64,000 bases of DNA from Williamsia sp. 1138 (GTDB lineage Bacteria; Actinomycetota; Actinomycetes; Mycobacteriales; Mycobacteriaceae). The stretch is taken from the NCBI RefSeq assembly GCF_002095435.2, contig NZ_MJEJ02000053.1:124001-188000 (forward strand). Direction: 5' to 3'. The translations under genes and the position numbers were made by a program. The notes beneath the pieces are model-generated. The model was not told the origin of the DNA, ran no database searches, and was given only the letters and a program-made list of their open reading frames with translations. This document shows, one piece after another, positions 1-64,000 of the stretch; position 1 is the first letter of the stretch, and each line of letters opens with the position of its first letter.

Positions 1-2
1 AT

Positions 3-50
3 TTGACCGACGTCGTCCATACCAAGGAAGAGTCAACCGAGTCGGCGTAA
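3..50 (+). CDS. possible C-terminal end of a protein (partial)
   Basis: From base 3 one frame reads 15 codons to a TAA, ending in an acidic, Thr/Ser/Glu-rich tail (LTDVVHTKEESTESA). This composition is typical of a soluble protein's C-terminus, and the other two frames look less like coding sequence. The gene would begin before the window, so no function can be given. It may be chance. Confidence 0.3.
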   Translation: MTDVVHTKEESTESA

Positions 51-388
51 GTGCGATTACTGGACGTTGCTAACGGTTTTCGCCGTCGCAATCCTGTCCG
101 GTCATACTCTGTCGGATCGAAATCGAGCGAGAGCAATATACCGTTTCCTGGCTCATGTTCTACGCGGCGGACCCGCCCTGACGGCGGTCCACGTTGCACA
201 TCGAGAAAGCGACCTTAGTGCATTGTGGGATCGGTCCAGGTTATCTGACCGGCAACGGTTTTGAACTCGCTGGGCTACATAGCGGTGTTTGGTTCGAAAT
301 GGATTGGAGGACTTGGGAATGGGCGGTTAACGTCAGGGAGCGGCGTGCAAGTACGGAATCTCGTTTACCGCCCGGCCACGATCACTTG
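51..388. other. non-coding stretch, nothing recognised
   Basis: Short open frames exist on the plus strand but have Arg/His-rich, gene-unlike composition and no ribosome binding site. I see no RNA gene or clear repeat. It separates a possible upstream plus-strand gene from the convergent end of the FUSC gene. Confidence 0.4.
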
Positions 389-414
389 GCGAGCAGATTA
401 ATCATTCTGCTCGC
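389..414 (-). terminator. hairpin at the end of the FUSC gene
   Basis: GCGAGCAGA (389-397) pairs perfectly with TCTGCTCGC (406-414). The 8-base AT-rich loop contains the TAA stop (398-400) of the FUSC gene. The position suggests a transcript-end hairpin for the minus-strand operon. There is no long T-run. Confidence 0.5.
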
Positions 415-1420
415 TGGATTTGGTCGGTTGCGGGTGTGCCTTCGACGTCTGCTTGAGTATGAGATCTGTAACTGACAGGACAACTGCGACAGCTAGCGCT
501 CCCAGGAGTGTGAATCCGGCGCGCTCGGCGTAGCCGTACATCACTGTCTCCGGGGTGAAGGATAGGCACATTAGTGCGGCCGTCAGAAGCGCCGCGAAGG
601 CCCAGTACGGTGCCTTGAGGTAGGCGATGCCGCTGAGGACGGCGATGATCACCCCGATCGCGGTGGTGAGGGTGTTGATGCCAATCAGATTCACGAGTAC
701 GGCAGCGACGAGACCTCCACCGACGGTGCCCAGTACTCGATGCAGGGTCCGTGTGGTGCTGCCGGCGATTCCTGGTTGTAGCACTACGAAGATTGTCAGC
801 AGCACCCACCACGCATGGCCACCGGGGAGCACGAGTTTGGCTGCGAGCGTGCCGACGAAAGCCAGTGCGGTGAGCGTCAGCGCGAAACGGTACAGGTCGC
901 GGCGGGTGGGTGTCTCGCGGTCTCTATGGGGGAGATCGTCGAGAAAGAAAGACCCTATGAAGGCGACCCACAGGCCCCCGAGCAGTACGAACGCTGCGAC
1001 GACCAGGGCCGAGGTCGGCGAGTTAGGTGCGCCGTCGACCAATGTGGTGCCGGGAACGGCGATCGCGGCCAGCGCGGCTTGGCTGGCCACGTATGTCGCC
1101 GGTCCCTCCCACCCGCGGGTGTAGGACCATGCCACAGCAAGGCAGAGCGCCGCGATGTAGACGGCGGCGCTCCACGCGGACCCGCCCACCAGCAGTCCGA
1201 CAAGCACCGACACCGGCGTGAGTATCGCGGTGACAGCCGCAACGCGGACGCCACTCTCGAGGGCGACCACCGCGGGAAGGAGTCCTAGATAGACCAGGGC
1301 GGTGTTCGAACTCCACGGGCTCAGGTAAAGGGCGATCATCGGAACGAAACACAGGACCAACCCACACAGCCATCGCATGGTGGGCCGGCGATCTTGGGCC
1401 TTCTGTTGGTCCGCAATCAT
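398..1420 (-). CDS. FUSC family membrane protein
   Basis: A 340-residue integral membrane protein of the fusaric-acid-resistance / aromatic-acid-exporter type. Hydrophobic segments fill about residues 17-160. A second bundle (about 180-320) holds the FUSC-like signature WWVLLTIFVVLQPG (204-217), followed by TRTLHRVLGTVGGG (223-236). The family is linked to efflux of aromatic acids or amphiphiles, but the substrate here is unknown. The ATG overlaps the stop of the preceding small membrane protein by four bases (ATGA), so it is the last gene of a three-gene operon with an MscS channel. A short hydrophilic Gln/Lys-rich tail ends the protein. Confidence 0.8.
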   Translation of the reverse strand: MIADQQKAQDRRPTMRWLCGLVLCFVPMIALYLSPWSSNTALVYLGLLPAVVALESGVRVAAVTAILTPVSVLVGLLVGGSAWSAAVYIAALCLAVAWSYTRGWEGPATYVASQAALAAIAVPGTTLVDGAPNSPTSALVVAAFVLLGGLWVAFIGSFFLDDLPHRDRETPTRRDLYRFALTLTALAFVGTLAAKLVLPGGHAWWVLLTIFVVLQPGIAGSTTRTLHRVLGTVGGGLVAAVLVNLIGINTLTTAIGVIIAVLSGIAYLKAPYWAFAALLTAALMCLSFTPETVMYGYAERAGFTLLGALAVAVVLSVTDLILKQTSKAHPQPTKSSEQND

Positions 1421-1839
1421 CGTGCGGGCGCGGTTGTGGTGACCGGTGGCGTTGGTATGTCGCTGGTCGTCGAGAGTTCGGGAACCCGCAGACCTTCAGA
1501 TACCTGCCGATCTTCCGCACCTGATTCTGACGCATCCGGTTGGTCGGATGCTGACGTCGAGTGGTCGACGCTGGTAAGGCTCTGCGAGGGTTCTTGCACT
1601 TCGATCTCGGGTGTCGTCGTCGTCAAGGACGAACGAATGTCGGCAACGTCGTTCAGCTTTGCTTCCCGGTCGAGGTTGCTGTAATGCTCCGAGCGATTGC
1701 CGTACAGAATGGCCGAGCCGACCAACACGATGATGAGCAGCAACGTGGTGGTGCGGACACGACCGCCGAAAAGCAGTCGGGGTATACGAGACCACGCCCT
1801 GAAGAAAAGCCCGTCCGGTCGCGGGGTCCGATCAGTCAT
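1417..1839 (-). CDS. small single-pass membrane protein, Thr/Ser-rich tail
   Basis: About 140 residues. A short basic N-terminus is followed by one strong transmembrane helix (TTTLLLIIVLVGSAILYG) and then a long polar, Ser/Thr/Glu/Pro-rich C-terminal part typical of an extracytoplasmic unstructured domain. I do not recognise a family. I chose the ATG at 1839 because it overlaps the end of the MscS gene (ATGACTGA), giving translational coupling; an ATG at 1845 is also possible. It sits between, and overlaps, the channel and FUSC genes, so it may be an accessory of one of them. That role is inferred from position only. Confidence 0.65.
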   Translation of the reverse strand: MTDRTPRPDGLFFRAWSRIPRLLFGGRVRTTTLLLIIVLVGSAILYGNRSEHYSNLDREAKLNDVADIRSSLTTTTPEIEVQEPSQSLTSVDHSTSASDQPDASESGAEDRQVSEGLRVPELSTTSDIPTPPVTTTAPAR

Positions 1840-2770
1840 CGCCATCCGGTGCAGCACTGTGAGAAGCAACTGCGAGCGAGTCCGGTGCGAGCGATATCCC
1901 GGCCTGCGCAAACTCTTCGACTATTCGCGAGCGTAGGTCTCGACTCACCTCGAACTGTTTACCGGGCAGCGTTTGTGCGACCATCCGCACTGTCACAGTG
2001 TCGACTTCCAGTTGGGTGACCCCCATGGAGGTCGGCTTGTCGAGTAACAGTTTGCCCAGGTGTGGGTCCTCTGATGCGTGCGTTCCGACTCGGTCGAGAA
2101 TGTCATTCACCGTCGTCATGTCGGCCCCGATGGGAACGGGTATGTCGACGACTGATCGTGCCCAATCCTTCGACAAGTTGATGGCTTTTATGATCTGTCC
2201 ATTGGGAATGGTGATCATCTCGCCGTCCGACGACCGTAACTTGGTGACCCGCAAGGTCACATCGTCGACCGTGCCATCAGCCGGCACCGTGGACCCGGTG
2301 ATGGCCAGGCTGACCACATCTCCATACCCGTACTGCTTTTCGGTGATGATGAAAAATCCCGACAACAGGTCCTGCACTATTCGCTGGGCACCAAAACCCA
2401 GCGCGGCCCCCAAGACGGTGGCCGGAGCCACGAAACTGGTCACCGGGAGTCCTACGTTGCGCAGGATGCTGAATGCGGCGACGAGATAGATCACCGCATA
2501 CGCAGTCCACGCGATGACCTGCGCAACCGAATGTCGATGTTTGACGTTTTCAGACCGGACCAGAGAGTCGGACTCGACGAATTGTTCATCGATGTGGTCG
2601 GTGACCCGGGCGACCGCCCATTGAACAAAGCGCGCAGCCAACAGTGCGCCGGTGAGCCACAAGGCAATGCTCAACCCCTGCAGCGAGAGCCAACGAATCA
2701 GTCGGTCAGTGCCGGGTGGCCCTTGCGGATCCGCGGCAAGTGCCGCCGCCAGTTGGTCAAAGGTGCTCAT
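1832..2770 (-). CDS. MscS family mechanosensitive ion channel
   Basis: A 312-residue small-conductance mechanosensitive channel. Transmembrane helices lie near residues 33-55 and 85-105. The pore-lining TM3 and start of the beta domain are clear at about 112-150 (SFVAPATVLGAALGFGAQR, then VQDLLSGFFIITEKQYGYGD), with the family's Gly/Ala packing pattern. The cytoplasmic part ends at about residue 300. Such channels release solutes on hypo-osmotic shock. It is the first gene of an operon with a small membrane protein and a FUSC protein, which suggests a membrane-stress or efflux role for the set. The ATG start gives a normal N-terminus. Confidence 0.88.
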   Translation of the reverse strand: MSTFDQLAAALAADPQGPPGTDRLIRWLSLQGLSIALWLTGALLAARFVQWAVARVTDHIDEQFVESDSLVRSENVKHRHSVAQVIAWTAYAVIYLVAAFSILRNVGLPVTSFVAPATVLGAALGFGAQRIVQDLLSGFFIITEKQYGYGDVVSLAITGSTVPADGTVDDVTLRVTKLRSSDGEMITIPNGQIIKAINLSKDWARSVVDIPVPIGADMTTVNDILDRVGTHASEDPHLGKLLLDKPTSMGVTQLEVDTVTVRMVAQTLPGKQFEVSRDLRSRIVEEFAQAGISLAPDSLAVASHSAAPDGDD

Positions 2771-3354
2771 CTGTATGGTCCGTACGGAATGCTGTAAAGA
2801 GGTGAAGCAGCAGATCCGTCACAACATTGAATGGGGCGGCTCATTGTCGACAATTCTGACTCGGAGCCTCACGCAGCACCGAGAAACGACGCACCGGCAC
2901 GTATCCCTTTGAGCCCATGGCCATATTCGAACATTAACAGCGCAAAACAATAGCTCGCTCAACTTGCAACCCCAAATATGTGCCACATTCTGCGGGATGG
3001 ACCATGCCCCAGGGTTCCGTGCGGAACCGTCGCGGTCGCGCCCGCTCACTGGGCCCGTCGGATAACTCTGATTACAGTTCTTCGCTGGTGGCCTGAGTAT
3101 TGCTGCACAAGTGGAGCTGAAGGCGGGACGCGCGGTGATACGGGACGGAAAAGATGGTCAGAGGTCCGGCCTGCGAGCACCGTTTGATCTGTGGAGGTGA
3201 CCTCGTTGGCTGCCAGAAGGCGGAGCGGTCTTTTGTGCCCGAAGATGCAGTGAGACCAATACTTTCATCTATTTGCACTCGTCCTACTTTTACGCCGATA
3301 ATAGATATTACGTCAAGTTACTTCAACCTTTGTGTGTGCGTTGGTATTGCCGGT
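2771..3354. other. intergenic stretch without a recognisable gene
   Basis: About 580 bases between the MscS gene start and the AraC remnant. Short frames on both strands have unlike-coding composition. The stretch near 3270-3330 is unusually AT-rich for this chromosome. The MscS promoter should lie just right of 2770. I see no RNA gene. Confidence 0.4.
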
Positions 3355-3525
3355 CTATGATGGCGGAAGGCGTTGTCGCCATTGGGGGCTCATATCGTAT
3401 GTTCTGCGGACTCGGTGCGAGAAGTGAGTGGCTTGGGCGAAACCCTGCTTCTGAGCGATCGCGGCGATGCTGAGGCTGGGATCGGTCAGTAGTGTCCCGC
3501 CTGCTTGCTCGAGTCGTGGGCCTGC
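3355..3525 (-). pseudogene. AraC-family regulator, 3' remnant
   Basis: Reading the minus strand to the TAG at 3357-3355 gives a clear AraC/XylS C-terminal DNA-binding end: RLEQAGGTLLTDPSLSIAAI, then AQKQGFAQATHFSHRVRRTY, then DMSPQWRQRLPPS. That is the second helix-turn-helix and the usual final YDMSPxxWR segment. The frame is open only from a TAG near 3531 and has no start codon, so the N-terminal sensor domain and first HTH are missing. It lies directly after the reductase gene stop, on the same strand. It looks like the stump of a former regulator of the catabolic cluster, cut by deletion or rearrangement. Confidence 0.72.
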
Positions 3526-3538
3526 CTCAACCCGGTTG

Positions 3539-4495
3539 TTACAGTTCTAAGACGAGACGGGAAGACCTGGCGCGCGAGATGCAGATCATCATGCTGTTGC
3601 CGGCCTGCTGTTCGGTGCCGGTGAGTACCGAGTCGCGGTGGTCGGGTTCGCCGCAAATGATCTTCGTTTCGCAGACGCCGCACGTGCCTTCCTCGCAGGA
3701 GTAGACGACGGGGAGTCCTGCTTCTTCTGCCACTTCCAAGATGGTCCGGTCCGCCGGAATGGGGAGAGTGACGCCCGACTGGACGAACTCGACCTCGAAC
3801 TCGGTGCCTGCGGAAGTGGTAGGGGTGGCTGGGGCAAACCTTTCGGTGTGCAGTGTGCCTGCCGGCCAGGACGCCGTCGCTGCCTCGACGGCGTCGAGCA
3901 GTGGGCTAGGTCCGCAGCAGTAGATCGCGGTGTTTGGTGCGGGCGAGGCGAGCAGGCTCTGCAGGTCGAGCAACCCAAACTCATCCTGCGGCCGCACCGA
4001 TACCCGCGGGCCCCACGCCTGGATGAGCTCGGTGGCGAAGGCCATCGTCTCGCGGGTGCGTCCGCCATAGAGGAGGTTCCAGTCGGAGTCAGCGGCCGCG
4101 GCGGCCTCGATCATTGGAATGATCGGGGTGATGCCGATGCCTCCTGCCACGAACACGTATCGCCGGGATGGGACTAGCGCGAAATGGTTGCGTGGCGGGC
4201 TGATTGGCACCGTGTCGCCGGGGTGGAGGTGGTCGATGACATAGGTTGATCCGCCTCGGCTCTGGGGTTCGCGCAGGACAGCGACCTGGTAGTGGGTGGG
4301 GTCGGCAGGGGAGGAGCACAACGAGTACTGCCGGATCATTGTCGGTTGCTCGCCGAGGTGGAGATCGATGTGCGCACCGGGCTCCCAGCTCGGCAGGTCG
4401 CCGTTGTCAGGGCGTGCGAGCGTGAGCTGAACAATGTCGGCGGCAATGGTCTCTCTCTTGACCAGGGTCAAGTCGAATGTTTCAGGGGTTGGCAT
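3539..4495 (-). CDS. PDR/VanB-type FMN/[2Fe-2S] oxidoreductase
   Basis: A 318-residue electron-transfer protein of the phthalate-dioxygenase-reductase class. Domain order is flavin (RQYS at 55-58), NAD(P)H (GGIGITP at 118-124, CGPSP at 194-198) and C-terminal plant-type [2Fe-2S] (C267, C272, C275 in CEEGTCGVC, and C305). It moves electrons from NAD(P)H through flavin to the iron-sulfur cluster and on to an oxygenase. In this operon the obvious acceptor is the P450 encoded five genes upstream; no Rieske oxygenase is present. It starts eight bases after the ligase gene and closes the operon, followed by an AraC-regulator remnant. Confidence 0.88.
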   Translation of the reverse strand: MPTPETFDLTLVKRETIAADIVQLTLARPDNGDLPSWEPGAHIDLHLGEQPTMIRQYSLCSSPADPTHYQVAVLREPQSRGGSTYVIDHLHPGDTVPISPPRNHFALVPSRRYVFVAGGIGITPIIPMIEAAAAADSDWNLLYGGRTRETMAFATELIQAWGPRVSVRPQDEFGLLDLQSLLASPAPNTAIYCCGPSPLLDAVEAATASWPAGTLHTERFAPATPTTSAGTEFEVEFVQSGVTLPIPADRTILEVAEEAGLPVVYSCEEGTCGVCETKIICGEPDHRDSVLTGTEQQAGNSMMICISRARSSRLVLEL

Positions 4496-4503
4496 GTTTC
4501 ACC

Positions 4504-6408
4504 TCATCTCGTGGCGCGGCGGGTGTCGCCCACGTGGTGGTAGAAGCCCAATAGTTCGGGCTGGTCGATGGCTCGTACTTGGTCGGCACGGATCAGGCCT
4601 CGGAGGATATTCTTGACCGGTACCTCGAGCTTCTTGCCCGTTGGTGTGTGCGGGATCCCGGGCGCCTCGATTACTTCGTCGGGGACGTGACGTGGCGAGA
4701 CTTTCTCGCGTACAGCGGCTTTGACTGCCTTGGACAACTCCTCGTCGAGGCGTGCACCCTCGGTGAGGGTGATGAACATTGGCATCCAGTAACCGCCGTC
4801 GGGTTCCTCGACGCCGACCACCAGTGCTTCGGTCACCTCGGGCAGGTCTTCAACCACTTGGCAGATGTCCGCGCTGCCCATGCGGATGCCGTGCCGGTTC
4901 AGCGTTGCGTCCGAGCGACCGTGAACGACTACCGATCCGCGGTTGGTAATAGTGACCCAGTCGCCGTGGCGCCACACGCCGGGGAACTCCTCGAAATATG
5001 CGCTGCGGTAGCGGCTGCCATCAGAGTCGTTCCAGAACCCGATCGGCATCGACGGCATGGGTGTGGTCACGACGAGTTCGCCAACTTCGTCGATCAGTGG
5101 CTGTCCTTCGGCCGACCATGCGTGCATGTCGACACCCAGCCATCGCGCGTCGATTTCACCGGGGCGGGTTGCAACTGTGGATACTCCACCGGCGAAGCCA
5201 CTGACGACATCGGTGCCACCGGTAGATGAGCTGACGGACACATGAGGGCCGAGTTCGTCTGCTGCCCATTGGTGGACGACCGCGGTCAGTACGGAGCCGG
5301 TGCACCCCAGCATCCGGAGGGTGGTGAGGTCGAAGTCGGCCGCTGGATGCAGTCCGGCGTCACGGGAAGCCGCTAGGTAGCCGGGGCTGACCCCGAGGTG
5401 GGTGATCTTCCCTCGTGCAGCGACCTCCCACAGTGCGCGAGCTGTCGGTGCTCCGTCGAAGCAGTGAACCGTGGCGCCGCACAACAATCCGCTCAGGCGC
5501 AGGTTCCACATCATCCAGGTGAGCGTGGTGTACCAGAAGAACTGATCGCCCGGCCTCATGTCGAAGAGCAGGCGCAGAGTCTTGAGGTGCTCGGCGACGA
5601 CGCCGGCGTGACTGTGGATGATTCCTTTGGGGGGGCCGGTCGTCCCGGAGCTGAACAGGACCCACAACGGATGCCCGGACGGCACAGCCGCTGGTGAACG
5701 GCGGCCAGTAGGGGTGACGGCGGCCTCCCATGTGAGGGCGTTATCACGTGCCGCGCGGTCCTCACCGACGATCACGGTCACCCGCAAGCTCGACAGCGCC
5801 TCGCGGACAGCATCGACGTCGGATGTCCGGTCGATCCAGCGGCCTCGGTGGTGGTAGCCGGACGCCGCGATCAAGCAGGTCGGCTCGAGCTGGGCCATTC
5901 GGGCCAGGACTGCGTCGCCGGCCAGGTCAGCGCCGCAGCCGGACCACACCGCTCCCAGGCTCGCCGCGGCGAGAAAGGCGACGATCGCTTCGGGGCGGTC
6001 CGGGAGGTAGCCGACCACGCGGTCACCTGTGCGCACGCCGAGGTCGACGAGTGTCGCGGTCAGAGCTGCCACCTGTTCTTCGAGCTCGTCCCAGGACAGC
6101 GTCTGGCTTATTCCGTTCTCGTTGTGGCCTACCACGGCCGGGCCGTGTCGTTGTTGCGCGAACACCTGTGACGCGTAATTCATTCGGCCACCGGGAAACC
6201 ACTGCGTATGGGGCATTGCGACGCCGTCGGTGATCGCGTCGGGTTCGGTCTCCCAGACCAGTGCGCAGTAGTCGTTCACCGCGGTCCAGAAGCCTTCTGT
6301 GTCTTTGACAGACCACTGCCACATCTGTTCATAGGAGGCCCCCGCCCCGGGCCCGCCGTAGGAGCTGGTAAGACGAGTGAAGGCTGTGATAGCTGGCTCT
6401 GTCGTCAT
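4504..6408 (-). CDS. acetoacetyl-CoA-synthetase-type acyl-CoA ligase
   Basis: A 634-residue ANL-superfamily ligase, the usual length of acetoacetate-CoA ligase. The AMP/phosphate loop FSSGTTGPPKG is at 252-262, and the C-terminal catalytic Lys region HTPTGKKLEVPVK is at about 590-602. It would activate a short-chain (possibly 3-oxo) acid to its CoA thioester with ATP. The open frame runs further upstream, but the ATG at 6408 is preferred: it overlaps the upstream FAH-family gene by ATGA and starts the conserved domain in register. In this operon it probably activates the acid released by the two hydrolases; the true substrate is not shown by the sequence. Confidence 0.85.
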   Translation of the reverse strand: MTTEPAITAFTRLTSSYGGPGAGASYEQMWQWSVKDTEGFWTAVNDYCALVWETEPDAITDGVAMPHTQWFPGGRMNYASQVFAQQRHGPAVVGHNENGISQTLSWDELEEQVAALTATLVDLGVRTGDRVVGYLPDRPEAIVAFLAAASLGAVWSGCGADLAGDAVLARMAQLEPTCLIAASGYHHRGRWIDRTSDVDAVREALSSLRVTVIVGEDRAARDNALTWEAAVTPTGRRSPAAVPSGHPLWVLFSSGTTGPPKGIIHSHAGVVAEHLKTLRLLFDMRPGDQFFWYTTLTWMMWNLRLSGLLCGATVHCFDGAPTARALWEVAARGKITHLGVSPGYLAASRDAGLHPAADFDLTTLRMLGCTGSVLTAVVHQWAADELGPHVSVSSSTGGTDVVSGFAGGVSTVATRPGEIDARWLGVDMHAWSAEGQPLIDEVGELVVTTPMPSMPIGFWNDSDGSRYRSAYFEEFPGVWRHGDWVTITNRGSVVVHGRSDATLNRHGIRMGSADICQVVEDLPEVTEALVVGVEEPDGGYWMPMFITLTEGARLDEELSKAVKAAVREKVSPRHVPDEVIEAPGIPHTPTGKKLEVPVKNILRGLIRADQVRAIDQPELLGFYHHVGDTRRATR

Positions 6409-7388
6409 GTGGGCCCTACCGGTTGCCACGTCCGTTGACGACGTTGTTGGCCCACCCGTGCTGGCGGGAGGGGGATGGCGTCGACTCCGGCGACGATCGT
6501 GTTGGACATCTTCCCGATGCCTTCGGCGACCAGGGTCACGACGTCGCCCGGCTTGAGTGAAGGTACTTGTTCGGTGTCGAGGTGGGCCCAGTACTCCAAC
6601 AGGCATCCTCCACCGCAGGTGCCCGAGCCCAGGACGTCTCCTGGTCTGAGTTCGGTTCCGCGAGAGGCGAAGGCGATCATTTCCTCGAACGACCACGCCA
6701 TGTTGACGGAGTTGTCGCCGCCTGCTGGCAGCGGGATACCGTTGAGCTCTGCATGCAGTTCCAGAGCTAGCCTGCCGTCGCGCCGGTAGGGCTCCAGTTC
6801 GTCGGCGGTGACGATCCATGGCCCAAAGGAGTTGGCGAAGTCCTTACCTTTCATGGGTCCCATACCGAACGGGATTACCGGCGCCATCAAGTCCCGCGCG
6901 GACCAGTCGTTGAAGAGGGTATATCCGGCGATGTGCTCGCTCGCCTGCTCAGGGGTCAGGTCTTTGCCGGCCTTGCCGATGATCACCGCCAGCTCAAGTT
7001 CGAAGTCCAACAGCTCGCAGCCCGGTGGCACTGCCACCGGCTCGCCATGACCAACTGCGGCATTGCTGTTGTAGAAGAGAAAGACTGGCATTTGGTACCA
7101 CACGGGATGCGGTTCTGTGGCGTCAAGAATCTTGAGGCTGCCCTCGAGATGCTCCTCGAAGGTCAGAAAGTCGCGGAGAGTGGTGGGTTCGATCGACGCC
7201 CGCAGTCGCACATCAGACAGTGCGAGTGCGGATCCCTCTTTGTTGCTGTCGACGATCGTACGGCGCTCAGACGCAGTGGACGACAGCAGATCCGGCAGTC
7301 CGACGTTCTTGGTGAGCGGCTGAACCCAGTCATCGTCCACAATGGCCAACCGGGTCATGCCATCGAGGGCTATCCGTGCGATTTTCAT
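6405..7388 (-). CDS. fumarylacetoacetate hydrolase family protein
   Basis: About 327 residues of the FAH fold: metal-dependent C-C hydrolases, decarboxylases or isomerases acting on oxo-acids from ring cleavage. The metal site is visible as E130 and E132 (FELELAVIIG) and D161 (YTLFNDWSARD), with the family's Lys/Phe-rich loop (GKDFANSFGPW). The ATG at 7388 shares one base with the stop of the MBL gene (TGATG). The family member most like this is the two-domain FAH/homoprotocatechuate type. It probably cleaves a 1,3-dioxo or ring-opened intermediate before the CoA ligase acts. The C-terminal 20 residues are basic and unlike the family. Confidence 0.85.
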   Translation of the reverse strand: MKIARIALDGMTRLAIVDDDWVQPLTKNVGLPDLLSSTASERRTIVDSNKEGSALALSDVRLRASIEPTTLRDFLTFEEHLEGSLKILDATEPHPVWYQMPVFLFYNSNAAVGHGEPVAVPPGCELLDFELELAVIIGKAGKDLTPEQASEHIAGYTLFNDWSARDLMAPVIPFGMGPMKGKDFANSFGPWIVTADELEPYRRDGRLALELHAELNGIPLPAGGDNSVNMAWSFEEMIAFASRGTELRPGDVLGSGTCGGGCLLEYWAHLDTEQVPSLKPGDVVTLVAEGIGKMSNTIVAGVDAIPLPPARVGQQRRQRTWQPVGPT

Positions 7389-8344
7389 CAGTCTTCCTTT
7401 CCTGACGCCGCTGCCGCGAGCTCGAAGTCGGCGATGCGACCGAACTGCTGCAGCCTTCCTTCCCGGGGCCGCGACGAATCGAGGTCCTCGTACACGTTCA
7501 GGACGTTTGCCGCGATCCGACCTTGTTCGGACATATCGGCGAACCTGCTCATATCGATTGACGCGACGGCCTCCTCGACGGTGAGGCCTTCCTCGAATCG
7601 CTTGTTTGCCTCCGCCGCGACGTATTCGAGATAGTCGCGGACACGCACGACACCGGTTTTGTCCGTGAGGGGACCGTGGCCGGGAACGATCGCTTTGAGA
7701 TCGAGGTCGAGGATTCGGTCGCATGCAGCGATGCAGCGGGCGATGGGTCCGGCCCACACGAGGGGCGCACCACCGATGAACAGGATGTCGCCGGTGTAGA
7801 TCACTCGCGCATCAGGCACGTGAACGATCACATCGCCCGGGGTGTGGGCCGGCCCGACCTGAATTAGCCGGACTTCGCGGCCTCCCACGTCGAGATTGAG
7901 CTCCCCGGTGAAAGTTCGGGTCGGTGGCGTAGCGATGATGCCTGAGAGGTCGAAATGTCCACCCACAGAGCGGATGAATTCTCCGACTCGGTCTTCGCGA
8001 TCAGACATCGCGGCCATTTCCTGAACAGACGCCTCGGTCATCAACTCGGCCGCTGCCTGGGACGCCACGATCTGCACCTCTGGCCCCGCCACCAGTTGAT
8101 TGCCGAACCAATGGTCGCCGTCAGAATGAGTGTTGACGAGTGTGCGGATCGGATGATGCTGTGTCAGAGGGGCATACGCCTGCAGCATCTCGGCTGTATG
8201 GGTTAGGTCGTAGAGCGTGTCCACCAGCAACGACTCTCCTGAACCCTGTATCAGCCCGGTGTTGCTCTCACCCCACCGCCCCTCAGGCAGAAGCCACGAG
8301 TGGCAATGATCACCGAGATCGTAGGGACCCTTGTCGTACGTCAT
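7388..8344 (-). CDS. metallo-beta-lactamase fold hydrolase
   Basis: A 318-residue MBL-fold protein. The metal-binding loop is NTHSDGDHWFGN (H73, D75, D77, H78), so the usual second His of HxHxDH is Asp. Other ligands are in GPAHTPGD, YTGDILF and PGHGP. Such HxDxDH variants are hydrolases (lactonases, thioesterases, sulfatase-like) rather than true beta-lactamases. The ATG overlaps the P450 stop by ATGA and the stop overlaps the FAH gene by one base, so it is translated as part of the operon. A lactone or ester formed after P450 oxidation would fit, but this is inference. Confidence 0.82.
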   Translation of the reverse strand: MTYDKGPYDLGDHCHSWLLPEGRWGESNTGLIQGSGESLLVDTLYDLTHTAEMLQAYAPLTQHHPIRTLVNTHSDGDHWFGNQLVAGPEVQIVASQAAAELMTEASVQEMAAMSDREDRVGEFIRSVGGHFDLSGIIATPPTRTFTGELNLDVGGREVRLIQVGPAHTPGDVIVHVPDARVIYTGDILFIGGAPLVWAGPIARCIAACDRILDLDLKAIVPGHGPLTDKTGVVRVRDYLEYVAAEANKRFEEGLTVEEAVASIDMSRFADMSEQGRIAANVLNVYEDLDSSRPREGRLQQFGRIADFELAAAASGKED

Positions 8345-9549
8345 TTCGAGGCGTCCTCCGTCAAAATGGCGCGCACCGGAAGCGTCTCGAACTTGTGCAC
8401 GGTCTGGCTGGGGCTTCGCAGCGCTTCGCCGGCCCGTTCGAATCGCACCACGCGGCGGGTGAGTTCGGTCAGCAGAGAGATGATTTCCAGCCGAGCTAAC
8501 GGGGACCCGAGACAGACGTGCAGCCCGTGCCCGAATCCGACATGTGTGCGGGCATTTTCGCGCGTCACATCGAGTCGACCGGGATCCGGATACTGGTGAG
8601 GGTCGCGATTGGCGGCTGCCAGCATCACGCTGACTCGGGCGCCCGCAGGAACATCGACGCCGCCAATCTGAGCGTCAGCCCTGGTGCGACGATAGAAGGC
8701 CTTGAATGGGGTGCCAAAGCGCAGGAGCTCCTCGGCAGCATTCGGAATGAGGTCGGGCTGATTGCGCAAAAGGTCCCACTGGTCCGGGTGTTCGATGAAC
8801 GCGTTGATGGCGTTCCCGAGCACGGCGCCGGTCGAGTCGATGCCGGCCAGCCAAATCGACGCCAGGGTCATAACTCTCTGCGAACCGTCCTCGGGAAGGT
8901 TGCCGTCTGATCCGCCGGAGTCGACGATCAACCGCCCTAAACAGTGCTCGGGCATGGCGGGCAGTCCGTCGCCGACGAGCCATGTCAAAGCTTCTGTCAC
9001 GCGGGCGGCGTGCACTTCGGTTCCAGCGGGCTCTTCATTGCGACTTACCGCGTCGCTCCAAACCGCCAAGGTCTCAGCGCTGGGCGGGGTGACGCCCGTC
9101 AGCAGGGTCATCGCCTGATCAGGCATCTCCTGGGCCAACACCTGCACCGCATCAAACTGGCCAAGATCGACCGCGCGCTGCGCGATTGTCGTCGCAGCCG
9201 CCTCGACACCTGGCCGCAGCGCCTCGATGGCACGCTTGCTGAATGAGGGCTGCACGGACCGTCGAATGCGGTCGTGGACCGGTGGATCATTCTCGATCAG
9301 CGGATAACGCTCGGTCCTGGCGGACGGGACATCGAAGGTGACTCCGTCCCCCGACACGAACTCCGCGTGGTTGCGCAGCACCTGGGTTGCCTCGGCGTAG
9401 CCGGGAACGAGCCAAACGTCTCGGGTCGGAACGTATGTGACCGGACCGAGGTCGCGCAGTCGGTCGTAGTACGGGAAGGGGTCGCGCTGGGCGTGCGGCG
9501 AATACGGGTCAAGGTCGATTGGTTCGGTCGAAGACGCTAAATTTGTCAT
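8341..9549 (-). CDS. cytochrome P450
   Basis: A 402-residue soluble bacterial P450. I-helix oxygen-activation motif AGIDST (235-240; the usual second Thr is Ser), K-helix ExxR at E274/R277, and heme loop FGHGLHVCLG (339-348) with Cys346 as ligand. It would insert oxygen into a small hydrophobic substrate using electrons from the FMN/[2Fe-2S] reductase at the operon's end; there is no ferredoxin gene between them. The ATG at 9549 is chosen because AGGAGG lies seven bases upstream. It is the first gene of the operon and is divergent from a TetR regulator. The CYP family cannot be assigned without alignment. Confidence 0.92.
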   Translation of the reverse strand: MTNLASSTEPIDLDPYSPHAQRDPFPYYDRLRDLGPVTYVPTRDVWLVPGYAEATQVLRNHAEFVSGDGVTFDVPSARTERYPLIENDPPVHDRIRRSVQPSFSKRAIEALRPGVEAAATTIAQRAVDLGQFDAVQVLAQEMPDQAMTLLTGVTPPSAETLAVWSDAVSRNEEPAGTEVHAARVTEALTWLVGDGLPAMPEHCLGRLIVDSGGSDGNLPEDGSQRVMTLASIWLAGIDSTGAVLGNAINAFIEHPDQWDLLRNQPDLIPNAAEELLRFGTPFKAFYRRTRADAQIGGVDVPAGARVSVMLAAANRDPHQYPDPGRLDVTRENARTHVGFGHGLHVCLGSPLARLEIISLLTELTRRVVRFERAGEALRSPSQTVHKFETLPVRAILTEDASK

Positions 9550-9574
9550 GTCGTTCCTCCTGTTGCGACGCAAT

Positions 9575-9590
9575 GTGCACTAGAGTGCAG
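9575..9590. promoter_or_regulatory. palindromic operator, copy 1
   Basis: GTGCACTAGAGTGCAG contains a perfect inverted repeat, TGCACT-AG-AGTGCA. It lies in the 110-base gap between the divergent P450 and TetR genes, about 25 bases before the P450 start. A near copy lies 35 bases to the right. Size and symmetry fit a TetR-family operator. Confidence 0.65.
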
Positions 9591-9609
9591 AAGTGTGCTG
9601 AATCACAGT

Positions 9610-9625
9610 GTGCACCCGAGTGCAG
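9610..9625. promoter_or_regulatory. palindromic operator, copy 2
   Basis: GTGCACCCGAGTGCAG matches copy 1 in all but two central bases, and its arms TGCACC/AGTGCA have one mismatch. It lies 36 bases before the TetR start. Two copies in one divergent gap suggest that the regulator controls both itself and the catabolic operon. Confidence 0.62.
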
Positions 9626-9660
9626 TTGTAGTCAAGGGGACCGCGAAAGGAGTCAGCGAC

Positions 9661-10263
9661 ATGCCCACCGCGCCGCCACCGCCCTTGTCGAATCCGCGCG
9701 CAACGAGGACGAGGAAGGCGTTGTTCGACGCGGCGGCAAAGCTTTTCGTTGCCCAAGGCTACGAGGACACAACCATGTCCGACATCGCTGCGGAAGCCGG
9801 CACCTCCCGCAGGACGGCGTTCAACCACTTTCCCAACAAGGGCGACATCCCGATGTTGTGGGTACGACAGATGGCCGACGTAGCCATTGAGAAAGTAACC
9901 AGTGCAGCCATCGGCGACGTGTCAGAGCGCATCCGCGCCTACTTTCACCTGATCGGCGAGTCGGTCGAATCGGAACCCGAACTCAGTCGCCAGATGATGC
10001 TCGGGTGGACCGCCGCACTAGGCCCGGCCCTCTATGAGTCGCAACTGCTCACCGACGTCACCCCATTCCTGCACGAAGGACAGGAACGCGGGGGGATTGA
10101 TCCGTCAGTCGACGTCGCCGTCGCAGCTCGTGCGCTCAGTGACGTTTTGCAGGGCGCAGTGTTCAGATGGGTGCGAGAACCCGACACCGTGCTGGACGAA
10201 AGTATCGACAGCGTCATCGCACTGGTGCTCCGGGCCGTCACGACGAAGGTTTCCAGTCGGTAA
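9661..10263 (+). CDS. TetR/AcrR family transcriptional regulator
   Basis: About 200 residues. The N-terminal helix-turn-helix is clear at about 17-62 (AAKLFVAQGYEDTTMSDIA, AGTSRRTAFNHFPNKGDI). The rest is a helical ligand-binding/dimer domain. The ATG at 9661 is preferred over an upstream in-frame start because AAAGGAG precedes it by eight bases. It is divergent from the P450 operon, with two palindromes in the gap. By family habit it represses until a pathway substrate or CoA intermediate binds. The effector is unknown. Confidence 0.85.
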   Translation: MPTAPPPPLSNPRATRTRKALFDAAAKLFVAQGYEDTTMSDIAAEAGTSRRTAFNHFPNKGDIPMLWVRQMADVAIEKVTSAAIGDVSERIRAYFHLIGESVESEPELSRQMMLGWTAALGPALYESQLLTDVTPFLHEGQERGGIDPSVDVAVAARALSDVLQGAVFRWVREPDTVLDESIDSVIALVLRAVTTKVSSR

Positions 10264-10381
10264 ACCGGACTTGTTAAATTAGCCGTTGACAGCGACAAGC
10301 AGGGTGGCGGTATGCCGCAAGTTCAAGGCGCCAAACTCGCAACGTCGGTCCGTGCATGCGCCTCGGGGAACGCGGGTTACG

Positions 10382-10401
10382 TTTCGTCACTGGTGACGAA
10401 A
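10382..10401. promoter_or_regulatory. perfect 9-bp inverted repeat
   Basis: TTTCGTCAC and GTGACGAAA flank a TG spacer. It lies 119 bases after the TetR gene and about 100 before the next gene. There is no T-run, so an operator is likelier than a terminator. Confidence 0.5.
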
Positions 10402-10436
10402 GTAATTGTGCTGCAACGCCTTAACGCCGATAAGAT

Positions 10437-10450
10437 ACCTTATGTAAGGT
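10437..10450. promoter_or_regulatory. 6-bp inverted repeat with TG spacer
   Basis: ACCTTA-TG-TAAGGT, a perfect 14-base palindrome 57 bases before the preferred start of the following gene. Its TG-spaced layout matches the palindrome at 10382. Probably an operator of the accessory gene at 10507. Confidence 0.45.
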
Positions 10451-10506
10451 AGAAGCCGGAAAGTCCTGTAAGAGTGGCATATTCGCATACCACTATTGAT
10501 AACATT

Positions 10507-11007
10507 ATGTCCGTGAGTAGATCCCGAGCCGACAAGAACCGCGCCCGCAAAGCACGGCTCGCCGCCGACGAACGTCGACGCGAAGAACACGCACGGCTGG
10601 TCCTCGAGCGCCACGGCGATCCGCACTATGTCCAGCGAGACGTCGACCCATCGTCAGGCCATGTCACCCTGGCAATGTCTGCGGAGCATCCCCAGGCCGC
10701 GGAGATGGCCGGCGCCCTCGAAGCCCTGCGGCGCGACTTCGTGGACCGCTTCGGCCGCGAACCCGGACCGAGCGATCCGCTCCTGGCCGACCCAGATGCC
10801 GCCGTGCCTACCCCGCTATCTGCGGATGCGTTCGACGCGATGCTCGATCGACTTGCCGACGGCGTGGACGACCCGGTCGTCAAGGCCAAAGTCCTCGCCA
10901 GCAAAGACGTCGGCTACATCCTGACCGAAGACACCTTGCATCTATTTAGTGCCTACGAGATCGACCTTTGGGAAGCAGCACTCGACCGGCACCTCGATGA
11001 GCGGTGA
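10507..11007 (+). CDS. hypothetical protein upstream of a TA-like pair
   Basis: About 166 residues with no family I recognise. The N-terminal 40 residues are a highly charged, basic helix (SRADKNRARKARLAADERRR). The rest is acidic and helical, with FVDRFGREPGPSDPLL near the middle. The ATG at 10507 is used; an in-frame GTG at 10474 would add 11 residues. Its upstream region shares TGGCATATTCG (10475-10485) with the promoter of the next gene (11065-11075), so the two may be co-regulated. Coding composition is good and the gene sits in an accessory segment. It could belong with the TA-like pair, but nothing in its sequence proves this. Confidence 0.6.
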   Translation: MSVSRSRADKNRARKARLAADERRREEHARLVLERHGDPHYVQRDVDPSSGHVTLAMSAEHPQAAEMAGALEALRRDFVDRFGREPGPSDPLLADPDAAVPTPLSADAFDAMLDRLADGVDDPVVKAKVLASKDVGYILTEDTLHLFSAYEIDLWEAALDRHLDER

Positions 11008-11064
11008 CCATCGTGCGCGGCGGGCCATCCTCCAGTGGCCGGGGTGGACTTTTCCGACACGATC

Positions 11065-11099
11065 TGGCATATTCGAACGTATCGAAAGGTCTTTCGTTC
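11065..11099. promoter_or_regulatory. operator-like region before the antitoxin-like gene
   Basis: It holds TGGCATATTCG (11065-11075; second copy at 10475-10485), a TTCGA-5-TCGAA inverted repeat, and a perfect CGAAAG-GT-CTTTCG palindrome (11083-11096). All lie within 60 bases of the ATG at 11125. This is the pattern expected for autorepression by the DNA-binding partner of a toxin-antitoxin pair. Confidence 0.5.
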
Positions 11100-11124
11100 T
11101 GTTCGTATAGTGAGGTGGTTCGGC

Positions 11125-11667
11125 ATGGCAACACAAACCCAGGCGCTCACATCTGAGACGTTCCTGCCCGAGCATGCTGACCAGCTGGCGCCGGTGTTGA
11201 GTTTCTTGCAAGCCCATGAACGGTCAGCGGGGACTACTGCCCAGCCTGCATACGCCCTGGTCGGGGTCGACGAGCACGATCGAATCGAGCTGCCGGAGAA
11301 CCTTCATCAGGTCCTCAAGCGGGTAGTTGAGGCAATGTCTCAAGGCCGAGCTGTCACCGTGGCGCCGCAGAGCATGACCCTCACGACGCAGCAGGCCGCC
11401 GACCTGCTCGGCGTGAGTCGGCCTACGATCGTCCGGTTGATCAACGACGACCAGATCGCCGCCGAGCGGGTTGGCAATCGGCATCGGCTGCTGCTTGACG
11501 ACGTGCTTGCCTACCGAGATGCCCGTCGGACACGGCAATACGACGCAATTGCGGTGACGTCGGTGCCTATCGACGTCGAGGATGACCCAGAGGTGATCCG
11601 ACGGCAGCTGCGCGAGGCCCGTAAAGCAGTCGCAGCACGTCGCAAGACAGCGAAAAAAGCTGGCTGA
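11125..11667 (+). CDS. excisionase/MerR-like HTH protein, antitoxin-like
   Basis: About 180 residues. The N-terminal 80 residues are acidic and of unknown fold. The rest holds an excisionase-type winged helix-turn-helix at about 85-132 (MTLTTQQAADLLGVSRPTIV, then NRHRLLLDDVLAYRD), followed by a basic helical tail. The ATG at 11125 follows TGAGGTGG. Eleven bases downstream starts a PIN-domain protein. This HTH-plus-PIN order is a known toxin-antitoxin layout in actinobacteria, in which the HTH protein neutralises the nuclease and represses its own promoter. The palindromes before it support that. Pairing is inferred from context. Confidence 0.75.
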   Translation: MATQTQALTSETFLPEHADQLAPVLSFLQAHERSAGTTAQPAYALVGVDEHDRIELPENLHQVLKRVVEAMSQGRAVTVAPQSMTLTTQQAADLLGVSRPTIVRLINDDQIAAERVGNRHRLLLDDVLAYRDARRTRQYDAIAVTSVPIDVEDDPEVIRRQLREARKAVAARRKTAKKAG

Positions 11668-11678
11668 CACAATAACCC

Positions 11679-12254
11679 ATGTTCGTAGCCGTTCTCGACA
11701 CCTGCGTACTGTGGCCGAGCCTGCAACGAGACGTCCTGCTCTCACTCGCAGCCGAGAACCTATATCGCCCCCTATGGTCGGACGCCATCCTTGAAGAACT
11801 CGAGTTCCACGAGGCGCGCAAACTCGTTGACCGAGGCGCCGATCCGGAACGCGCCGCGGCACGAGCAGCGCACCTCGTAGAGCAGATGGCAGCTGCGTTC
11901 GACGATGCGTGCGTCGTTGGCTGGGAGGTGCTCGACGGGTCATTTAGCCTCCCGGATCCAGACGATGAGCACCTCGTGGCAGCAGCTGTCATCGGTGGTG
12001 CAGAGGCGATCGTTTCCAACAACATCTCAGACCTCCCCCAAGGGAGAGTGCCCGCTCAGATTCAGGTGATCAAACCACCTGTGTTCGTTGCTGACACGGT
12101 AGCGGTGTCGCCCGACGCTGCGGTCCGCGCGCTGCGGACGATGATTGGCCGACGCACCAATCCTCCTGAAACACTCGAGCATGTACTCGAAGTACTAGAG
12201 CGGCGATACGGCATGGTCGACGCCGTCGAGATGATCCGAGCCGCCGCGAGCTAG
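11679..12254 (+). CDS. PIN-domain protein, toxin-like ribonuclease
   Basis: 191 residues. The PIN fold begins at once (VAVLDTCVLWPSLQRDVLLS, with Asp in the first acidic position). An acidic patch ILEELEFHEARK and a later DPDDEHLVAAAVIGGAEAIV-type segment supply the remaining metal-binding acids and the core strand. About 60 extra C-terminal helical residues follow. PIN proteins of this kind cut RNA with Mg2+. The gene follows the HTH protein by 11 bases, so co-transcription is likely. It resembles a PIN_3-type VapC relative rather than a short classical VapC (about 130 residues). Confidence 0.75.
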   Translation: MFVAVLDTCVLWPSLQRDVLLSLAAENLYRPLWSDAILEELEFHEARKLVDRGADPERAAARAAHLVEQMAAAFDDACVVGWEVLDGSFSLPDPDDEHLVAAAVIGGAEAIVSNNISDLPQGRVPAQIQVIKPPVFVADTVAVSPDAAVRALRTMIGRRTNPPETLEHVLEVLERRYGMVDAVEMIRAAAS

Positions 12255-12333
12255 ATCCAACGAAAGTCGTTTGGCGTGCAACCGATAATCGGTAATTATG
12301 TCGCTTCAACGCGTGTGCGGTGCATGGTCTCGC

Positions 12334-12978
12334 TCAGGATCTGAGGTGGGCGAGCACGGCAAGGACCCGCCGATGACCGGTGTCTGACGTGGCCAGTCCG
12401 AGCTTGGCGAAGATGTTGCCGATGTGCTTGCTCACGGCTGTGTCGCTGACCACCAGTTTGCGAGCGATATCGGCGTTGCCGAGTCCTTCGGCCATCAGCC
12501 GTAGCACCTCCGATTCGCGAGGAGTCAACGACCGGATGGGATCGTCAGCGCGGCGTCGACTCATCAACTGCGACACCACTTCCGGATCCATCACGGTGCC
12601 GCCGGCCACCACTCGTTCGAGGGCATCGACGAACTCTTCGACCTTGCCCACCCTCTCCTTGAGGAGATACCCGACCCCAGCCGCACTGCCCGCCAGGAGT
12701 TCTCCGGCGTATCGGTCTTCCACATAGGCCGACAGGACCAGTACCGGGAAGTTCGGGATGCGCCGGCGCGCCTCGATGGCCGCTTTGAGTCCTTCGTTGG
12801 TGAAGGTCGGCGGCATGCGCACGTCGAGTACCGCACCGTCGGGCGGGTCGGCATCGAACGACGTCAGGAATTGCTCGGCGTCGGCGACCGCGCCAGTCAC
12901 CTCGATGCCGACACTGCGCAGCAACAGCGCCAGGCCCTCGCGCAGCAGGGCGTCGTCCTCGGCGATCAGAATCCGCAT
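12334..12978 (-). CDS. NarL/LuxR-type response regulator
   Basis: 214 residues. Receiver domain 1-120 with acidic pocket E7-D8-D9, phospho-acceptor D52 (GAVLDVRM) and the switch residues LSAY and LLKERV. The C-terminal LuxR helix-turn-helix is at about 148-205 (LTPRESEVLRLMAEGLGNADI, VSKHIGNIFAKLGL). The ATG at 12978 is used; the open frame runs further but has no domain upstream. It overlaps the end of the kinase gene by 13 bases, so the pair is one operon. The targets are probably the divergent ABC transporter genes starting at 14326. Confidence 0.9.
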   Translation of the reverse strand: MRILIAEDDALLREGLALLLRSVGIEVTGAVADAEQFLTSFDADPPDGAVLDVRMPPTFTNEGLKAAIEARRRIPNFPVLVLSAYVEDRYAGELLAGSAAGVGYLLKERVGKVEEFVDALERVVAGGTVMDPEVVSQLMSRRRADDPIRSLTPRESEVLRLMAEGLGNADIARKLVVSDTAVSKHIGNIFAKLGLATSDTGHRRVLAVLAHLRS

Positions 12979-14216
12979 GGTAGCTCCACTTCGAGTGTCG
13001 TCGGTCCGCCACGTGGGCTGTCCAGGGTCATCGTTCCCTCGAATGCTGCCACCCGCCGGCGGATACCCCTCAGGCCGCTGCCCGCCAATTCGTCGGCTCC
13101 TCCGCGTCCATCGTCGACGACGTCGATGATCATCGTGCTGCCCGTCTGCCCGCTGCGCGTGCTTATGGTCAGGTGCACGGTGTCTGCACCACTGTGTTTG
13201 ACCACATTCGTCAACGCCTCGGCCACCACGAAATACGCGGCGGCCTCGACTGCGGCGGGCGCACGATGCAGGTTGCGCACGTCGAGGATGCACGTCACGG
13301 TGGAGCGTCCGGCCAGGGCAGCGACCGCGCCTTCGAGACCGAGTTCATCGAGGATCGGCGGGTAGATGTCGTGCACCAGGGTGCGCAGCTCCGACAAGGC
13401 ATCGGATGCGGCATCCTGGGCCCGAACAAGCTGGGGCAGTGCCTGATCCGGATCCACGCGCAATGATCTCTCAGCCAGTCCCAACATCATCACCACGGCC
13501 ACCAATCGGTTCTGGGCACCGTCATGCAGGTCCCGCTCGATTCGCCGTAACTCCGCCGAGTGGGCGTCGAGCGCGGCTGCCCGGCTCGCGGTCAGCGCCG
13601 AAACCCGCTGTGACAACTCCGTTTCGCGTGTCGGAGCCAACAGTGTGGTCGCCAGGGCCGCGATGGCGCGGGCCATCGCGGGGATCAACCACCACGCGAT
13701 GCCCGCGTACGCCGCAGCGATCAGCGGCATCGTCGCGGCCAGTGGCCACGACGTGACGAGGTAGATGTTGCCGACCGGCTCGTCCTCCGGCATGGCCCAC
13801 CAATATGCCGGGATCACCAGCGAATTGACCGCGGCCAGCGGAAGGACCACTGCCACGAATCCCGCAACGAGGGCCGCGAAACCGTGAACAGTTACCCAGG
13901 CGAAGTCGCGGCGGACAGACCGAGACGCCAGCAACGTCCGCACGTCGGCGAATCCCGGCTGGTCGGCCATCGGCGGATAGCGGTCAGCGATCACCGCACC
14001 CGTATAGGTCCCGGTGCGTCGGCGCGCCTCGCCGGCCCAGAACCGCAGCATGCGCACATAGGGCGGGACCAGCAACCACCCGACTACCAGGATGAGCAGT
14101 GCAGCAATGATCAGCCCGGCGAAGACGAAAGCCAACGACACGACGGCGGCTGCACCTTCGACCATCAAGAAACGGCACGCCCGCCACCATGTCGCGACCC
14201 GCGCGTTGCGTTTCAT
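12966..14216 (-). CDS. membrane sensor histidine kinase (HisKA_3)
   Basis: About 416 residues. Four hydrophobic segments in the first 190 residues (about 22-50, 110-138, 155-190). Then a dimerisation/phospho-acceptor helix, RIERDLHDGAQNRLVAVVMM, with His231, and a C-terminal ATPase with EALTNVVKHS and VVDDGRGG. It phosphorylates the overlapping NarL-type regulator. The ATG at 14216 is preferred to an upstream TTG. It is divergent from a MacB-like ABC exporter about 110 bases away. Such sets sense cell-envelope damage or antimicrobial peptides, which is the likely role here by analogy. Confidence 0.88.
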   Translation of the reverse strand: MKRNARVATWWRACRFLMVEGAAAVVSLAFVFAGLIIAALLILVVGWLLVPPYVRMLRFWAGEARRRTGTYTGAVIADRYPPMADQPGFADVRTLLASRSVRRDFAWVTVHGFAALVAGFVAVVLPLAAVNSLVIPAYWWAMPEDEPVGNIYLVTSWPLAATMPLIAAAYAGIAWWLIPAMARAIAALATTLLAPTRETELSQRVSALTASRAAALDAHSAELRRIERDLHDGAQNRLVAVVMMLGLAERSLRVDPDQALPQLVRAQDAASDALSELRTLVHDIYPPILDELGLEGAVAALAGRSTVTCILDVRNLHRAPAAVEAAAYFVVAEALTNVVKHSGADTVHLTISTRSGQTGSTMIIDVVDDGRGGADELAGSGLRGIRRRVAAFEGTMTLDSPRGGPTTLEVELPCGF

Positions 14217-14325
14217 GACACCAGGATGCCGCAACGTCGACGCAATGACGGTATAGCTGGCTACACCTTTGGTCCGGTGGTCAGCGGGATGGTCCGCACG
14301 TCCGGCACTTCATAGCGTTGCTGTC

Positions 14326-15096
14326 ATGACTTCCTTCGCTCCAGTGCATCCTCCACAAGCCCCGGTGTCGCGACCGGCGCTCCGTCTCGACAACGTCACG
14401 AAGTCCTATGGGTCGGGGAGTGCTCGGGTCACCGCGCTCGACGCCGTCAGTCTCGCCCTTCCGGCGCAGGGCTTCACCGCGATCATGGGTCCCTCCGGCT
14501 CAGGAAAGAGCACCTTCCTGCACTGTGCTGCCGGGCTCGACCAACCCACGAGCGGTTCGGTGTGGATGGGCGACACGGAGATCAGCGCACTCAAGCCGAA
14601 GGCGCGGACGATGTTTCGGCGCGACCACGTGGGGTTCGTCTTCCAGGCCTACAACCTGATGTCGTCACTGACGGTCGAGCAGAACGTGACGCTGCCCCTG
14701 CTGCTGGCCGGGCGCACAGCCGATCGCGGTCATGTCGGGCAGATCCTCGAGTCGGTGGGCCTCTCACGCATGAACCGGCGCCGGCCCGCGGAACTCTCTG
14801 GCGGACAACAGCAACGCGTTGCCATCGCTCGAGCACTGGTTACCCGACCCGGTGTCATCTTCGCCGACGAACCGACCGGTGCGCTCGACAGCCGGACCGG
14901 CCAGCAGATCCTCACTCTCCTGGGCGGCGCCTCGAGGGAGCTCGGACAGACCGTGGTGATGGTGACGCACGATCCGATTGCTGCCGCCCGGGCCGACCGC
15001 GTCTTGTTCCTCGCGGGCGGACGTTTTGCCGGTCACCTGGACGCACCCACCGCCGGGGCCATCGAGAAGTCGCTGACCGACCTCGGGCAGTGGTGA
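14326..15096 (+). CDS. ABC transporter ATP-binding protein (MacB/LolD-like)
   Basis: 256 residues. Walker A GPSGSGKST (55-63), Q-loop FVFQAYNLM, signature LSGGQQQR, Walker B VIFADEPTGALD and switch His in VMVTHD are all present. FQAYNLM and the GALD extension are typical of the type VII (MacB/LolD/FtsE-like) exporter ATPases. It powers the large permease that follows, whose start overlaps its stop (GTGA). The ATG at 14326 is preferred over an earlier in-frame start. It is divergent from a two-component system likely to control it. Confidence 0.92.
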   Translation: MTSFAPVHPPQAPVSRPALRLDNVTKSYGSGSARVTALDAVSLALPAQGFTAIMGPSGSGKSTFLHCAAGLDQPTSGSVWMGDTEISALKPKARTMFRRDHVGFVFQAYNLMSSLTVEQNVTLPLLLAGRTADRGHVGQILESVGLSRMNRRRPAELSGGQQQRVAIARALVTRPGVIFADEPTGALDSRTGQQILTLLGGASRELGQTVVMVTHDPIAAARADRVLFLAGGRFAGHLDAPTAGAIEKSLTDLGQW

Positions 15097-17606
15097 CCAC
15101 AATGAAATCTGCACTGGGCGGCATCGCTGTCGCAAACCTCCGCAGCCACCGCAACGGCTTCGCGGCAGTGTTCATCACGGTGTTCTCCGCCGCTCTGCTC
15201 GTCTGCGCGCTCGGAGTGCTCTTCGAATCAGGCATCCGCGGCGGTGCCACACCCCATCGCCTCGCCGGCGCCGATGTCGTGGTCGGTGGGCCGCAGTCGC
15301 TCGCAGTACCCGAAGATCTGGACCAGCCGTACGGGGAACGAGTGCGTCTGCCCGCGTCCACGGTCGGGGAATTGGCTGCACTCCCGGATGTGGAGTCGGC
15401 CGTCGGCGACATCAACGTCCCGCTCAGCAACGACAGCGGACGCGTGTTCGATGCTCACGGCTGGTCGTCGGCCTCACTTGCGCCCTACCGCATCATCGAG
15501 GGCAACGCGCCCACACGGGCGGATGAGGTGGTGACGACCGACCCTCGGATGCTCGGTGAGCAGGTGATGCTTCGGCACGGAGGCGTAGGGAGGCCGTACA
15601 CCGTGGTCGGTCTGGCCTCCACCTCGACGGCAGAGCCCAGCGGGCGTCCGACCACCATCTTCATGACCGACGGACGCGCGCAGGAACTCTGGCCGCATTC
15701 GGACACCGTGGCAGCCATCGGCCTCATCGCCCGCGAGGGCGTGGACCCTGCGGCGCTGGCCTCGCAGGTCGGGACTCAGTTGCGCGGCCTCGACGTCGAC
15801 ACCTACACGGGCGCCGCGCGCGCCGACGCCGAGTACGTGGACATCGGGTCGGCACGCGGCGAACTGGCCGCGCTGTCTGCTGCGGTCGCAGGCGTTGCCC
15901 TGATGATCGCTGTGTTCGTGGTGTCGAGCACGCTGTCGTCGTCCATCCAGCAGCGACGCCGTGATTTTGCGCTGCTGCGATCCATGGGCGCGACACCGAG
16001 GCAGGTGCACCGGCTGATCGGCGCCGAAGTGTGGGTGGTCTCGGGCGTGGCCGCTCTGCTGGGGGTCGCGCCCGGCTATACGCTGGCGGCCGTCCTGCGT
16101 CACCAATTCGCCGATGCCGGGATATTGCCCCCGGACTTCTCTCTCGCAATGGGGCCTGTGCCCGCCCTCGTCGCTGTCGTCGCGGCAGTCGTGACGGCCA
16201 GGATTGCCGCTGCCATCTCCGCCCGCCGACCGGCGCGCCTCGATCCGGTCGACGCATTGCGTGAAGCCGCAGTCGAGGCGGCGGCACTGGGCCGAACACG
16301 CATCGTGGTGGGCGTGCTCACCGGGATCGGTGGGTTGATGGCCTCCCTGCTGCCGGCTTTCGTGCCCGGACCGGCCGCCATCGCAGGGGCCGGCAGTTCG
16401 GCCATCCTGTTGATCATCGCGGCAGCGCTGCTCGGACCGATCCTGGTGTCCGGTGCGATGCGCGTGTTCTCCGGGCGCATGGCCAGCAGTGGTTCCGCGA
16501 GTGCGGTGCTCGCGGCAGCCAACCTCAGCGCCCACCGGCGCCGCCTCGCGTCGGCGATCATGCCGCTGGCGTTGGCGATCGCCTTCGGGTCGGTGCAGTT
16601 GTTCAGTCAGAGCACTCTGCTCGCCGCGGCCGAAGATCAAACGGAGCGCGGAACTCTCGCTGATCTCGTGGTGACCGGTCCTGCCGGTGTCGACCCGCAA
16701 CTCGCCGCAACCATCGCGGCGATGGATTCGGTGAGCGCAGCGAACCCGATCACCCGCAGCCAGGCCCTGTACACCAAGGACACGGCTGACGCGCCCATCA
16801 CAGAGGTCTATTCGGTACAGGGCATCGACCCTGGGGCCGCGGGATCCACCCTGGACCTCGATGTGCGCGAGGGCGATCTCGGCAAGCTCGCGGCCGGGTC
16901 GGTGGCATTGAGCCGCGACGCTGCGGCAGCGATGAGCGCCGACCTTGGCGACACCATCACTGTGCGGCTGGGCGACGGTGCGGTGGTGACGGCGACCGTG
17001 ATCGCCACCTACAACCGCGGATTCGGGTTCGGCGACATCACGCTGCCCGGCACCCAGGTACGCGAACACACCACCAGCGGACTCGTGGACCACGTACTGG
17101 TGTCGGCGGCACCGGGACGTATGGATGACGTCCGGCGCGCCATCGAAGCGACAGGTGGCGTAACAGCCTTGAGCAGCAACGAGTTTGCCTCTGCCATCGA
17201 TCAAGAACAGCGAGAGCAGGATTCGGTCACCCCCGTCGTACTGGCGGTGTTGCTCGGGTTCCTCGGTATCGCGGTGGTCAACACCATGGTGCTGATGACC
17301 ACCGACCGTCGTCGCGAGTTTGCCTTGTTGCAGCTGGTCGGAGCGAGCACCCGCCAGGTGCGCGCGATGATGCGCAGAGAGTCGTTGGCAGCGGTGGCCT
17401 TGGCGGCGACGATCGGCACCCTGGTCGCCTATCCGCCCTTGGCCGGAATCGCGATCGCCGTGTCGGGTGAGCCTTTCCCGACCATCTCGGTCTGGACGTA
17501 CGCCGTGCTCGTCAGCGGCGCGACCCTGCTGGGATTCGTCGCGATCACCGGCACGGCGCGACGGGTTGCGCACCGCGACCGCGAGGCCCTCGGCATCGGT
17601 GCTTGA
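15093..17606 (+). CDS. ABC transporter permease, two FtsX domains
   Basis: About 837 residues. One N-terminal TM helix (about 15-40), a large extracytoplasmic domain, then three TM helices around residues 255-375 with the FtsX-type motif RRRDFALLRSMGATPRQVH. A central TM pair, a second external domain and a closing FtsX block follow (RRREFALLQLVGASTRQVRA). This two-FtsX layout is the MacB/BceB-like permease used for mechanotransmission or extrusion of peptides and lipids. The GTG at 15093 overlaps the ATPase stop; ATG at 15102 is an alternative. A strong terminator follows. Confidence 0.88.
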   Translation: MTTMKSALGGIAVANLRSHRNGFAAVFITVFSAALLVCALGVLFESGIRGGATPHRLAGADVVVGGPQSLAVPEDLDQPYGERVRLPASTVGELAALPDVESAVGDINVPLSNDSGRVFDAHGWSSASLAPYRIIEGNAPTRADEVVTTDPRMLGEQVMLRHGGVGRPYTVVGLASTSTAEPSGRPTTIFMTDGRAQELWPHSDTVAAIGLIAREGVDPAALASQVGTQLRGLDVDTYTGAARADAEYVDIGSARGELAALSAAVAGVALMIAVFVVSSTLSSSIQQRRRDFALLRSMGATPRQVHRLIGAEVWVVSGVAALLGVAPGYTLAAVLRHQFADAGILPPDFSLAMGPVPALVAVVAAVVTARIAAAISARRPARLDPVDALREAAVEAAALGRTRIVVGVLTGIGGLMASLLPAFVPGPAAIAGAGSSAILLIIAAALLGPILVSGAMRVFSGRMASSGSASAVLAAANLSAHRRRLASAIMPLALAIAFGSVQLFSQSTLLAAAEDQTERGTLADLVVTGPAGVDPQLAATIAAMDSVSAANPITRSQALYTKDTADAPITEVYSVQGIDPGAAGSTLDLDVREGDLGKLAAGSVALSRDAAAAMSADLGDTITVRLGDGAVVTATVIATYNRGFGFGDITLPGTQVREHTTSGLVDHVLVSAAPGRMDDVRRAIEATGGVTALSSNEFASAIDQEQREQDSVTPVVLAVLLGFLGIAVVNTMVLMTTDRRREFALLQLVGASTRQVRAMMRRESLAAVALAATIGTLVAYPPLAGIAIAVSGEPFPTISVWTYAVLVSGATLLGFVAITGTARRVAHRDREALGIGA

Positions 17607-17637
17607 CGAACGGTTCAGCCCTCGCGACACAGACGAG

Positions 17638-17671
17638 GAGACCCCGACCCGGTTGCCCGGATCGGGGTCTC
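17638..17671 (+). terminator. terminator of the ABC transporter operon
   Basis: GAGACCCCGA (17638-17647) pairs perfectly with TCGGGGTCTC (17662-17671) across a 14-base loop, 32 bases after the permease stop and before tRNA-Pro on the other strand. Confidence 0.75.
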
Positions 17672-17734
17672 ACTGCTTGTGTCTCAACCAACACACTTGA
17701 CGGTCAGATCCGGCCTTCGGCCTTCTCTTCCCAG

Positions 17735-17808
17735 TCGGGGTGGCGGGATTCGAACCCACGACCTCTTCGTCCCGAACGAAGCACGCTACCAAGCTGCGCC
17801 ACACCCCG
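17735..17808 (-). tRNA. tRNA-Pro (anticodon CGG)
   Basis: On the minus strand the acceptor CGGGGTG pairs with CACCCCG. The anticodon arm is CTTCG-TTCGGGA-CGAAG, giving anticodon CGG (Pro). The T arm carries GGTTCGAATCC. D arm GCGCAGCTTGGTAGCG is normal. Discriminator A; CCA is not encoded. Confidence 0.95.
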
Positions 17809-17874
17809 TGATCTATCAGCCTGGAGAAGCTTACCGCAGTCGGCGAAAGGGATTAAATCGCCTGGTCACAGACC

Positions 17875-18870
17875 TCAATTGGCCTCGGCATTGACTGGCG
17901 GCAGCGAGTCTTCGTGGTCGTACTCGGCGTCGCCGTTCTTCACCGGTGTCAAGGTCAGCAGAGTCGCCTCGGGTCGGCAGCAGAAGCGAGCAGGCGCGTA
18001 CGGGGAGGTGCCGAGTCCGGCGCTCACGTGAAGTTTCATGGACGCACCCCACGCGGAGGGCCCCTTGACCCGCGAGCGGTCGAGCTGGCAGTTCGTCACC
18101 AGGGCCCCGAAGAACGGCAGGCACAGCTGGCCCCCATGGGTATGACCGGCCATCACGAGGTCGTATCCGTCGTCGGCGAACTTGTCGAGAACACGGGGCT
18201 CGGGGGAGTGCGTCAGTCCCAGGCGCAGATGCGCGAGCGGATTGGGACGACCCTCGATGGTCTCGTAGCGATCTCTGCCGATGTGCGGATCGTCGACGCC
18301 CGCAGCGGCCACCCGGACCCCGGCGACCTCGAGTTCACGCACCGAGTGCGTCGCGTCGAGCCACCCACGTTCGGTGAAGGCAGCCCGCAGATCCTGCCAG
18401 GGCAGTGGCTCACCGTGGGTGCGCTGGTGATTCTTCTTGAAGTACTTGAACGGGTTCTTCGGTTTCGGCCCGAAGTAGTCGTTGGAGCCGAACACGAACA
18501 GTCCGGGCACTGCCAACAGCCCGCCGAGCGCCTGGACCACCGCGGGTACGGCCTGCGGGTGAGCGAGGTTGTCGCCGGTGTTGATCACCAGGTCGGGTTG
18601 CAGGCCGGCAAGCTCCTGCACCCAGGCCTGCTTGAGCCGCTGACCGGGCATCATGTGCAGATCGCTGATGTGCAGGACACGCAGTGGGGTTGCGCCGGGT
18701 TCGAGAATCGACAGTGTCTGATGCCGCAACGCAAAGGCATTGCGTTCCACCAACGTTGCGTACGCGATGCCGGCCACACCAGCTGCCGCGACACCGGCGA
18801 TTGCCTGCGATGGGGTCGGCGCCGCGATCTGCGTCGCGGCCCGAGGAGCGCTTTTCCGTGCCTGAGCCAT
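17875..18870 (-). CDS. metallophosphoesterase (Rv3683-like)
   Basis: About 331 residues with a hydrophobic N-terminal segment (about 20-45) that probably anchors it in the membrane. The calcineurin-type metal motifs are in order: ISDLHMMPG, NTGDNLAHP, GSNDYFGP (in place of the usual GNHD), THSPEP and AGHTHGGQ. Such proteins hydrolyse phosphomono- or diesters; some relatives act on lipid or UDP-sugar substrates. The ATG at 18870 gives the best N-terminus; a TTG at 18894 also opens the frame. The gene neighbours yqeY and ponA2, as its likely orthologue does in mycobacteria. Confidence 0.87.
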   Translation of the reverse strand: MAQARKSAPRAATQIAAPTPSQAIAGVAAAGVAGIAYATLVERNAFALRHQTLSILEPGATPLRVLHISDLHMMPGQRLKQAWVQELAGLQPDLVINTGDNLAHPQAVPAVVQALGGLLAVPGLFVFGSNDYFGPKPKNPFKYFKKNHQRTHGEPLPWQDLRAAFTERGWLDATHSVRELEVAGVRVAAAGVDDPHIGRDRYETIEGRPNPLAHLRLGLTHSPEPRVLDKFADDGYDLVMAGHTHGGQLCLPFFGALVTNCQLDRSRVKGPSAWGASMKLHVSAGLGTSPYAPARFCCRPEATLLTLTPVKNGDAEYDHEDSLPPVNAEAN

Positions 18871-18940
18871 TGCAACAGAATACGCTCGCGGCAAATAAAC
18901 CGGTGCGGAGTAGGCGGTGCACCGGCGTAACTTGAGCTAC

Positions 18941-19411
18941 ATGCCAACAATCAAGGAGCAGATCCGCGCTGATCTGACGACGTCCATGAAAGCCCGGGAC
19001 ACCGCCGTCACCGGGACCCTGCGGATGATCCTGGCCGCCATCCAGGCCGAAGAGGTCTCCGGCAAAGAAGCGAAGGAGCTGACCGACGACGACGTGCTGA
19101 AAGTACTTGCCCGCGAGAGCAAGAAGCGCGCCGAGGCGGCGACGGTCTTCGCCGAGAACGATCGCGAGGAACTGGCGGTCAAAGAGCGCGCCGAAGGCGA
19201 GATCATCTCGCGGTATCTGCCCAGCCAGCTGAGCGATGACGAGCTCGTTGCGCTCGTCGACAAGGCCTACAAGGCGGTCGCGGAGCACACCGGTGAGGCG
19301 CCGACCATGAAACAGATGGGTCAGATCATGAATCAGGCCACCGCGCTGGCGGCCGGCGGTGCCGACGGCAAGCGACTCTCGTCAGCCGTACGCGCCAAGC
19401 TCCAGTCGTAG
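18941..19411 (+). CDS. GatB/YqeY domain protein
   Basis: 156 residues, essentially all a YqeY domain: KEQIRADLTTSMKARDT, LRMILAAIQ, then VFAENDREELAVKERAEGEI and EIISRYLPSQLSDDEL. It is the free-standing form of the tRNA-binding tail of GatB/GatE amidotransferase subunits. The exact role is unsettled. The ATG at 18941 gives the usual start. It is convergent with ponA2 across a hairpin. Confidence 0.9.
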   Translation: MPTIKEQIRADLTTSMKARDTAVTGTLRMILAAIQAEEVSGKEAKELTDDDVLKVLARESKKRAEAATVFAENDREELAVKERAEGEIISRYLPSQLSDDELVALVDKAYKAVAEHTGEAPTMKQMGQIMNQATALAAGGADGKRLSSAVRAKLQS

Positions 19412-19419
19412 CCCGGTAG

Positions 19420-19470
19420 TGGTGGGTTATGGCGAGCCCCACCTGGGGAAATGCTCGCCAGAACCCACCA
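19420..19470. terminator. long hairpin between convergent yqeY and ponA genes
   Basis: TGGTGGGTT-a-TGGCGAGC and GCTCGCCA-g-AACCCACCA form a 17-pair stem with one opposed mismatch, lying between two convergent genes. A diverged copy of this element lies at 35404-35450, also between convergent genes, so it is probably a repeated bidirectional terminator. Confidence 0.6.
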
Positions 19471-19480
19471 AGATCGGATA

Positions 19481-21937
19481 TCAGGGGACGGGGATCACGA
19501 TCGGCCCGACCCCGGGCACGGTGATCGTCGTCGGGGGTGACGGTGCCCTGGTCCGGGTCGGTAGCTGGGTCTGACCGGTGCTGACGTAGATGGTGACCGT
19601 GCTGCCGGGGATCGCGGTCTCCTCAGGCGCGGTGAAGACCACCGTGCCCGCGGACTGCCCGCTGTCGGTGTCAAGCCTTGCGACCTTGAATCCTTCGGCT
19701 TCGAGCCGCTTCGTCGCCTCGTCGGCGCTCATGCCTGCGACGCTCGGGACGGCCTTGCCGCCGACGCCACTGACGTAGGTCGGATCGTTCGGCGGTAGTG
19801 CTGTCGGCCCGAAGTTGTTGGCGATGGGCAGAATCGCGTTGAACCACGTCCGCGCAGGTTCGTTACCGCCGTAGAGGTTTCCGTAGCCGCACTGGGTCAG
19901 CGGGCTCGAGCAGAGCTCCGACGGCGTCGGTGAGTCATTGTAGACGTAGGTCGACGCGGCCAGGTTGTTGGTGAACCCCAGGAACGCCGACGAACGGTGC
20001 GCCTCGGTGGTGCCCGTCTTGCTGGCGAGGGGCAGGCTCCACCCGGACGAACTCGCGGCGTTGGCTGCGGTGCCCGATCCGCGATCGTCCTGGCTCAGGG
20101 CGTTTGCGAGCGTATCGGCGAGCCCTGGCTCCACGGCCTTCTCGCACTTGGGCCGCTCGAAGGCGACCTCCTGTACGGCAGGCTTGCCGTCCGGGGTGAG
20201 CACCTGGTTGCCGTAGCTGTCGCGCTTGGGCTGGGTGATCGACGCGATCGGGTTGGGCGGGCACCACACACCGTGGGAGGCGAGCGTGGCCGAGACGTTG
20301 GAGAGTTCGAGCGCATTGACCGCGGTGGGTCCGAGTGTGAACGACCCCAGATTGTTCTGCTTGAAGTAGTCCGCCAGGCTCAGATCGCCCTCACCCGAGG
20401 TGCCGGGGTTGGTGTACGAGCGCAGTCCGAGCCGGACCGCGATGTCCACGGCAGCCGAGACGCCGACGTCCTGCAGCAACTTCACGAACGCGGTGTTGGG
20501 GGACTGCGCCAGTGCCGCGGTGACCGACATCTGCGCCGGGTACTTACCGTCGTTCTTCACGCAGTAGGTGTTGGCGGGACATCCGTTGGCGCCGCCGCTG
20601 CTACCCATACCCTGCGCCTGGAAGGTCGCCGGGACCTGCAGCGACGATCCGGCACCCAGGCCTTTCTCCATGGCCGCGGCCACGGTGAAGATCTTGAAGA
20701 CCGACCCCGCGCCGTCACCGACCATCGAGAACGGCTGCGGCTGAACGGTCTGGTTCGCGTTCTGGTCGAGCCCGTAGATGCGGCTGGACGCCATCGACAT
20801 GATGTCGTGTGACTCGGTGCCCGGTTTGATGACGCTCATCACCGTCGCGACACCCTCGAGATTGGGATCGGTGATGTCCTGGACGCCGGTGAGCGTCGAG
20901 CGCTGCACGGTGGGGTCGAGGGTGGTGCGGATGGTGTACCCGCCGCGGGCGATGGTGTCGCGGCTGAGCCCGTTCTCGGCCAGGAACTGCAGCGCGTAGT
21001 CACAGAAGAACCCGGCGTCGTTGGCGGAGATGCAGCCGTTGGACAGCGAACCCGGGGCCGGCAGCACGCCGAGCGGGGTGTCCACCGCGGCCCGATACTC
21101 CGCGGCGCGGTTGGGGAAGTTCGCGATCATGGTCTCGAGCACCAGGTTGCGACGCTCGGTCACACCCTCTGGATTGGTGTACGGGTCGAGCGCCGAGCTC
21201 GACTGCACCATGCCGGCGAGCATCGCCGATTCCGGGATGGTCAGATCTTTGGCGGACTTGTTGAAGTAGGTCCGCGCCGCCGCCTCGATGCCGTACGCGC
21301 CGTTTCCGAACGGCACCACGTTGAGGTAGCGGGTGACGATCTCCTTCTTCGCTTCCTGCTTGGCCTGTTCGTCGGTGAGGTTCTTCTCTCGCTTGGCCTG
21401 TTCGGTCAGCGTCTCCTCGAGCGTGAGCGCCATCCGGACTTCTTTGAGCTTTCGCGCGGGAGTGGTCTCGGTGGCCGCGCGACGATCGGCGTCGGTGCGG
21501 GCCAGGACGAGCAGCTGGTAATTCTTCACATACTGCTGGTCGATGGTCGAGGCGCCCTGCTGGACTTCACCGGACGACGAGTTCTTCAGGAAGGCACGAA
21601 TCGTGCCTTTCCAGTCGACGCCGTCGTGGTCGAGGAAACGTTTGTCCTCGATGGAGATGATGGCCCGGATCATCTCGGGAGAGATGTCGTTGTAGCCGAC
21701 CTGCGTGCGCCTCTGGTCGTAGAGGAACGCGATGGGCTTCCCGTTGACGTCCGTCATGGTCGTCACCTCGGGAACGGTGCCCTCGAGCAGCTCGGAGGAG
21801 ACGTTCTGCACGGTGTCGGCGGCGCGGTTGGAGACCAGCCCCAACCCGCCGGCGACCGGGAACAGCAATCCTGCGACCAGCACACCGGCGAGAATGCAGC
21901 AGCCGGCGAGCATGGACAGCGATTTCGACTTTGGCAC
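19481..21937 (-). CDS. ponA2: class A penicillin-binding protein with PASTA domain (PonA2-like)
   Basis: About 818 residues, matching PonA2 of mycobacteria. One TM anchor (about 8-32), a GT51 glycosyltransferase domain (IISIEDKRFLDHDGVDWKGT), a transpeptidase domain with catalytic SVFK in GAGSVFKIFT, SPN in SPNTAFVKLL and KTGTTEAH, then one PASTA repeat and a Pro/Thr-rich tail. It polymerises and cross-links peptidoglycan outside the membrane. The start is uncertain: I chose a GTG at 21937 because it gives the expected short cytoplasmic N-terminus; the open frame extends to 22099. It is divergent from a whiB4-like gene, as in mycobacteria. Confidence 0.92.
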   Translation of the reverse strand: MPKSKSLSMLAGCCILAGVLVAGLLFPVAGGLGLVSNRAADTVQNVSSELLEGTVPEVTTMTDVNGKPIAFLYDQRRTQVGYNDISPEMIRAIISIEDKRFLDHDGVDWKGTIRAFLKNSSSGEVQQGASTIDQQYVKNYQLLVLARTDADRRAATETTPARKLKEVRMALTLEETLTEQAKREKNLTDEQAKQEAKKEIVTRYLNVVPFGNGAYGIEAAARTYFNKSAKDLTIPESAMLAGMVQSSSALDPYTNPEGVTERRNLVLETMIANFPNRAAEYRAAVDTPLGVLPAPGSLSNGCISANDAGFFCDYALQFLAENGLSRDTIARGGYTIRTTLDPTVQRSTLTGVQDITDPNLEGVATVMSVIKPGTESHDIMSMASSRIYGLDQNANQTVQPQPFSMVGDGAGSVFKIFTVAAAMEKGLGAGSSLQVPATFQAQGMGSSGGANGCPANTYCVKNDGKYPAQMSVTAALAQSPNTAFVKLLQDVGVSAAVDIAVRLGLRSYTNPGTSGEGDLSLADYFKQNNLGSFTLGPTAVNALELSNVSATLASHGVWCPPNPIASITQPKRDSYGNQVLTPDGKPAVQEVAFERPKCEKAVEPGLADTLANALSQDDRGSGTAANAASSSGWSLPLASKTGTTEAHRSSAFLGFTNNLAASTYVYNDSPTPSELCSSPLTQCGYGNLYGGNEPARTWFNAILPIANNFGPTALPPNDPTYVSGVGGKAVPSVAGMSADEATKRLEAEGFKVARLDTDSGQSAGTVVFTAPEETAIPGSTVTIYVSTGQTQLPTRTRAPSPPTTITVPGVGPIVIPVP

Positions 21938-22161
21938 GCCCGCAAGGATACGTGCCTGATGCAACTCCGCTGCGTATCGAGTTGCTCGCGTGATCAGTTT
22001 GATGTGGGGGTTTGCACGTAAGTGCCACTTTTTTCGTTTCAGGTCTTGACGATGGCTAACCGGGGTCCATAGATTGGGTTCTACTCGAATGTGACTCACG
22101 TAACATTCGGCCTCAAATGTGGCGGCAGACGTCAGTATTGTGCTTCAGACAGGGGATCGTA

Positions 22162-22479
22162 ATGGCAAAAGCGGCAGCTGCGACCGTAGAAAACGAAGCA
22201 AGACTGGCATGGGTGGCCAGGGCACGATGCCGGGAAGTGGATCCGGACCAGCTGTTCGTGCGGGGGGCAGCGCAGCGCAAGGCGGCGACAATCTGCCGGC
22301 ATTGCCCCGTTCAGCTCGAATGCGGCGCGGATGCCCTCGACAATCGTGTCGAGTTCGGAGTCTGGGGAGGGATGACCGAACGTCAGCGTCGGGCGCTGTT
22401 GCGTCAGCATCCCGAGGTCACCTCATGGAGTGACTTCTTCGAGACGCAGCGTCGGCGGCAGACCATCAGCGTCGGCTGA
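22162..22479 (+). CDS. whiB4: WhiB-family iron-sulfur regulator (WhiB4-like)
   Basis: 105 residues. The four cluster-binding cysteines are C23, C45, C48 and C54 (ICRHCPVQLEC), followed by the GVWGG turn (66-70) and a basic C-terminal DNA-binding region (ERQRRALL). WhiB proteins hold an oxygen- and NO-sensitive [4Fe-4S] cluster and control transcription with the primary sigma factor. The ATG at 22162 follows AGGGGAT. The assignment to WhiB4 rests on its place between ponA2 and two ArsA-type ATPase genes. A strong terminator follows. Confidence 0.9.
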   Translation: MAKAAAATVENEARLAWVARARCREVDPDQLFVRGAAQRKAATICRHCPVQLECGADALDNRVEFGVWGGMTERQRRALLRQHPEVTSWSDFFETQRRRQTISVG

Positions 22480-22490
22480 GACAGCACACG

Positions 22491-22527
22491 AAGAACCGCC
22501 CCCCGATTTTCTCGGGGGGCGGTTCTT
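22491..22527. terminator. strong bidirectional terminator
   Basis: A perfect 16-pair stem, AAGAACCGCCCCCCGA against TCGGGGGGCGGTTCTT, with a 5-base loop, sits between the convergent whiB4-like and ArsA-type genes. The arm's outer A/T bases supply U-rich ends in both directions. Confidence 0.88.
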
Positions 22528-22543
22528 TGCGTTCCGGGGCTGT

Positions 22544-23638
22544 TCAGCCCTTGCTGGTGATCTGCTCGGCCACGGCGCGCAGAGCTGTCATGTCGGCCAC
22601 CTCGAACGGCAGGGACGGGACGCCGACGATCGGGACCGTCGGATGCGACGAGGTGAAGCTCTGCAACAGGTGCAGCTCACGCTTTCCGGTGGTTGCGCGC
22701 TCGGAATGGATCGTGAGCACGGCCTTCGTCAGCGGATCGTCGACCGCATTGGCGGCCGCTTCGGCAGCGCTTCCACTGATGGACGTCAGATTCGGATGGG
22801 TGCGGTTCAAGATCAGACCCGCGAGCGGCATCTTCTCCTCGGAGAGTCGGTCGACGAAGAACGCCGCCTCGCGCAGTGCATCGGGTTCGGCCGCCGAGAC
22901 GACGGCGAACTGGGTGCCAGGCTGCTTCAGGAGCAAATAGGTCTTGTTCGCTCGTTCGCGGAAGCTGCCGAACATCGAATCCAGCGACTGCACGAAGACG
23001 GACACGTCCCGCAGCGTCTCGCCGCCGATGATCGTCGAGATGCCCTTCATCGCCAGCCCGACGACACCCGTGACGACCCGGCCCACGCCGCGGCCGCCGC
23101 CGACCAGCATCTTCATGAGCCGGCCCTCGAGGAACGACCCGAGTCGCTGGGGTGCGTCGAGGAAGTCGAGTGCATTGCGCGACGGCGGAGTGTCCACCAC
23201 CACCAAATCCCAATCGTCCTGTGCGAGCAGCTGGCCCAGCTTCTCCATCGCCATGTACTCCTGCGTCCCGGAGAACGAGCTGGCGACCGTCTGATAGAAG
23301 GAGTTGTTCATGATGGCCTCGGCCCGATCGGGCGGCGAGTACTGCGTGACCATCTCGTCGAAGGTGCGTCGCATGTCGAGCATCATGGCGTCGAGGGTGC
23401 CGTCGCCGTCGATCTTCACCGGCTGCGGACTGTTCGTCAGTTCGCTCATCCCGAGTGACTGTGCGAGCCGTTTGGCCGGGTCGATGGTCAGCACCACCAC
23501 CTTGCGGCCCCGCTCCGCGGCATAGACGGCCATCGCGGCAGCCGTGGTGGTCTTGCCGACTCCGCCCGCGCCGCAGCAGATCACGACCTTGGTGCCCTTG
23601 TCGGCAAGGATCTTGCCCATTTTCAGATCGATGGGCAT
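22544..23638 (-). CDS. ArsA-family ATPase (Rv3680-like)
   Basis: 364 residues of the ArsA/GET3 anion-transporting ATPase family. Deviant Walker [11 protein letters not shown] (23-32), switch [11 protein letters not shown], and [14 protein letters not shown]. It lacks the metal-binding cysteines of true arsenite pumps, so arsenic transport is unlikely. The mycobacterial pair is thought to form a hetero-complex ATPase. The ATG shares one base with the stop of the companion ATPase gene (23638), so the two are translationally coupled. The substrate is not evident. Confidence 0.88.
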
Positions 23639-24696
23639 CAGGCACCTGCCTTCTGGAGGGTCTCCGAGAGTTCATAGAGGCCGCCGAGGTCCACGCCGTC
23701 GTCGAAGTTCGGCAGCACCAGCTTGTCCTTGTGCATCGAGTCCAGATCGGCTCCGGCCTCGACCTGCGCCTGCACCCGGCTCGCATGCTCGATGGTCTCG
23801 GTGAGCAGTCCCTCGAAGTCGGCCTCGGTGATCGTGAGCCCCGAGGTGTCCAGGTGGCGTCGGAGCTCTGCGGCGTCGATGACCCCGTCGGCGATGTCGG
23901 CGATCGAATCGGCAGGCAGGTGCTGCGGCGAGACGCGGTTGATGATGAGCGAGCCGATGGTGAGGTCTTTGCTCTCCAGCTCGGTCACCGCCTCGATGGT
24001 CTCCTGGATCGGCATCGCCTCGAGCAGGGTCACCAGATGGACGACGGTGTCGGGCGAGTGCAGCAGTTTGACGACGCCATCACTCTGATTGCGCAGCGGA
24101 CCGGTCTTCGTCAGATCCGCCATCGCCTTGGTGACATCGAGGAAGTTGCCGATCCTCCCGGTCGGCGGTGCGTCGACGACGACCGCGTCGTAGACACGCT
24201 TGCCCTTCTTGTCGACTCGGACCACGGTCTCCTTGATCTTTCCCGTCACCAGAACATCGCGAAGCCCCGGCGCGACGGTCGTGACGAAGTCGATCGCGCC
24301 GATACGGCGCATGGCGCGACCGGCGAACCCGAGGTTGTAGAACATGTCGAGGTACTCCAGCAGGGCATGCTCGATGTCGATCGCGAGCGCCGACACCTGC
24401 CCGCCACCCTCGGCCGTGGCCACCTTGGTCTCTGTCGGGGCCAGCGGGGGGACGTCGAAGATCTGCGCGATGCCCTGGCGACCCTCGCACTCGATGAGGA
24501 GGACCTTTTTTCCGTCGGCGGCGAGCGCGAGCGCCAGCGCGGCAGCGACCGTGGTTTTCCCGGTGCCGCCCTTGCCGGAAACGAAATGCAAACGTGCTTT
24601 TTTGGCTGCGTCGGGCCAGGTATAGCCCGGAGGCTCGTCGTGGGTCACACCGCTCACCATATCCACCGGATTCGACCTGTAGACCTCAGACGGCAT
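23638..24696 (-). CDS. ArsA-family ATPase (Rv3679-like)
   Basis: About 352 residues. Deviant Walker [11 protein letters not shown] (41-50), [13 protein letters not shown] in the switch region and [16 protein letters not shown]. It pairs with the next gene product, another ArsA-type ATPase, and the genes overlap by one base. The start is the ATG at 24696, with AGAGGTG 12-14 bases upstream; a GTG at 24711 would add five residues. It is divergent from a 54-codon gene and ridA, as in mycobacteria. Function beyond ATP hydrolysis is unknown. Confidence 0.87.
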
Positions 24697-24748
24697 TGTT
24701 GCTTCGGTCACCTCTGGCGTGCGGATACGTAGCGGTTAGGCTACTGAC

Positions 24749-24913
24749 ATGAGTGAGACAACCGCTTGGGAGTACGTCACCGTTCCGCTGCTTACGCACG
24801 CCACCAAACAGATCCTCGATCAGTGGGGTGCCGACGGCTGGGAGCTGGTGAGCGTACTGCCGGGCCCCACCGGCGAACAGCACGTCGCCTACCTCAAACG
24901 CGCAAAGGGCTGA
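24749..24913 (+). CDS. DUF4177-like small protein
   Basis: A 54-residue protein: it opens with SETTAWEYVTVPL, then has LLTHATKQILDQWGADGWEL and ends VSVLPGP...HVAYLKRAKG. The W-G-A-D-G-W-E-L turn and length are those of the small DUF4177 proteins encoded just before ridA in mycobacteria and relatives. Function is unknown. Seven bases separate it from ridA, so they are co-transcribed. It is short, but composition, context and conservation support it. Confidence 0.82.
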   Translation: MSETTAWEYVTVPLLTHATKQILDQWGADGWELVSVLPGPTGEQHVAYLKRAKG

Positions 24914-24920
24914 TCGAACC

Positions 24921-25385
24921 ATGACGTGGTCGGAGCGACTGACCGAACTGAACATCGTGCTCCCCAAGGTGGTGGCACCGCTGGCGTCGTATGTGCCTGC
25001 CGTGCAGACCGGCAATCTGGTCTACACCTCGGGACAGCTGCCGATCCTCGGCGGCGAGCTGACGGTGCACGGCAAGGTGTCGGAGGGCGCCGAAGGTGTG
25101 GTGCGTCCTGACGAGGCCACCGAGGCTGCCCGGATCGCTGCGCTCAACGCGTTGGCCGCGATCGACGGTCTGGTCGGGATCGACTCGGTCAAGCGCATCG
25201 TCAAGGTCGTCGGCTACGTGGCGTCGGCTCCGGGTTTCACCGGTCAGCCGCAGGTCATCAATGGCGCGTCGAACCTGCTGGGTGAGATCTTCGGCGAAGC
25301 GGGCAACCACGCCCGTGCCGCCGTCGGCGTCGCCGAATTGCCGTTGGGTGCGCCGGTCGAGGTCGAACTGATCGTCGAGGTCTGA
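24921..25385 (+). CDS. RidA/YjgF family protein
   Basis: 154 residues. The RidA core is clear: NIVLPKVVAPLASYVPAVQT, then VYTSGQLPI, ALNALAAI, VKVVGYVASAPGF and AAVGVAELPLGAPVEVELI. RidA trimers deaminate reactive enamine/imine intermediates of amino-acid metabolism. This longer form (about 150 residues) is the actinobacterial subgroup with uncertain substrate. The key Arg of the classical IPA(R)S(A)VGV motif is at the expected site (ARAAVGV). It follows a DUF4177-like gene and is convergent with hypB across a hairpin. Confidence 0.88.
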   Translation: MTWSERLTELNIVLPKVVAPLASYVPAVQTGNLVYTSGQLPILGGELTVHGKVSEGAEGVVRPDEATEAARIAALNALAAIDGLVGIDSVKRIVKVVGYVASAPGFTGQPQVINGASNLLGEIFGEAGNHARAAVGVAELPLGAPVEVELIVEV

Positions 25386-25401
25386 TCCGACGCCCCTTCC
25401 T

Positions 25402-25459
25402 CCACCCGTTTTCGGGCCCTCCATCGGAACTTATCGGTGGAGGACGCAAAAACGGGTGG
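25402..25459. terminator. long hairpin between convergent ridA-like and hypB genes
   Basis: CCACCCGTTTT (25402-25412) pairs with AAAACGGGTGG (25449-25459), and an inner arm (CTCCATCGG/CGGTGGAG) pairs inside it. It looks like a bidirectional terminator. The outer arm CCACCCGTT recurs in the hairpin at 30646-30708. Confidence 0.7.
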
Positions 25460-25463
25460 GGGG

Positions 25464-26228
25464 TCAGCGGCTGAGAAGCCCGCTGAGCCATCGGTACCAC
25501 TGGTCGAGTCCCTCGCCGGTCTTGGCGCTGACCGGGATCACCCGCGCCGCCGGGTTGGTCTGCGCAATGTTGTCGAGAAAAACCTGCATCTCGACGTCGA
25601 GGTGGGGGAGCAGATCGATCTTGTTGAGCAGCACCACATGTACCCGGCCGAACATCAGCGGGTACTTCAGCGGTTTGTCCTCGCCCTCGGTCACCGAGTA
25701 GACCATCACCCGGGCGTGCTCTCCCACATCGAACTCCGCGGGACACACCAGGTTCCCGACGTTCTCGATGATCACCAGGTCCAGCTCGGGCAGGTCGAGA
25801 TCCTGCAGGGCCCGATTCACCATCGGCGCATCGAGATGGCACTCGCCACCGAAACCCTGATCGGTGTTGATCAGCGAGACCTGAGCGCCCTTGTCCGCCA
25901 ACCGGACTGCGTCCAGATCGGTGGCGATGTCGCCTTCGATGACTCCGACGCGCACCGACTCCCGTAAGGCATCGAGAGTCTTCGAGAGAACTGCCGTCTT
26001 GCCTGACCCGGGCGAACTCATCAGATTCACCGCCTGCACCCCCGCATCGGCGAATGCGGTGCGGTTGAGGTTGGCGCGGACATCGTTCTCGGTGAAGATG
26101 GCTTCGAGCACATCGACCCGCTCGGCGCCGGTCTCGTAACCGCTGTGGTCGCCGTGATCATGGGAATGAGCGTGCGTCGTCCCGTCGGCGTGGGTGTGCG
26201 GTTCGTCGTGACGGTGAAATCGGCCCAT
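25464..26228 (-). CDS. hypB: HypB-like nickel-insertion GTPase
   Basis: 254 residues. A His-rich N-terminus (HRHDEPHTHADGTTHAHSHD) for nickel storage is followed by a SIMIBI GTPase: P-loop SPGSGKT (72-78), EGDIATDLDA, NTDQGFGGECHLD (Zn/Ni site) and NKIDLLPHLD. HypB loads nickel into [NiFe]-hydrogenase with HypA, and related UreG serves urease. No other hyp, hydrogenase or urease gene is in the window, so it is an orphan here. The ATG at 26228 is used; the frame remains open upstream by chance. It lies in a four-gene insertion relative to the mycobacterial order. Confidence 0.9.
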   Translation of the reverse strand: MGRFHRHDEPHTHADGTTHAHSHDHGDHSGYETGAERVDVLEAIFTENDVRANLNRTAFADAGVQAVNLMSSPGSGKTAVLSKTLDALRESVRVGVIEGDIATDLDAVRLADKGAQVSLINTDQGFGGECHLDAPMVNRALQDLDLPELDLVIIENVGNLVCPAEFDVGEHARVMVYSVTEGEDKPLKYPLMFGRVHVVLLNKIDLLPHLDVEMQVFLDNIAQTNPAARVIPVSAKTGEGLDQWYRWLSGLLSR

Positions 26229-26287
26229 ACCTGATGGTAAGCACTGGTTGCATAGGGTGGACCGGGATGAACATTCGAGGAGGAGCC

Positions 26288-26320
26288 GTGAGCCCATCGG
26301 CCCTGCGGGCTGCGCGATGA
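26288..26320 (+). CDS. possible 10-residue leader peptide
   Basis: A strong ribosome binding site (GAGGAGGAG, 26276-26284) precedes GTG AGC..., a 10-codon frame (reads SPSALRAAR after the start) that stops at the TGA inside ATGA, where the CoA-transferase ATG begins. The main gene itself has no ribosome binding site. This suggests translational coupling through a mini-ORF, or a frameshift relative to an older longer start. An in-frame ATG at 26267 could also be the start. Confidence 0.4.
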   Translation: MSPSALRAAR

Positions 26321-27492
26321 CCGCGCCGACGCGGCGATGGGCTGAGAGCGGATTGGCCCACCTGACGGGGGAACCTGACGGCCCGCCCGACTTCTCGCGT
26401 TCGCGGATCCTGGAGCGTGCCGACCAGGCCGCTGCGCCGTTCGGGGTCGACGCGGCATTGCTCCTCGCAGGTCGGGCGGGATTGACCGGCACCTCGCGCG
26501 CGGGCCGGACATCGGTCGGCGGCAGCACCCGGCTGATGCGCTGCCGCGACACCTGGTGCGTGTTCACGCTCGCGCGGCCGAGCGATCTCGCCGTCATCGG
26601 CGCGTTGCTGGAGACCGGAGAAGCGATCGACGACCCGTGGCAACTGCTCGCCGACGCGGCCGCGGACCGCGAAGCAGCCGAACTCGTCGAGCGTGGACGC
26701 CTGCTGGGGATGCCGTGCGCGGTCCTGAACTCACACGGCGGAGAACCTGTTGTCTCGCAGCAGCTGTGGTCCGCCCGTGCCCCACGTCCGGTTGATCCCG
26801 GGCTCCTGGTGGTCGACCTGTCCGCGATGTGGGCGGGGCCTCTGTGTGGGCATTTGCTGCGCGCGCTCGGCGCCACCGTCATCAAGGTGGAGAGCCCCGA
26901 TCGCGCTGATGGCGCCCGGTTCGGCAACGCAGACTTCTTCGAATGGATGAACGGCGGCAAGCTGCAGTTCTCGGCGCCGGTGTCGCGCGAGTCCCCGGTG
27001 CTCGCGGCGTTGCTCGATGCTGCGGACGTGGTGATCGAGGCATCGCGACCCCGCGCGCTCGAGCAGGCGGGGCTGGCCGCTGCCACCCGGGCGCCGCGGC
27101 CCGGCCGGGTCTGGGTGCGGATCACGGGTTATGGCGCCGGGCAGGACGAGCGCGACCGCGTCGCTTTCGGTGACGACGCCGCGGCGGCAGGCGGTCTGGT
27201 CGGGACCGGCACGCAGGGCCCGATCTTCTGCGGCGATGCCATCGCCGATCCGTTGACCGGACTCGAGGCCGCTCACGCCGTCCTCGAGTCGCTGGGTCGG
27301 GGCGGCGGTGAGGTGCTCGACGTCGCGATGGCAGGCGTGGCCGCGCGCTATGCAGCGATCCCACTCGCGCCGGTGGGATCGGACGCCGCGGTCAGTGCGC
27401 CGCCCGTTCCGTCGATTGTTCGGCATCCGGTGAAAACTGTTGATGCGCACTGGGTTCGGAAACTGGTCGATGAACGGTCCGGCTTGTGCTGA
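26317..27492 (+). CDS. CaiB/BaiF-type CoA-transferase family protein
   Basis: 391 residues. The family III CoA-transferase core is seen as LLVVDLSAMWAGPLCGHLLR, ALGATVIKVESPDRADGA and DVVIEASRPRALEQ, with the RITGYG strand. The N-terminal 150 residues are less typical. Such enzymes move CoA between acids via an aspartyl-CoA intermediate; the usual catalytic Asp follows later than in full-length relatives, so I am unsure that this short form is active. The ATG at 26317 overlaps a mini-ORF by ATGA. It is followed, with a short overlap, by an amidohydrolase. Confidence 0.75.
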   Translation: MTAPTRRWAESGLAHLTGEPDGPPDFSRSRILERADQAAAPFGVDAALLLAGRAGLTGTSRAGRTSVGGSTRLMRCRDTWCVFTLARPSDLAVIGALLETGEAIDDPWQLLADAAADREAAELVERGRLLGMPCAVLNSHGGEPVVSQQLWSARAPRPVDPGLLVVDLSAMWAGPLCGHLLRALGATVIKVESPDRADGARFGNADFFEWMNGGKLQFSAPVSRESPVLAALLDAADVVIEASRPRALEQAGLAAATRAPRPGRVWVRITGYGAGQDERDRVAFGDDAAAAGGLVGTGTQGPIFCGDAIADPLTGLEAAHAVLESLGRGGGEVLDVAMAGVAARYAAIPLAPVGSDAAVSAPPVPSIVRHPVKTVDAHWVRKLVDERSGLC

Positions 27493-28823
27493 TCATCGGG
27501 GCGAAGGCGATCACCGGCGAGACCGTATCTGTTCGTACCGAGCGCGATGCCATCCGGGACGTCGGCGCCTATCTGGAAGCCCGCAGCGGCGAAGACGTCG
27601 TCGACCTTGCGGGCGGCACCGTGATCCCCGGATTACATGATCATCATGTGCATCTGAGAGCGGCCGCCGCCGCGGCCGCGTCGGTGTCGGTCGGGCCGCC
27701 CGCAGTCGCCGACGCCGACGCGTTGCGACGCGTGCTGCGTGCCGCCGAGCCCCGGCCGGACGGCTGGATCAGGGCAGTCGGCTACCACGACAGTGTTGCG
27801 GGTGACCTCGACAGGCAGTACCTCGACGACGTGATCTCGACTGTGCCACTACGTGTTCAGCACCGTAGCGGGGCGATGTGGATAGTGAACTCGGCCGGAT
27901 TGGTCGCGCTCGGCCGACCGGACCATCCGACGGGGCGCCTCTATCGGGAAGATGCGGAGATTGCTGCGTCGACGGTATCCGAACCGATCGATTTCGCGTC
28001 CGTCAGTGCCCGGCTGACGGCGTACGGGGTGGCCGGGGTGACCGAGGCAACGCCTGATCTCACAGCAACCGAGCTCGATTCGTTCGACGTAGCTGTGCGC
28101 AGCGGCCGGTTGCGACAGCGGGTGCTCGTGCTGTCGCAGGACGCGGGTCACGGGTCGTTGGATTTCGGCCCCATCAAACGCATTCTGGACGACGACACCC
28201 TCGACCTCGATGCCCTCACCGCGTGGATCGCACACTGCCACGGTGATGGCGTCGCGGTGGCGATGCACTGCGTGACGGTGGTCCAACTGGTCGTCGCGGT
28301 GGCAGCACTGCGCACGGCGGGATCCGTCGTCGGCGACCGGGTCGAGCACGCGGCAATGGTTCCCGAGGAGATGATCGACGATCTGGTGGACCTCGGGGTC
28401 ACGGTGGTGACCCAACCCAACTTCGTCGCCGAACGCGGTGAGCAATACCTGCAGGACATTCCGGCCACCGACCTTCCACAACTGTGGCGGCTGGCGAGTC
28501 TTCAGCGTGCCGGGGTCGCGGTGGCCGGAGGTACCGACGCCCCCTTCGGTGGCCTCGATCCCTGGGCCTGCATGCGGGCGGCCCGCGACCGTCTCTGCGC
28601 CTCCGGGGCCGAACTGTCTTCGTCGGAACGTGTTTCGGCGCAGGCGGCGCTCGGTCTGTTCCTCGGTGAGCCCCTCGCGCCCGCCCGACCTCGGGTGCTC
28701 GCGCCGGGTGCGCGCGCGGACCTCACCCTGCTGTCCGAGCCGCCTGCCGTCGTTCTCGGCGAACTGACCGCAGAAGCGGTCGCCGGCACCGTGATCGGTG
28801 GCGTGCTGTACCCGAACGACTGA
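27486..28823 (+). CDS. amidohydrolase family protein (YtcJ-like)
   Basis: 445 residues. Metal-dependent hydrolase of the amidohydrolase superfamily: N-terminal beta sandwich, then PGLHDHHVHLRA (HxH metal site), later AMHCVT and DRVEHAAMV His ligands, GGTDAPFGGLDPW with the active-site Asp, and GARADLTLLSEPP from the closing sandwich. The YtcJ/exoenzyme-regulatory type acts on amide or enol-ester bonds of unknown substrates. The GTG start at 27486 overlaps the CoA-transferase stop by seven bases. It ends seven bases before the convergent hydratase gene. Confidence 0.85.
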   Translation: MLIIGAKAITGETVSVRTERDAIRDVGAYLEARSGEDVVDLAGGTVIPGLHDHHVHLRAAAAAAASVSVGPPAVADADALRRVLRAAEPRPDGWIRAVGYHDSVAGDLDRQYLDDVISTVPLRVQHRSGAMWIVNSAGLVALGRPDHPTGRLYREDAEIAASTVSEPIDFASVSARLTAYGVAGVTEATPDLTATELDSFDVAVRSGRLRQRVLVLSQDAGHGSLDFGPIKRILDDDTLDLDALTAWIAHCHGDGVAVAMHCVTVVQLVVAVAALRTAGSVVGDRVEHAAMVPEEMIDDLVDLGVTVVTQPNFVAERGEQYLQDIPATDLPQLWRLASLQRAGVAVAGGTDAPFGGLDPWACMRAARDRLCASGAELSSSERVSAQAALGLFLGEPLAPARPRVLAPGARADLTLLSEPPAVVLGELTAEAVAGTVIGGVLYPND

Positions 28824-28830
28824 CCACCGC

Positions 28831-29802
28831 TCAGTCCTCGATCGAATCGATCAGACCCCACTCGAGCGCGGTGCCGGTGTCGACCCGCCGCCCGCTCAGC
28901 ACCAGGAAAGCGGTGCGCCAGCGCCCGATTCGGCGAGGGATGCTGACGGTGCCGCCCGCACCGGGGAGCAAACCCAACCGGAGTTCGGGTAGTCCGAACA
29001 CGGTGTCGGGGTGCGCACTCACGCGGGGGCAGAAGGACGCCATCTCCAGCCCACTCCCGAGCACTGCGCCGTGCACTCGGGCCTGGAAGTTCGGTCCGAG
29101 CCGCGCTGCCACGGCGTCGAGGAGTAAGCCCGGGCTGTGACGAGTCCGGGCGAGATGAGAGTTCGCGGGATCGGTGAACGTGCCGAATTCCGTGAGATCC
29201 CCGCCGCTGCAGAACGATTTACCCTCTCCGCTGAGCGTCACCGTGTCGAGAGTGGGGTCGGCGAGTGCCACGGTCAGCGCGTCGATCAACCCTGCTCGCA
29301 ACGCGTTGCTGAACGCATTGTGCCTGGCAGGCCGGTTGAAGCTGATCGCGAGCGACGAGCCGTCTCGATCGAGCAGCACCGGATCATCTTGGATGTGCAT
29401 CTCACGGGGGCCCTGGCCCGCGAGCCATTCGGTGAACTCCGGTCCGGCCTGCAACGTCGAGTACGCCAGCGATTCGGTGATCAGCCCGCTCAGGGTCCCG
29501 GCGCGGGCGGAGTCGGCACGTAAGACGTCGTCGCAGACCGCCGCTGCGACCGGACGGATGCGGACGTTCTCGGTGATGGCGGCGACGGCCGAATCGATCG
29601 AATCGACCTGGACCACCCGCCGGTCCGCGGTGGGCTCTTCGCTCAGCGTGAAGGTCGCATGGTCGAGCCACGCCGCCGCCGATTCCGGTGGTGCGCCGGG
29701 GCAGAGAGCGACGACCACCCCGGGGAGCAGATCCTGAGGAATCGCTTCGAGCGCGGGGTCCGTGAGATCGACGAACATCGGTGTCGCCGGGGAGCCTGAC
29801 AT
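28831..29802 (-). CDS. enoyl-CoA hydratase/isomerase family protein
   Basis: 323 residues. The crotonase core starts near residue 140: LAISFNRPARHNAFSN, then GEGKSFCSGGDLTEFG (oxyanion-hole strand), AVLGSGLEMASFC and PELRLGLLPGAGGTVSIPRR. The Glu of PELRLGLLPG fits a hydratase or isomerase. The first 130 residues do not look like crotonase and give an unusually long N-terminal extension. The ATG at 29802 is used; the frame stays open far upstream by chance. It is divergent from the MBL gene by 24 bases. With the CoA-transferase and amidohydrolase it suggests acyl-CoA metabolism. Confidence 0.82.
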   Translation of the reverse strand: MSGSPATPMFVDLTDPALEAIPQDLLPGVVVALCPGAPPESAAAWLDHATFTLSEEPTADRRVVQVDSIDSAVAAITENVRIRPVAAAVCDDVLRADSARAGTLSGLITESLAYSTLQAGPEFTEWLAGQGPREMHIQDDPVLLDRDGSSLAISFNRPARHNAFSNALRAGLIDALTVALADPTLDTVTLSGEGKSFCSGGDLTEFGTFTDPANSHLARTRHSPGLLLDAVAARLGPNFQARVHGAVLGSGLEMASFCPRVSAHPDTVFGLPELRLGLLPGAGGTVSIPRRIGRWRTAFLVLSGRRVDTGTALEWGLIDSIED

Positions 29803-29826
29803 GCTGCTCACGCTAGCCTGAGGGGC

Positions 29827-30633
29827 ATGAGTGCACCGCAGCATCCTGCCTATGGCGTGGTTCGACCTGTCACCGATTTTGCATCTGTGTTGCTCTGTCA
29901 CAACCCGGGGATGATGACGCTCGACGGCACCAACACCTGGATTCTGCGGGCTCCGGGACAGGACGATTGCGTGGTCGTCGACCCCGGTCCCAAGGGCAAG
30001 AAAAAGCACGTCAAAGCAACTGCAGCGCAAGGAAACGTGGTCTTGGGGCTCATCACCCATCGCCACTACGACCACACGGGCGCGATCAAGTACTTCCGAG
30101 AGCAGACCGGAGCCCCGATCCGGGCGCGGGCCGAGAAGTACACCAAGGGTGCGGCGACGCTGAAGGACCGCGAGGTCATCGAAGCCGCCGGACTGCGGAT
30201 CACCGTGCTGCACACGCCTGGCCATACGGGCGATTCGGTGAGCTTTCTCGTCGAACACGAGGGGCGGAAGGTGATGCTGACCGGAGATACGATCCTCGGC
30301 GGCGGGACCACCGTGCTCGATCCACAGGACGGCACACTCCGTGACTACATGAACTCGCTCAACCGGCTCATCGTGGAAGGCGACGGTGCGGCGTTGCTGC
30401 CGGGCCATGGTCCCGATCACCCGGATCTGATCCCGGTGGCCAGGTTCTACAAGAAGCACCGAGAAGATCGCATCGACCAGGTGCGCGCGGCACTCGAGGA
30501 ACTCGGGGAGTCACCGGAGACGGTCAAACCGCGAAAAGTGGTCAAGAAGGTCTACGCAGATGTCGACAAGAAGCTGTGGCCCGCGGCCAAGATGTCGGTG
30601 AAGACGCAGCTGGCGTACCTGTCGGGCGAATAG
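29827..30633 (+). CDS. MBL-fold hydrolase (Rv3677c-like)
   Basis: 268 residues. Canonical metal motif THRHYDHTG, then HTPGHTGDS, MLTGDTILGG and LLPGHGPDH. The C-terminal part has the winged helix seen in LACTB2-like proteins (RVDQVRAAL-type helix, then AKMSVKTQLAYL). LACTB2 relatives are endoribonucleases; the bacterial actinobacterial members are uncharacterised. Its place next to crp is conserved in mycobacteria. A long hairpin follows the stop. Confidence 0.85.
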   Translation: MSAPQHPAYGVVRPVTDFASVLLCHNPGMMTLDGTNTWILRAPGQDDCVVVDPGPKGKKKHVKATAAQGNVVLGLITHRHYDHTGAIKYFREQTGAPIRARAEKYTKGAATLKDREVIEAAGLRITVLHTPGHTGDSVSFLVEHEGRKVMLTGDTILGGGTTVLDPQDGTLRDYMNSLNRLIVEGDGAALLPGHGPDHPDLIPVARFYKKHREDRIDQVRAALEELGESPETVKPRKVVKKVYADVDKKLWPAAKMSVKTQLAYLSGE

Positions 30634-30639
30634 CTCTCC

Positions 30640-30713
30640 ACACAAAACCACCCGTTCTGGTCATAACCACGGGGCGCGAACCCCTGGGTTTGACCGAAAC
30701 GGGTGGTTGTGTG
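30640..30713. terminator. long nested hairpin between convergent MBL and crp genes
   Basis: AACCACCCGTT (30646-30656) pairs with AACGGGTGGTT (30698-30708), with flanking CACA/TGTG and an inner GGTCA/TGACC pair. It is a bidirectional terminator and shares its outer arm with the hairpin at 25402. Confidence 0.75.
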
Positions 30714-30719
30714 AAAAAC

Positions 30720-31394
30720 CTAGCGAGCTCGGCGAGCCAGACGCTCGGAGTCCGCGATCAGCACGCTCTTGCCTTCGAGCCGCAACCAGCCACGCTGGGC
30801 GAAATCGGCCAGGGCTTTGTTGACGGTTTCACGTGAAGCACCGACGAGCTGGGCGATTTCTTCCTGCGTGAGGTCGTGCGTCACGCGGAGCGCACCGGCC
30901 TCCTGCGTTCCGAACCGCTGCGCCAGCTGCAGGAGCTGCTTGGCCACACGTCCGGGAACATCGGTGAAGATCAGGTCGGCGAGGTTGTTGTTGGTGCGGC
31001 GCAGGCGACGGGCCAGCACGCGCAGCAGCTGCTCGGCGATCTCGGGGCGGTCGGCAATCCAGGACCGGAGAGCTTCACGGTCCATCGACACCGCGCGAAC
31101 TTCGGTGACCGTTGTCGCCGACGAGGTGCGGGGACCGGGATCGAAGATGGACAGCTCACCGAACATGTCGGACGGACCCATGATGGTCAGCAGGTTCTCA
31201 CGACCGTCAACTGACTTGCGGCCGACTTTCACCTTGCCCGACAGGATGATGTAGAGCCGATCTCCGGGCTCGCCCTCGTTGAAGATGACGTGTCCGCGTG
31301 GAAAATCAACCGGCTGAAGCTGATTGGTCAGTGCCGCGACGGCGGTGGGCTCAACTCCCTGAAATATGCCCGCCCGCGCCAGTACTTCTTCCAC
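30720..31394 (-). CDS. crp: Crp/Fnr-family cAMP receptor regulator
   Basis: 224 residues. The cyclic-nucleotide domain occupies about 10-120 ([38 protein letters not shown], carrying the cAMP-contacting Glu, Arg and Thr). A dimer helix and C-terminal HTH follow at about 165-205 ([20 protein letters not shown]). It is the Crp/GlxR global regulator of actinobacteria, tied to carbon and acetate metabolism. Its neighbours (Nth, MBL) match Rv3676. Its consensus site is TGTGA-N6-TCACA; a near match is seen at 44128. Confidence 0.93.
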
Positions 31395-31556
31395 TTACGC
31401 CCCTTTCTAAGGGTCCAGCCAGACCGCGTTCACTCGCGGGTGTACGAACGATCAAAGTGTTGTGTTTGTCACCCGCGGCCAAGTCTACGGGTATTCATTC
31501 CGAAAGATTGTGTTTACCCCCATCGGCGCGGGAGCGGAGTTCGACAGGGGGCGGGC

Positions 31557-31805
31557 CTAGCTCGCGCGGATGGATTCGCCGGGTTCGATGTTCGTCGGCA
31601 TCCGGCGGTCGCGGAACTCGTCGAGCGCGGCGGGGAAGCCCTGCCTGGCCAGGGTGTCCATCTGCTCCGGCTCGGCGGACTCGAGGAACTCTTCGACGTG
31701 GTCGACCCGCACGTTGAGACGTTCGAGCTGGTTCTCCACACGCTCCATCGCCAGAGCGAAGAGCATGAGAACCGCGGGGAACAGAAGTACGGCGAGTCCG
31801 TGCAT
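31557..31805 (-). CDS. small membrane protein between crp and nth
   Basis: 82 residues: one TM helix ([19 protein letters not shown]), then an amphipathic, acidic helix probably forming a coiled coil ([17 protein letters not shown]) and a polar tail. The ATG at 31805 gives a sensible N-terminus right before the TM helix; the frame is open further upstream, but that part is Arg-rich. Mycobacteria also have a small membrane-protein gene here (Rv3675). Function unknown. Confidence 0.6.
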
Positions 31806-31959
31806 GGGGAGTAGTAAACACAACCCAGGTCTCAGAAGAGACACGATCGCCTGGCCGACTGCGTCACGCCGTGCCGCGATCGAAGGCGGCTGCCTGCCGA
31901 CAGTCCTGTGGATGACAGCCGATACGGCTTCCGGGTGCGGCTCGCCGTACTCTGAATTG

Positions 31960-32730
31960 GTGAGTTCGAAGGCAGGTGCCAGGCGCGCCAGGACTGCGGC
32001 GCAGCGCGGTGTCGAGACCCGCACCGGCCTTGTCCGTCGGGCGCGGCGGATGGACCGCACGTTGCAGACCGCATTTCCGCATGTCTACTGCGAACTCGAC
32101 TTCACCAATCCGCTGGAGTTGTCGGTGGCCACGATCCTGTCGGCCCAGTGCACGGACGTGCGGGTGAACCTGACGACCCCAGCCCTGTTCCGTCGCTATC
32201 GCACCGCCGAGGACTACGCGGGCGCCGATCGCACGGAACTGGAGGAGATGATCCGGTCGACCGGCTTCTACCGGAACAAGGCCAACTCGATCATGGGTCT
32301 GGGGCAGGCGTTGGTCGAACGATTCGACGGCGAGGTCCCGAACAACCTGCGCGACCTCGTCTCGTTACCGGGCTTCGGCCGCAAGACCGCCAACGTCGTA
32401 CTCGGTAACGCCTTCGGTGTGCCCGGAATCACTGTCGACACCCATTTCGGTCGGCTGGTGCAGCGATGGAAGTGGACGGACGAAACCGACCCGGTGAAGA
32501 TCGAGCACGCCGTCGGCGAGCTGATCGAACGCAAGAACTGGACCGACCTCTCGCACCGGGTGATCTTCCACGGACGCCGGGTGTGTCATTCGCGAAAGCC
32601 CGCCTGCGGCGTCTGCGTGCTGGCCGCCGACTGCCCGTCGTACGGGTTGGGTCCGGTGGAGAAGTCGGAGGCGGCGAAGCTGGTGAAGGGCCCCGAGACC
32701 GACCATCTGCTGGCATTGGCGGGTTTGTAG
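31960..32730 (+). CDS. nth: endonuclease III
   Basis: 256 residues. Helix-hairpin-helix [14 protein letters not shown] with catalytic Lys142, catalytic Asp160 in [11 protein letters not shown], and a C-terminal [4Fe-4S] site with Cys 209, 216, 219 and 225 (C-x6-C-x2-C-x5-C). It removes oxidised pyrimidines from DNA and cleaves the abasic strand in base-excision repair. The GTG at 31960 is chosen so that the conserved [13 protein letters not shown] helix is included, as in mycobacterial Nth. It begins the plus-strand run nth, thioredoxin, Nudix, marP. Confidence 0.95.
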
Positions 32731-32733
32731 GCC

Positions 32734-33468
32734 GTGCCTGATCTGGAAGAGATGAACAGACCCCGGGCGGACCCACCCGGACGCTCACGGTTTCACCTGT
32801 CGGTGTCGGCGCGGTGGACCATCGCCGTGCTCGTCGTCGTGATCGCCCTGATCGTCGCCATCTGGCCGCGGCAGGCGGACACCCCCGCACCGGCGCCGAA
32901 CGGCATCTCGCAGAGCGGCAGTACTGCTGTGCCGGGCCTGCAGGCGAACGTCTCGGACGAGGACATGGCCAATGCCCGACTGCGGGCAGCCCTGGAGCCG
33001 TGTCCGGTGCCGGTCGGGCCTGCGCCGGAAGGATCGAAGCTGGCCGGGGTCACGGTGCCGTGTCTGGCCGATGGCTCGCCCGTGGATCTCGGTGCGGCGA
33101 CCGCGGGGACGCCGATGCTGGTGAACATCTGGGCGCACTGGTGTGGGCCATGCCGTGCAGAACTGCCGGTGATCGATGAGTACGCCGAGCAGGTCGGCGA
33201 TCGGGTGCGGGTGCTGACGGTTCAGGGCAAGGAGGGGTCGGAGAATCCGTTCCTGTCGCTGAACCTGCTCTCCGAGATCGGCGTCCGTTTGCCCACCGTC
33301 GTCGACACCGACTCGAAGATCGCGGCAGCGCTCGGGGTGCCGCGCGTCTACCCGGCGACGGTGCTCGTCCGCGCCGACGGCACGGTCGCAGCTGTATTGC
33401 CCACCGTGTTCGACTCCACCGACGAGGTGGCCGAGGTCGTCGACAAGTACCTGGGCGTCGCCGCATGA
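32734..33468 (+). CDS. membrane-anchored TlpA-like thioredoxin
   Basis: 244 residues. One N-terminal TM anchor (about 29-44), a linker, then a TlpA/ResA-type fold with active site WAHWCGPC (C137, C140) and the cis-Pro region GVPRVYPATVL. Two extra cysteines (C90, C110) are present. It would reduce disulfides outside the membrane. The GTG at 32734 lies three bases after nth; an ATG at 32752 is possible. It overlaps the Nudix gene by ATGA. The order nth, Rv3673c-like, Nudix, marP is conserved. Confidence 0.88.
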   Translation: MPDLEEMNRPRADPPGRSRFHLSVSARWTIAVLVVVIALIVAIWPRQADTPAPAPNGISQSGSTAVPGLQANVSDEDMANARLRAALEPCPVPVGPAPEGSKLAGVTVPCLADGSPVDLGAATAGTPMLVNIWAHWCGPCRAELPVIDEYAEQVGDRVRVLTVQGKEGSENPFLSLNLLSEIGVRLPTVVDTDSKIAAALGVPRVYPATVLVRADGTVAAVLPTVFDSTDEVAEVVDKYLGVAA

Positions 33469-34202
33469 CCCAGGTCCTGGTGCCGGCCACGTCGGTGCCG
33501 CCGTGGATGCGCGGGCTGATCGCCAATCTCGACGGGGTGACCCGTTCGGTCGAGGACCGCGGAGGCGTGACCGAGCGACTGATGCGGGCGATGATGCGCA
33601 CTCCCCGGCCTGCCGCGGTGCTCGTGCTGTTCAGCGGCGACTGGAACGGGGACGCCACCCACCACGGCGGGCTCCCGGCAGACGCCGAGGTGTTGCTGAC
33701 CCAGCGTGCCGCGACCCTGCGCAATCACAGCGGACAGGTCGCGTTCCCCGGAGGTGCCAGGGACCCGGAAGACGACTTTCCGGTGGGCACCGCGCTACGG
33801 GAGGCGGTCGAGGAGACCGGACTAGATCCGGCAGGCGTCAGCGAACTGGCCGTTCTCGACATGTTCCCCGTCCCGCCGTCGGGCTTCGAGGTGTCACCTG
33901 TGCTCGCGTACTGGCCGCAGCCGTCGGAGGTCGGCGTCGTCGATGTCGGGGAGACCGCGCGGGTGACGCGCGTGTCGGTGCGGGATCTGGTCAACCCTCA
34001 CAACAGGTTCCAGGTCCAACGCACCATCGGTGGCGGCCGGGTCTATCAGGGGCCCGCGTTCGCGGTGGACAACATGCTGGTCTGGGGTTTCACGGGCGGA
34101 ATGCTCGCGGCGATCATCGAAGCCGCCGGCTGGGAGATCCCCTGGGACAAATCCGACAGCCGCGACCTCGCCGGTGAACTCGAGAAGGTGGGCCAGGAGT
34201 GA
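33465..34202 (+). CDS. Nudix hydrolase (CoA pyrophosphatase-like)
   Basis: 245 residues. The Nudix box is GGARDPEDDFPVGTALREAV followed by EETGLD (G-x5-E...REAVEETG), preceded by NHSGQVAFPGG, the NuCoA-type signature of CoA diphosphatases. It cleaves nucleoside diphosphate derivatives, probably CoA or acyl-CoA, with Mg2+. It overlaps the thioredoxin gene by ATGA and marP by GTGA, so translation of all three is coupled. Confidence 0.87.
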   Translation: MTQVLVPATSVPPWMRGLIANLDGVTRSVEDRGGVTERLMRAMMRTPRPAAVLVLFSGDWNGDATHHGGLPADAEVLLTQRAATLRNHSGQVAFPGGARDPEDDFPVGTALREAVEETGLDPAGVSELAVLDMFPVPPSGFEVSPVLAYWPQPSEVGVVDVGETARVTRVSVRDLVNPHNRFQVQRTIGGGRVYQGPAFAVDNMLVWGFTGGMLAAIIEAAGWEIPWDKSDSRDLAGELEKVGQE

Positions 34203-35395
34203 GCGGCGCCGCCTGGGTCGACATCCTGGTGATCGGTATCGCGCTGCTCGCGGCCGCATCCGGATACCGGCAGGGCGCGGTGTCGTCCGCGATGGCCTTC
34301 ATCGGTGTCCTGCTCGGCGCCGCTGCCGGGGTGTTGCTGGCACCGCACCTGATCCGCAACATCGAGGACCAGCGCTGGCGGCTGGTCGCCGGAGTGCTGC
34401 TGCTGGTCGCACTGGTGATCGTCGGAGAGATCTCCGGCATGGTCCTCGGCCGGGCAGCTCGCAGCGGAATCCGGACCCTGTCGGTGCGCCGCGTCGACTC
34501 CGTGGTCGGTTCGCTGCTGCAGGCCGTGGCGGTGTTGCTGGCGGCGTGGGTACTCGCCACCCCGATCAGTACGTCGGCACAGCCCGAGATCGCCAGCGCA
34601 GTCCGGGAGTCGCGGGTCATCGAGGAGATCAACTCGATAGCCCCGCAATGGATGCAGCGGCTTCCGCGCGAGTTCTGGGACATGTTCGACTCCTCCGGGC
34701 TCAAAGAGGCCATCGGACCGTTCGGGCGAACACCGATCACCAGCGTCGAGCCTCCGAACCAGGACCTGCTCGATCAGCCGATCGTCGATCAGGTGCGTCC
34801 CAGCGTCGTCAAGATCGAGGGCATCGCACCCAGTTGCAATCAGGCTCTCGAAGGCAGCGGTTTCGTCGTCTCCCCCGAACGGGTCATGACCAACGCCCAC
34901 GTGGTGGCCGGGACGACCACCCTGCACGTGGTCGCCTCCGACGACCAACTCGACGCCACCGTGGTCTATTTCGACCCGGCGACCGACATCGCCGTGCTCG
35001 ACGTCCCCGGGTTGCAGGCACCCGCGATGCGATTCGCCGACAAGTTGGCCAAGACCGGCGAGGACGCGGTCGCTCTCGGCTATCCCGAGGCGGGACCGTT
35101 CAACGCCAGCGCCGAGCGGATTCGTGAGGTGATCCAGCTCAGGGGGCCGGGCATCTATCCGAACACGTCCGTCACCCGCGAGGTCTACACCGTGCGCGGA
35201 TCGATCCGGCAGGGCAACTCGGGCGGACCACTGATCAATTCCCGCGGCGAAGTGCTCGGTGTCGTGTTCGGTGCCGCCGAGGACCCGGCCAGCGAGACCG
35301 GATTCGTGCTCACTGCAGATCAGGTCAAGCCTGGGTTGGCCGAGTCCGAACGGCTCAGCACCGCCGTCGACACGCAGTCCTGCGTCCACTCCTGA
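34199..35395 (+). CDS. marP: membrane serine protease MarP
   Basis: 398 residues. Four N-terminal TM helices form a CvpA/colicin-V-type domain (about 5-125). A periplasmic trypsin-like protease follows, with triad His234 (TNAHVV), Asp263 (TDIAVLD) and Ser341 (RQGNSGGP). Cys213 and Cys395 match the pair that forms the activating disulfide in the mycobacterial enzyme. MarP is needed for acid and oxidative-stress survival in M. tuberculosis, where it activates a peptidoglycan hydrolase. The GTG start overlaps the Nudix stop. It ends before a repeated hairpin element. Confidence 0.93.
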   Translation: MSGAAWVDILVIGIALLAAASGYRQGAVSSAMAFIGVLLGAAAGVLLAPHLIRNIEDQRWRLVAGVLLLVALVIVGEISGMVLGRAARSGIRTLSVRRVDSVVGSLLQAVAVLLAAWVLATPISTSAQPEIASAVRESRVIEEINSIAPQWMQRLPREFWDMFDSSGLKEAIGPFGRTPITSVEPPNQDLLDQPIVDQVRPSVVKIEGIAPSCNQALEGSGFVVSPERVMTNAHVVAGTTTLHVVASDDQLDATVVYFDPATDIAVLDVPGLQAPAMRFADKLAKTGEDAVALGYPEAGPFNASAERIREVIQLRGPGIYPNTSVTREVYTVRGSIRQGNSGGPLINSRGEVLGVVFGAAEDPASETGFVLTADQVKPGLAESERLSTAVDTQSCVHS

Positions 35396-35403
35396 ACCGA
35401 ACT

Positions 35404-35450
35404 TGGTGGGTTCTGGCAAGTGTTTGCCCAGGTCGGCCTCACCAAAAGGC
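35404..35450. repeat. diverged copy of the 19420 hairpin element
   Basis: TTGGTGGGTTCTGGC, then TTTGCCCAGGTCGGCCTCAC, aligns with the reverse complement of 19425-19470 (GGTGGGTTCTGGC, TTTCCCCAGGTGGGGCTCGC). Both copies are flanked by CCAAGATCGG and lie between convergent genes (marP and the hydrolase here). The stem is partly lost in this copy. Confidence 0.5.
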
Positions 35451-35467
35451 GCCAAGATCGGGGTTGG

Positions 35468-36400
35468 TCAGCGGCCTGCGAACTCGATCAACTGGCGGTT
35501 GACCTCTTCGGGCGCCTCTTGGTGGGCGTAGTGGCCACTCCCGGCGATCTCCGTGAGGTCGAGGTGGGCGGCCCATTTGGCGCTCGCCGCGAGGGTCGGG
35601 CGCCGGATGTAGGTGTCGAGTTCGCCCTGGATCGCCAGCACCGGGATCTGCAGGCGTTTGTCCATCAGTTCCAGGAAGCGGCTGCCGTCCGGGCGGAACT
35701 GCGATCGGAACGCCCAGCGCCGATATTCGAGGCTGCTGTGCGCGACGCCGGCGATCTGGATCGCCGACCGGTTACGACGTGCCGTGTCGGCGAAGTCGTC
35801 GGTCATCGGCCAGCGCAGTCCGGAATTGCTGCGCATCATCTCTTCGATCATGGCGCCGTCGTCGCGGATCAGGTCGCGTTCGGCCGTCCGCGGGATCTGG
35901 GCCCGTAGAAACCCGGCCAGAAACGCCTTGCGCTGACCGGGGTCGCGCAGGCTGGCGTCCTTGAGTGCCTGGGGATGGGGCGAGGCGACGACGACCATGG
36001 ACCGCACCGAACGCGGGTGCAGGGTTGCAGTCGCCCAGCAGACGAGCCCGCCGTCGGCGTGACCGACGATCATGGCGTCGGAGTGGCCCAGCGCGCGGAT
36101 CAGTCCGTCGGTGTCGCCGGCGAGCGTCCAGCCGTCGTAACCGCGCGGCGGTTTGTCGCTGTCTCCGTAGCCCCGCAGGTCTACTGCGACCGCCCGGTAC
36201 CCGGCGGCGGTCAGCGCCGGGAGCTGATGACGCCAACTCCACCAGAACTCACCGAAACCGTGCATGAACAGGACCAGGGGACGATCGGTACGAGGCTGAT
36301 CGGCACATTCGACCGCGTGCAGTCGAACCCCGTTCGCTCGCACGTCATGATGCCGCCACGGCCCCGCGAAGCGAACGGTCGACGGGTCCGGGGATACCAA
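35468..36400 (-). CDS. alpha/beta hydrolase, epoxide-hydrolase-like (EphE-like)
   Basis: 310 residues of the alpha/beta hydrolase fold. Oxyanion HGF motif in FMHGFGEFWWSW, nucleophile elbow VGHADGGLV with Asp116 in place of Ser, and a C-terminal His in GSGHYAHQ. An Asp nucleophile with HGFxxxWxxW is the epoxide hydrolase/haloalkane dehalogenase pattern; the position matches ephE (Rv3670). Substrate unknown. The GTG or ATG at 36400 gives a short, normal N-terminus. It lies four bases after the holin-like gene, so the two are co-transcribed. Confidence 0.83.
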   Translation of the reverse strand: MVSPDPSTVRFAGPWRHHDVRANGVRLHAVECADQPRTDRPLVLFMHGFGEFWWSWRHQLPALTAAGYRAVAVDLRGYGDSDKPPRGYDGWTLAGDTDGLIRALGHSDAMIVGHADGGLVCWATATLHPRSVRSMVVVASPHPQALKDASLRDPGQRKAFLAGFLRAQIPRTAERDLIRDDGAMIEEMMRSNSGLRWPMTDDFADTARRNRSAIQIAGVAHSSLEYRRWAFRSQFRPDGSRFLELMDKRLQIPVLAIQGELDTYIRRPTLAASAKWAAHLDLTEIAGSGHYAHQEAPEEVNRQLIEFAGR

Positions 36401-36404
36401 TCCC

Positions 36405-36923
36405 TCAGCCCTTGAACGCCTTGGCGGCGCTCGACTTGCTCAGGTCGGCCGCAGGACGAACCGAATCGTCATGCCCGGACGGCAGTACCTCGGAGAGGTG
36501 TTGCACGGAGGCGATGGTCTTCTTCGGTCCGGTCATCTTCTTGAAGACTATGTACCCGACAAGGCCGGTGATGATGGCCGCGACGAGAAGGATCAGGAAG
36601 ACGATGCCGAAGGCCGCCCAGCGAGGCAACCACTCGGACAGCAACTCGCCCAGGAACCAGAAGAAGAACAGGCTGGCGTAGAGCGCGACCGTGAGCGCGA
36701 CGATGATCAGCCCGGAGCCGATCGCAGCCTTCTTCGCCTCGCCTGTCAGCTCCGCCTTGGCAAGCGCCAATTCGGCGCGGAACAGGGTCGACAGATGGGT
36801 GGTTGCTTCTTTGACCAGGGCCCCGACACTCGGATCGCCGCCGGGGCGCACGTTCGGGTCGGACAACGGGATCGACGAGACGTTCGGCGGAACATCTCCC
36901 GATGGGCGGTCGTCCAGCGTCAC
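36405..36923 (-). CDS. phage-holin-like/DUF1469 membrane protein (Rv3669-like)
   Basis: About 172 residues. An acidic N-terminus, a helix VKEATTHLSTLFRAELALAK, then two TM helices (SGLIIVALTVALYASLFFFW and AFGIVFLILLVAAIITGLVG) and a basic tail. This is the actinobacterial Phage_holin_3_6/DUF1469 pattern; these are chromosomal membrane proteins, not phage lysis genes. I chose the GTG at 36923 because GGAGGAG lies five bases upstream; an earlier GTG at 36962 has no such site. It precedes the EphE-like gene, as in mycobacteria. Confidence 0.78.
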   Translation of the reverse strand: MTLDDRPSGDVPPNVSSIPLSDPNVRPGGDPSVGALVKEATTHLSTLFRAELALAKAELTGEAKKAAIGSGLIIVALTVALYASLFFFWFLGELLSEWLPRWAAFGIVFLILLVAAIITGLVGYIVFKKMTGPKKTIASVQHLSEVLPSGHDDSVRPAADLSKSSAAKAFKG

Positions 36924-37114
36924 TACTACTCCTCCATCCTCGGACACGACATCCGAGACCACCCGGACGTTCGTCTTTCGCAGCGCCGGGGTTTGTAGGC
37001 CTTATGTTGCCATGCCAGGATTGATTGCAGGCTCATCGGACCTTTTACGCGGGTAGGCGGACTGAAAAGCAGGTGGTCGCCGGCGTGAGAGCACATGTCA
37101 CACGAAAGGCGACA

Positions 37115-37621
37115 ATGCCCACGTACGCGCTCGAATCCTTCGATCTGGACTTTTTCGACACGGCACCCGTCACGCACAAGTTCTCGGTGAACCTCCCGGT
37201 GTCACCGGAACGCGCATGGGCGGAACTGACCAGGCAGAACACCCTGGATTGGTGCCGCCTGATCAAGGCGATCAACTTCACCTCACCGGCACCCTACGGT
37301 GTCGGGACCACCCGTTCGGCGCAGCTCGCGCCCGGTTATGCGCGGCTGTCGGAACGATTCTTCTGCTGGGACGAGGATCCCCAGGCCCAGCGGTACCGCA
37401 ATGCCTTCTACGTCGAGCAGGCCAACGTTCCCGGTCTGCGCAGGTTCGGCGAGCTGAGCGAGATCGAACCCGCAGAACGCGGTTGCAGGTTCACCTGGTC
37501 TTTTGCCATCGAGCTCGGTGGGCCGTTGGCTCGGACGTCGAAGTTTGCGCTGCCCGTCTCGGCCAAGGCGTTCGGGACGCTCGAGACGGACACCGTGAAG
37601 TACTTCGCGAACCTTCGCTGA
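37115..37621 (+). CDS. SRPBCC (START-like) family protein
   Basis: About 168 residues. The helix-grip fold start is seen as VTHKFSVNLPVSPERAWAEL, and the end as the long C-terminal helix after GGPLARTSKF. Such proteins bind small hydrophobic ligands, and some are cyclases or dehydratases. The ATG at 37115 is chosen: GAAAGG lies upstream. I see no pathway partner nearby, so the function is open. It ends before a very long hairpin. Confidence 0.72.
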   Translation: MPTYALESFDLDFFDTAPVTHKFSVNLPVSPERAWAELTRQNTLDWCRLIKAINFTSPAPYGVGTTRSAQLAPGYARLSERFFCWDEDPQAQRYRNAFYVEQANVPGLRRFGELSEIEPAERGCRFTWSFAIELGGPLARTSKFALPVSAKAFGTLETDTVKYFANLR

Positions 37622-37647
37622 AACTGCAGTAGTCCGGCGGTATTTTG

Positions 37648-37722
37648 CCCTGGGATCGTCCACCTGAGCGGTGTCCGAGGGAATAGTTCCCTCGGGGACC
37701 ACTCAGATGGACGATCCCAGGG
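37648..37722. terminator. very long nested hairpin between convergent genes
   Basis: CCCTGGGATCGTCCA pairs perfectly with TGGACGATCCCAGGG (15 pairs). Inside it CTGAG/CTCAG and CCGAGGGAA/TTCCCTCGG also pair, so almost all 75 bases fold. It lies between the SRPBCC gene and the response regulator, both ending here. Confidence 0.75.
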
Positions 37723-37737
37723 GCGTTCCGCAGCCGT

Positions 37738-38412
37738 TCAGCGCGTTCGGGGGCTGACCACGCCGTGGTCGAAGGCGTAGACAACCGCAGCGGCACGGTC
37801 GCGAACACCGAGTTTGTGGAAGATGTTCCCGATGTGGCTCTTGACCGTCACCACCGAGATCACCAGTTCCACCGCGATCTCGTCGTTGGACAGACCTCGA
37901 CCGACCAGCCCGAGCACCACCCGCTCGCGCGAGGTCAGTCGATCGAGTGAGGTGCCGTCTTTCGTCGGCCCCGGAGCCGTTCGATAGGTGTCCAGCACGC
38001 GCGCAGTGATCGCCGGGTCGAGTACCGCCTCACCCGCGGCGACGATGCGGACCGCGCGAATCAGTTCTTCGGCGGGCGAATCTTTCAGGACGAATCCGGC
38101 GGCCCCGGCGCGTAGCGCCTCAGACAGCAGTTGCTCGTCCCGAAATGTGGTCAGCACCAGTACTGGCGGGGGATCGTCGGTCGCCGCGAGATGTCGGGTG
38201 GCGACCATGCCGCTGACCCGTTTCATACGGAGGTCCATGACCACCACGTCAGGCCTGGCCTCAGCCACGGCTCCGACGACCTCGTCGCCGTCGGAACACT
38301 CGGCGACGACTTCGAAACCGTCTTTGCGCCGCAGGATCCGGCGCAATCCTGAGCGGACCAGCTCTTGGTAATCGACCAGCAGCACGCGGATCTTCGGGTC
38401 GTCATCCGACAT
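37738..38412 (-). CDS. NarL/LuxR-type response regulator with altered acidic pocket
   Basis: 224 residues. Receiver 1-125 with phospho-acceptor D60 (VVVMDLRM) and switch LTTF, KDSP. The LuxR HTH is at about 160-215 (LTSRERVVLGLVGRGLSNDE, VKSHIGNIFHKLGVRDR). The usual acidic pair after strand 1 (DD) reads D14-Y15 here, so one Mg2+-binding acid is lost. Phosphorylation may be altered. It overlaps the kinase gene stop by 11 bases and forms a two-component pair with it. Targets are unknown. Confidence 0.88.
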   Translation of the reverse strand: MSDDDPKIRVLLVDYQELVRSGLRRILRRKDGFEVVAECSDGDEVVGAVAEARPDVVVMDLRMKRVSGMVATRHLAATDDPPPVLVLTTFRDEQLLSEALRAGAAGFVLKDSPAEELIRAVRIVAAGEAVLDPAITARVLDTYRTAPGPTKDGTSLDRLTSRERVVLGLVGRGLSNDEIAVELVISVVTVKSHIGNIFHKLGVRDRAAAVVYAFDHGVVSPRTR

Positions 38413-39604
38413 CGGGTACCACCGTTGCCGTCAACTCCGCGGGCAATTGGTTCTCGCTGGAGGCGGGCAAGACCGCAGTGACCTCCCACGCGTCAGCTAC
38501 CGGCTCGGACCGGAAACTGCCGCCGAGTACTGCTGCCCGAGAACGCATTCCGTCGATACCGGATCCACCAGGCCTGAGTTGGGCCTCAGGGTCGATCTCA
38601 TTGCGAACGTGTATGTGCAGCGTCCCGTCAGCATCGGCCCGGACGGTCAGGTCGACCGGCGCGCCCGGTGCATGTTTGGAGGCGTTGGTCAGCGACTCCT
38701 GCACGATGCGGAACGCCGCGAGATCGGTTGCGCTCGTTCGAGGCACGCCGGCTGTGGAGTTGCGGTGGTGGATGGTCTGTCCGGCCCGCCGAAACGACGA
38801 CACCAGCTCGTCGAGATCGTCCAGACCCGGCGGTGGCCCGGTCGGTTCGGCGTCGGTGCGTAGTAGTTCGATGGTCTGCCGGATGTCCGCCATGGCCGCA
38901 CGGCCCTGCGTCTCCGCGTCGCGGAGGGCCTCGACGGCGTCGTCGATGTCGCCGTCCTCTTCGAGCGCCCGGCGCGCTCCGGTGACGTTGAGCAGCACGA
39001 TGCTCAACGAGTGGGCAACCACATCGTGGACTTCACTCGCGATCGCGGCGCGATCCAGACGTAACCGGACGGCGCGCGCCTGCCGCTCCCTGAGCAGCAA
39101 CGCCAATTGCGCCTGCAGCAAATGTCCCAGTGCCGCACCGAAACACAGCATCGCGGCGATCATCCAGCCCTGCTGGACAACCCCGGTTGCCCCACCGACG
39201 AGCAGGGTGCCGTAACTCAGTGTCATGTTGAAAACGGTCTGCTTCCACGTGCTGATCGCGGCACCGGTGGTGACGGCCAGGACTAGTAACAACGTGGCGG
39301 AGTCCGTGTCTATGGGTATGAGCCAGAACAACGCCACCGAGATGACCGTCGCCACGACGAGCAGCGGGGTCAGCACGATGCGCTTCTTCAGAAACAGGCA
39401 CGCCGGATGGGGCGCGATCGCGACGACGACCGCGAGTGTGAGGTACAGCCACTGCACTCCGTGGAGACCGCCGAGGATTCGCTGCGTGGTCGCGACCAGT
39501 ACGGTGGCGACAATCGCCACGTCGGCGATTGCCATGTAGTACCACGGGTACTGGTACCCCAACAGCGCAAAGGCGCGCGCATAGCGTGCAGTCAACCACC
39601 GCAT
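38402..39604 (-). CDS. sensor histidine kinase (HisKA_3, DesK-like)
   Basis: 400 residues. Five or six TM helices in about 22-165 and no large external domain, then the phospho-acceptor helix AIASEVHDVVAHSLSIVLLN with His193 and a C-terminal ATPase (IVQESLTNASKHAPGAP, GGSGIDGMRSRAAVLGG). This intramembrane-sensing layout is common in actinobacteria for envelope or membrane signals. It partners the overlapping NarL-type regulator. The system lies in a segment not remembered at this place in mycobacteria. Confidence 0.87.
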   Translation of the reverse strand: MRWLTARYARAFALLGYQYPWYYMAIADVAIVATVLVATTQRILGGLHGVQWLYLTLAVVVAIAPHPACLFLKKRIVLTPLLVVATVISVALFWLIPIDTDSATLLLVLAVTTGAAISTWKQTVFNMTLSYGTLLVGGATGVVQQGWMIAAMLCFGAALGHLLQAQLALLLRERQARAVRLRLDRAAIASEVHDVVAHSLSIVLLNVTGARRALEEDGDIDDAVEALRDAETQGRAAMADIRQTIELLRTDAEPTGPPPGLDDLDELVSSFRRAGQTIHHRNSTAGVPRTSATDLAAFRIVQESLTNASKHAPGAPVDLTVRADADGTLHIHVRNEIDPEAQLRPGGSGIDGMRSRAAVLGGSFRSEPVADAWEVTAVLPASSENQLPAELTATVVPDVG

Positions 39605-39785
39605 CGGTCGATCGTATCGGCAGGTGGCCGGAAAAACCTCCGCCCTGGGGAGGAACCTCGGCCCGCCTCAGGGCGGGCAACAAAACCGTCCCCGGGGTGG
39701 CTGACCAGCGTCTTCCATCGCAATAGCGTTGTTCTCACCCGATCGGCGCCCCAGACGGAGCTGCCGGAGAGCAAGGAGAGCGGCG

Positions 39786-39974
39786 ATGTTCTGGATGCTG
39801 ATAGGTGTGAGCGCGGTGGCGGCGATGGTGTGGCTTTCGAACAGCGGGAGTGGACTCGACTACCGGGCGCGGGAGATCAGGGCGTCGATGGCGCGGCGGG
39901 ACGCTCAAGACAATGCCCAGCTGCGCCGAATCCGCTGGGCCCGCAGGCGGCAGAGTTTGCTCCACCTACAGTGA
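39786..39974 (+). CDS. small single-TM protein
   Basis: 62 residues: one TM helix (FWMLIGVSAVAAMVWL) and a basic, helical C-terminal tail (YRAREIRASMARRDA, LRRIRWARRRQ). The ATG at 39786 follows AAGGAG by seven bases, which makes translation plausible. It is divergent from the histidine kinase gene and ends at a terminator shared with acs. Function unknown. Confidence 0.6.
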   Translation: MFWMLIGVSAVAAMVWLSNSGSGLDYRAREIRASMARRDAQDNAQLRRIRWARRRQSLLHLQ

Positions 39975-40011
39975 TCCGCTCCGCTTCCAGAGTGCTGGAA
40001 GCGGAGCGGAT
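39974..40011. terminator. strong terminator between small gene and acs
   Basis: ATCCGCTCCGCTTCCAG (39974-39990) pairs perfectly with CTGGAAGCGGAGCGGAT (39995-40011) around a 4-base loop: 17 pairs. It serves the convergent small gene and acs. Confidence 0.88.
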
Positions 40012-40045
40012 TCACGGAACCGGAGCAGATCCGGTGGTGGGTCGA

Positions 40046-41989
<1,944 letters not shown>

Positions 41990-42066
41990 CGGTTCCCTTT
42001 CAGCTTCTCGGCCGCCCGGAATCGGTGTCGATCGAGCCGGCCTGTGGCCCATGTCAGGGGTCACTG

Positions 42067-42098
42067 TGTTGTGCACCACATGATGTCTGCGGCATCAT
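42067..42098. promoter_or_regulatory. palindromes in the acs/LuxR divergent gap
   Basis: TGTTGTGCACCACA (42067-42080) is an inverted repeat with one mismatch. It is followed at once by ATGATG-7-CATCAT (42080-42098). Both lie 78-109 bases before acs and 34-65 before the regulator gene, where an operator for either would be expected. Confidence 0.5.
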
Positions 42099-42131
42099 CT
42101 ACTGCAATAGCCCCGAAAGTGGATAGTGCTG

Positions 42132-42968
42132 ATGAGTGTCGACAACATCGTGCTCCGCCCCAGCGATCGCGAGCTGGTGCGGGCCACGAGTGCGCGCTTG
42201 AGACGTGCCACCGGCATACCGGTCGTCTTCGGAGGTCTGCGGGATCAGGGCGCGATCGCGGTGACCGAATCGGTGGGGCACCAGACAGCGGCCCTGCGCA
42301 CGATCACGGTGACCCCGCAGCGCGGCCTCGGTGGTTTGATCTGGCTGAACAAGCGCACCACGCTCATCCGGGATTACGGTTCGGCCAGCGAGATCACCCA
42401 CGACTTCGACGACCAGATCCTCGGAGAAGGCATCACAGACCTCGCGGCGGCGCCGATCGTCGTCGATGGCTCGGTGCGCGGACTGATCTACGCGGGCTGG
42501 CGCGGAGGCGGGCACCTCGGGGAGGAGGCGGTCGCGGCGCTGTCCGTGGAAGCCGGCCGGGTCGCCACCGAACTGCGGACCCGAGATGAGGTTGACCGGC
42601 GCCTCGGAGCCATCGCTGCGGTGCAGCAATCTCAGGTCCAGACCGTCGAGTGGCTGGACGAGATCCGCGACATCGCGGCGGTCTCCGGAGACGACGAGAC
42701 CCGGCGCCGGCTGCTCGACCTCGTCGATCAGATCGGTGGCGCGCGTTCGTCGGGTGAACCCTCGGTCCCTCTCACGCCCCGCCAACTCGAGGTGTTGTCG
42801 CTGGTCGCGATGGGTTTCGGTAACCGGGTGGTGGCGGATCGGCTCGGTTTGACCGTCGACACCGTGAAGACCTACCTCCGTGCCGCAATGGTTCGGCTCG
42901 GGGCCCACAACCGGCATGAGGCCGTGGTCAAGGCCCGTGCCGCGGGACACGTTCTCGATCTGCTCTGA
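42132..42968 (+). CDS. LuxR-family regulator with GAF-like sensor
   Basis: 278 residues. Residues about 15-165 resemble a GAF-type sensor (TPQRGLGGLIWLNKRTTLIR, AAPIVVDGSVRGLIYAGWRG). The C-terminal LuxR HTH is at about 215-270 (LTPRQLEVLSLVAMGFGNRV, LTVDTVKTYLRAAMVRLGA). There is no receiver Asp, so it probably binds a ligand directly. The ATG at 42132 is used; a GTG six bases earlier is possible. It is divergent from acs, and control of acs is the natural guess. Confidence 0.8.
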   Translation: MSVDNIVLRPSDRELVRATSARLRRATGIPVVFGGLRDQGAIAVTESVGHQTAALRTITVTPQRGLGGLIWLNKRTTLIRDYGSASEITHDFDDQILGEGITDLAAAPIVVDGSVRGLIYAGWRGGGHLGEEAVAALSVEAGRVATELRTRDEVDRRLGAIAAVQQSQVQTVEWLDEIRDIAAVSGDDETRRRLLDLVDQIGGARSSGEPSVPLTPRQLEVLSLVAMGFGNRVVADRLGLTVDTVKTYLRAAMVRLGAHNRHEAVVKARAAGHVLDLL

Positions 42969-43007
42969 CTCCGGTGGGTAGGCCTGCGCGAAGTACTGTG
43001 ACTTCTC

Positions 43008-43760
43008 ATGACTGATCCTTTGGCTCCGCTGATCGAGATGCCCGGCGTGCTCGAGGCGGCAGACCGGGCGCGCGACGCGCTCGCGGCAGCCCACCGGCAC
43101 CCCGCGAATCTCCGGGGCTGGGACAAGACTGCGACAGAAGCATCCTGGCGAGCGGGTCGGTCGTCGGCCGCCATCGACGGTGGCAGCATCGAGCTGGTTC
43201 GCGACGGAGACTTCGACGAGCCCGTGCTGTCCGGGGCGATGCGAGTGGCGCAGGCGCTCGACGGTGACTCGTTACCGCAGATGCTGGCCGTGTGGACCAG
43301 GGCGCCCCTGCAGGCGCTGGCCAGGTTGCATGTTCTCGCCGCCAACGAACTGACAGATGATCCAGAGCTGCTGGGACGACCCCGCGCCGATCGTGAGCTG
43401 GACCAGCGGCTGGCCTTGCTCGCGCAACTGGTCACCGGCGCCACCAAGGCACCGGCGCCGGTGCTCGCCGCGGTGGTTCATGCGGAACTGCTCGCGCTCG
43501 AACCCTTCGTCTACGCGAACGGCGTGGTGGCCCGGGCCGCCTCGCGGCTGGTGTGTGCGAGCACCGGGCTCGATCCGCACAACCTCGGGGTGCCGGAGGT
43601 GACCTGGTTCAAACGGGTACAGGAGTACCGCGCGCTGTCGGCGGCTTTCGGAGCCGGCGATCCGGAGGGTATCCGCGGATGGCTGGTGCTGAGTAGTGAG
43701 GCTTTGGAGACCGGGGCGGCCGAGGCGAGATCCATCGCCGACGCCGCGCGCGCTCAGTAG
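43008..43760 (+). CDS. degenerate Fic-fold protein (Rv3662c-like)
   Basis: 250 residues, mostly helical. The segment EPFVYANGVVAR (165-176) aligns exactly with the Fic motif HPFxxGNGRxxR but has Glu for the catalytic His, Ala for the first Gly and Val for the Arg that holds ATP phosphates. RSSAAIDG (51-58) resembles the substrate-flap/inhibitory helix region of Fic proteins. AMPylation activity is therefore unlikely; the fold may bind a nucleotide or partner. It lies between the acs regulator and the HAD gene, as in mycobacteria, so it is an old, conserved gene rather than a fresh pseudogene. Confidence 0.7.
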   Translation: MTDPLAPLIEMPGVLEAADRARDALAAAHRHPANLRGWDKTATEASWRAGRSSAAIDGGSIELVRDGDFDEPVLSGAMRVAQALDGDSLPQMLAVWTRAPLQALARLHVLAANELTDDPELLGRPRADRELDQRLALLAQLVTGATKAPAPVLAAVVHAELLALEPFVYANGVVARAASRLVCASTGLDPHNLGVPEVTWFKRVQEYRALSAAFGAGDPEGIRGWLVLSSEALETGAAEARSIADAARAQ

Positions 43761-44237
43761 CGCTCGGTCGATACTCGTTGGGGGAGAGTGCAATCGGGGG
43801 TGGACAACGCACTGCGGGCGGCCTCCGGGTCGCTCATGCGATTCCCGTCGGCCGCCCGCTAGCACGGATCCGAGTTACCAAGCGTGCTGTGGTGGTTGTG
43901 TGGGGTGACCTAGGCAGAGTTGTCCGCCGCCGCCTCAGAAGCGTTCCCACCCAAAGGAACTCATCTGAATACGACGCCGAATCTCGCAGGCCCACAACCT
44001 GGTGCCTCCCGCGGCGTGCTGCGCGTGGGTGCTCGATATCCGTGCTGGGAGTGCGTGGTCAGGAGTCCGTACCTTCTCTTCCGGTCCGAACTTGGCTTCC
44101 CGCGCTTTCCGTAACTACTTTCTACACCGTGACCACGGTCACATCAAGGGGTGAGTCGTCTCAAATTTGCAACACACCTTTTCCGTTGGGCTAAAACGCT
44201 TTTCGCGCGTCACGCCCGCGTGGCGAAACCTCGGTGG
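43761..44237. other. 477-base convergent gap
   Basis: It lies between the 3' ends of the Fic-like and HAD genes. It holds a Crp-like palindrome at 44128 and an imperfect TTTCGC...GCGAAA hairpin near 44202-44228 that may end the HAD transcript. Open frames here are Arg/Cys-rich and not convincing. An unannotated small RNA is possible. Confidence 0.4.
44128..44143. promoter_or_regulatory. Crp/GlxR-like binding site
   Basis: CGTGACCACGGTCACA matches the Crp/GlxR consensus TGTGA-N6-TCACA at all but the first base, and its core GTGACC-AC-GGTCAC is a perfect palindrome. It is unusual in lying between two convergent genes. Confidence 0.5.
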
Positions 44238-45074
44238 TCAGCGCCGGCGGCGGTGCAGCGCCGTATAAGTGAGGGCGCCCGCGATCATTGCGCCCAGACC
44301 CACAGCGGCAGAGGCGGTCACGGTAACCGGCGTGGCCGCCGGCAGTCGGCTGCGCAGGGATATCGGCTTCGTGAACGAGAGCATCGGCCACCCCTGTGCG
44401 GAGGCCTCCTTGCGCAAGGCGCGATCGGGGTTGATGACGGTCGGATGGCCGACTGCGCGCAGCATGGGCAGGTCGGTGATCGAGTCGGAGTAGGCAAAGC
44501 ACTTCGTGAGGTCGTAACCGATCGATGTCGCGATCTCGTTCATCGCGACGACCTTCTCGTCGCCGTAGCAATAGAACTCCACCTCGCCCGCGTACTTGCC
44601 GTCGACAACCTTCATCCGGCTGGCCATCGAGTAGTCGGCGCCGAGCATCTCGCCGATCGGTTCGACGATCTCCGTGCCTGACGCCGAGACGATCACCACG
44701 TCGTGCCCGCGTGCCTTGTGACCGGCGATCAGGTCAGCCGCTTCTGCGAAGACCAGGGGATCGACGATGTCGTGGAGGGTCTCGTGGACGATCGACGACA
44801 CCTGCTCGACGTCCCAGCCCGTGCACATCGCGGTCACGTGCTTGCGCATGCGCTCGACCTGGTCGTGGTCGGCCGCCGACAGCAAGAACATGAACTGCGC
44901 GTACGACGATTTGAGTACCGATCGTCGATTGATCAGCCCCTGATCGAAGAACGGGCGGGAGAAGGCGAGGGAGCTCGATTTGGCGATGATCGTCTTGTCG
45001 AGGTCGAAGAACGCGGCGATCCGCGTCGTACCGGGGGACCTCGGTCCACCGTCTGCCGGCTTGAAAGCGGTCAC
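44238..45074 (-). CDS. HAD-IB (SerB-like) phosphatase
   Basis: 278 residues. HAD motif I FFDLDKT (Asp24, Asp26), motif II VIVSASGTEIV, motif III/IV KCFAYSDSITDLPML. A C-terminal TM helix (VTVTASAAVGLGAMIAGALT) and basic end suggest membrane attachment. HAD-IB members include phosphoserine phosphatase and lysophospholipid phosphatases; the TM tail fits a lipid or envelope substrate, but this is not proven. The GTG at 45074 is used. It is divergent from the 6C RNA and Ssd gene, as Rv3661 is in mycobacteria. Confidence 0.87.
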   Translation of the reverse strand: MTAFKPADGGPRSPGTTRIAAFFDLDKTIIAKSSSLAFSRPFFDQGLINRRSVLKSSYAQFMFLLSAADHDQVERMRKHVTAMCTGWDVEQVSSIVHETLHDIVDPLVFAEAADLIAGHKARGHDVVIVSASGTEIVEPIGEMLGADYSMASRMKVVDGKYAGEVEFYCYGDEKVVAMNEIATSIGYDLTKCFAYSDSITDLPMLRAVGHPTVINPDRALRKEASAQGWPMLSFTKPISLRSRLPAATPVTVTASAAVGLGAMIAGALTYTALHRRRR

Positions 45075-45185
45075 CCGTCGAGGGTACGTCGGGCCACCGG
45101 ATGAGGCACTGCTTCGGACCGGTGCGGACCGGATAACTTCACTTAGGATCACTTCGTTTCGGTGAAGGGAATCAAATGGTTGAAG

Positions 45186-45216
45186 TTGCAATCAATCCCA
45201 GAAACTTGTGTATAGT
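45186..45216 (+). promoter_or_regulatory. promoter of 6C RNA
   Basis: TTGCAA (about 45187) and TATAGT (45211-45216) make a sigma-70-type promoter with a 19-base spacer. Transcription would start about 45222, just before the 6C hairpins. The surroundings are AT-rich for this genome. Confidence 0.55.
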
Positions 45217-45220
45217 CATA

Positions 45221-45318
45221 GTTACCCGGACTTGATCCGGGGCTTTCAGCCCGACCCCCCGGGGCTGAACGCGACGACCCTGGCCTCCTCCCCCCCTGGC
45301 CAGGGTCGTCCCCATTTC
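45221..45318 (+). ncRNA. 6C small RNA
   Basis: Two consecutive hairpins have C-rich loops. Hairpin 1 pairs TTCAGCCC with GGGCTGAA around GACCCCCCG. Hairpin 2 is a perfect 12-pair stem, ACGACCCTGGCC with GGCCAGGGTCGT, around TCCTCCCCCCCT. Two loops each with six or more cytosines define the actinobacterial 6C RNA, and the location between the HAD-phosphatase and Ssd genes is where 6C (B11) lies in mycobacteria. In that group it is a trans-acting regulator linked to growth and DNA replication. A promoter precedes it; the second stem may also act as the terminator. Confidence 0.88.
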
Positions 45319-45520
45319 CAGACCTTTTCGGTCGTCTGATCCATACGGTCACTGCACCCGCCGGTATCCCTCGTCACCTGCGTGTTCTCCGGAACCCAGG
45401 CTACGCGCGGACACGCGTTGTGCTGCTTTTCCCGGTAGTAGTCCACAGATCGGCAGAGTCTCCACAGGTTCGCGTCCGACGGGCTGTCAGCCGCTGTCGA
45501 GGCCGAGACGACACGCCACG

Positions 45521-46597
45521 ATGGCCTCCATGACCGAATCCTCGACCGTGCTCGTGATGGTCTCCCCGGACCTCGCGGATGACGTCGCGCGTGTCGCCGC
45601 CGCCGCCGGATATCAAATCGTTCGTGCGCTTCCCGAACGGTGTCGCAGGGAGTGGGCAGAGTGCACCGCGGTGCTCGTCGATGCCAGCACCGTAGAGGCG
45701 ACACTGGCTTCCGGACTGCCCCGGCGGGGCGGGCTGCTCGTCGTCGGACTCGCAGGCGACGGACCACAGATGTGGCGCACCGCGCTCACCCTGGGAGCCG
45801 GCGACGGCTTTGTGCTCCCGGACGACGAGCACGCGGTGGTACAAGCGCTCTCCCGGATCGCTGAACCGATCGGGCCCTCCGGTGTGGCCATCGCCCTGAT
45901 TCCGGGCCACGGAGGCGCGGGGGCCTCGACGTTCGCCGCGGCTGTGGGGTTGGTGGCCTGCGAGAGGGGACTGAGCGGACTCGTCATCGATCTCGATGAC
46001 CTCGGTGGTGGGCAGGATCTCCTCCTCGGGGTCGAGGATCAGCCCGGGCTGCGCTGGCAAGAACTCACGCTGGAGAGCGGCCAGGTCGTGGCCGCCTCCC
46101 TGCACAACGCTCTGCCGCATGCCCGGGGAGGGCTGGCGATCCTCACCGGGCGTCGCGGCAGCGGCACCCCCGTCCGGCCAGAGGCCGCGCTCGCCGCGAT
46201 CGCCGCCGCACGGGGCAGCGGCGACGTCGTGGTGGCCGACTTGCCCAGGTGTGAGGGCGAGCTGCTGGATGCCGTCGTGGAAACCGCGGACCTGGTGGTG
46301 CTCGTGACCGCAGCGACGATCCGGGCCTGCGCCGCCGGACGCGAGATGGCTGCGCGCGTGCGGGCTCGCACCGGACGGGTCGAGGTCGTCGTACGCGGCC
46401 CGGCTCCGGGTGGGTTGCGGGCGGTCGAGGTGGCCGACGTCATCGGTGTGCCTCTGCTGACCGCGACTCGGCCCGATGTGCGGCTCGCGCACCAACTCGA
46501 ATCCGGGGGGATTGCTCTCACCCGGCGTTCGCCGCTGCGCAGGGCCGCGACCACGGTGCTCGACCGCGCGGTCTCGGTACGTCGGGTACTGCGGTGA
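45521..46597 (+). CDS. ssd: Ssd/CpaE-like MinD-family ATPase (Rv3660c-like)
   Basis: 358 residues. A receiver-like N-terminal domain without a phospho-Asp (about 8-115), then a MinD/CpaE-type ATPase: GHGGAGASTFAAAVG replaces the usual KGGxGKTT loop, LVIDLDDLGGGQD is switch I and VVVADLPR is Walker B. The loss of the signature Lys suggests weak or no ATPase activity. In M. tuberculosis the homologue affects septation; in Tad systems CpaE localises the pilus machine. It overlaps tadA by GTGA and leads the tad operon. Confidence 0.85.
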   Translation: MASMTESSTVLVMVSPDLADDVARVAAAAGYQIVRALPERCRREWAECTAVLVDASTVEATLASGLPRRGGLLVVGLAGDGPQMWRTALTLGAGDGFVLPDDEHAVVQALSRIAEPIGPSGVAIALIPGHGGAGASTFAAAVGLVACERGLSGLVIDLDDLGGGQDLLLGVEDQPGLRWQELTLESGQVVAASLHNALPHARGGLAILTGRRGSGTPVRPEAALAAIAAARGSGDVVVADLPRCEGELLDAVVETADLVVLVTAATIRACAAGREMAARVRARTGRVEVVVRGPAPGGLRAVEVADVIGVPLLTATRPDVRLAHQLESGGIALTRRSPLRRAATTVLDRAVSVRRVLR

Positions 46598-47790
46598 GTG
46601 CCGGCGGCGAAGGCGCGCATCCCGGCCGCGCGCAATTGCTGACCCGGGTCCGTGAGAAGCTCGCGGCCACCGCGCAGGATCCCACCCCCGAGGTGATGGC
46701 GGCCGTCGTCCGCGCGGAGGCAGGTGGCGTGCTGGGCGACACCGATCTGCTTGACGCCCTTCGCTTTCTGCAGACCGAACTGGTGGGTGCCGGACGGTTG
46801 GAGGTCCTGCTGGCCGGCCCGGCGGTCAACGACATCCTGGTGGTGGGACCGAAACAGGTCTGGACCGATCAGGGACGCGGCCTCGAACGGTCGGACGTGG
46901 AGTTCGAGGACGACGACGCGGTGCGCCGGTTGGCGATGCGGCTGGCCCTGGCCGCAGGCAAGCGGCTCGACGACGCGCAACCCTGGGTCGATGGCCAGCT
47001 GACCGGGCTCGGTCGACGCGGTTACAACGTGCGTCTGCATGCCGTCATCCCGCCGATCGCCGTGGACGGGACGTGCCTGTCATTGCGGGTGTTGCGTCCT
47101 GCGACGCAGAACCTCGACGCCCTGGCGCGGTCGGGCGCGATCGACCCGGAGGCCCTCGCGCTACTGGAGGCCGTCGTCGACGCGCGGCTGGCCTTCCTGG
47201 TGGTGGGCGGCACCGGGGCCGGCAAGACGACCTTGTTGTCGGCGCTCCTCGGGCGGGTCGATCCGGCGGAGAGAATACTCTGCGTCGAAGATGCCGTGGA
47301 GTTGGCGCCGCAGCACCCCCACGTGGTGCGGCTGGTCGCCCGGACGCCGAATGTCGAAGGCGCGGGGGAGGTCCCGGTACGGGCCCTGGTCCGGCAGGCG
47401 CTCCGGATGCGACCGGACCGGATCGTCGTCGGGGAGGTCCGAGGCGGCGAGGTCGTCGACCTGCTGACCGCGATGAACACCGGACACGACGGCGGCGCCG
47501 GCACCCTGCACGCCAATTCGACGGCGGAGGTGCCTGCGCGCATGGAGGCCCTCGCTGCCCTCGGCGGCATGGACCGGCCTGCGCTGCACAGCCAGCTCGC
47601 AGCAGCCATCTCGGTGGTGATCGGGGTGTTTCGGGATTCGTCCGGCAGCAGGGGTGTCTCGGAGATCGGGATGCTCCGCCGCGGCATCGACGGACTGGTG
47701 TGCGTAGAAGCTGTCTGGACTCGAGCGGGCGGCTTCACCCCCGCCGCAGCAGCTCTGGCCTCGCTACTGGACGCGAGGCTGGGTCGATGA
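46594..47790 (+). CDS. TadA/CpaF-type secretion ATPase
   Basis: 398 residues. Type II/IV secretion ATPase with Walker A GGTGAGKTTLL, Asp box, RTPNVEGAGEVPVRALVRQA (His/Asp boxes), Walker B region RIVVGEVRGGEVVDLL and GHDGGAGTLHANS. A 90-residue N-terminal domain precedes the conserved part. It would power assembly of a Flp-type pilus or pseudopilus. The GTG start overlaps Ssd and the stop overlaps tadB, so translation is coupled. Confidence 0.92.
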   Translation: MSAGGEGAHPGRAQLLTRVREKLAATAQDPTPEVMAAVVRAEAGGVLGDTDLLDALRFLQTELVGAGRLEVLLAGPAVNDILVVGPKQVWTDQGRGLERSDVEFEDDDAVRRLAMRLALAAGKRLDDAQPWVDGQLTGLGRRGYNVRLHAVIPPIAVDGTCLSLRVLRPATQNLDALARSGAIDPEALALLEAVVDARLAFLVVGGTGAGKTTLLSALLGRVDPAERILCVEDAVELAPQHPHVVRLVARTPNVEGAGEVPVRALVRQALRMRPDRIVVGEVRGGEVVDLLTAMNTGHDGGAGTLHANSTAEVPARMEALAALGGMDRPALHSQLAAAISVVIGVFRDSSGSRGVSEIGMLRRGIDGLVCVEAVWTRAGGFTPAAAALASLLDARLGR

Positions 47791-48623
47791 CCGCCGTGCT
47801 GGCTGCCGTCGGTCTGTCCGTCCTGTTGTGGGCGCGACCGCTAGCACAGACTCGCGCACATCAGCTGATCCCTGCTGATCCATTGCGACGCAGAATGTTT
47901 GCCGACCCGCTCGGGGTGGGACTGATGCTCGGGCCGGTGCTGGCGCTTGTTCTCGTCGGTGTCAGTGCGGCGCTGGCTGCAGCCATGGCCGCAGCAATGG
48001 CCCAGGCTCTGCTGGTTTCGCGGCGGCGCGAGCGGGCAGGGGCCGCAGAGATGGCGAGGCTACTCGCGGCGCTGGAGGTCATGGTCTCCGAGTTGAGGGT
48101 CGGTGCGCATCCCGCACATGCGTGCCGGCAGGCGGCGCAGGACTGCGTCGGTCCTGCGGATGCGGGGGCGGCGCAGATGCTGCAGATGATGGCGGGTCGT
48201 GCCGCGCTCGGTGGTGATGTCGCCGCGGGGATCGAGCAGTCGCAGGGGCGCCACGGCACGTCGTCGGGGTCGAGGGCCATCGGCTTCCACGCGTGGCAGC
48301 GGATCGCCGTCGCGTGGCGAACCGCTGAACAGTACGGACTCCCGATGGCCGAACTGTTGACCTCGGTGCGCGGCGATCTGTTGGCGCGCCAGCGTTTCCG
48401 CGCGCGGACGGCAGCGGCGCTCGCCGGCGCGAAGGCCACCGCGCTGGTTCTCGCTCTACTGCCGATACTCGGCATCCTGCTGGGACAGGCGATGGGGGCG
48501 GCGCCGGTGGCGGTGTTACTCGGTGGTGGGCTCGGCGGAATCCTGCTCGTGGTCGGGGTGGGCCTGGTGTGCGCCGGACTGCTGTGGTCGCGGCGGATCG
48601 TCGGCAAGGTGACGGGCCGGTGA
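47787..48623 (+). CDS. TadB-like inner-membrane protein
   Basis: 278 residues. N-terminal TM helices near 1-20 and 47-72, a cytoplasmic T2SSF-type helical domain (EMARLLAALEVMVSELRVGA, then RQRFRARTAAALAGAKATAL), and C-terminal TM helices near 212-262. It forms the membrane platform of the Tad pilus machine with TadC. The ATG at 47787 overlaps tadA by ATGA; the frame is open far upstream only by chance. Confidence 0.85.
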   Translation: MTAVLAAVGLSVLLWARPLAQTRAHQLIPADPLRRRMFADPLGVGLMLGPVLALVLVGVSAALAAAMAAAMAQALLVSRRRERAGAAEMARLLAALEVMVSELRVGAHPAHACRQAAQDCVGPADAGAAQMLQMMAGRAALGGDVAAGIEQSQGRHGTSSGSRAIGFHAWQRIAVAWRTAEQYGLPMAELLTSVRGDLLARQRFRARTAAALAGAKATALVLALLPILGILLGQAMGAAPVAVLLGGGLGGILLVVGVGLVCAGLLWSRRIVGKVTGR

Positions 48624-49222
48624 CCGGGGTCGTGGTCGCCGCTGTGGCCGCGGCTGCTGGTCTGCTGCTGGTCCCGGGCCCGGTGTGGTCGACGTACCGG
48701 ATCGTCGCTCCGCCGGTGGCACCGGCCCGCAGTCGGGTACCGCGGTGGCTGGGCAAGAAGAAACCGGTCGATGACCCTTTCGCCGCGGCCGCGAGCTACG
48801 AACTCTTCGCGGTGTGCCTGCGTTCCGGGCTGCCGGTCGCCGCGTCAGCGAAGGTGGTGTCGCAGTCGGCTCCGCCTGCGCTGGCGCGGATCCTCGCCCA
48901 GGCGTCCGATCTGTTGTCTCTGGGCGCAGATCCGTTACAGGCGTGGGCGATACCGGACGAAGCGGATCAGTCTGCCGCGATGCTGGCAGCAGTGACGCGT
49001 CGTTCGGCGCGATCGGGGTCCTCGCCGGTGCGTGGGTTGGAGGAGTTGGCCGACAACCAGCGCAGCGAGGCCCAAGACCGGGCGGCAGCCGCTGCCGAAC
49101 GAGCAGGGGTTGCGATCAGCGGACCACTCGGACTGTGTTTCTTGCCGGCCTTCGTCTGCCTGGGCATCGTGCCCGTGGTGATGGGCCTGGCGGGAAAAGT
49201 GTTCGGTGGCGGTCTGCTCTGA
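48620..49222 (+). CDS. TadC-like inner-membrane protein
   Basis: 200 residues. An N-terminal TM helix, a T2SSF-like helical domain (ASYELFAVCLRSGLPVAASA, GLEELADNQRSEAQDRAAAA) and a C-terminal TM hairpin (LGLCFLPAFVCLGIVPVVMG). The GTG start overlaps tadB by GTGA. It is shorter than proteobacterial TadC but usual for actinobacteria. Confidence 0.83.
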   Translation: MTGVVVAAVAAAAGLLLVPGPVWSTYRIVAPPVAPARSRVPRWLGKKKPVDDPFAAAASYELFAVCLRSGLPVAASAKVVSQSAPPALARILAQASDLLSLGADPLQAWAIPDEADQSAAMLAAVTRRSARSGSSPVRGLEELADNQRSEAQDRAAAAAERAGVAISGPLGLCFLPAFVCLGIVPVVMGLAGKVFGGGLL

Positions 49223-49263
49223 GATCTGCCGTGGACTGTCCATGGCGAGAATAGGGGGAATCG

Positions 49264-49470
49264 ATGATAGGCAACATGATTCGGAGTGTGCAGACTCGAG
49301 TTGCGGTGCTCATGACGGACGAGGACGGGATGTCGACCGCGGAGTACGCGATCGGCACCATCGCTGCGGCCGCCTTCGGTGCCATTCTCTACACGGTCGT
49401 GACCGGTGATTCGATCGTGTCCGCGTTGACGGGGATCATCGACAAGGCGTTGCAGACCACGGTCGGATGA
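49264..49470 (+). CDS. DUF4244 Flp-pilin-like protein
   Basis: 68 residues. EDGMSTAEYAIGTIAAAAFG looks like a type IV prepilin: Gly-Met cleavage context, Glu five residues later and a hydrophobic helix. It then ends IIDKALQTTVG. DUF4244 proteins occupy the pilin position in actinobacterial tad loci (Rv3656c). The ATG at 49264 follows AGGGGGAA. The stop overlaps the TadE-like gene. Confidence 0.88.
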   Translation: MIGNMIRSVQTRVAVLMTDEDGMSTAEYAIGTIAAAAFGAILYTVVTGDSIVSALTGIIDKALQTTVG

Positions 49471-49832
49471 TGGTGCGGCGCGTTCGTCGCCGTCTGCCGG
49501 CCGATGAACAGGGGATGGTGACGGTGGAGGCGGCGATCGCGCTCGCCTCGATTGTCGTGATGGTGGTGATCGGGGTGGTGGCGGTGGCCGCGGTGGCTGC
49601 TCACGTTCGTTGTATCGACGCGGCGCGGGAGGCGGCGAGGATTGCGGCGCAGGGTGATTCGGTTCGTGCCGAGCAGGTGGCGCGAAAGGTCGGTCCTGAT
49701 GGGGCGTCGGTGAGCATTCGCACGGAGGGAGAGTTGATCGTCGCACGGGTGCGTGTCGATGTGCCGTTGCTGCCTGGGGTGGAGGTGGGTGCGCGGGCGG
49801 TGGCGGCGGTCGAACCGGGCGGCGACGAGTGA
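49467..49832 (+). CDS. TadE-like pseudopilin (Rv3655c-like)
   Basis: 121 residues. ADEQGMVTVEAAIALASIVVM has the prepilin-like Gly/Glu context (GxVTVE), followed by one TM helix and a secreted domain with AREAARIAAQGD. It overlaps both neighbours by four bases. A decayed copy of its end is present at about 55165-55245. Confidence 0.85.
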   Translation: MMVRRVRRRLPADEQGMVTVEAAIALASIVVMVVIGVVAVAAVAAHVRCIDAAREAARIAAQGDSVRAEQVARKVGPDGASVSIRTEGELIVARVRVDVPLLPGVEVGARAVAAVEPGGDE

Positions 49833-50182
49833 GGATCGCGGGCGATGAGCGTGGCTCGGCGACGGTGGCCGGGGCGTGCGCGATAGCAGCTCTGGCGGGG
49901 TTGGTGGTGCTGGTTCTGTACGTGGGTGCTGCGGTTGCTGCGCGCCATCACGCCCAGTCGGCCGCCGATCTCGCCTCGCTCGCGGCCGCGTCGGCTCTGG
50001 TGCTCGGTGAGGCCGATCCGTGCGCGCAGGCAGAGCTGATCGCGGGGCGGATGGAGGTTGTCCTCGCGTCCTGCAGTCCGGATGGCGAGGATGTGGTGGT
50101 GTCGGTGAGAATTGCTGTTGACCTCGAATTGTTCGGTCGCCGTGACGCCTTGGCGACGGCGCGGGCCGGGCCGGTGGAGTGA
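49829..50182 (+). CDS. TadG-like/Rv3654c-like secreted helicase-locus protein
   Basis: 117 residues. GDERGSATVAGACAIAALAG begins a TadG-type TM segment; then HHAQSAADLASLAAASAL and a small domain with two cysteines (ADPCAQAEL, LASCSPDG). It ends the tad operon. The final 185 bases recur at 55273-55459 with about 97% identity, marking the edges of an insertion. The GTG start overlaps the TadE-like gene. Confidence 0.83.
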   Translation: MRIAGDERGSATVAGACAIAALAGLVVLVLYVGAAVAARHHAQSAADLASLAAASALVLGEADPCAQAELIAGRMEVVLASCSPDGEDVVVSVRIAVDLELFGRRDALATARAGPVE

Positions 50183-50639
50183 GTCGATCGTCTCCCGCGC
50201 TTACGGTCGCACGCCAGCGGATGTCTGATTGTTGTGCGGTGGCCGCGCGATTAGACGATCGATACCAGTACGAACCCCTCTGTGCCGTAATCGTGCGGGC
50301 GCCGCAGTGACGTTCAATCCACGGCTGGGGGTTGCCTAACGGAAGGGTGACTAAGTCGTGTGGGACCTCGTGAGAGCGAGGGCAGCGCGTTAAACAGTCA
50401 CTACTGGCGCTCGCCAACTCTTGCTGGAATCGCGAGTGAAAGGGCATTCTTACTAGGGCTCGTGCAACTCTTAAGAATAAAGTTGAATTGGAGTGTCTAT
50501 CGGCGAGTTTAGCGAGGGATTACTGCCTCTTTTTCTTAGTGCAACTAAGGAGTGAGGTTTTCTAGATTCAGTCGCGCGGTCCTGTCTCTCGTGTAGCGTC
50601 ACCTCATCACATCGGGCTGGGAAGCTACGAAGGGCCAAT
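50183..50639. other. left border of the putative island, no gene seen
   Basis: 457 bases between the tad operon and the next gene. GC content falls here, with stretches such as TTAAGAATAAAGTTGAATTG unlike the rest of the window. It should hold the left junction of the island and the promoter for the gene at 50640. I see no integrase, tRNA or IS end. Confidence 0.45.
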
Positions 50640-51776
50640 ATGTCAAGCGACGAAAGCAATCGGCTCAACCCGCTAGCGACCCTGGCTAAACAGTCCCAAG
50701 ACACTGCCAAGGGGTATCAAGATACCGCGGACAAGCTCCGTGCGAGAGCTGGTGCGTGGGGTGGTGCGATCCAGGCACTCGGTCTCGCAGCGGTCGCGTG
50801 GATTGGTTTTGACGAACTGGTGAATGTCTTTCCAACTCATGATCTAGGTTGGTTACTGGCAGGGTTAATTCTTTTATGCATTATTTTGATGGCGATAAGC
50901 GCGATCTACGTTGGTTGGAATCTTTCGGTCCAGAACAGGCCATTGGCTATGTCGTCGAACATACAAGACATGGTCGATAATCAAGAGATATCTGATACTG
51001 AGGCCGACCGAGTTCGGGGTGTATATCACCAATTCGCCAAGCTAAACGGGCTTAACGTTCACGATCAGCCTGAACCTCAGCCGGGGCCTAGCGAGACTAA
51101 AGGTCAGCTTGCCGAGAGGCGTAAAGCTGCAAATGCAATAGTTTCCAACGCAATGCAGGCTTATTTCGCGCCCGCAACTCTGTACGAAGCAAATGTAGAG
51201 AGGGCCTACAGATACGACCGGCTGACTAACACTGTCTCAGCGCCGACTGACGACGAGGAACTAACGAAGCTCAACTTCGGCCTCACGCGCGCGGCGCAGA
51301 TTCGTGCGGACCTACTCCTTACCCGGGCGAGAGCGGCAGTCGTCGTAATACGAGATCGCGTGCGGAGGGCGACGATAGCAAAGAAGCCACTAATCGCCAT
51401 CGGTGTGTTCGGCGCGTCTCTGATCGCCGTGTGGTTTTTTTCGGACGCTATGAGGGCGTACAACACATCTGATTCAGATAAGATCGCTGCCGCGAAGGCG
51501 TGCGGTGACGCGCGGAAGGCGCTCAATGATGGTGGAGCAACTTTTACGCTGCCTGATGACTGCAATGCGGCGAATTCCTCCGGAGAAGGCGAGGCCCAGA
51601 CGCCAAGTGGTATGGCGGTCGCAAATCTGGTCGCTTTATCCGCCGATCTATCGAACTGCGAAGCGGCGGCGGTCGTCGAGGGCAATTTACCCAAAACTCT
51701 AGAGAATCGGAAGGTTTGCGCGTCAATTCGGACAAACATCGACGTCCAGTTAGCATTAATCGCCAACTATGAGTAA
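50640..51776 (+). CDS. unknown three-TM membrane protein in the island
   Basis: 378 residues, no family recognised. An N-terminal helix with heptad-like Ala/Gln spacing (1-38), TM helices at about 41-60 and 70-93, a cytoplasmic helical domain (about 100-245) and a third TM at 249-266, followed by an external domain with four cysteines likely forming two disulfides (C285, C305, C338, C351 region). The ATG follows GAAGGG. Codon use is less GC-biased than in the neighbours, which fits recent acquisition. It may be a membrane effector or sensor of the island; that is a guess. Confidence 0.7.
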   Translation: MSSDESNRLNPLATLAKQSQDTAKGYQDTADKLRARAGAWGGAIQALGLAAVAWIGFDELVNVFPTHDLGWLLAGLILLCIILMAISAIYVGWNLSVQNRPLAMSSNIQDMVDNQEISDTEADRVRGVYHQFAKLNGLNVHDQPEPQPGPSETKGQLAERRKAANAIVSNAMQAYFAPATLYEANVERAYRYDRLTNTVSAPTDDEELTKLNFGLTRAAQIRADLLLTRARAAVVVIRDRVRRATIAKKPLIAIGVFGASLIAVWFFSDAMRAYNTSDSDKIAAAKACGDARKALNDGGATFTLPDDCNAANSSGEGEAQTPSGMAVANLVALSADLSNCEAAAVVEGNLPKTLENRKVCASIRTNIDVQLALIANYE

Positions 51777-52449
51777 TCAGCTTAGGTCGGGATCGAATCG
51801 CGCCTGTTTAGTTGGATGAACTCCTTCACGCCAAGCTGGTCTAGACGCCTGGCACCAGACGCGCTCCGGAGGTCTTACTTACGCCGTCACTACAACTGGT
51901 GGGGCAGGCGAGGGCATAGACGTTCGGTGTCCCCACGGGGCACTCGCCCAAATGAAGTGAAGTGGCGGGGTCATGGGTTGGCCGAGACATACAGCAGTTC
52001 CTCATTGCCCACGGGATAAGATTAGTTATGCTCCGCTAGCGCTCCGGGGTAGAGCGAACAGGCAGCGACCTATGCGGCGCCAAGTCAACGCTCTACTCGT
52101 GACCTATGACCCACCGGGCGCAGGTGGAGGGCGTAGATACGGCAGCGAAGCGGTTCCTCGCGAAAGCGAGCACGGTTGCGGTCACGTGGGTAGCTCCGAC
52201 CAAGAGTTTCACCGTTGGGAAAGTGGTGCAGCGGCTCTCGGGGTCATATGCCAGTGCATCTTAGCTGTTCAGAGGGTATTAAGCGTGCATAGTTACAGCA
52301 AGGCGACGAAGATCTGGACGATTGCGAAAAGCGTGATCATTACCGTTAGCCCAGCAAGAAGGTTCGGACCGTACTCCTCACTCCTTGCGGTGCAGCGTCA
52401 AGGGTTGACGCGCAGAGCGTAAGGATGGACCGAACTGGACCGCGAGAGC
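51777..52449. other. gene-poor stretch in the island
   Basis: No convincing gene. On the minus strand, 52293-52397 reads a short hydrophobic peptide without a start codon (YGPNLLAGLTVMITLFAIVQ, then IFVALL). The rest has stop-rich frames on both strands, as expected for decayed mobile DNA. Confidence 0.4.
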
Positions 52450-52951
52450 CTACGATACGAATAGGGCCTCGGCTGTCGCCAGGATCAGCCAGGCGGCCCC
52501 CGGCAACTCCTCCGTTGATACCGTGAAAATGGCGACTGCGGGGATCGTGAGGATTGACTGCCCTACATGTTTTAAGCGTAGTGGCTCAGCGACTTCAAGT
52601 CTGATGTGCCTTCGGCTAGGCAGCGACCCATTGTTGAGTTAGCTCTGCCAACCGGTCGCTGGCAGTCGATCCGATTGCCCCGATCTTGTTAGGAAAAATC
52701 CCGATGTCGAGATCCAGTGTCGAGTCCTCGGTGAATTGAAGCGGGAGGTTACGCGGGTGATGTTTGTCGCGGCAGCTACGGTGCCAACTCTGCAGTGCCT
52801 CGAAGGGTTGCATCGCGTCCGTCGCTCCACCGAACGTGTATGCAGACCCTCGCCGCGTCCCTCGCGGCGAGGGTGAAGCGGCCACGAACTCCTTCGTCGT
52901 CAGTTGGCCCTGAGGAAGCGTGGCCGTGCTGGGTTGTTCGCTCCTGCGCAC
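52450..52951 (-). pseudogene. decayed minus-strand gene, frameshifted
   Basis: Two minus-strand segments have coding-like composition in different frames. The first (about 52870-52616) reads LQFTEDSTLDLDIGIFPNKI, then GAIGSTASDRLAELTQQWVAA and stops. The second (52638-52450) continues in another frame with RRHIRLEVAEPLRLKHVGQS, then ILTIPAVAIFTVSTEELPGA and a second hydrophobic stretch, stopping at TAG; it has no start codon. Together they look like one gene broken by a frameshift, ending in two TM helices. I cannot name the family. Chance is possible. Confidence 0.35.
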
Positions 52952-53199
52952 CGGGTGCGGTCCTGTCGGTCGTGGCGAAGTGGATGTAGGACCGTATCAG
53001 CGTGCTCTGGGGTGCGGTTCTGCGAAGGGTTGAGGCCACTTCGGAGGTGGCGCGACGTGCGCTGCCCGGCCGCGCAGGAGGTTGCCGTGGCGGTTGAAGG
53101 CGCTCTTCGGGGCCTTCGGGAAGTACTTTTTCCTGTTCAATGTCAGAAGCTCGTGATTGAGTGCGTAACATCGTGCGAGTGGATGGGAAGGAACGTTTC

Positions 53200-53472
53200 G
53201 TGCCAAGCATCGAGACAATACGATTCGAGTTGGAAGGTCGGCTTCGTGATGTCGAAGAGTCGATTGGTAAGACTCATCTGAGCATCCGCTGGGAGCCGAT
53301 GTCGAAGGTTGCTCGGGTCGGGGCTTGTATCACCAACTACACGTGGGAACCTCGTATGCAGGTTCTGGAGCGGCTGGTTCAGTTCCAGCAGGCGCATGCG
53401 GATGATTTTGCACTCGACTTCGACATCGTTCCGTTGAACGCTGTCCAGGACGAGGAGTTCGCTGAAGCCTGA
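53200..53472 (+). CDS. small protein coupled to a HEPN-like gene
   Basis: About 90 residues: an N-terminal helix (IETIRFELEGRLRDVEESIG), a beta-rich middle (LSIRWEPMSKVARVGACI) and an acidic end (FALDFDIVPL, DEEFAEA). No family recognised. I chose the GTG at 53200 because AAGGAA lies seven bases upstream; the frame opens at 53161. Its TGA shares a base with the ATG of the HEPN-like gene (TGATG), so the two are translated together. The order small acidic protein then HEPN is what a toxin-antitoxin pair would show, but the antitoxin role is only inferred. Confidence 0.6.
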   Translation: MPSIETIRFELEGRLRDVEESIGKTHLSIRWEPMSKVARVGACITNYTWEPRMQVLERLVQFQQAHADDFALDFDIVPLNAVQDEEFAEA

Positions 53473-53885
53473 TGGGCGTTCGGAAGTGGCACCTTGCGCG
53501 TGCCAAACATCACAAAGACGTGTCTGACTATTTGCTACCGGTTCACGAGGACTGGGCGATGGTCGCGTTGTTCTATTCAGCCATGCACTTGGTGCATTCG
53601 TCGCTGGCTGACGAAATGACCCTGAACAAGGATGAACGGCATCCCCGTAAGCACTCAAGCATAGAGCCTGGCGCGCGGGGGACTAATCAGATGGTCCATT
53701 CTCTCTATTCCCCCATCGCCGTCTCGTATATGAGTTTGATGGAGCTGTCTCACCGCACCCGGTACGACATCGCGCAACTTGGCCCGATGACTGTTCCCGG
53801 TGCCACGCAGCAGTGGCAGTCGATTCAGCGGTTCTGTACGAATCTGAACGATGGTCGGCCGTGGATACCAAGCCAAGCGCAATAG
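53472..53885 (+). CDS. HEPN-like domain protein
   Basis: 137 residues, all helical. It begins KWHLARAKHHKDVSDYLL and has DWAMVALFYSAMHLVHSSLA, the first two helices of many HEPN proteins (W..ALFYSAYH pattern). RHPRKH (56-61) fits the RX4-6H ribonuclease motif, and LSHRTRYDIAQL recalls the SRxARYD helix. HEPN domains in toxins and defence systems are RNases. The gene is coupled to the preceding small gene and followed, 93 bases later, by another HEPN-like gene. Assignment rests on pattern by eye. Confidence 0.6.
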   Translation: MGVRKWHLARAKHHKDVSDYLLPVHEDWAMVALFYSAMHLVHSSLADEMTLNKDERHPRKHSSIEPGARGTNQMVHSLYSPIAVSYMSLMELSHRTRYDIAQLGPMTVPGATQQWQSIQRFCTNLNDGRPWIPSQAQ

Positions 53886-53978
53886 ATTTCGATTATCCCT
53901 CAACAACGACCGAAGGTCACGTGGGGAGTACCACTTTATTCACTTCGGTTGTTGGACAAGACTGGCTAAGCTGCAGCA

Positions 53979-55116
53979 ATGTCGAACCAGGAGTCGATCA
54001 ACTACGAGACTCGCGTCAGAGCAGCCGTGAGGCCGTTGCTGGCGTTCAATGCACAGTTGCTTGAAGAACTGGACGACGAGGATGGCGCGTTCGGCTTTTG
54101 GCGCGGTGGGTGCGACTGGAAGACGTATGCGCTGCTCGCCGATTACTTGATCCAATCTGTCCTTGGAACTACGACTGCCCTCGAGGCTGCGGGGTTAACT
54201 GCGATCGAGCACCGGCAGGTCACCTACTCGGCAAACGCCAAAGCGAGGGTGGCGTACAAAGACTTGCATGCAGGGAGTCTGACTCCGACTCAGTACTTGA
54301 ATGCTGTTATCGGGTCGAGTGATGCGCGGAAGCGAAGCCTACGAGCGGAGTCGGCCGCCGAGCACACTTTTTTCCATATGGGCCAGGCGCTCGACAGGTT
54401 CTCTGCAGCGCTGGTGATCGTTGGTGGGTTCGGGGTCAAAGATGTAGTCACCTCCGATTGGAAGACGGTCCAGGATCTATGGGCAGCACTTGATGAGGAT
54501 CGTGAGAAGGGCACCGTCGCGCCGCGTGGAACCGCAGGCCGGGACATTCAGCGGCGACTGCTCGCGCCCGCTGGACTGCTGCAAAACTACGGCTCTGAGA
54601 TCTTGGCTGGCTTGGCTTCGGGACACCCGAAACGCGTTGACCCACAGGTCGCCGGCAAAGCGCATGAGTCTCCTACAGAAGGATGGCAGCATCATCCAGC
54701 CGTTCTACCTCCAGCCGAAGTGGAGCGAGCTGCAAACGATGGTCTACGGGCCGATGCAAGAGGTACGTGCGAGGGGCGGGCCTAGTAGAGATGGTTGGAG
54801 GGCTTCGTTTCTCATCAATCGTACTGAAGACGTGCTCGATGGCCTCCTCAACTCGTTGTGCGAGTTCATTGCTGCGCTTACAGAGACGATGGCAGCCTGT
54901 TGGTCCGAGCGAAAGGCGTCACCGGCCGTGATTATCCAGACGGGTAGACAGTGGCGGACAGTCGAACCGAACTCTCCTGATGGACGATTTGACGGCTACG
55001 GTAGCGCCCCGGCGATGATGCCTAGCGCCGACGGTATTGCAATGCATCCGAACGATGCGAAACGGCTGCGGGCCGGGCGTGTCACGGACGATCGCGTGCA
55101 GGACTGGAGGGACTAA
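53979..55116 (+). pseudogene. second HEPN-like gene, frameshifted
   Basis: Residues from 53979 read MSNQESINYETRVRAAVRPL, DDEDGAFGFWRGGCDWKTYA, ALLADYLIQSVLG and on to RDIQRRLLAPAGLLQN. After about 54580 this frame becomes unlike protein, while the +1 frame continues with SWLAWLRDTRNALTHRSPAK and a good C-terminal half to the TAA at 55116. RNALTH is an RX4H HEPN motif, so the break falls just before the catalytic site. A frameshift near a CAAAAC run (about 54585) is the simple explanation: a mutation, a sequencing error or, less likely, programmed shifting. Intact it would be about 378 residues. No closer family can be named. Confidence 0.65.
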
Positions 55117-55154
55117 GGACACTCGGCGATGCCCCACAAGGCGTCCGCGTCCCA

Positions 55155-55459
55155 GGTGGCCGTCGCTGCTCACTTCCGCCGTTTCGACGCGGCGTTTGAA
55201 AGAGTTGATCGTCGTGCTGGCCCGGGTCGATGTGCCGTTGCTGCCCAGGGTGGACCTCGCGGGTTCTTCAGCCCTGGTGCTCGGTGAGGCCGATCCGTGC
55301 GCGCAGGCAGGGCTGATCGCGGGGCGGATGGAGGTCGTCCTCGCGTCCTGCAATCCGGATGGCGAGGACGTGGTGGTGTCGGTGAGAATTGCTGTTGACC
55401 TCGGATTATTCGGTCGCCGTGACGCCTTGGCGACGGCGCGGGCCGGGCCGGTGGAGTGA
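55155..55459 (+). pseudogene. decayed second copy of tadE/tadG 3' ends
   Basis: 55273-55459 repeats the end of the TadG-like gene (49996-50182) with about eight changes in 187 bases. Left of it, 55165-55250 matches parts of the TadE-like gene (GCTGCTCAC...TCGACGCGGCG, then GAGTTGATCGTCG and GTCGATGTGCCGTTGCTGCC) with internal deletions. The joined frame stays open but lacks both TM segments, so it is not a working pilin. It marks the right edge of the island. Confidence 0.82.
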
Positions 55460-55615
55460 CGGGCAGGAGTTGTCCGAGTAGGCAGACGGGGGTCTGTGAG
55501 GTAGACAGGACAGGGCCGGTGTATTGGGCGGACGTGTCGACGTTCACACTGGTGCGCGATCATGTGACTGCGCGACGCGAAGATATGCTTCGCGGAACAG
55601 AATTTACCGAAGTGA

Positions 55616-56350
55616 ATGGTGGGGGATTTCTTGAAGAAGCGTTTGTTGGCGGTCGTGTCCGGACTCATCGCAGTGATCTGCATGTCAGGACTGGCGGCCG
55701 GCTCAGCCAACGCTGCTCCTCGCATTGCACTCGGTGGCGGCGCGGGCATCATCATCAACAACAGTTCGGTGTGCACGCTGACAGCGATCGGCCACGACTC
55801 CGCAGGTCGCCTGGTCGGGCTGACCGCAGCCCACTGCGCCGAGACCGGCGACGCCATCCGAGCCGAGAAGGCTGCCGGGGCCGGCGTCATCGGCCAGGTC
55901 ACGTCGTCCAACAAGTACTGGGACTACGCGGTGATCCGCTTCGACGCTGCCAGGGTCGAACCGCAGCGAAACTACCGCGGGTTGACCCTTGGCGGATTCG
56001 GTCCGCAACCGGCCTTCGGCCAGAACGCCTGCAAGGCAGGCCGCACCACCGGCACCAATTGCGGCGTCGTCTGGGGCACTGACCCCGAGAGCCCGACCTT
56101 CACCCTCAACCAGAGTTGCTCCAACCACGGTGACTCCGGCGCGCCTGTCGTCGTCGACAACAAGCTCGTCGGCCTGCTCAACGGTGGCCGCATCTTCAAG
56201 AACATCGGCGGCACCGGCCTGAACTTCGACATCGAATGCAACGACCCGGGCAACCCGGTCCACGTGCCGACGCTCAGCACCGGGATCGGCTACATCATGA
56301 AAGACCTGAACGGGCAGAACATCGTCGGCAGTGGCTTCCGCCTGATCTGA
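55616..56350 (+). CDS. secreted trypsin-like serine protease
   Basis: 244 residues. Signal peptide KKRLLAVVSGLIAVICMSGL to about residue 34 (SANAA). Triad: His in LTAAHCAE, Asp in KYWDYAVIRF, Ser in NHGDSGAPVV. Cysteine spacing and GDSGAP resemble the secreted S1 proteases of actinobacteria (Rv3668c type). The ATG at 55616 is used; a TTG at 55631 after GTGGGGGA would give a cleaner signal peptide. It probably acts outside the cell or in the wall. It lies just right of the island, next to a Q/G/Y-rich membrane protein on the other strand. Confidence 0.88.
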   Translation: MVGDFLKKRLLAVVSGLIAVICMSGLAAGSANAAPRIALGGGAGIIINNSSVCTLTAIGHDSAGRLVGLTAAHCAETGDAIRAEKAAGAGVIGQVTSSNKYWDYAVIRFDAARVEPQRNYRGLTLGGFGPQPAFGQNACKAGRTTGTNCGVVWGTDPESPTFTLNQSCSNHGDSGAPVVVDNKLVGLLNGGRIFKNIGGTGLNFDIECNDPGNPVHVPTLSTGIGYIMKDLNGQNIVGSGFRLI

Positions 56351-56380
56351 TCGTTTCGGCAGTGCCGGGCCGGGCAAGTT

Positions 56381-57346
56381 CTACTTGCGCTTGACGATCC
56401 CGGCTATTCCGGCGATCACCAGCCCGATCCCGCCGACGAGGGTCAGCCACAGCCCGACGCCGACGTTGATGGTGATATCGAAGACCTCGGCGGTCTCCTT
56501 GGCGTCCAAGATGTCGGTGATGTCGACGATCGCGATGAGTGCCACCAGGATTCCCGTCACCACCGCGACGATGCCGGCCGTCAGATGCAGGCCGGACCGT
56601 TTGGCGATCAGAACGCTGATCACACCGAAGATTCCGGCGACGACGGCAAGGACCAAGGTCAGGACGCCATCATTGGCGTCGGTATCGGAATCACCGCCGC
56701 CGAGCCCGCTCTCGCTGAACGTTCCCGAGACCCACGGCAGGAATGCCGAGATCGCGATGACCACCGCGATGACCGCAATGACGAGCCCGATGATCTTGAC
56801 GGCCTGCGACACCGGCTCGGCAGTCGGCGGTGAGCCGTACGCGCTGCCGTATTGCGGTTGACCCTGGTTGGGTTGCGGCGCACCGTAAGGATTCTGACCG
56901 GCTTGATAAGGCTGCTGCTGTCCACCCTGCCCATAGGGTGCCTGCTGACCGTAGTGCGGTTGGCCCTGCGGCGCACCGTATTGCGGCTGACTCTGAGGGG
57001 CGCCGTACTGCGGCTGCGAGGGTGATCCGTAGTGCTGCGGCGGCTGCTGACCGCCGTACTGATTTGGCTGTCCTGCACCTTGCTGACCCTGCCCGTACTG
57101 ACCCTGGCCGTACTGATCCTGCCCGTACTGACCTTGCCCGTACTGGCCCGGCTCGTACTGTCCCGGTGGTGGGCCGCCGTGCTCCGGTGGACGCGGCGGC
57201 TCTGCGCCTGCGGTCGAATGATCGGTTCCGGCGGGCTTCGAGACGTCCGGCCGCGGACCGCCCGGCTGGGGATTCACCGGTGGTGGATTGGTGGACGTGA
57301 TGCGGGTCTGGTCATACGGGTCGGATTGCCCGGGTGTCTGCGTCAT
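56381..57346 (-). CDS. membrane protein with Gln/Gly/Tyr/Pro-rich N-terminus
   Basis: About 321 residues. The first 185 are low-complexity, with QYGQG-type repeats near 65-95 and PQYGAP-type repeats near 115-170. Four TM helices follow: about 188-210 ([20 protein letters not shown]), 235-255, 262-283 and 295-318, ending KRK. The repeat part is cytoplasmic and may phase-separate or bind partners; relatives occur widely in mycolic-acid bacteria without known function. The ATG at 57346 follows GAGGCAAG; the frame is open slightly further upstream. Confidence 0.8.
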
Positions 57347-57580
57347 GGTTCTTGCCTCTTCGCTGATCGGATTTCTCACGGTAAACCCGATGCGCCCTCA
57401 GAAATCCATTTCCGCGCACGGCAGAGCGAAACTGAGCTCGGATTTCATGCACGTGATCGACAGTGCTAATTGTTCGCTCCGTCGTGGGCCTCAGTGAGCG
57501 GTGTTTGATTGTTCGCTACAGGCCGGGCCCTATTGCGCACTCTTCCCTCGTCTCTCAGTCGCTGCGCTCCCTCGTTCCTC

Positions 57581-57648
57581 ACTGCATCCTGCGCGGCCCG
57601 TCCCTGCGCTCACGACTGCATCACGCGCGGCCCACCCCTGCGCTCACG
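57581..57648. repeat. 34-bp tandem direct repeat (two copies)
   Basis: 57581-57614 and 57615-57648 read ACTGCATC..GCGCGGCCC.. and ..CCCTGCGCTCACG, with three differences. The second copy includes the helicase stop and last codons, so slippage here has duplicated the gene's very end beyond the stop. Confidence 0.7.
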
Positions 57649-59957
57649 GGCAGCTCGTGCAGGATCAGGTTCAGCACCCGAATGGCCCCGTCTTTGTCTA
57701 GCGGTTCGTTGCCGTTGCCACATTTCGGGGACTGCACGCACGACGGGCACCCGGTCTCACACCCGCACCCCGACACCGCATCTCGGGTGGCGCGGATCCA
57801 GATCTCGAAGGCCTCGTGTCCACGGTCGGCGAAGCCGGCTCCGCCGGGATAACCGTCGTAGACAAATACTGTGGGCAGGTCGGTGTCGGGATGCAGATTG
57901 GTCGACAGTCCACCGATGTCCCAGCGATCGCAGGTCGCCACCAGCGGCAACAAACCGATCGCGGCATGTTCGGCGGCATGCAGCGCTCCGGGAAAGCGCA
58001 CCGGGTCCACCCCCACGGACTCCAGGGCCTCAGGCGTGATCGTGTACATGACGGCCCGCGTCGAGAGCGTTTGCGGCGGCATGTCGAGCTCCACCGAATC
58101 CAGGACCTCGCCGGAGATCAATTTGCGCAGGTATCCAACCACCTGATGCGTGACGTCCACCCGCACCAACGCCACGGTGAGCGGCCCATGGGTTGCCGTC
58201 TCGATCACGTCGGTGATGTCGACGATGGTGGTCTCGCGGGCGCTGGTGGTCCAGTCCGGTTCCTCGGGATGCACCAGTGCCAGACCGTCGTCGAGGTCGA
58301 GTTCGTCCACTACATAACTCTCGCCGCGGTGGATGTGGACGGCGCCCTTGTGGACAGTCGACATCGCCCGGCCGGTGTCGACGGTGCCGAGCAGCTGCGC
58401 GGTGGTCTCGTCGACGATCATCACCTGCCCGCCGATGCCGCCGCGAATGTCCACTGCGCCGTGCGGGTCCACCCCGGCCGCGACGTACCAACCCGCCTTG
58501 CGGTGTCGGATGAGTCCCTGACGGGCGAGATCTTCCAGCAGTTCCCGCGCCCCGAAGGCGTCGACCTCGGCGTCTTTGAGCGGCAGTTCCGCAGCCGCGC
58601 AGAGTAATTGCGGACCGAGCACATACGGATTGGTGGGGTCGATGACGGTGGCCTCGACCGGTTTGTTCAGCAATGCCTCTGGATGGTTCACCAGATAGGT
58701 GTCGAGGGGGTCATCGCGGGCGATCAGCACGACCAGTGACCCTTCGCCGCGTCGGCCTGCTCGCCCGGCCTGTTGCCAGAACGACGCGACAGTCCCCGGA
58801 AACCCGGCCACCACAATGGCATCGAGTCCGCTGATGTCGACGCCGAGTTCCAGTGCATTGGTGGTGGCGACCCCCAGCAGCTTCCCGTCGGCGATGTCGC
58901 GTTCGAGGGTGCGGCGGTCGTCTGCGAGATAGCCCGCTCGGTAGGCGGCCACCCGGGGCGCCAACGCCGGGTCGACCTCCTCGAGTATCCGTTTGGCCGA
59001 CAGCGCCGTCAGTTCGACACCGCGACGACTACGGACGAAGCACAGGGTCCGGGCGCCTTCGAGCACGAGATCGGCAAGGATGCGCGCGGCCTCGGCCCCG
59101 GCCTGCCTGCGCACGGGAGCGCCGTGCTCGCCGGTGATCTCGGGGACGAAACCCGGCTCCCACAGTGCAACCGTGCGTGCGCCGTGTGGTGACCCGTCTT
59201 CGGTGATCTCCACGCAGTCGGCGCCGATCATCCGGCTCATGGCCGCGCCGGGGCTTCCGGCGGTGGCGCTGGCGCCGATCACGACCGGATTCGCGCCCGC
59301 CGCCCGCGCGATGCGGAGTAGACGGCGCAGGACCAGCGCGGTGTGCGAGCCGAATACGCCTCGGTAGTGGTGGCATTCGTCCAGGACGATGAATTGCAGT
59401 CCGCGCATGAACTGCCGCCAACGGCCATGGGACCCGAGAATGCCTATGTGCAACATGTCCGGGTTGGTGAAGATCCACCGGGAGTGTTCGCGAGCCCATT
59501 GACGCACGGCGGGTTCGGTGTCGCCGTCGTATGCGCAGGGTTGGAGATGCATGAACTCTTTGCGCCCGGCCAGCAGTGAGGACACGGACCGCAATTGATC
59601 GGAGCCGAGCGCCTTCGTGGGTGCGAGATACAACGCGGTTGCCCTCGGATCCTCGAGAAGCCTGGACAGGATTGGCACCTGGTAGCCAAGCGATTTTCCG
59701 GAGGCCGTTCCCGTCGAGAGCACCACATGTTCTCCGGCCCAGGCGTGTTCGGCTGCAGTGACCTGGTGGGTCCACGGTGCCTGTACGCCGGATTCCACCA
59801 GGGCCTCGCGAACCGGACCGGCGACCCAATTTGGCCAACTGGCGAAAGCGGCTGTCCTGGAGGGAATTACTGACTTGTGTGTCAGGGGCGAGTCATCAGG
59901 ATCGATCCCCGCAAGCGTCCGGGCGAGCAGTTCGGTGCCGAAGTCTGCGTTACTCAT
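57621..59957 (-). CDS. DEAD/DEAH helicase with DUF1998 domain (MrfA/YprA-like)
   Basis: 778 residues. SF2 helicase: Q-like region, Walker A STGTASGKS (81-89), APTKALGSDQ, DECHH Walker B, SAT motif (GASATAGSP), then FVRSRRGVELTA and QQAGRAGRRGEG. The C-terminal DUF1998 has a four-Cys zinc site in CGCETGCPSCVQSPKCGNGN. MrfA of Bacillus, of this type, repairs mitomycin cross-links with MrfB, an exonuclease. Mycobacterial homologue Rv3649 is uncharacterised. It is divergent from cspA. The ATG at 59957 gives the standard start. Confidence 0.9.
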   Translation of the reverse strand: MSNADFGTELLARTLAGIDPDDSPLTHKSVIPSRTAAFASWPNWVAGPVREALVESGVQAPWTHQVTAAEHAWAGEHVVLSTGTASGKSLGYQVPILSRLLEDPRATALYLAPTKALGSDQLRSVSSLLAGRKEFMHLQPCAYDGDTEPAVRQWAREHSRWIFTNPDMLHIGILGSHGRWRQFMRGLQFIVLDECHHYRGVFGSHTALVLRRLLRIARAAGANPVVIGASATAGSPGAAMSRMIGADCVEITEDGSPHGARTVALWEPGFVPEITGEHGAPVRRQAGAEAARILADLVLEGARTLCFVRSRRGVELTALSAKRILEEVDPALAPRVAAYRAGYLADDRRTLERDIADGKLLGVATTNALELGVDISGLDAIVVAGFPGTVASFWQQAGRAGRRGEGSLVVLIARDDPLDTYLVNHPEALLNKPVEATVIDPTNPYVLGPQLLCAAAELPLKDAEVDAFGARELLEDLARQGLIRHRKAGWYVAAGVDPHGAVDIRGGIGGQVMIVDETTAQLLGTVDTGRAMSTVHKGAVHIHRGESYVVDELDLDDGLALVHPEEPDWTTSARETTIVDITDVIETATHGPLTVALVRVDVTHQVVGYLRKLISGEVLDSVELDMPPQTLSTRAVMYTITPEALESVGVDPVRFPGALHAAEHAAIGLLPLVATCDRWDIGGLSTNLHPDTDLPTVFVYDGYPGGAGFADRGHEAFEIWIRATRDAVSGCGCETGCPSCVQSPKCGNGNEPLDKDGAIRVLNLILHELPVSAGVGRA

Positions 59958-60296
59958 CGTTCCAGTTCATCACCTCGTAATACTAGGCCCGCCGAATGCA
60001 GCAAAGCGAAGTTCGCCCGGCATTCACGACCCACAATGCGCTGCCGGCGACGTTTGAAATCAAGTTGAACTCTCCACTGTTGTGCACGCCGAGAACATGA
60101 TTGACTCATTGTGGTCGCAGCTCTCGGGGGGCGGGTTCAAGCATTTGGCCTTCTCACTCGCAGATCGTGTTGCGGGCGTGGTACTGAAGGTCAGTGTGCG
60201 GGCGTGCTCGCAAGCGGCGCCAGTAGGTATGGCGGTCGGAACCGGCCCGGCGCGGGTAACTCTCCGCCGCTACCGGTGATAGAAAAGGAATACGGC

Positions 60297-60500
60297 ATGG
60301 CTCAGGGGACTGTGAAGTGGTTCAACGCGGAAAAGGGGTTCGGTTTCATCGCGCCCGATGATGGCCCGGACGACGTGTTTGTCCACTACTCCGAGATTCA
60401 GGGAAACGGTTTCCGGACCCTCGAGGAGAACCAGCGGGTTGAGTTCGAGGTCGGTCAGGGCACGAAAGGCCCGCAGGCCACCGGCGTTCGCGGTCTGTAG
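60297..60500 (+). CDS. cspA: cold-shock protein CspA
   Basis: 67 residues: [15 protein letters not shown] carries RNP1 and [13 protein letters not shown]2 of the OB fold, with GPQATGV at the end. It binds single-stranded RNA and DNA. The ATG at 60297 follows AAAAGGAA. The 340-base gap to the helicase gene leaves room for a long 5' untranslated region, as is usual for csp genes. Confidence 0.95.
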
Positions 60501-60605
60501 GACTCGTCCTCGCACCACGCGAAAATCGCAGGTTCACCCCCGACGCCGAAACCACGGCGCCGGGGGGTGAGTCTTTTTCGGCCCCGCATACCGTACGGTT
60601 TCATC

Positions 60606-61184
60606 GTGGGTCAGCTGTCCATGTTCTCCGCGGAGACCGACGAGCCGTCCTTGGACGATCTCGCCGGGATTTTGGCGTCTGCCGGGCAGGTGGCCATCGG
60701 ACCGCGGGGTGCGCGGCTGTCGGTCGTGGTGGCAGACGACTGGCGTGCCCGGGCTCTTGCCGACGAGATCGAGCGCTGCGGAGTGGCCGCGGAGATATCG
60801 CTGTCGTCGGAAGGCTCGCCTCTCGTCGGCACCACGGCGACGCCGGTACTCGAAGGCCTGTACCGCCAGTGGACCAAAGGTGCGGTGAAGACGATGCCCG
60901 CCACCTGGGTCCCCACTCCGAGGGCACTGCGGCTGTGGGTCATGGCGGCCGGCCAGCGCGACGCCGACCGCTATCTTCTGGGTCTCGACGCCCACGCCCC
61001 GGACTCGCACGGTTCGCTCGCGACCGCGGTCATGCGGGCGGGCATCGCGCCCACCCTGGTGGGCACACGGAGCTCTAGCCCGGCCCTGCGCATCGCGGGC
61101 AAGCGGCGCCTGACCCGACTGATCGAATCGGTCGGAGAGGCCCCGGACATACCCGGGGCGGCCCTGCAGTGGCCATTTATTTGA
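60606..61184 (+). CDS. conserved protein (Rv3647c-like)
   Basis: About 192 residues, mostly hydrophilic, no motif I recognise. VVADDWRARALADEIERCGV and TAVMRAGIAPTLVGTRSSSP are the clearest conserved-looking stretches. Its place between cspA and topA is that of Rv3647c. The GTG at 60606 is used; the ATG at 60621 is a good alternative. Function unknown. Confidence 0.75.
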   Translation: MGQLSMFSAETDEPSLDDLAGILASAGQVAIGPRGARLSVVVADDWRARALADEIERCGVAAEISLSSEGSPLVGTTATPVLEGLYRQWTKGAVKTMPATWVPTPRALRLWVMAAGQRDADRYLLGLDAHAPDSHGSLATAVMRAGIAPTLVGTRSSSPALRIAGKRRLTRLIESVGEAPDIPGAALQWPFI

Positions 61185-61355
61185 CAGCGTGATCGATAAC
61201 GTGTCTGAACTGCACTGACAACCTGTCCAAACGACCGGTTCCCGCCCCGCTTCGACGGTGTTCACGGGTGGCAGATCAGGTGCGGGGATGTCACTAGCGC
61301 TATACATAAGGTACAAACGGGCCAGAAGAACCATGGAAAGGTGCAGGCAAAGACG

Positions 61356-64000
61356 GTGGCGGATTCAGGTACTACAGCCGGCAAGACAGGTGGTGTCGTG
61401 CGCCGGCTCGTGATCGTGGAGTCCCCGACCAAGGCCCGCAAGATCTCGACATATCTCGGTCCCAACTACATCGTGGAGTCATCGCGCGGTCACATCCGTG
61501 ACCTGCCGCGCGGCGCCGCCGATGTGCCTGCCAAGTACAAGGGGCAGGCGTGGGCGAGGCTCGGCGTCAACGTCGACGAGAACTTCGAACCGCTCTACGT
61601 GGTGTCGCCGGACAAGAAGTCCACGGTGACCGAGCTCAAGGCGCTGCTCAAGGACGTCGACGAGCTCTATCTAGCGACAGACGGTGACCGCGAGGGTGAA
61701 GCCATCGCGTGGCACCTGCTCGACACCCTCAAACCCAAGATCCCGGTCAAGCGGATGGTGTTCCACGAGATCACCGAATCGGCCATCCGGGCGGCCGCCG
61801 AAGATCCCCGCGACCTCGACGAAGACCTCGTCGACGCCCAGGAGACGCGCCGCATCCTTGACCGTCTCTACGGCTACGAGGTGTCGCCGGTCCTGTGGAA
61901 GAAGGTCATGCCGAAGTTGTCGGCGGGCCGTGTGCAGTCGGTGGCCACCCGCATCATCGTCGAGCGCGAACGCGAGCGGATGGCGTTCCGCTCGGCCAGT
62001 TACTGGGACATCGCCGCGACGCTCGACGCCGGCGCAGAGGCGACGCCACGCAGTTTCGGTGCCCGCCTGGTCAGCGTCGACGGCGATCGTGTCGCCAGTG
62101 GACGCGACTTCGACTCGGTCGGAGGCCTGAAGAAGGCCGACGGCGTCGTCATCCTCGACGAGAACCGCGCGGTCGCACTCGCCGGAGGGCTGCAGGGCGC
62201 CTCCATGTCGGTGTCCTCGGTCGAGGAGAAGCCGTACACCCGCAAGCCGTATGCCCCGTTCATGACGTCGACGCTGCAGCAGGAGGCGGGCCGCAAGCTG
62301 CGGTTCACCTCTGACCGCACGATGCGGGTCGCGCAGCGGCTGTACGAAAACGGCTACATCACCTATATGCGTACCGACTCGACCACGCTGTCCGAGTCGG
62401 CGATCACGGCGGCCCGTAATCAGGCCCGTGACCTCTATGGGGCGAACTTCGTCCATCCGACGCCGCGGCAGTACACCCGCAAGGTGAAAAACGCGCAGGA
62501 GGCCCACGAGGCCATCCGGCCGGCCGGTGAGTCCTTCCGGACCCCCGGTGAGGTCGCCTCTGCATTGCAGACCGACGAGTTCCGGCTCTATGAGCTGATC
62601 TGGCAGCGGACCGTCGCCTCCCAGATGGCCGACGCCCGCGGCACCACGATGAGTCTGCGGATCACCGGAGACGCGCGGACGGGGGAGACCTGCACCTTCG
62701 CCGCCTCCGGTCGCACCATCACGTTCCCCGGATTCTTGTCTGCCTACGTCGAGACCGTCGACGAGCAGGCCGGTGGCACCGCCGACGACGCCGAGAGCCG
62801 TCTCCCGAACCTCGTTCAGGGTCAGGCGCTGACCGCCACCGAACTGCGGCCGGACGGGCACACCACCAACCCGCCTGCGCGCTACACCGAGGCGTCGCTG
62901 GTGAAGACGTTGGAGGAGTTGGGGATCGGCCGCCCGTCGACGTACGCGTCGATCATCGGCACCATCCAGGACCGCGGATACGTCCACAAGAAGGGCTCGG
63001 CGCTCGTGCCGTCCTGGATCGCGTTCGCCGTCGTCGGGCTGCTCGAGGCCTACTTCAAACGGCTTGTGGACTACGACTTCACCGCCTCGCTCGAAGACGA
63101 TCTCGACCAGATCGCCAGCGGCGCGGAGAACCGCACCAACTGGCTGACGCAGTTCTACTTCGGGCAAGAAGGCGCCGAAGGTCAGGCTGCGACCGGTCTG
63201 AAGAAGCTGGTCGGCATCAATCTCGAAGAGATCGATGCACGGACCGTGAACTCGATCCGCCTGTTCGACGACGATCAGGGCAGGCCCGTGTACGTCCGCG
63301 TCGGCCGGTTCGGTCCGTACCTCGAGCGCACCGTCACGCCTGACGGCGGCGGCGAGCCGGAGTCGCAACGAGCCAACCTGCCCGACGACATCACCCCGGA
63401 CGAGCTGACGCTCGAACTCGCCGAGAAGCTCTTCAGCACCCCGCAGGAGGGCCGTACCCTCGGTGTCGACCCGCTCTCGGGCAACGAGATCGTGGCGAAG
63501 GAAGGCCGTTTCGGTCCGTATGTGACCGAGATCCTGCCTGATCCCGAAGACGATGGAGACGACGACGCGTCGTCGCCCGCACTCGCCCCACCGCCGGCGC
63601 CCACCCCGCTCGACGACGGCGCGACCCCGTTGGACGCTCCCTCTGGTGGCGGCGGCACCGCGACCGCGACCAAGAAGGCAACGGCCAAGAAGACCGCAAA
63701 GAAGGCTGCCAAGAAGGCCGGGCCGAAGCCGCGCACGGGGTCGTTGTTCAAGTCGATGGAGATCGGTTCGGTCACCCTCGAGGATGCGCTGAAGCTGCTG
63801 TCGCTGCCCCGGATCGTCGGCCAGGATGCCGAAGGTCAGGAGATCACCGCCCAGAACGGCCGGTATGGTCCGTACCTCAAGCGCGGCACCGACTCCCGGT
63901 CGCTGACGAGCGAGGATCAGATCTTCGACATCACCCTCGAAGAGGCGCTGAAGATCTACTCCGAGCCCAAGCGTCGCGGTCGTGCGGCCGCCGCGCCGCC
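61356..64000 (+). CDS. topA: DNA topoisomerase I (partial, runs off the window)
   Basis: About 881 codons before the window ends. TOPRIM domain: RLVIVESPTKARKI, YLATDGDREGE (DxDxE). The cleavage domain has catalytic Tyr337 in YITYMRTDSTTL. C-terminal GRFGPYV-type repeats without zinc cysteines and a Lys/Ala-rich stretch (KKATAKKTAKKAAKKA) are typical of the actinobacterial enzyme. It relaxes negative supercoils. The GTG at 61356 gives the start expected from mycobacterial TopA; a GTG at 61341 is in frame. The last 50 or more residues are missing. Confidence 0.96.
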   Translation, partial: MADSGTTAGKTGGVVRRLVIVESPTKARKISTYLGPNYIVESSRGHIRDLPRGAADVPAKYKGQAWARLGVNVDENFEPLYVVSPDKKSTVTELKALLKDVDELYLATDGDREGEAIAWHLLDTLKPKIPVKRMVFHEITESAIRAAAEDPRDLDEDLVDAQETRRILDRLYGYEVSPVLWKKVMPKLSAGRVQSVATRIIVERERERMAFRSASYWDIAATLDAGAEATPRSFGARLVSVDGDRVASGRDFDSVGGLKKADGVVILDENRAVALAGGLQGASMSVSSVEEKPYTRKPYAPFMTSTLQQEAGRKLRFTSDRTMRVAQRLYENGYITYMRTDSTTLSESAITAARNQARDLYGANFVHPTPRQYTRKVKNAQEAHEAIRPAGESFRTPGEVASALQTDEFRLYELIWQRTVASQMADARGTTMSLRITGDARTGETCTFAASGRTITFPGFLSAYVETVDEQAGGTADDAESRLPNLVQGQALTATELRPDGHTTNPPARYTEASLVKTLEELGIGRPSTYASIIGTIQDRGYVHKKGSALVPSWIAFAVVGLLEAYFKRLVDYDFTASLEDDLDQIASGAENRTNWLTQFYFGQEGAEGQAATGLKKLVGINLEEIDARTVNSIRLFDDDQGRPVYVRVGRFGPYLERTVTPDGGGEPESQRANLPDDITPDELTLELAEKLFSTPQEGRTLGVDPLSGNEIVAKEGRFGPYVTEILPDPEDDGDDDASSPALAPPPAPTPLDDGATPLDAPSGGGGTATATKKATAKKTAKKAAKKAGPKPRTGSLFKSMEIGSVTLEDALKLLSLPRIVGQDAEGQEITAQNGRYGPYLKRGTDSRSLTSEDQIFDITLEEALKIYSEPKRRGRAAAAP

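Follow-up and report, generated by a model that had tools for sequence, protein, structure and literature searches.

The window (the whole 64-kb stretch of DNA analysed here) carries an intact tadE and an intact tadG-like gene, behind which lie an island of low-GC DNA and a second, damaged copy of the tad gene ends (Table 1). The two copies form a 204-nt direct repeat in the same (tandem) orientation (94% identity, BLAST E 6e-90). A first-pass annotation of this DNA had described the last 187 bases of tadG as recurring at 55273-55459 with about eight changes; the repeat is real, and we count seven mismatches, every one a transition. Identity between the copies ends at the tadG stop codon, where the left copy reads TGA followed by GTCGATCG and the right copy TGA followed by CGGGCAGG, giving a gene-end direct repeat of 204 bp with tadG intact. 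Two diverged tadE pieces, also seen in the first pass, lie in their original order to the left of the right copy, which is a decayed pseudogene with internal deletions. We treat 50183 to ~55158 as the cargo proper and 55159-55459 as the tad remnant.

Table 1. Features of the tadG locus, in window coordinates
Feature	Position	Strand	Basis
tadE, intact	49467..49832	+	NCBIfam NF041390 TadE_Rv3655c, E 7e-29
Intact tadG-like gene (117 aa) that ends in the left repeat copy	49829..50182	+	NCBIfam TIGR03816, E 2e-27; Pfam PF13400
Left copy of direct repeat (tadG 3' end)	49979..50182	+	repeat alignment
tadG tail of foreign type, exchanged before G001 split off	50102..50182	+	identity to G002 drops; lowest of 119 close pairs
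Inserted low-GC DNA	50183..55158	none	no match in eight further genus genomes; GC
378-aa probable membrane protein (by eye), orphan	50640..51776	+	one distant relative, in G005
Stretch without recognisable gene	51777..53160	none	no match in plasmid DNA, none to an RNA family
103-aa protein, first gene of rare two-gene pair	53161..53472	+	pair in G037
137-aa protein, second gene of rare pair	53472..53885	+	57% to G037 homologue
Frame-broken gene in two pieces (53979-54785, 54490-55116)	53979..55116	+	protein matches
tadE piece, right copy	55159..55194	+	81% to 49590-49625
tadE piece, right copy	55201..55254	+	85% to 49730-49783
Right copy of tadG 3' end, adjoins native right flank directly	55256..55459	+	repeat alignment; genome comparison
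Trypsin-like secreted protein, first native right-flank gene	55616..56350	+	Pfam PF00089 at cut-off; conserved in G001, G002, G007

The base composition of the island is deviant, bearing out the earlier description of AT-richer DNA between the copies. GC is 0.573 over 50183-55158, compared with 0.702 in the left flank (45521-50182), 0.650 in the right flank (55460-60000) and 0.647 in the whole window; the lowest-GC 4976-bp stretch of the window begins at 50087, and GC3 is 0.57-0.68 in the island ORFs versus 0.76-0.84 in five neighbouring genes. The label gene-sparse suits only part of the island, which holds a 1.4-kb gene-free stretch together with four plausible genes, one of them broken. Both pieces of the broken gene match one 382-aa protein of Rhodococcus plasmids, with the frame change falling between 54563 and 54595, and a 268-aa ORF has three plasmid relatives by protein search, a search in which the 137-aa and 378-aa proteins had none. 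The 378-aa protein occurs in one of 296 genomes of a class sample, its own, and its relative in G005 is partial (31% identity over residues 3-143) and encoded elsewhere in that genome. The 103/137-aa pair recurs in the same order in G037 (50% identity for the 103-aa entry), and the 137-aa protein was found in two of 151 genomes, its own included. The latter may be HEPN-like; its single-sequence structure model (mean pLDDT 45) was useless, neither gene of the pair has relatives in the PDB, and a scan of genome contigs with an alignment of the protein and its G037 relative returned no relative. In viral contigs, one stretch was counted as a relative of the 137-aa protein without a locus being returned, and the 378-aa protein had no match. 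None of five island proteins matches the anti-phage defence models of PADLOC at E 1, and no structured RNA was matched in Rfam at E 0.1. A plasmid or phage origin was rejected at the DNA level, there being no match for 51777-53160 in plasmids or for 50183-55158 in phages.

The first-pass annotation saw no integrase, IS end or tRNA, and our searches agree. No recombinase was found among 11 island ORFs compared with Pfam, nor among five compared with NCBIfam, PADLOC and PHROGs, and three phage serine integrases used as queries gave a best E of 0.2 in the island. An insertion sequence or transposon was rejected because the 11 ORFs scanned contain no transposase and no inverted pair of at least 14 nt lies at the island ends (the search yielded seven pairs of 14-28 nt, all located elsewhere). 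A tRNA-linked island was also rejected, as the sole tRNA found in the window, at 17734-17808, is not nearby.

Island DNA had no match in eight other genomes of the genus (DNA search, few candidates scored per genome), and the 137-aa and 268-aa proteins are encoded in none of the eight. At the tadG gap itself, the island is present in none of the seven genomes whose contig runs on; in G003, the contig stops ~0.4 kb past tadG. The same genes are thus not found in this position throughout the genus. In G001, the nearest genome, a single tadG end is joined directly to the DNA corresponding to window position 55460 onward, forming an empty site. A small secreted gene occupies the same place in G002 and G007 and is missing in G001, and across 129 loci the gap between tadG and the helicase gene ranges from -8 to 13,195 bp. 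Absence of the island from the genus genomes, together with the empty site in G001, shows that this is an insertion, as had been proposed from the sequence of the window; the island is foreign, partly decayed DNA behind tadG.

In comparison with the same genomes, the right copy is a mosaic whose parts appear to differ in age, joined near 55256-55273. Its tadE pieces are 78-87% identical to the left copy, G001, G002 and G007 alike, whereas for its tail the values are 96% with the left copy and 93% with G001; the second half of that tail is 97% identical to the left copy and 72% to G002. The left copy has a history of its own. Identity of tadG to G002 is 85-97% over nt 1-273 and then 51-62% over nt 274-351, the lowest tail identity among 119 close pairs, while G002 and G007 are 90% identical to each other over nt 274-351. 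These comparisons show that tadG had exchanged its final ~80 bases already before the window and G001 diverged. Both tails, left and right, are of the swapped type; a one-step e14-like insertion into a W. soli-like site was therefore rejected, since the displaced right tail would then be of the G002 type. The tails differ less from each other (7/187) than either does from G001, so the insertion probably took place after the split from G001. The earlier alteration of this gene end is a hint that foreign DNA may land here repeatedly. A search of phage records with the window tail gave no match; viral contigs contain no exact 24-nt match to it, and plasmids gave two 32-nt matches at E 0.05.

Our preferred reading, to which we assign a probability of about one half, is that incoming DNA with its own tad end recombined within the chromosomal tadG end. 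The ~5 kb of cargo would have arrived on a molecule that also bore, beside it, a tad 3' end, and the crossover with the chromosome would have taken place within the terminal part of tadG. Homologous (Campbell-type) recombination is the likeliest route, given that no recombinase was found and that repeat lengths differ among comparable loci. On the left, the incoming tail would have completed the chromosomal tadG up to its stop codon, keeping the gene whole; on the right, the chromosomal tail would have been displaced behind an already decayed tadE piece brought with the cargo. Decay of the cargo would have followed, leaving one gene frame-broken and 1.4 kb without genes. The alignments show that DNA was inserted and the gene end duplicated, that the right copy is a mosaic and that the tadG tail had been swapped earlier. 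We infer the crossover, the form in which the DNA arrived and the donor, presumably a close Williamsia; phage records, plasmids and viral contigs yielded no donor. The first pass had left the choice between a duplication and a recombination between two copies; the mosaic right copy now makes the evidence lean toward recombination within the tadG end. The empty site in G001 and the lack of the island in the eight genus genomes are consistent with this reading, as is the swapped type of both tails. Against it, gene conversion between the copies would yield an identical mosaic, and an imported left tail should match the decay of the right tadE pieces unless it had been functional in a previous host; seven differences are too few to settle the polarity of the tails firmly.

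Related arrangements occur elsewhere. At two Rhodococcus-group loci (L118, and L047 on the same contig as L144), cargo lies behind tadG with tadG-end repeats beyond it, and a truncated serine integrase, lacking its N-terminal half, is encoded immediately after tadG. The 122-aa integrase part in L118 is 66% identical to gp34 of Mycobacterium phage BabyBack; the integrase fragment had no relative in viral contigs. One Microbacterium phage, present in the records as two deposits, matches the L118 tadG tail over 46 nt (E 9e-4). The right copy of L118 is 86% identical to its left copy and 88% to L128, placing it in a different lineage from the left copy. In other loci, repeats ending at most 2 nt from the tadG stop measure 569, 109, 61, ~37 and 26 bp and are of mixed origin. 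The variation in length (26-569 bp) and the other-lineage right copy of L118 also favour recombination. The L099 and L136 (= L053) repeats were set aside as local duplications, and the window island was rejected as the same element as the Rhodococcus-group islands, given that they share no protein and the window island has no serine-integrase remnant. These loci, the mosaic right copy and the earlier tail swap are additions to the first-pass annotation.

The integrase fragments raise a different reading, one we consider rather unlikely, in which, as with e14 and icd in E. coli, the tadG 3' end is an attachment site for an integrative element carrying a substitute gene end; the integrase would since have been lost. 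Identity that stops exactly at the stop codon with tadG whole, and truncated serine integrases behind tadG in L118 and L047 with tadG-end repeats past the cargo, would fit such an element, which could also leave the earlier tail swap. Gene-end repeats (with their end no more than 2-3 nt from the stop) are moreover commoner at tadG ends, at 5/138 versus 6/975 other ORF ends of the same loci (Fisher p 0.007), but this comparison was made after the pattern had been seen, and at most three of the five are cargo insertions, since the L099 repeat encloses the helicase gene and that of L136 is local, at a distance of 163 bp; both were kept in the count. An initial control under a different rule (repeats of at least 40 bp anywhere in the last 150 bp) gave 8/985 ORF ends, and only three of the five tadG-end matches would pass its length rule. 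In the window island itself no integrase fragment was found (best E 0.2), and L118 and L047 share backbone genes and half-length integrase fragments, so that they may represent one event. Serine integrases generally leave only a very short common core, at odds with repeats of variable length.

Two further histories were considered. A tandem tadE-tadG duplication followed by an unrelated foreign insertion between the copies, with decay of the second, agrees with the tandem orientation and the pseudogene state of the right copy, and L099 shows a duplication with the helicase gene between the copies; we judge it unlikely, as it requires a chance insertion exactly at the stop codon and gene conversion holding the right tail at 96% while the tadE part dropped to 81-85%. 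Very improbable is the proposal that the island predates the split from G001, whose site would then be a scar of recombination between the tails instead of a virgin one. The G001 structure, with its swapped tail, is exactly what looping-out would leave, and G001 lacks the small secreted gene; the smaller difference between the two tails than of either from G001 speaks against such a loss unless gene conversion intervened.

A more speculative reading, which draws on few events and which we hold less likely than not, is that the tadG 3' end is a recurrent landing site across the Williamsia/Rhodococcus family, each arrival swapping the TadG C-terminus through a cargo-borne end. Each arrival would replace the last TadG residues (the ARAGP-containing tail) and leave the old or spare end at the far side, and homology between tails would allow cargo without an integrase to exit, come back and pass from one species to another. 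If so, the C-terminus of a pilus gene would evolve by element-borne replacement. Gene-end landing sites in protein genes are already known (icd); here, within one lineage, the end of a pilus-subunit gene appears to have changed two or more times, and in another genus the same gene is followed by integrase-linked cargo. Repeated alteration would help to explain the strong variation of the tadG-helicase gap in the family, and would offer a clean case in which to ask whether islands lacking an integrase use homology to a conserved gene end to spread.

The arrangement resembles that of e14 in Escherichia coli, where a second, 163-bp copy of the icd 3' end lies at the other end and icd is whole (PMC6379469): in both, insertion at the 3' end of a protein gene leaves the gene whole and a second 3' end at the far side. 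Unlike e14, a prophage that uses site-specific recombination, the window island has no recombinase found; its repeat copy extends into the neighbouring tadE, and its tadG tail had been swapped earlier. The L118 and L047 (= L144) islands are closer in layout, with cargo directly behind the tadG stop, a second tadG end at the far side and a right side contiguous with flank DNA common to relatives; unlike the window island, they begin with a truncated serine-integrase gene and have two backbone genes in common. Integrase-less islands flanked by att-like repeats (cis-mobilisable elements) are a further comparison. The window island, at most a candidate for this class, is likewise cargo between direct repeats with no recombinase found; repeats of its type vary in length between loci. 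In mycobacteria, the genes that lie between tadG and the helicase gene vary, with PE_PGRS genes there in M. tuberculosis; this is the same gap, with the same neighbours, that the window island occupies.

Sequence comparison indicates that DNA was inserted directly behind tadG, that this island (50183-55158) carries decayed cargo and is accompanied by a duplicated, mosaic tad end, and that the same gene end had been exchanged earlier. The first-pass annotation had claimed that the last 187 bases of tadG recur downstream with about eight changes; the recurrence is real and longer (see table), with 7 differences in those 187 bases, every one a transition, and the copies cease to be identical at the stop codon. 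Two diverged tadE pieces do lie just left of the right copy, as described there, in their original order, and counterparts of two stretches of the left tadE-tadG sequence are missing, so the right copy (55159-55459) is a tadE-tadG remnant. The DNA between the copies is, as stated, AT-richer: its GC content is 0.573 (window, 0.647), making it the most AT-rich stretch of that length in the window, and GC3 is 0.57-0.68 in its ORFs versus 0.76-0.84 in five neighbouring genes.

Features of the island and its flanking tad sequences (window positions)
Feature	Position	Remarks
tadE sequence without counterpart in right copy	49626-49729	inside tadE
tadE-tadG sequence without counterpart in right copy	49784-49978	tadE end to mid-tadG
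tadG 3' end, left copy	49979-50182	204 bases, 94% identical to right copy, no gaps, E 6e-90
378-aa protein	50640-51776	no family; membrane protein by eye
No recognisable gene	51777-53160	
Two-gene pair	53161-53472 and 53472-53885	same order in G037, 50% and 57% identity
Broken gene, or assembly error at this place	53979-55116	a pair of ORFs, overlapping but out of frame with each other, that match the halves of one 382-aa Rhodococcus plasmid protein
tadE piece	55159-55194	81% identical
tadE piece	55201-55254	85% identical
tadG 3' end, right copy	55256-55459	

The proposal that this region is the footprint of an insertion is borne out by related genomes. In Williamsia sp. 1135 (G001), the left flank matches as far as the tadG stop, the right-flank match begins within the tadG end, and the two overlap on a single 204-base tadG end, a clean site without the island. 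DNA searches did not find the island in any of 8 other genomes of the genus; a gap without it is visible in seven, and the contig of the other (G003) stops 0.4 kb behind tadG. The gap is 94 bp in W. deligens. Among 61 genomes searched, the island's own included, 39 matched, nearly always via the tad flank, and one, G037, matched the gene pair. We regard the islet as genuine, acquired horizontally and accompanied by a second copy of the gene end. The genes that follow to its right encode a trypsin-like secreted protein, then a membrane protein, then a helicase. W. soli (G002; locus L022, from 6357, minus strand) has a further gene between tadG and the trypsin-like gene, reversed in orientation and coding for a small secreted protein; W. 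limnetica (G007; locus L023) has it at the matching place, but neither the window nor G001 does. One record, labelled Kitasatospora arboriphila NRRL B-24581, contains a Williamsia-type tad region; this title is probably a mislabel.

Protein searches of 151 genomes found the 378-aa protein in two, its own and G005 (31%, residues 3-143), and its profile matched 1 of 296 genomes in a class-wide sample, its own. The distant G005 relative (L030, 817-2890) adjoins an OGG-like DNA glycosylase gene. The second protein of the pair (137 aa), which may be HEPN-like by its look, occurs in two of the 151 genomes, its own and G037; for both genes of the pair, hits in Pfam, NCBIfam, PADLOC and PHROGs were no stronger than E 0.07, and a PDB search was without a match. 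The two ORFs at the broken gene align with residues 5-201 (44%) and 211-381 (41%) of the plasmid protein, and a 268-aa ORF was found in its own genome only (1/151). Among plasmids, three have a relative, which in two of them lies close to genes for an Abi-family protein and a site-specific integrase. No recombinase was found among the island ORFs scanned, in agreement with the earlier remark that no integrase is visible.

The right copy appears to contain sequence of two ages. For its tadE pieces, identity is 78-87% whether they are compared with the left copy, G001, G002 or G007 (57-69% with G003, G004 and G006); its tail, by comparison, shares 96% with the left copy and 93% with G001, a pattern that a single, evenly decaying duplication would not give. 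This mosaic fits either a crossover near 55256-55273, which would have left old remnant DNA to the left and the chromosomal tail to the right, or gene conversion that acted on the tail afterwards.

The tadG tail itself records an earlier event. Between the window and G002, identity is 85-97% along the first 273 bases of tadG and 51-62% along the last 78, and identity between G001 and G002 falls in the same way, whereas the tails of G002 and G007 are 90% identical. We compared 143 tadG ends: that of the window, those of 7 further genomes of the genus, and 135 from the survey of 138 described below, in which three failed a check of the end. Among the 119 close pairs, formed by 64 ends and at least 85% identical upstream, the tail was on average conserved 0.033 better than the preceding segment (SD 0.077). 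Three pairs fell below -0.1, window-G002 (-0.29), G001-G002 (-0.22) and G001-G007 (-0.13); all cross one and the same branch, and window-G001 gave +0.06, so the tail was replaced in an ancestor that the window strain shares with G001. Among the loci compared, the best protein matches to the new tail outside the genus are 63-70% identical. Both window copies have the new tail, which rules out entry of the island into a G002-like site in one step.

Of 401 genomes in the family, 394 had a TIGR03816 match. We surveyed 140 of the best-scoring matches listed, none from the window's genus, and parsed tadG in 138; the tadG-helicase gap, measurable in 129 loci, spanned -8 to 13,195 bp, with a median of 434. 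The last 700 bases had some downstream repeat at E 1e-3 in 12 of the 138, and in five (L099, L118, L136, L144, L185) the repeat ends at most 2 bases from the tadG stop. Of other ORF ends in the same loci (150 aa or more), 6 of 975 had repeats ending at most 3 bases from the stop (Fisher p 0.007, in a test made after the pattern had been seen, with two of the six belonging to the L099 and L118 duplications themselves); a first control with another rule (repeats of at least 40 bp) gave 8 hits in 985 ORF ends. L099 and L136 are among the five yet are not cargo insertions, the former having the helicase between its copies and the latter a local repeat. At L099 (G472), where the tadG end recurs beyond the helicase gene, another long ORF's end recurs too, and the locus probably reflects an ordinary tandem duplication that encloses a core gene. 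At L185 (G026), a 37-base tadG-end copy (89%), 0.75 kb downstream, overlaps the end of a 231-aa ORF, which occupies the intervening space; this may be a one-gene islet of the same kind.

The remaining two loci belong to the Rhodococcus group. At L144, which shares its contig with L047 (Rhodococcus sp. 06-462-5), 7.3 kb of cargo, including an AIPR gene and a kinase gene, lies between the copies of a 61-base repeat. At L118 (G477, same genus), the repeat is 569 bases long, contains an entire second tadG and encloses 6.9 kb; the left tad copy there is 92% identical to L144, and the right copy, from another lineage, is 86% identical to the left copy and 88% to L128. In both L047 and L118, a truncated serine integrase, beginning at residue 256-266 and lacking the N-terminal half, is encoded just behind tadG (10 and 36 bases past the stop, respectively), and the two loci have two further genes in common. 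Because this backbone is shared, the two islands may represent one event. Away from tadG, another truncated serine-integrase end (L240, G651:C16) adjoins a gene resembling a relative of this backbone.

Judged from sequence, both events in the window strain's lineage would have been recombination within the end of tadG, each time with an incoming molecule bearing a tad end: DNA with its own tad end would have recombined within the chromosomal tadG end to bring in the island, and the earlier tail swap would have arisen likewise. We favour homologous recombination as the route because no recombinase was found in the island and repeat lengths vary. The same two observations speak against site-specific insertion by an integrase since lost, which we nevertheless keep as a possible reading because integrase-linked cargo occupies the same place in the Rhodococcus group.

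In targeted literature searches, none of the titles or abstract openings listed presented tadG as an integration site, and PMC5721134 gives the integration site of Rhodococcus cluster CA phages as not known. That the tadG end is a recurrent landing site is a wider idea, drawn from few events. Some Mycobacterium abscessus prophages with serine integrases sit within protein-coding genes, according to PMC9934374, and PMC6379469 provides a printed precedent in e14, the E. coli prophage in icd. Gene-end islets are a kind already known; the unusual part here is the earlier swap of the tadG tail.
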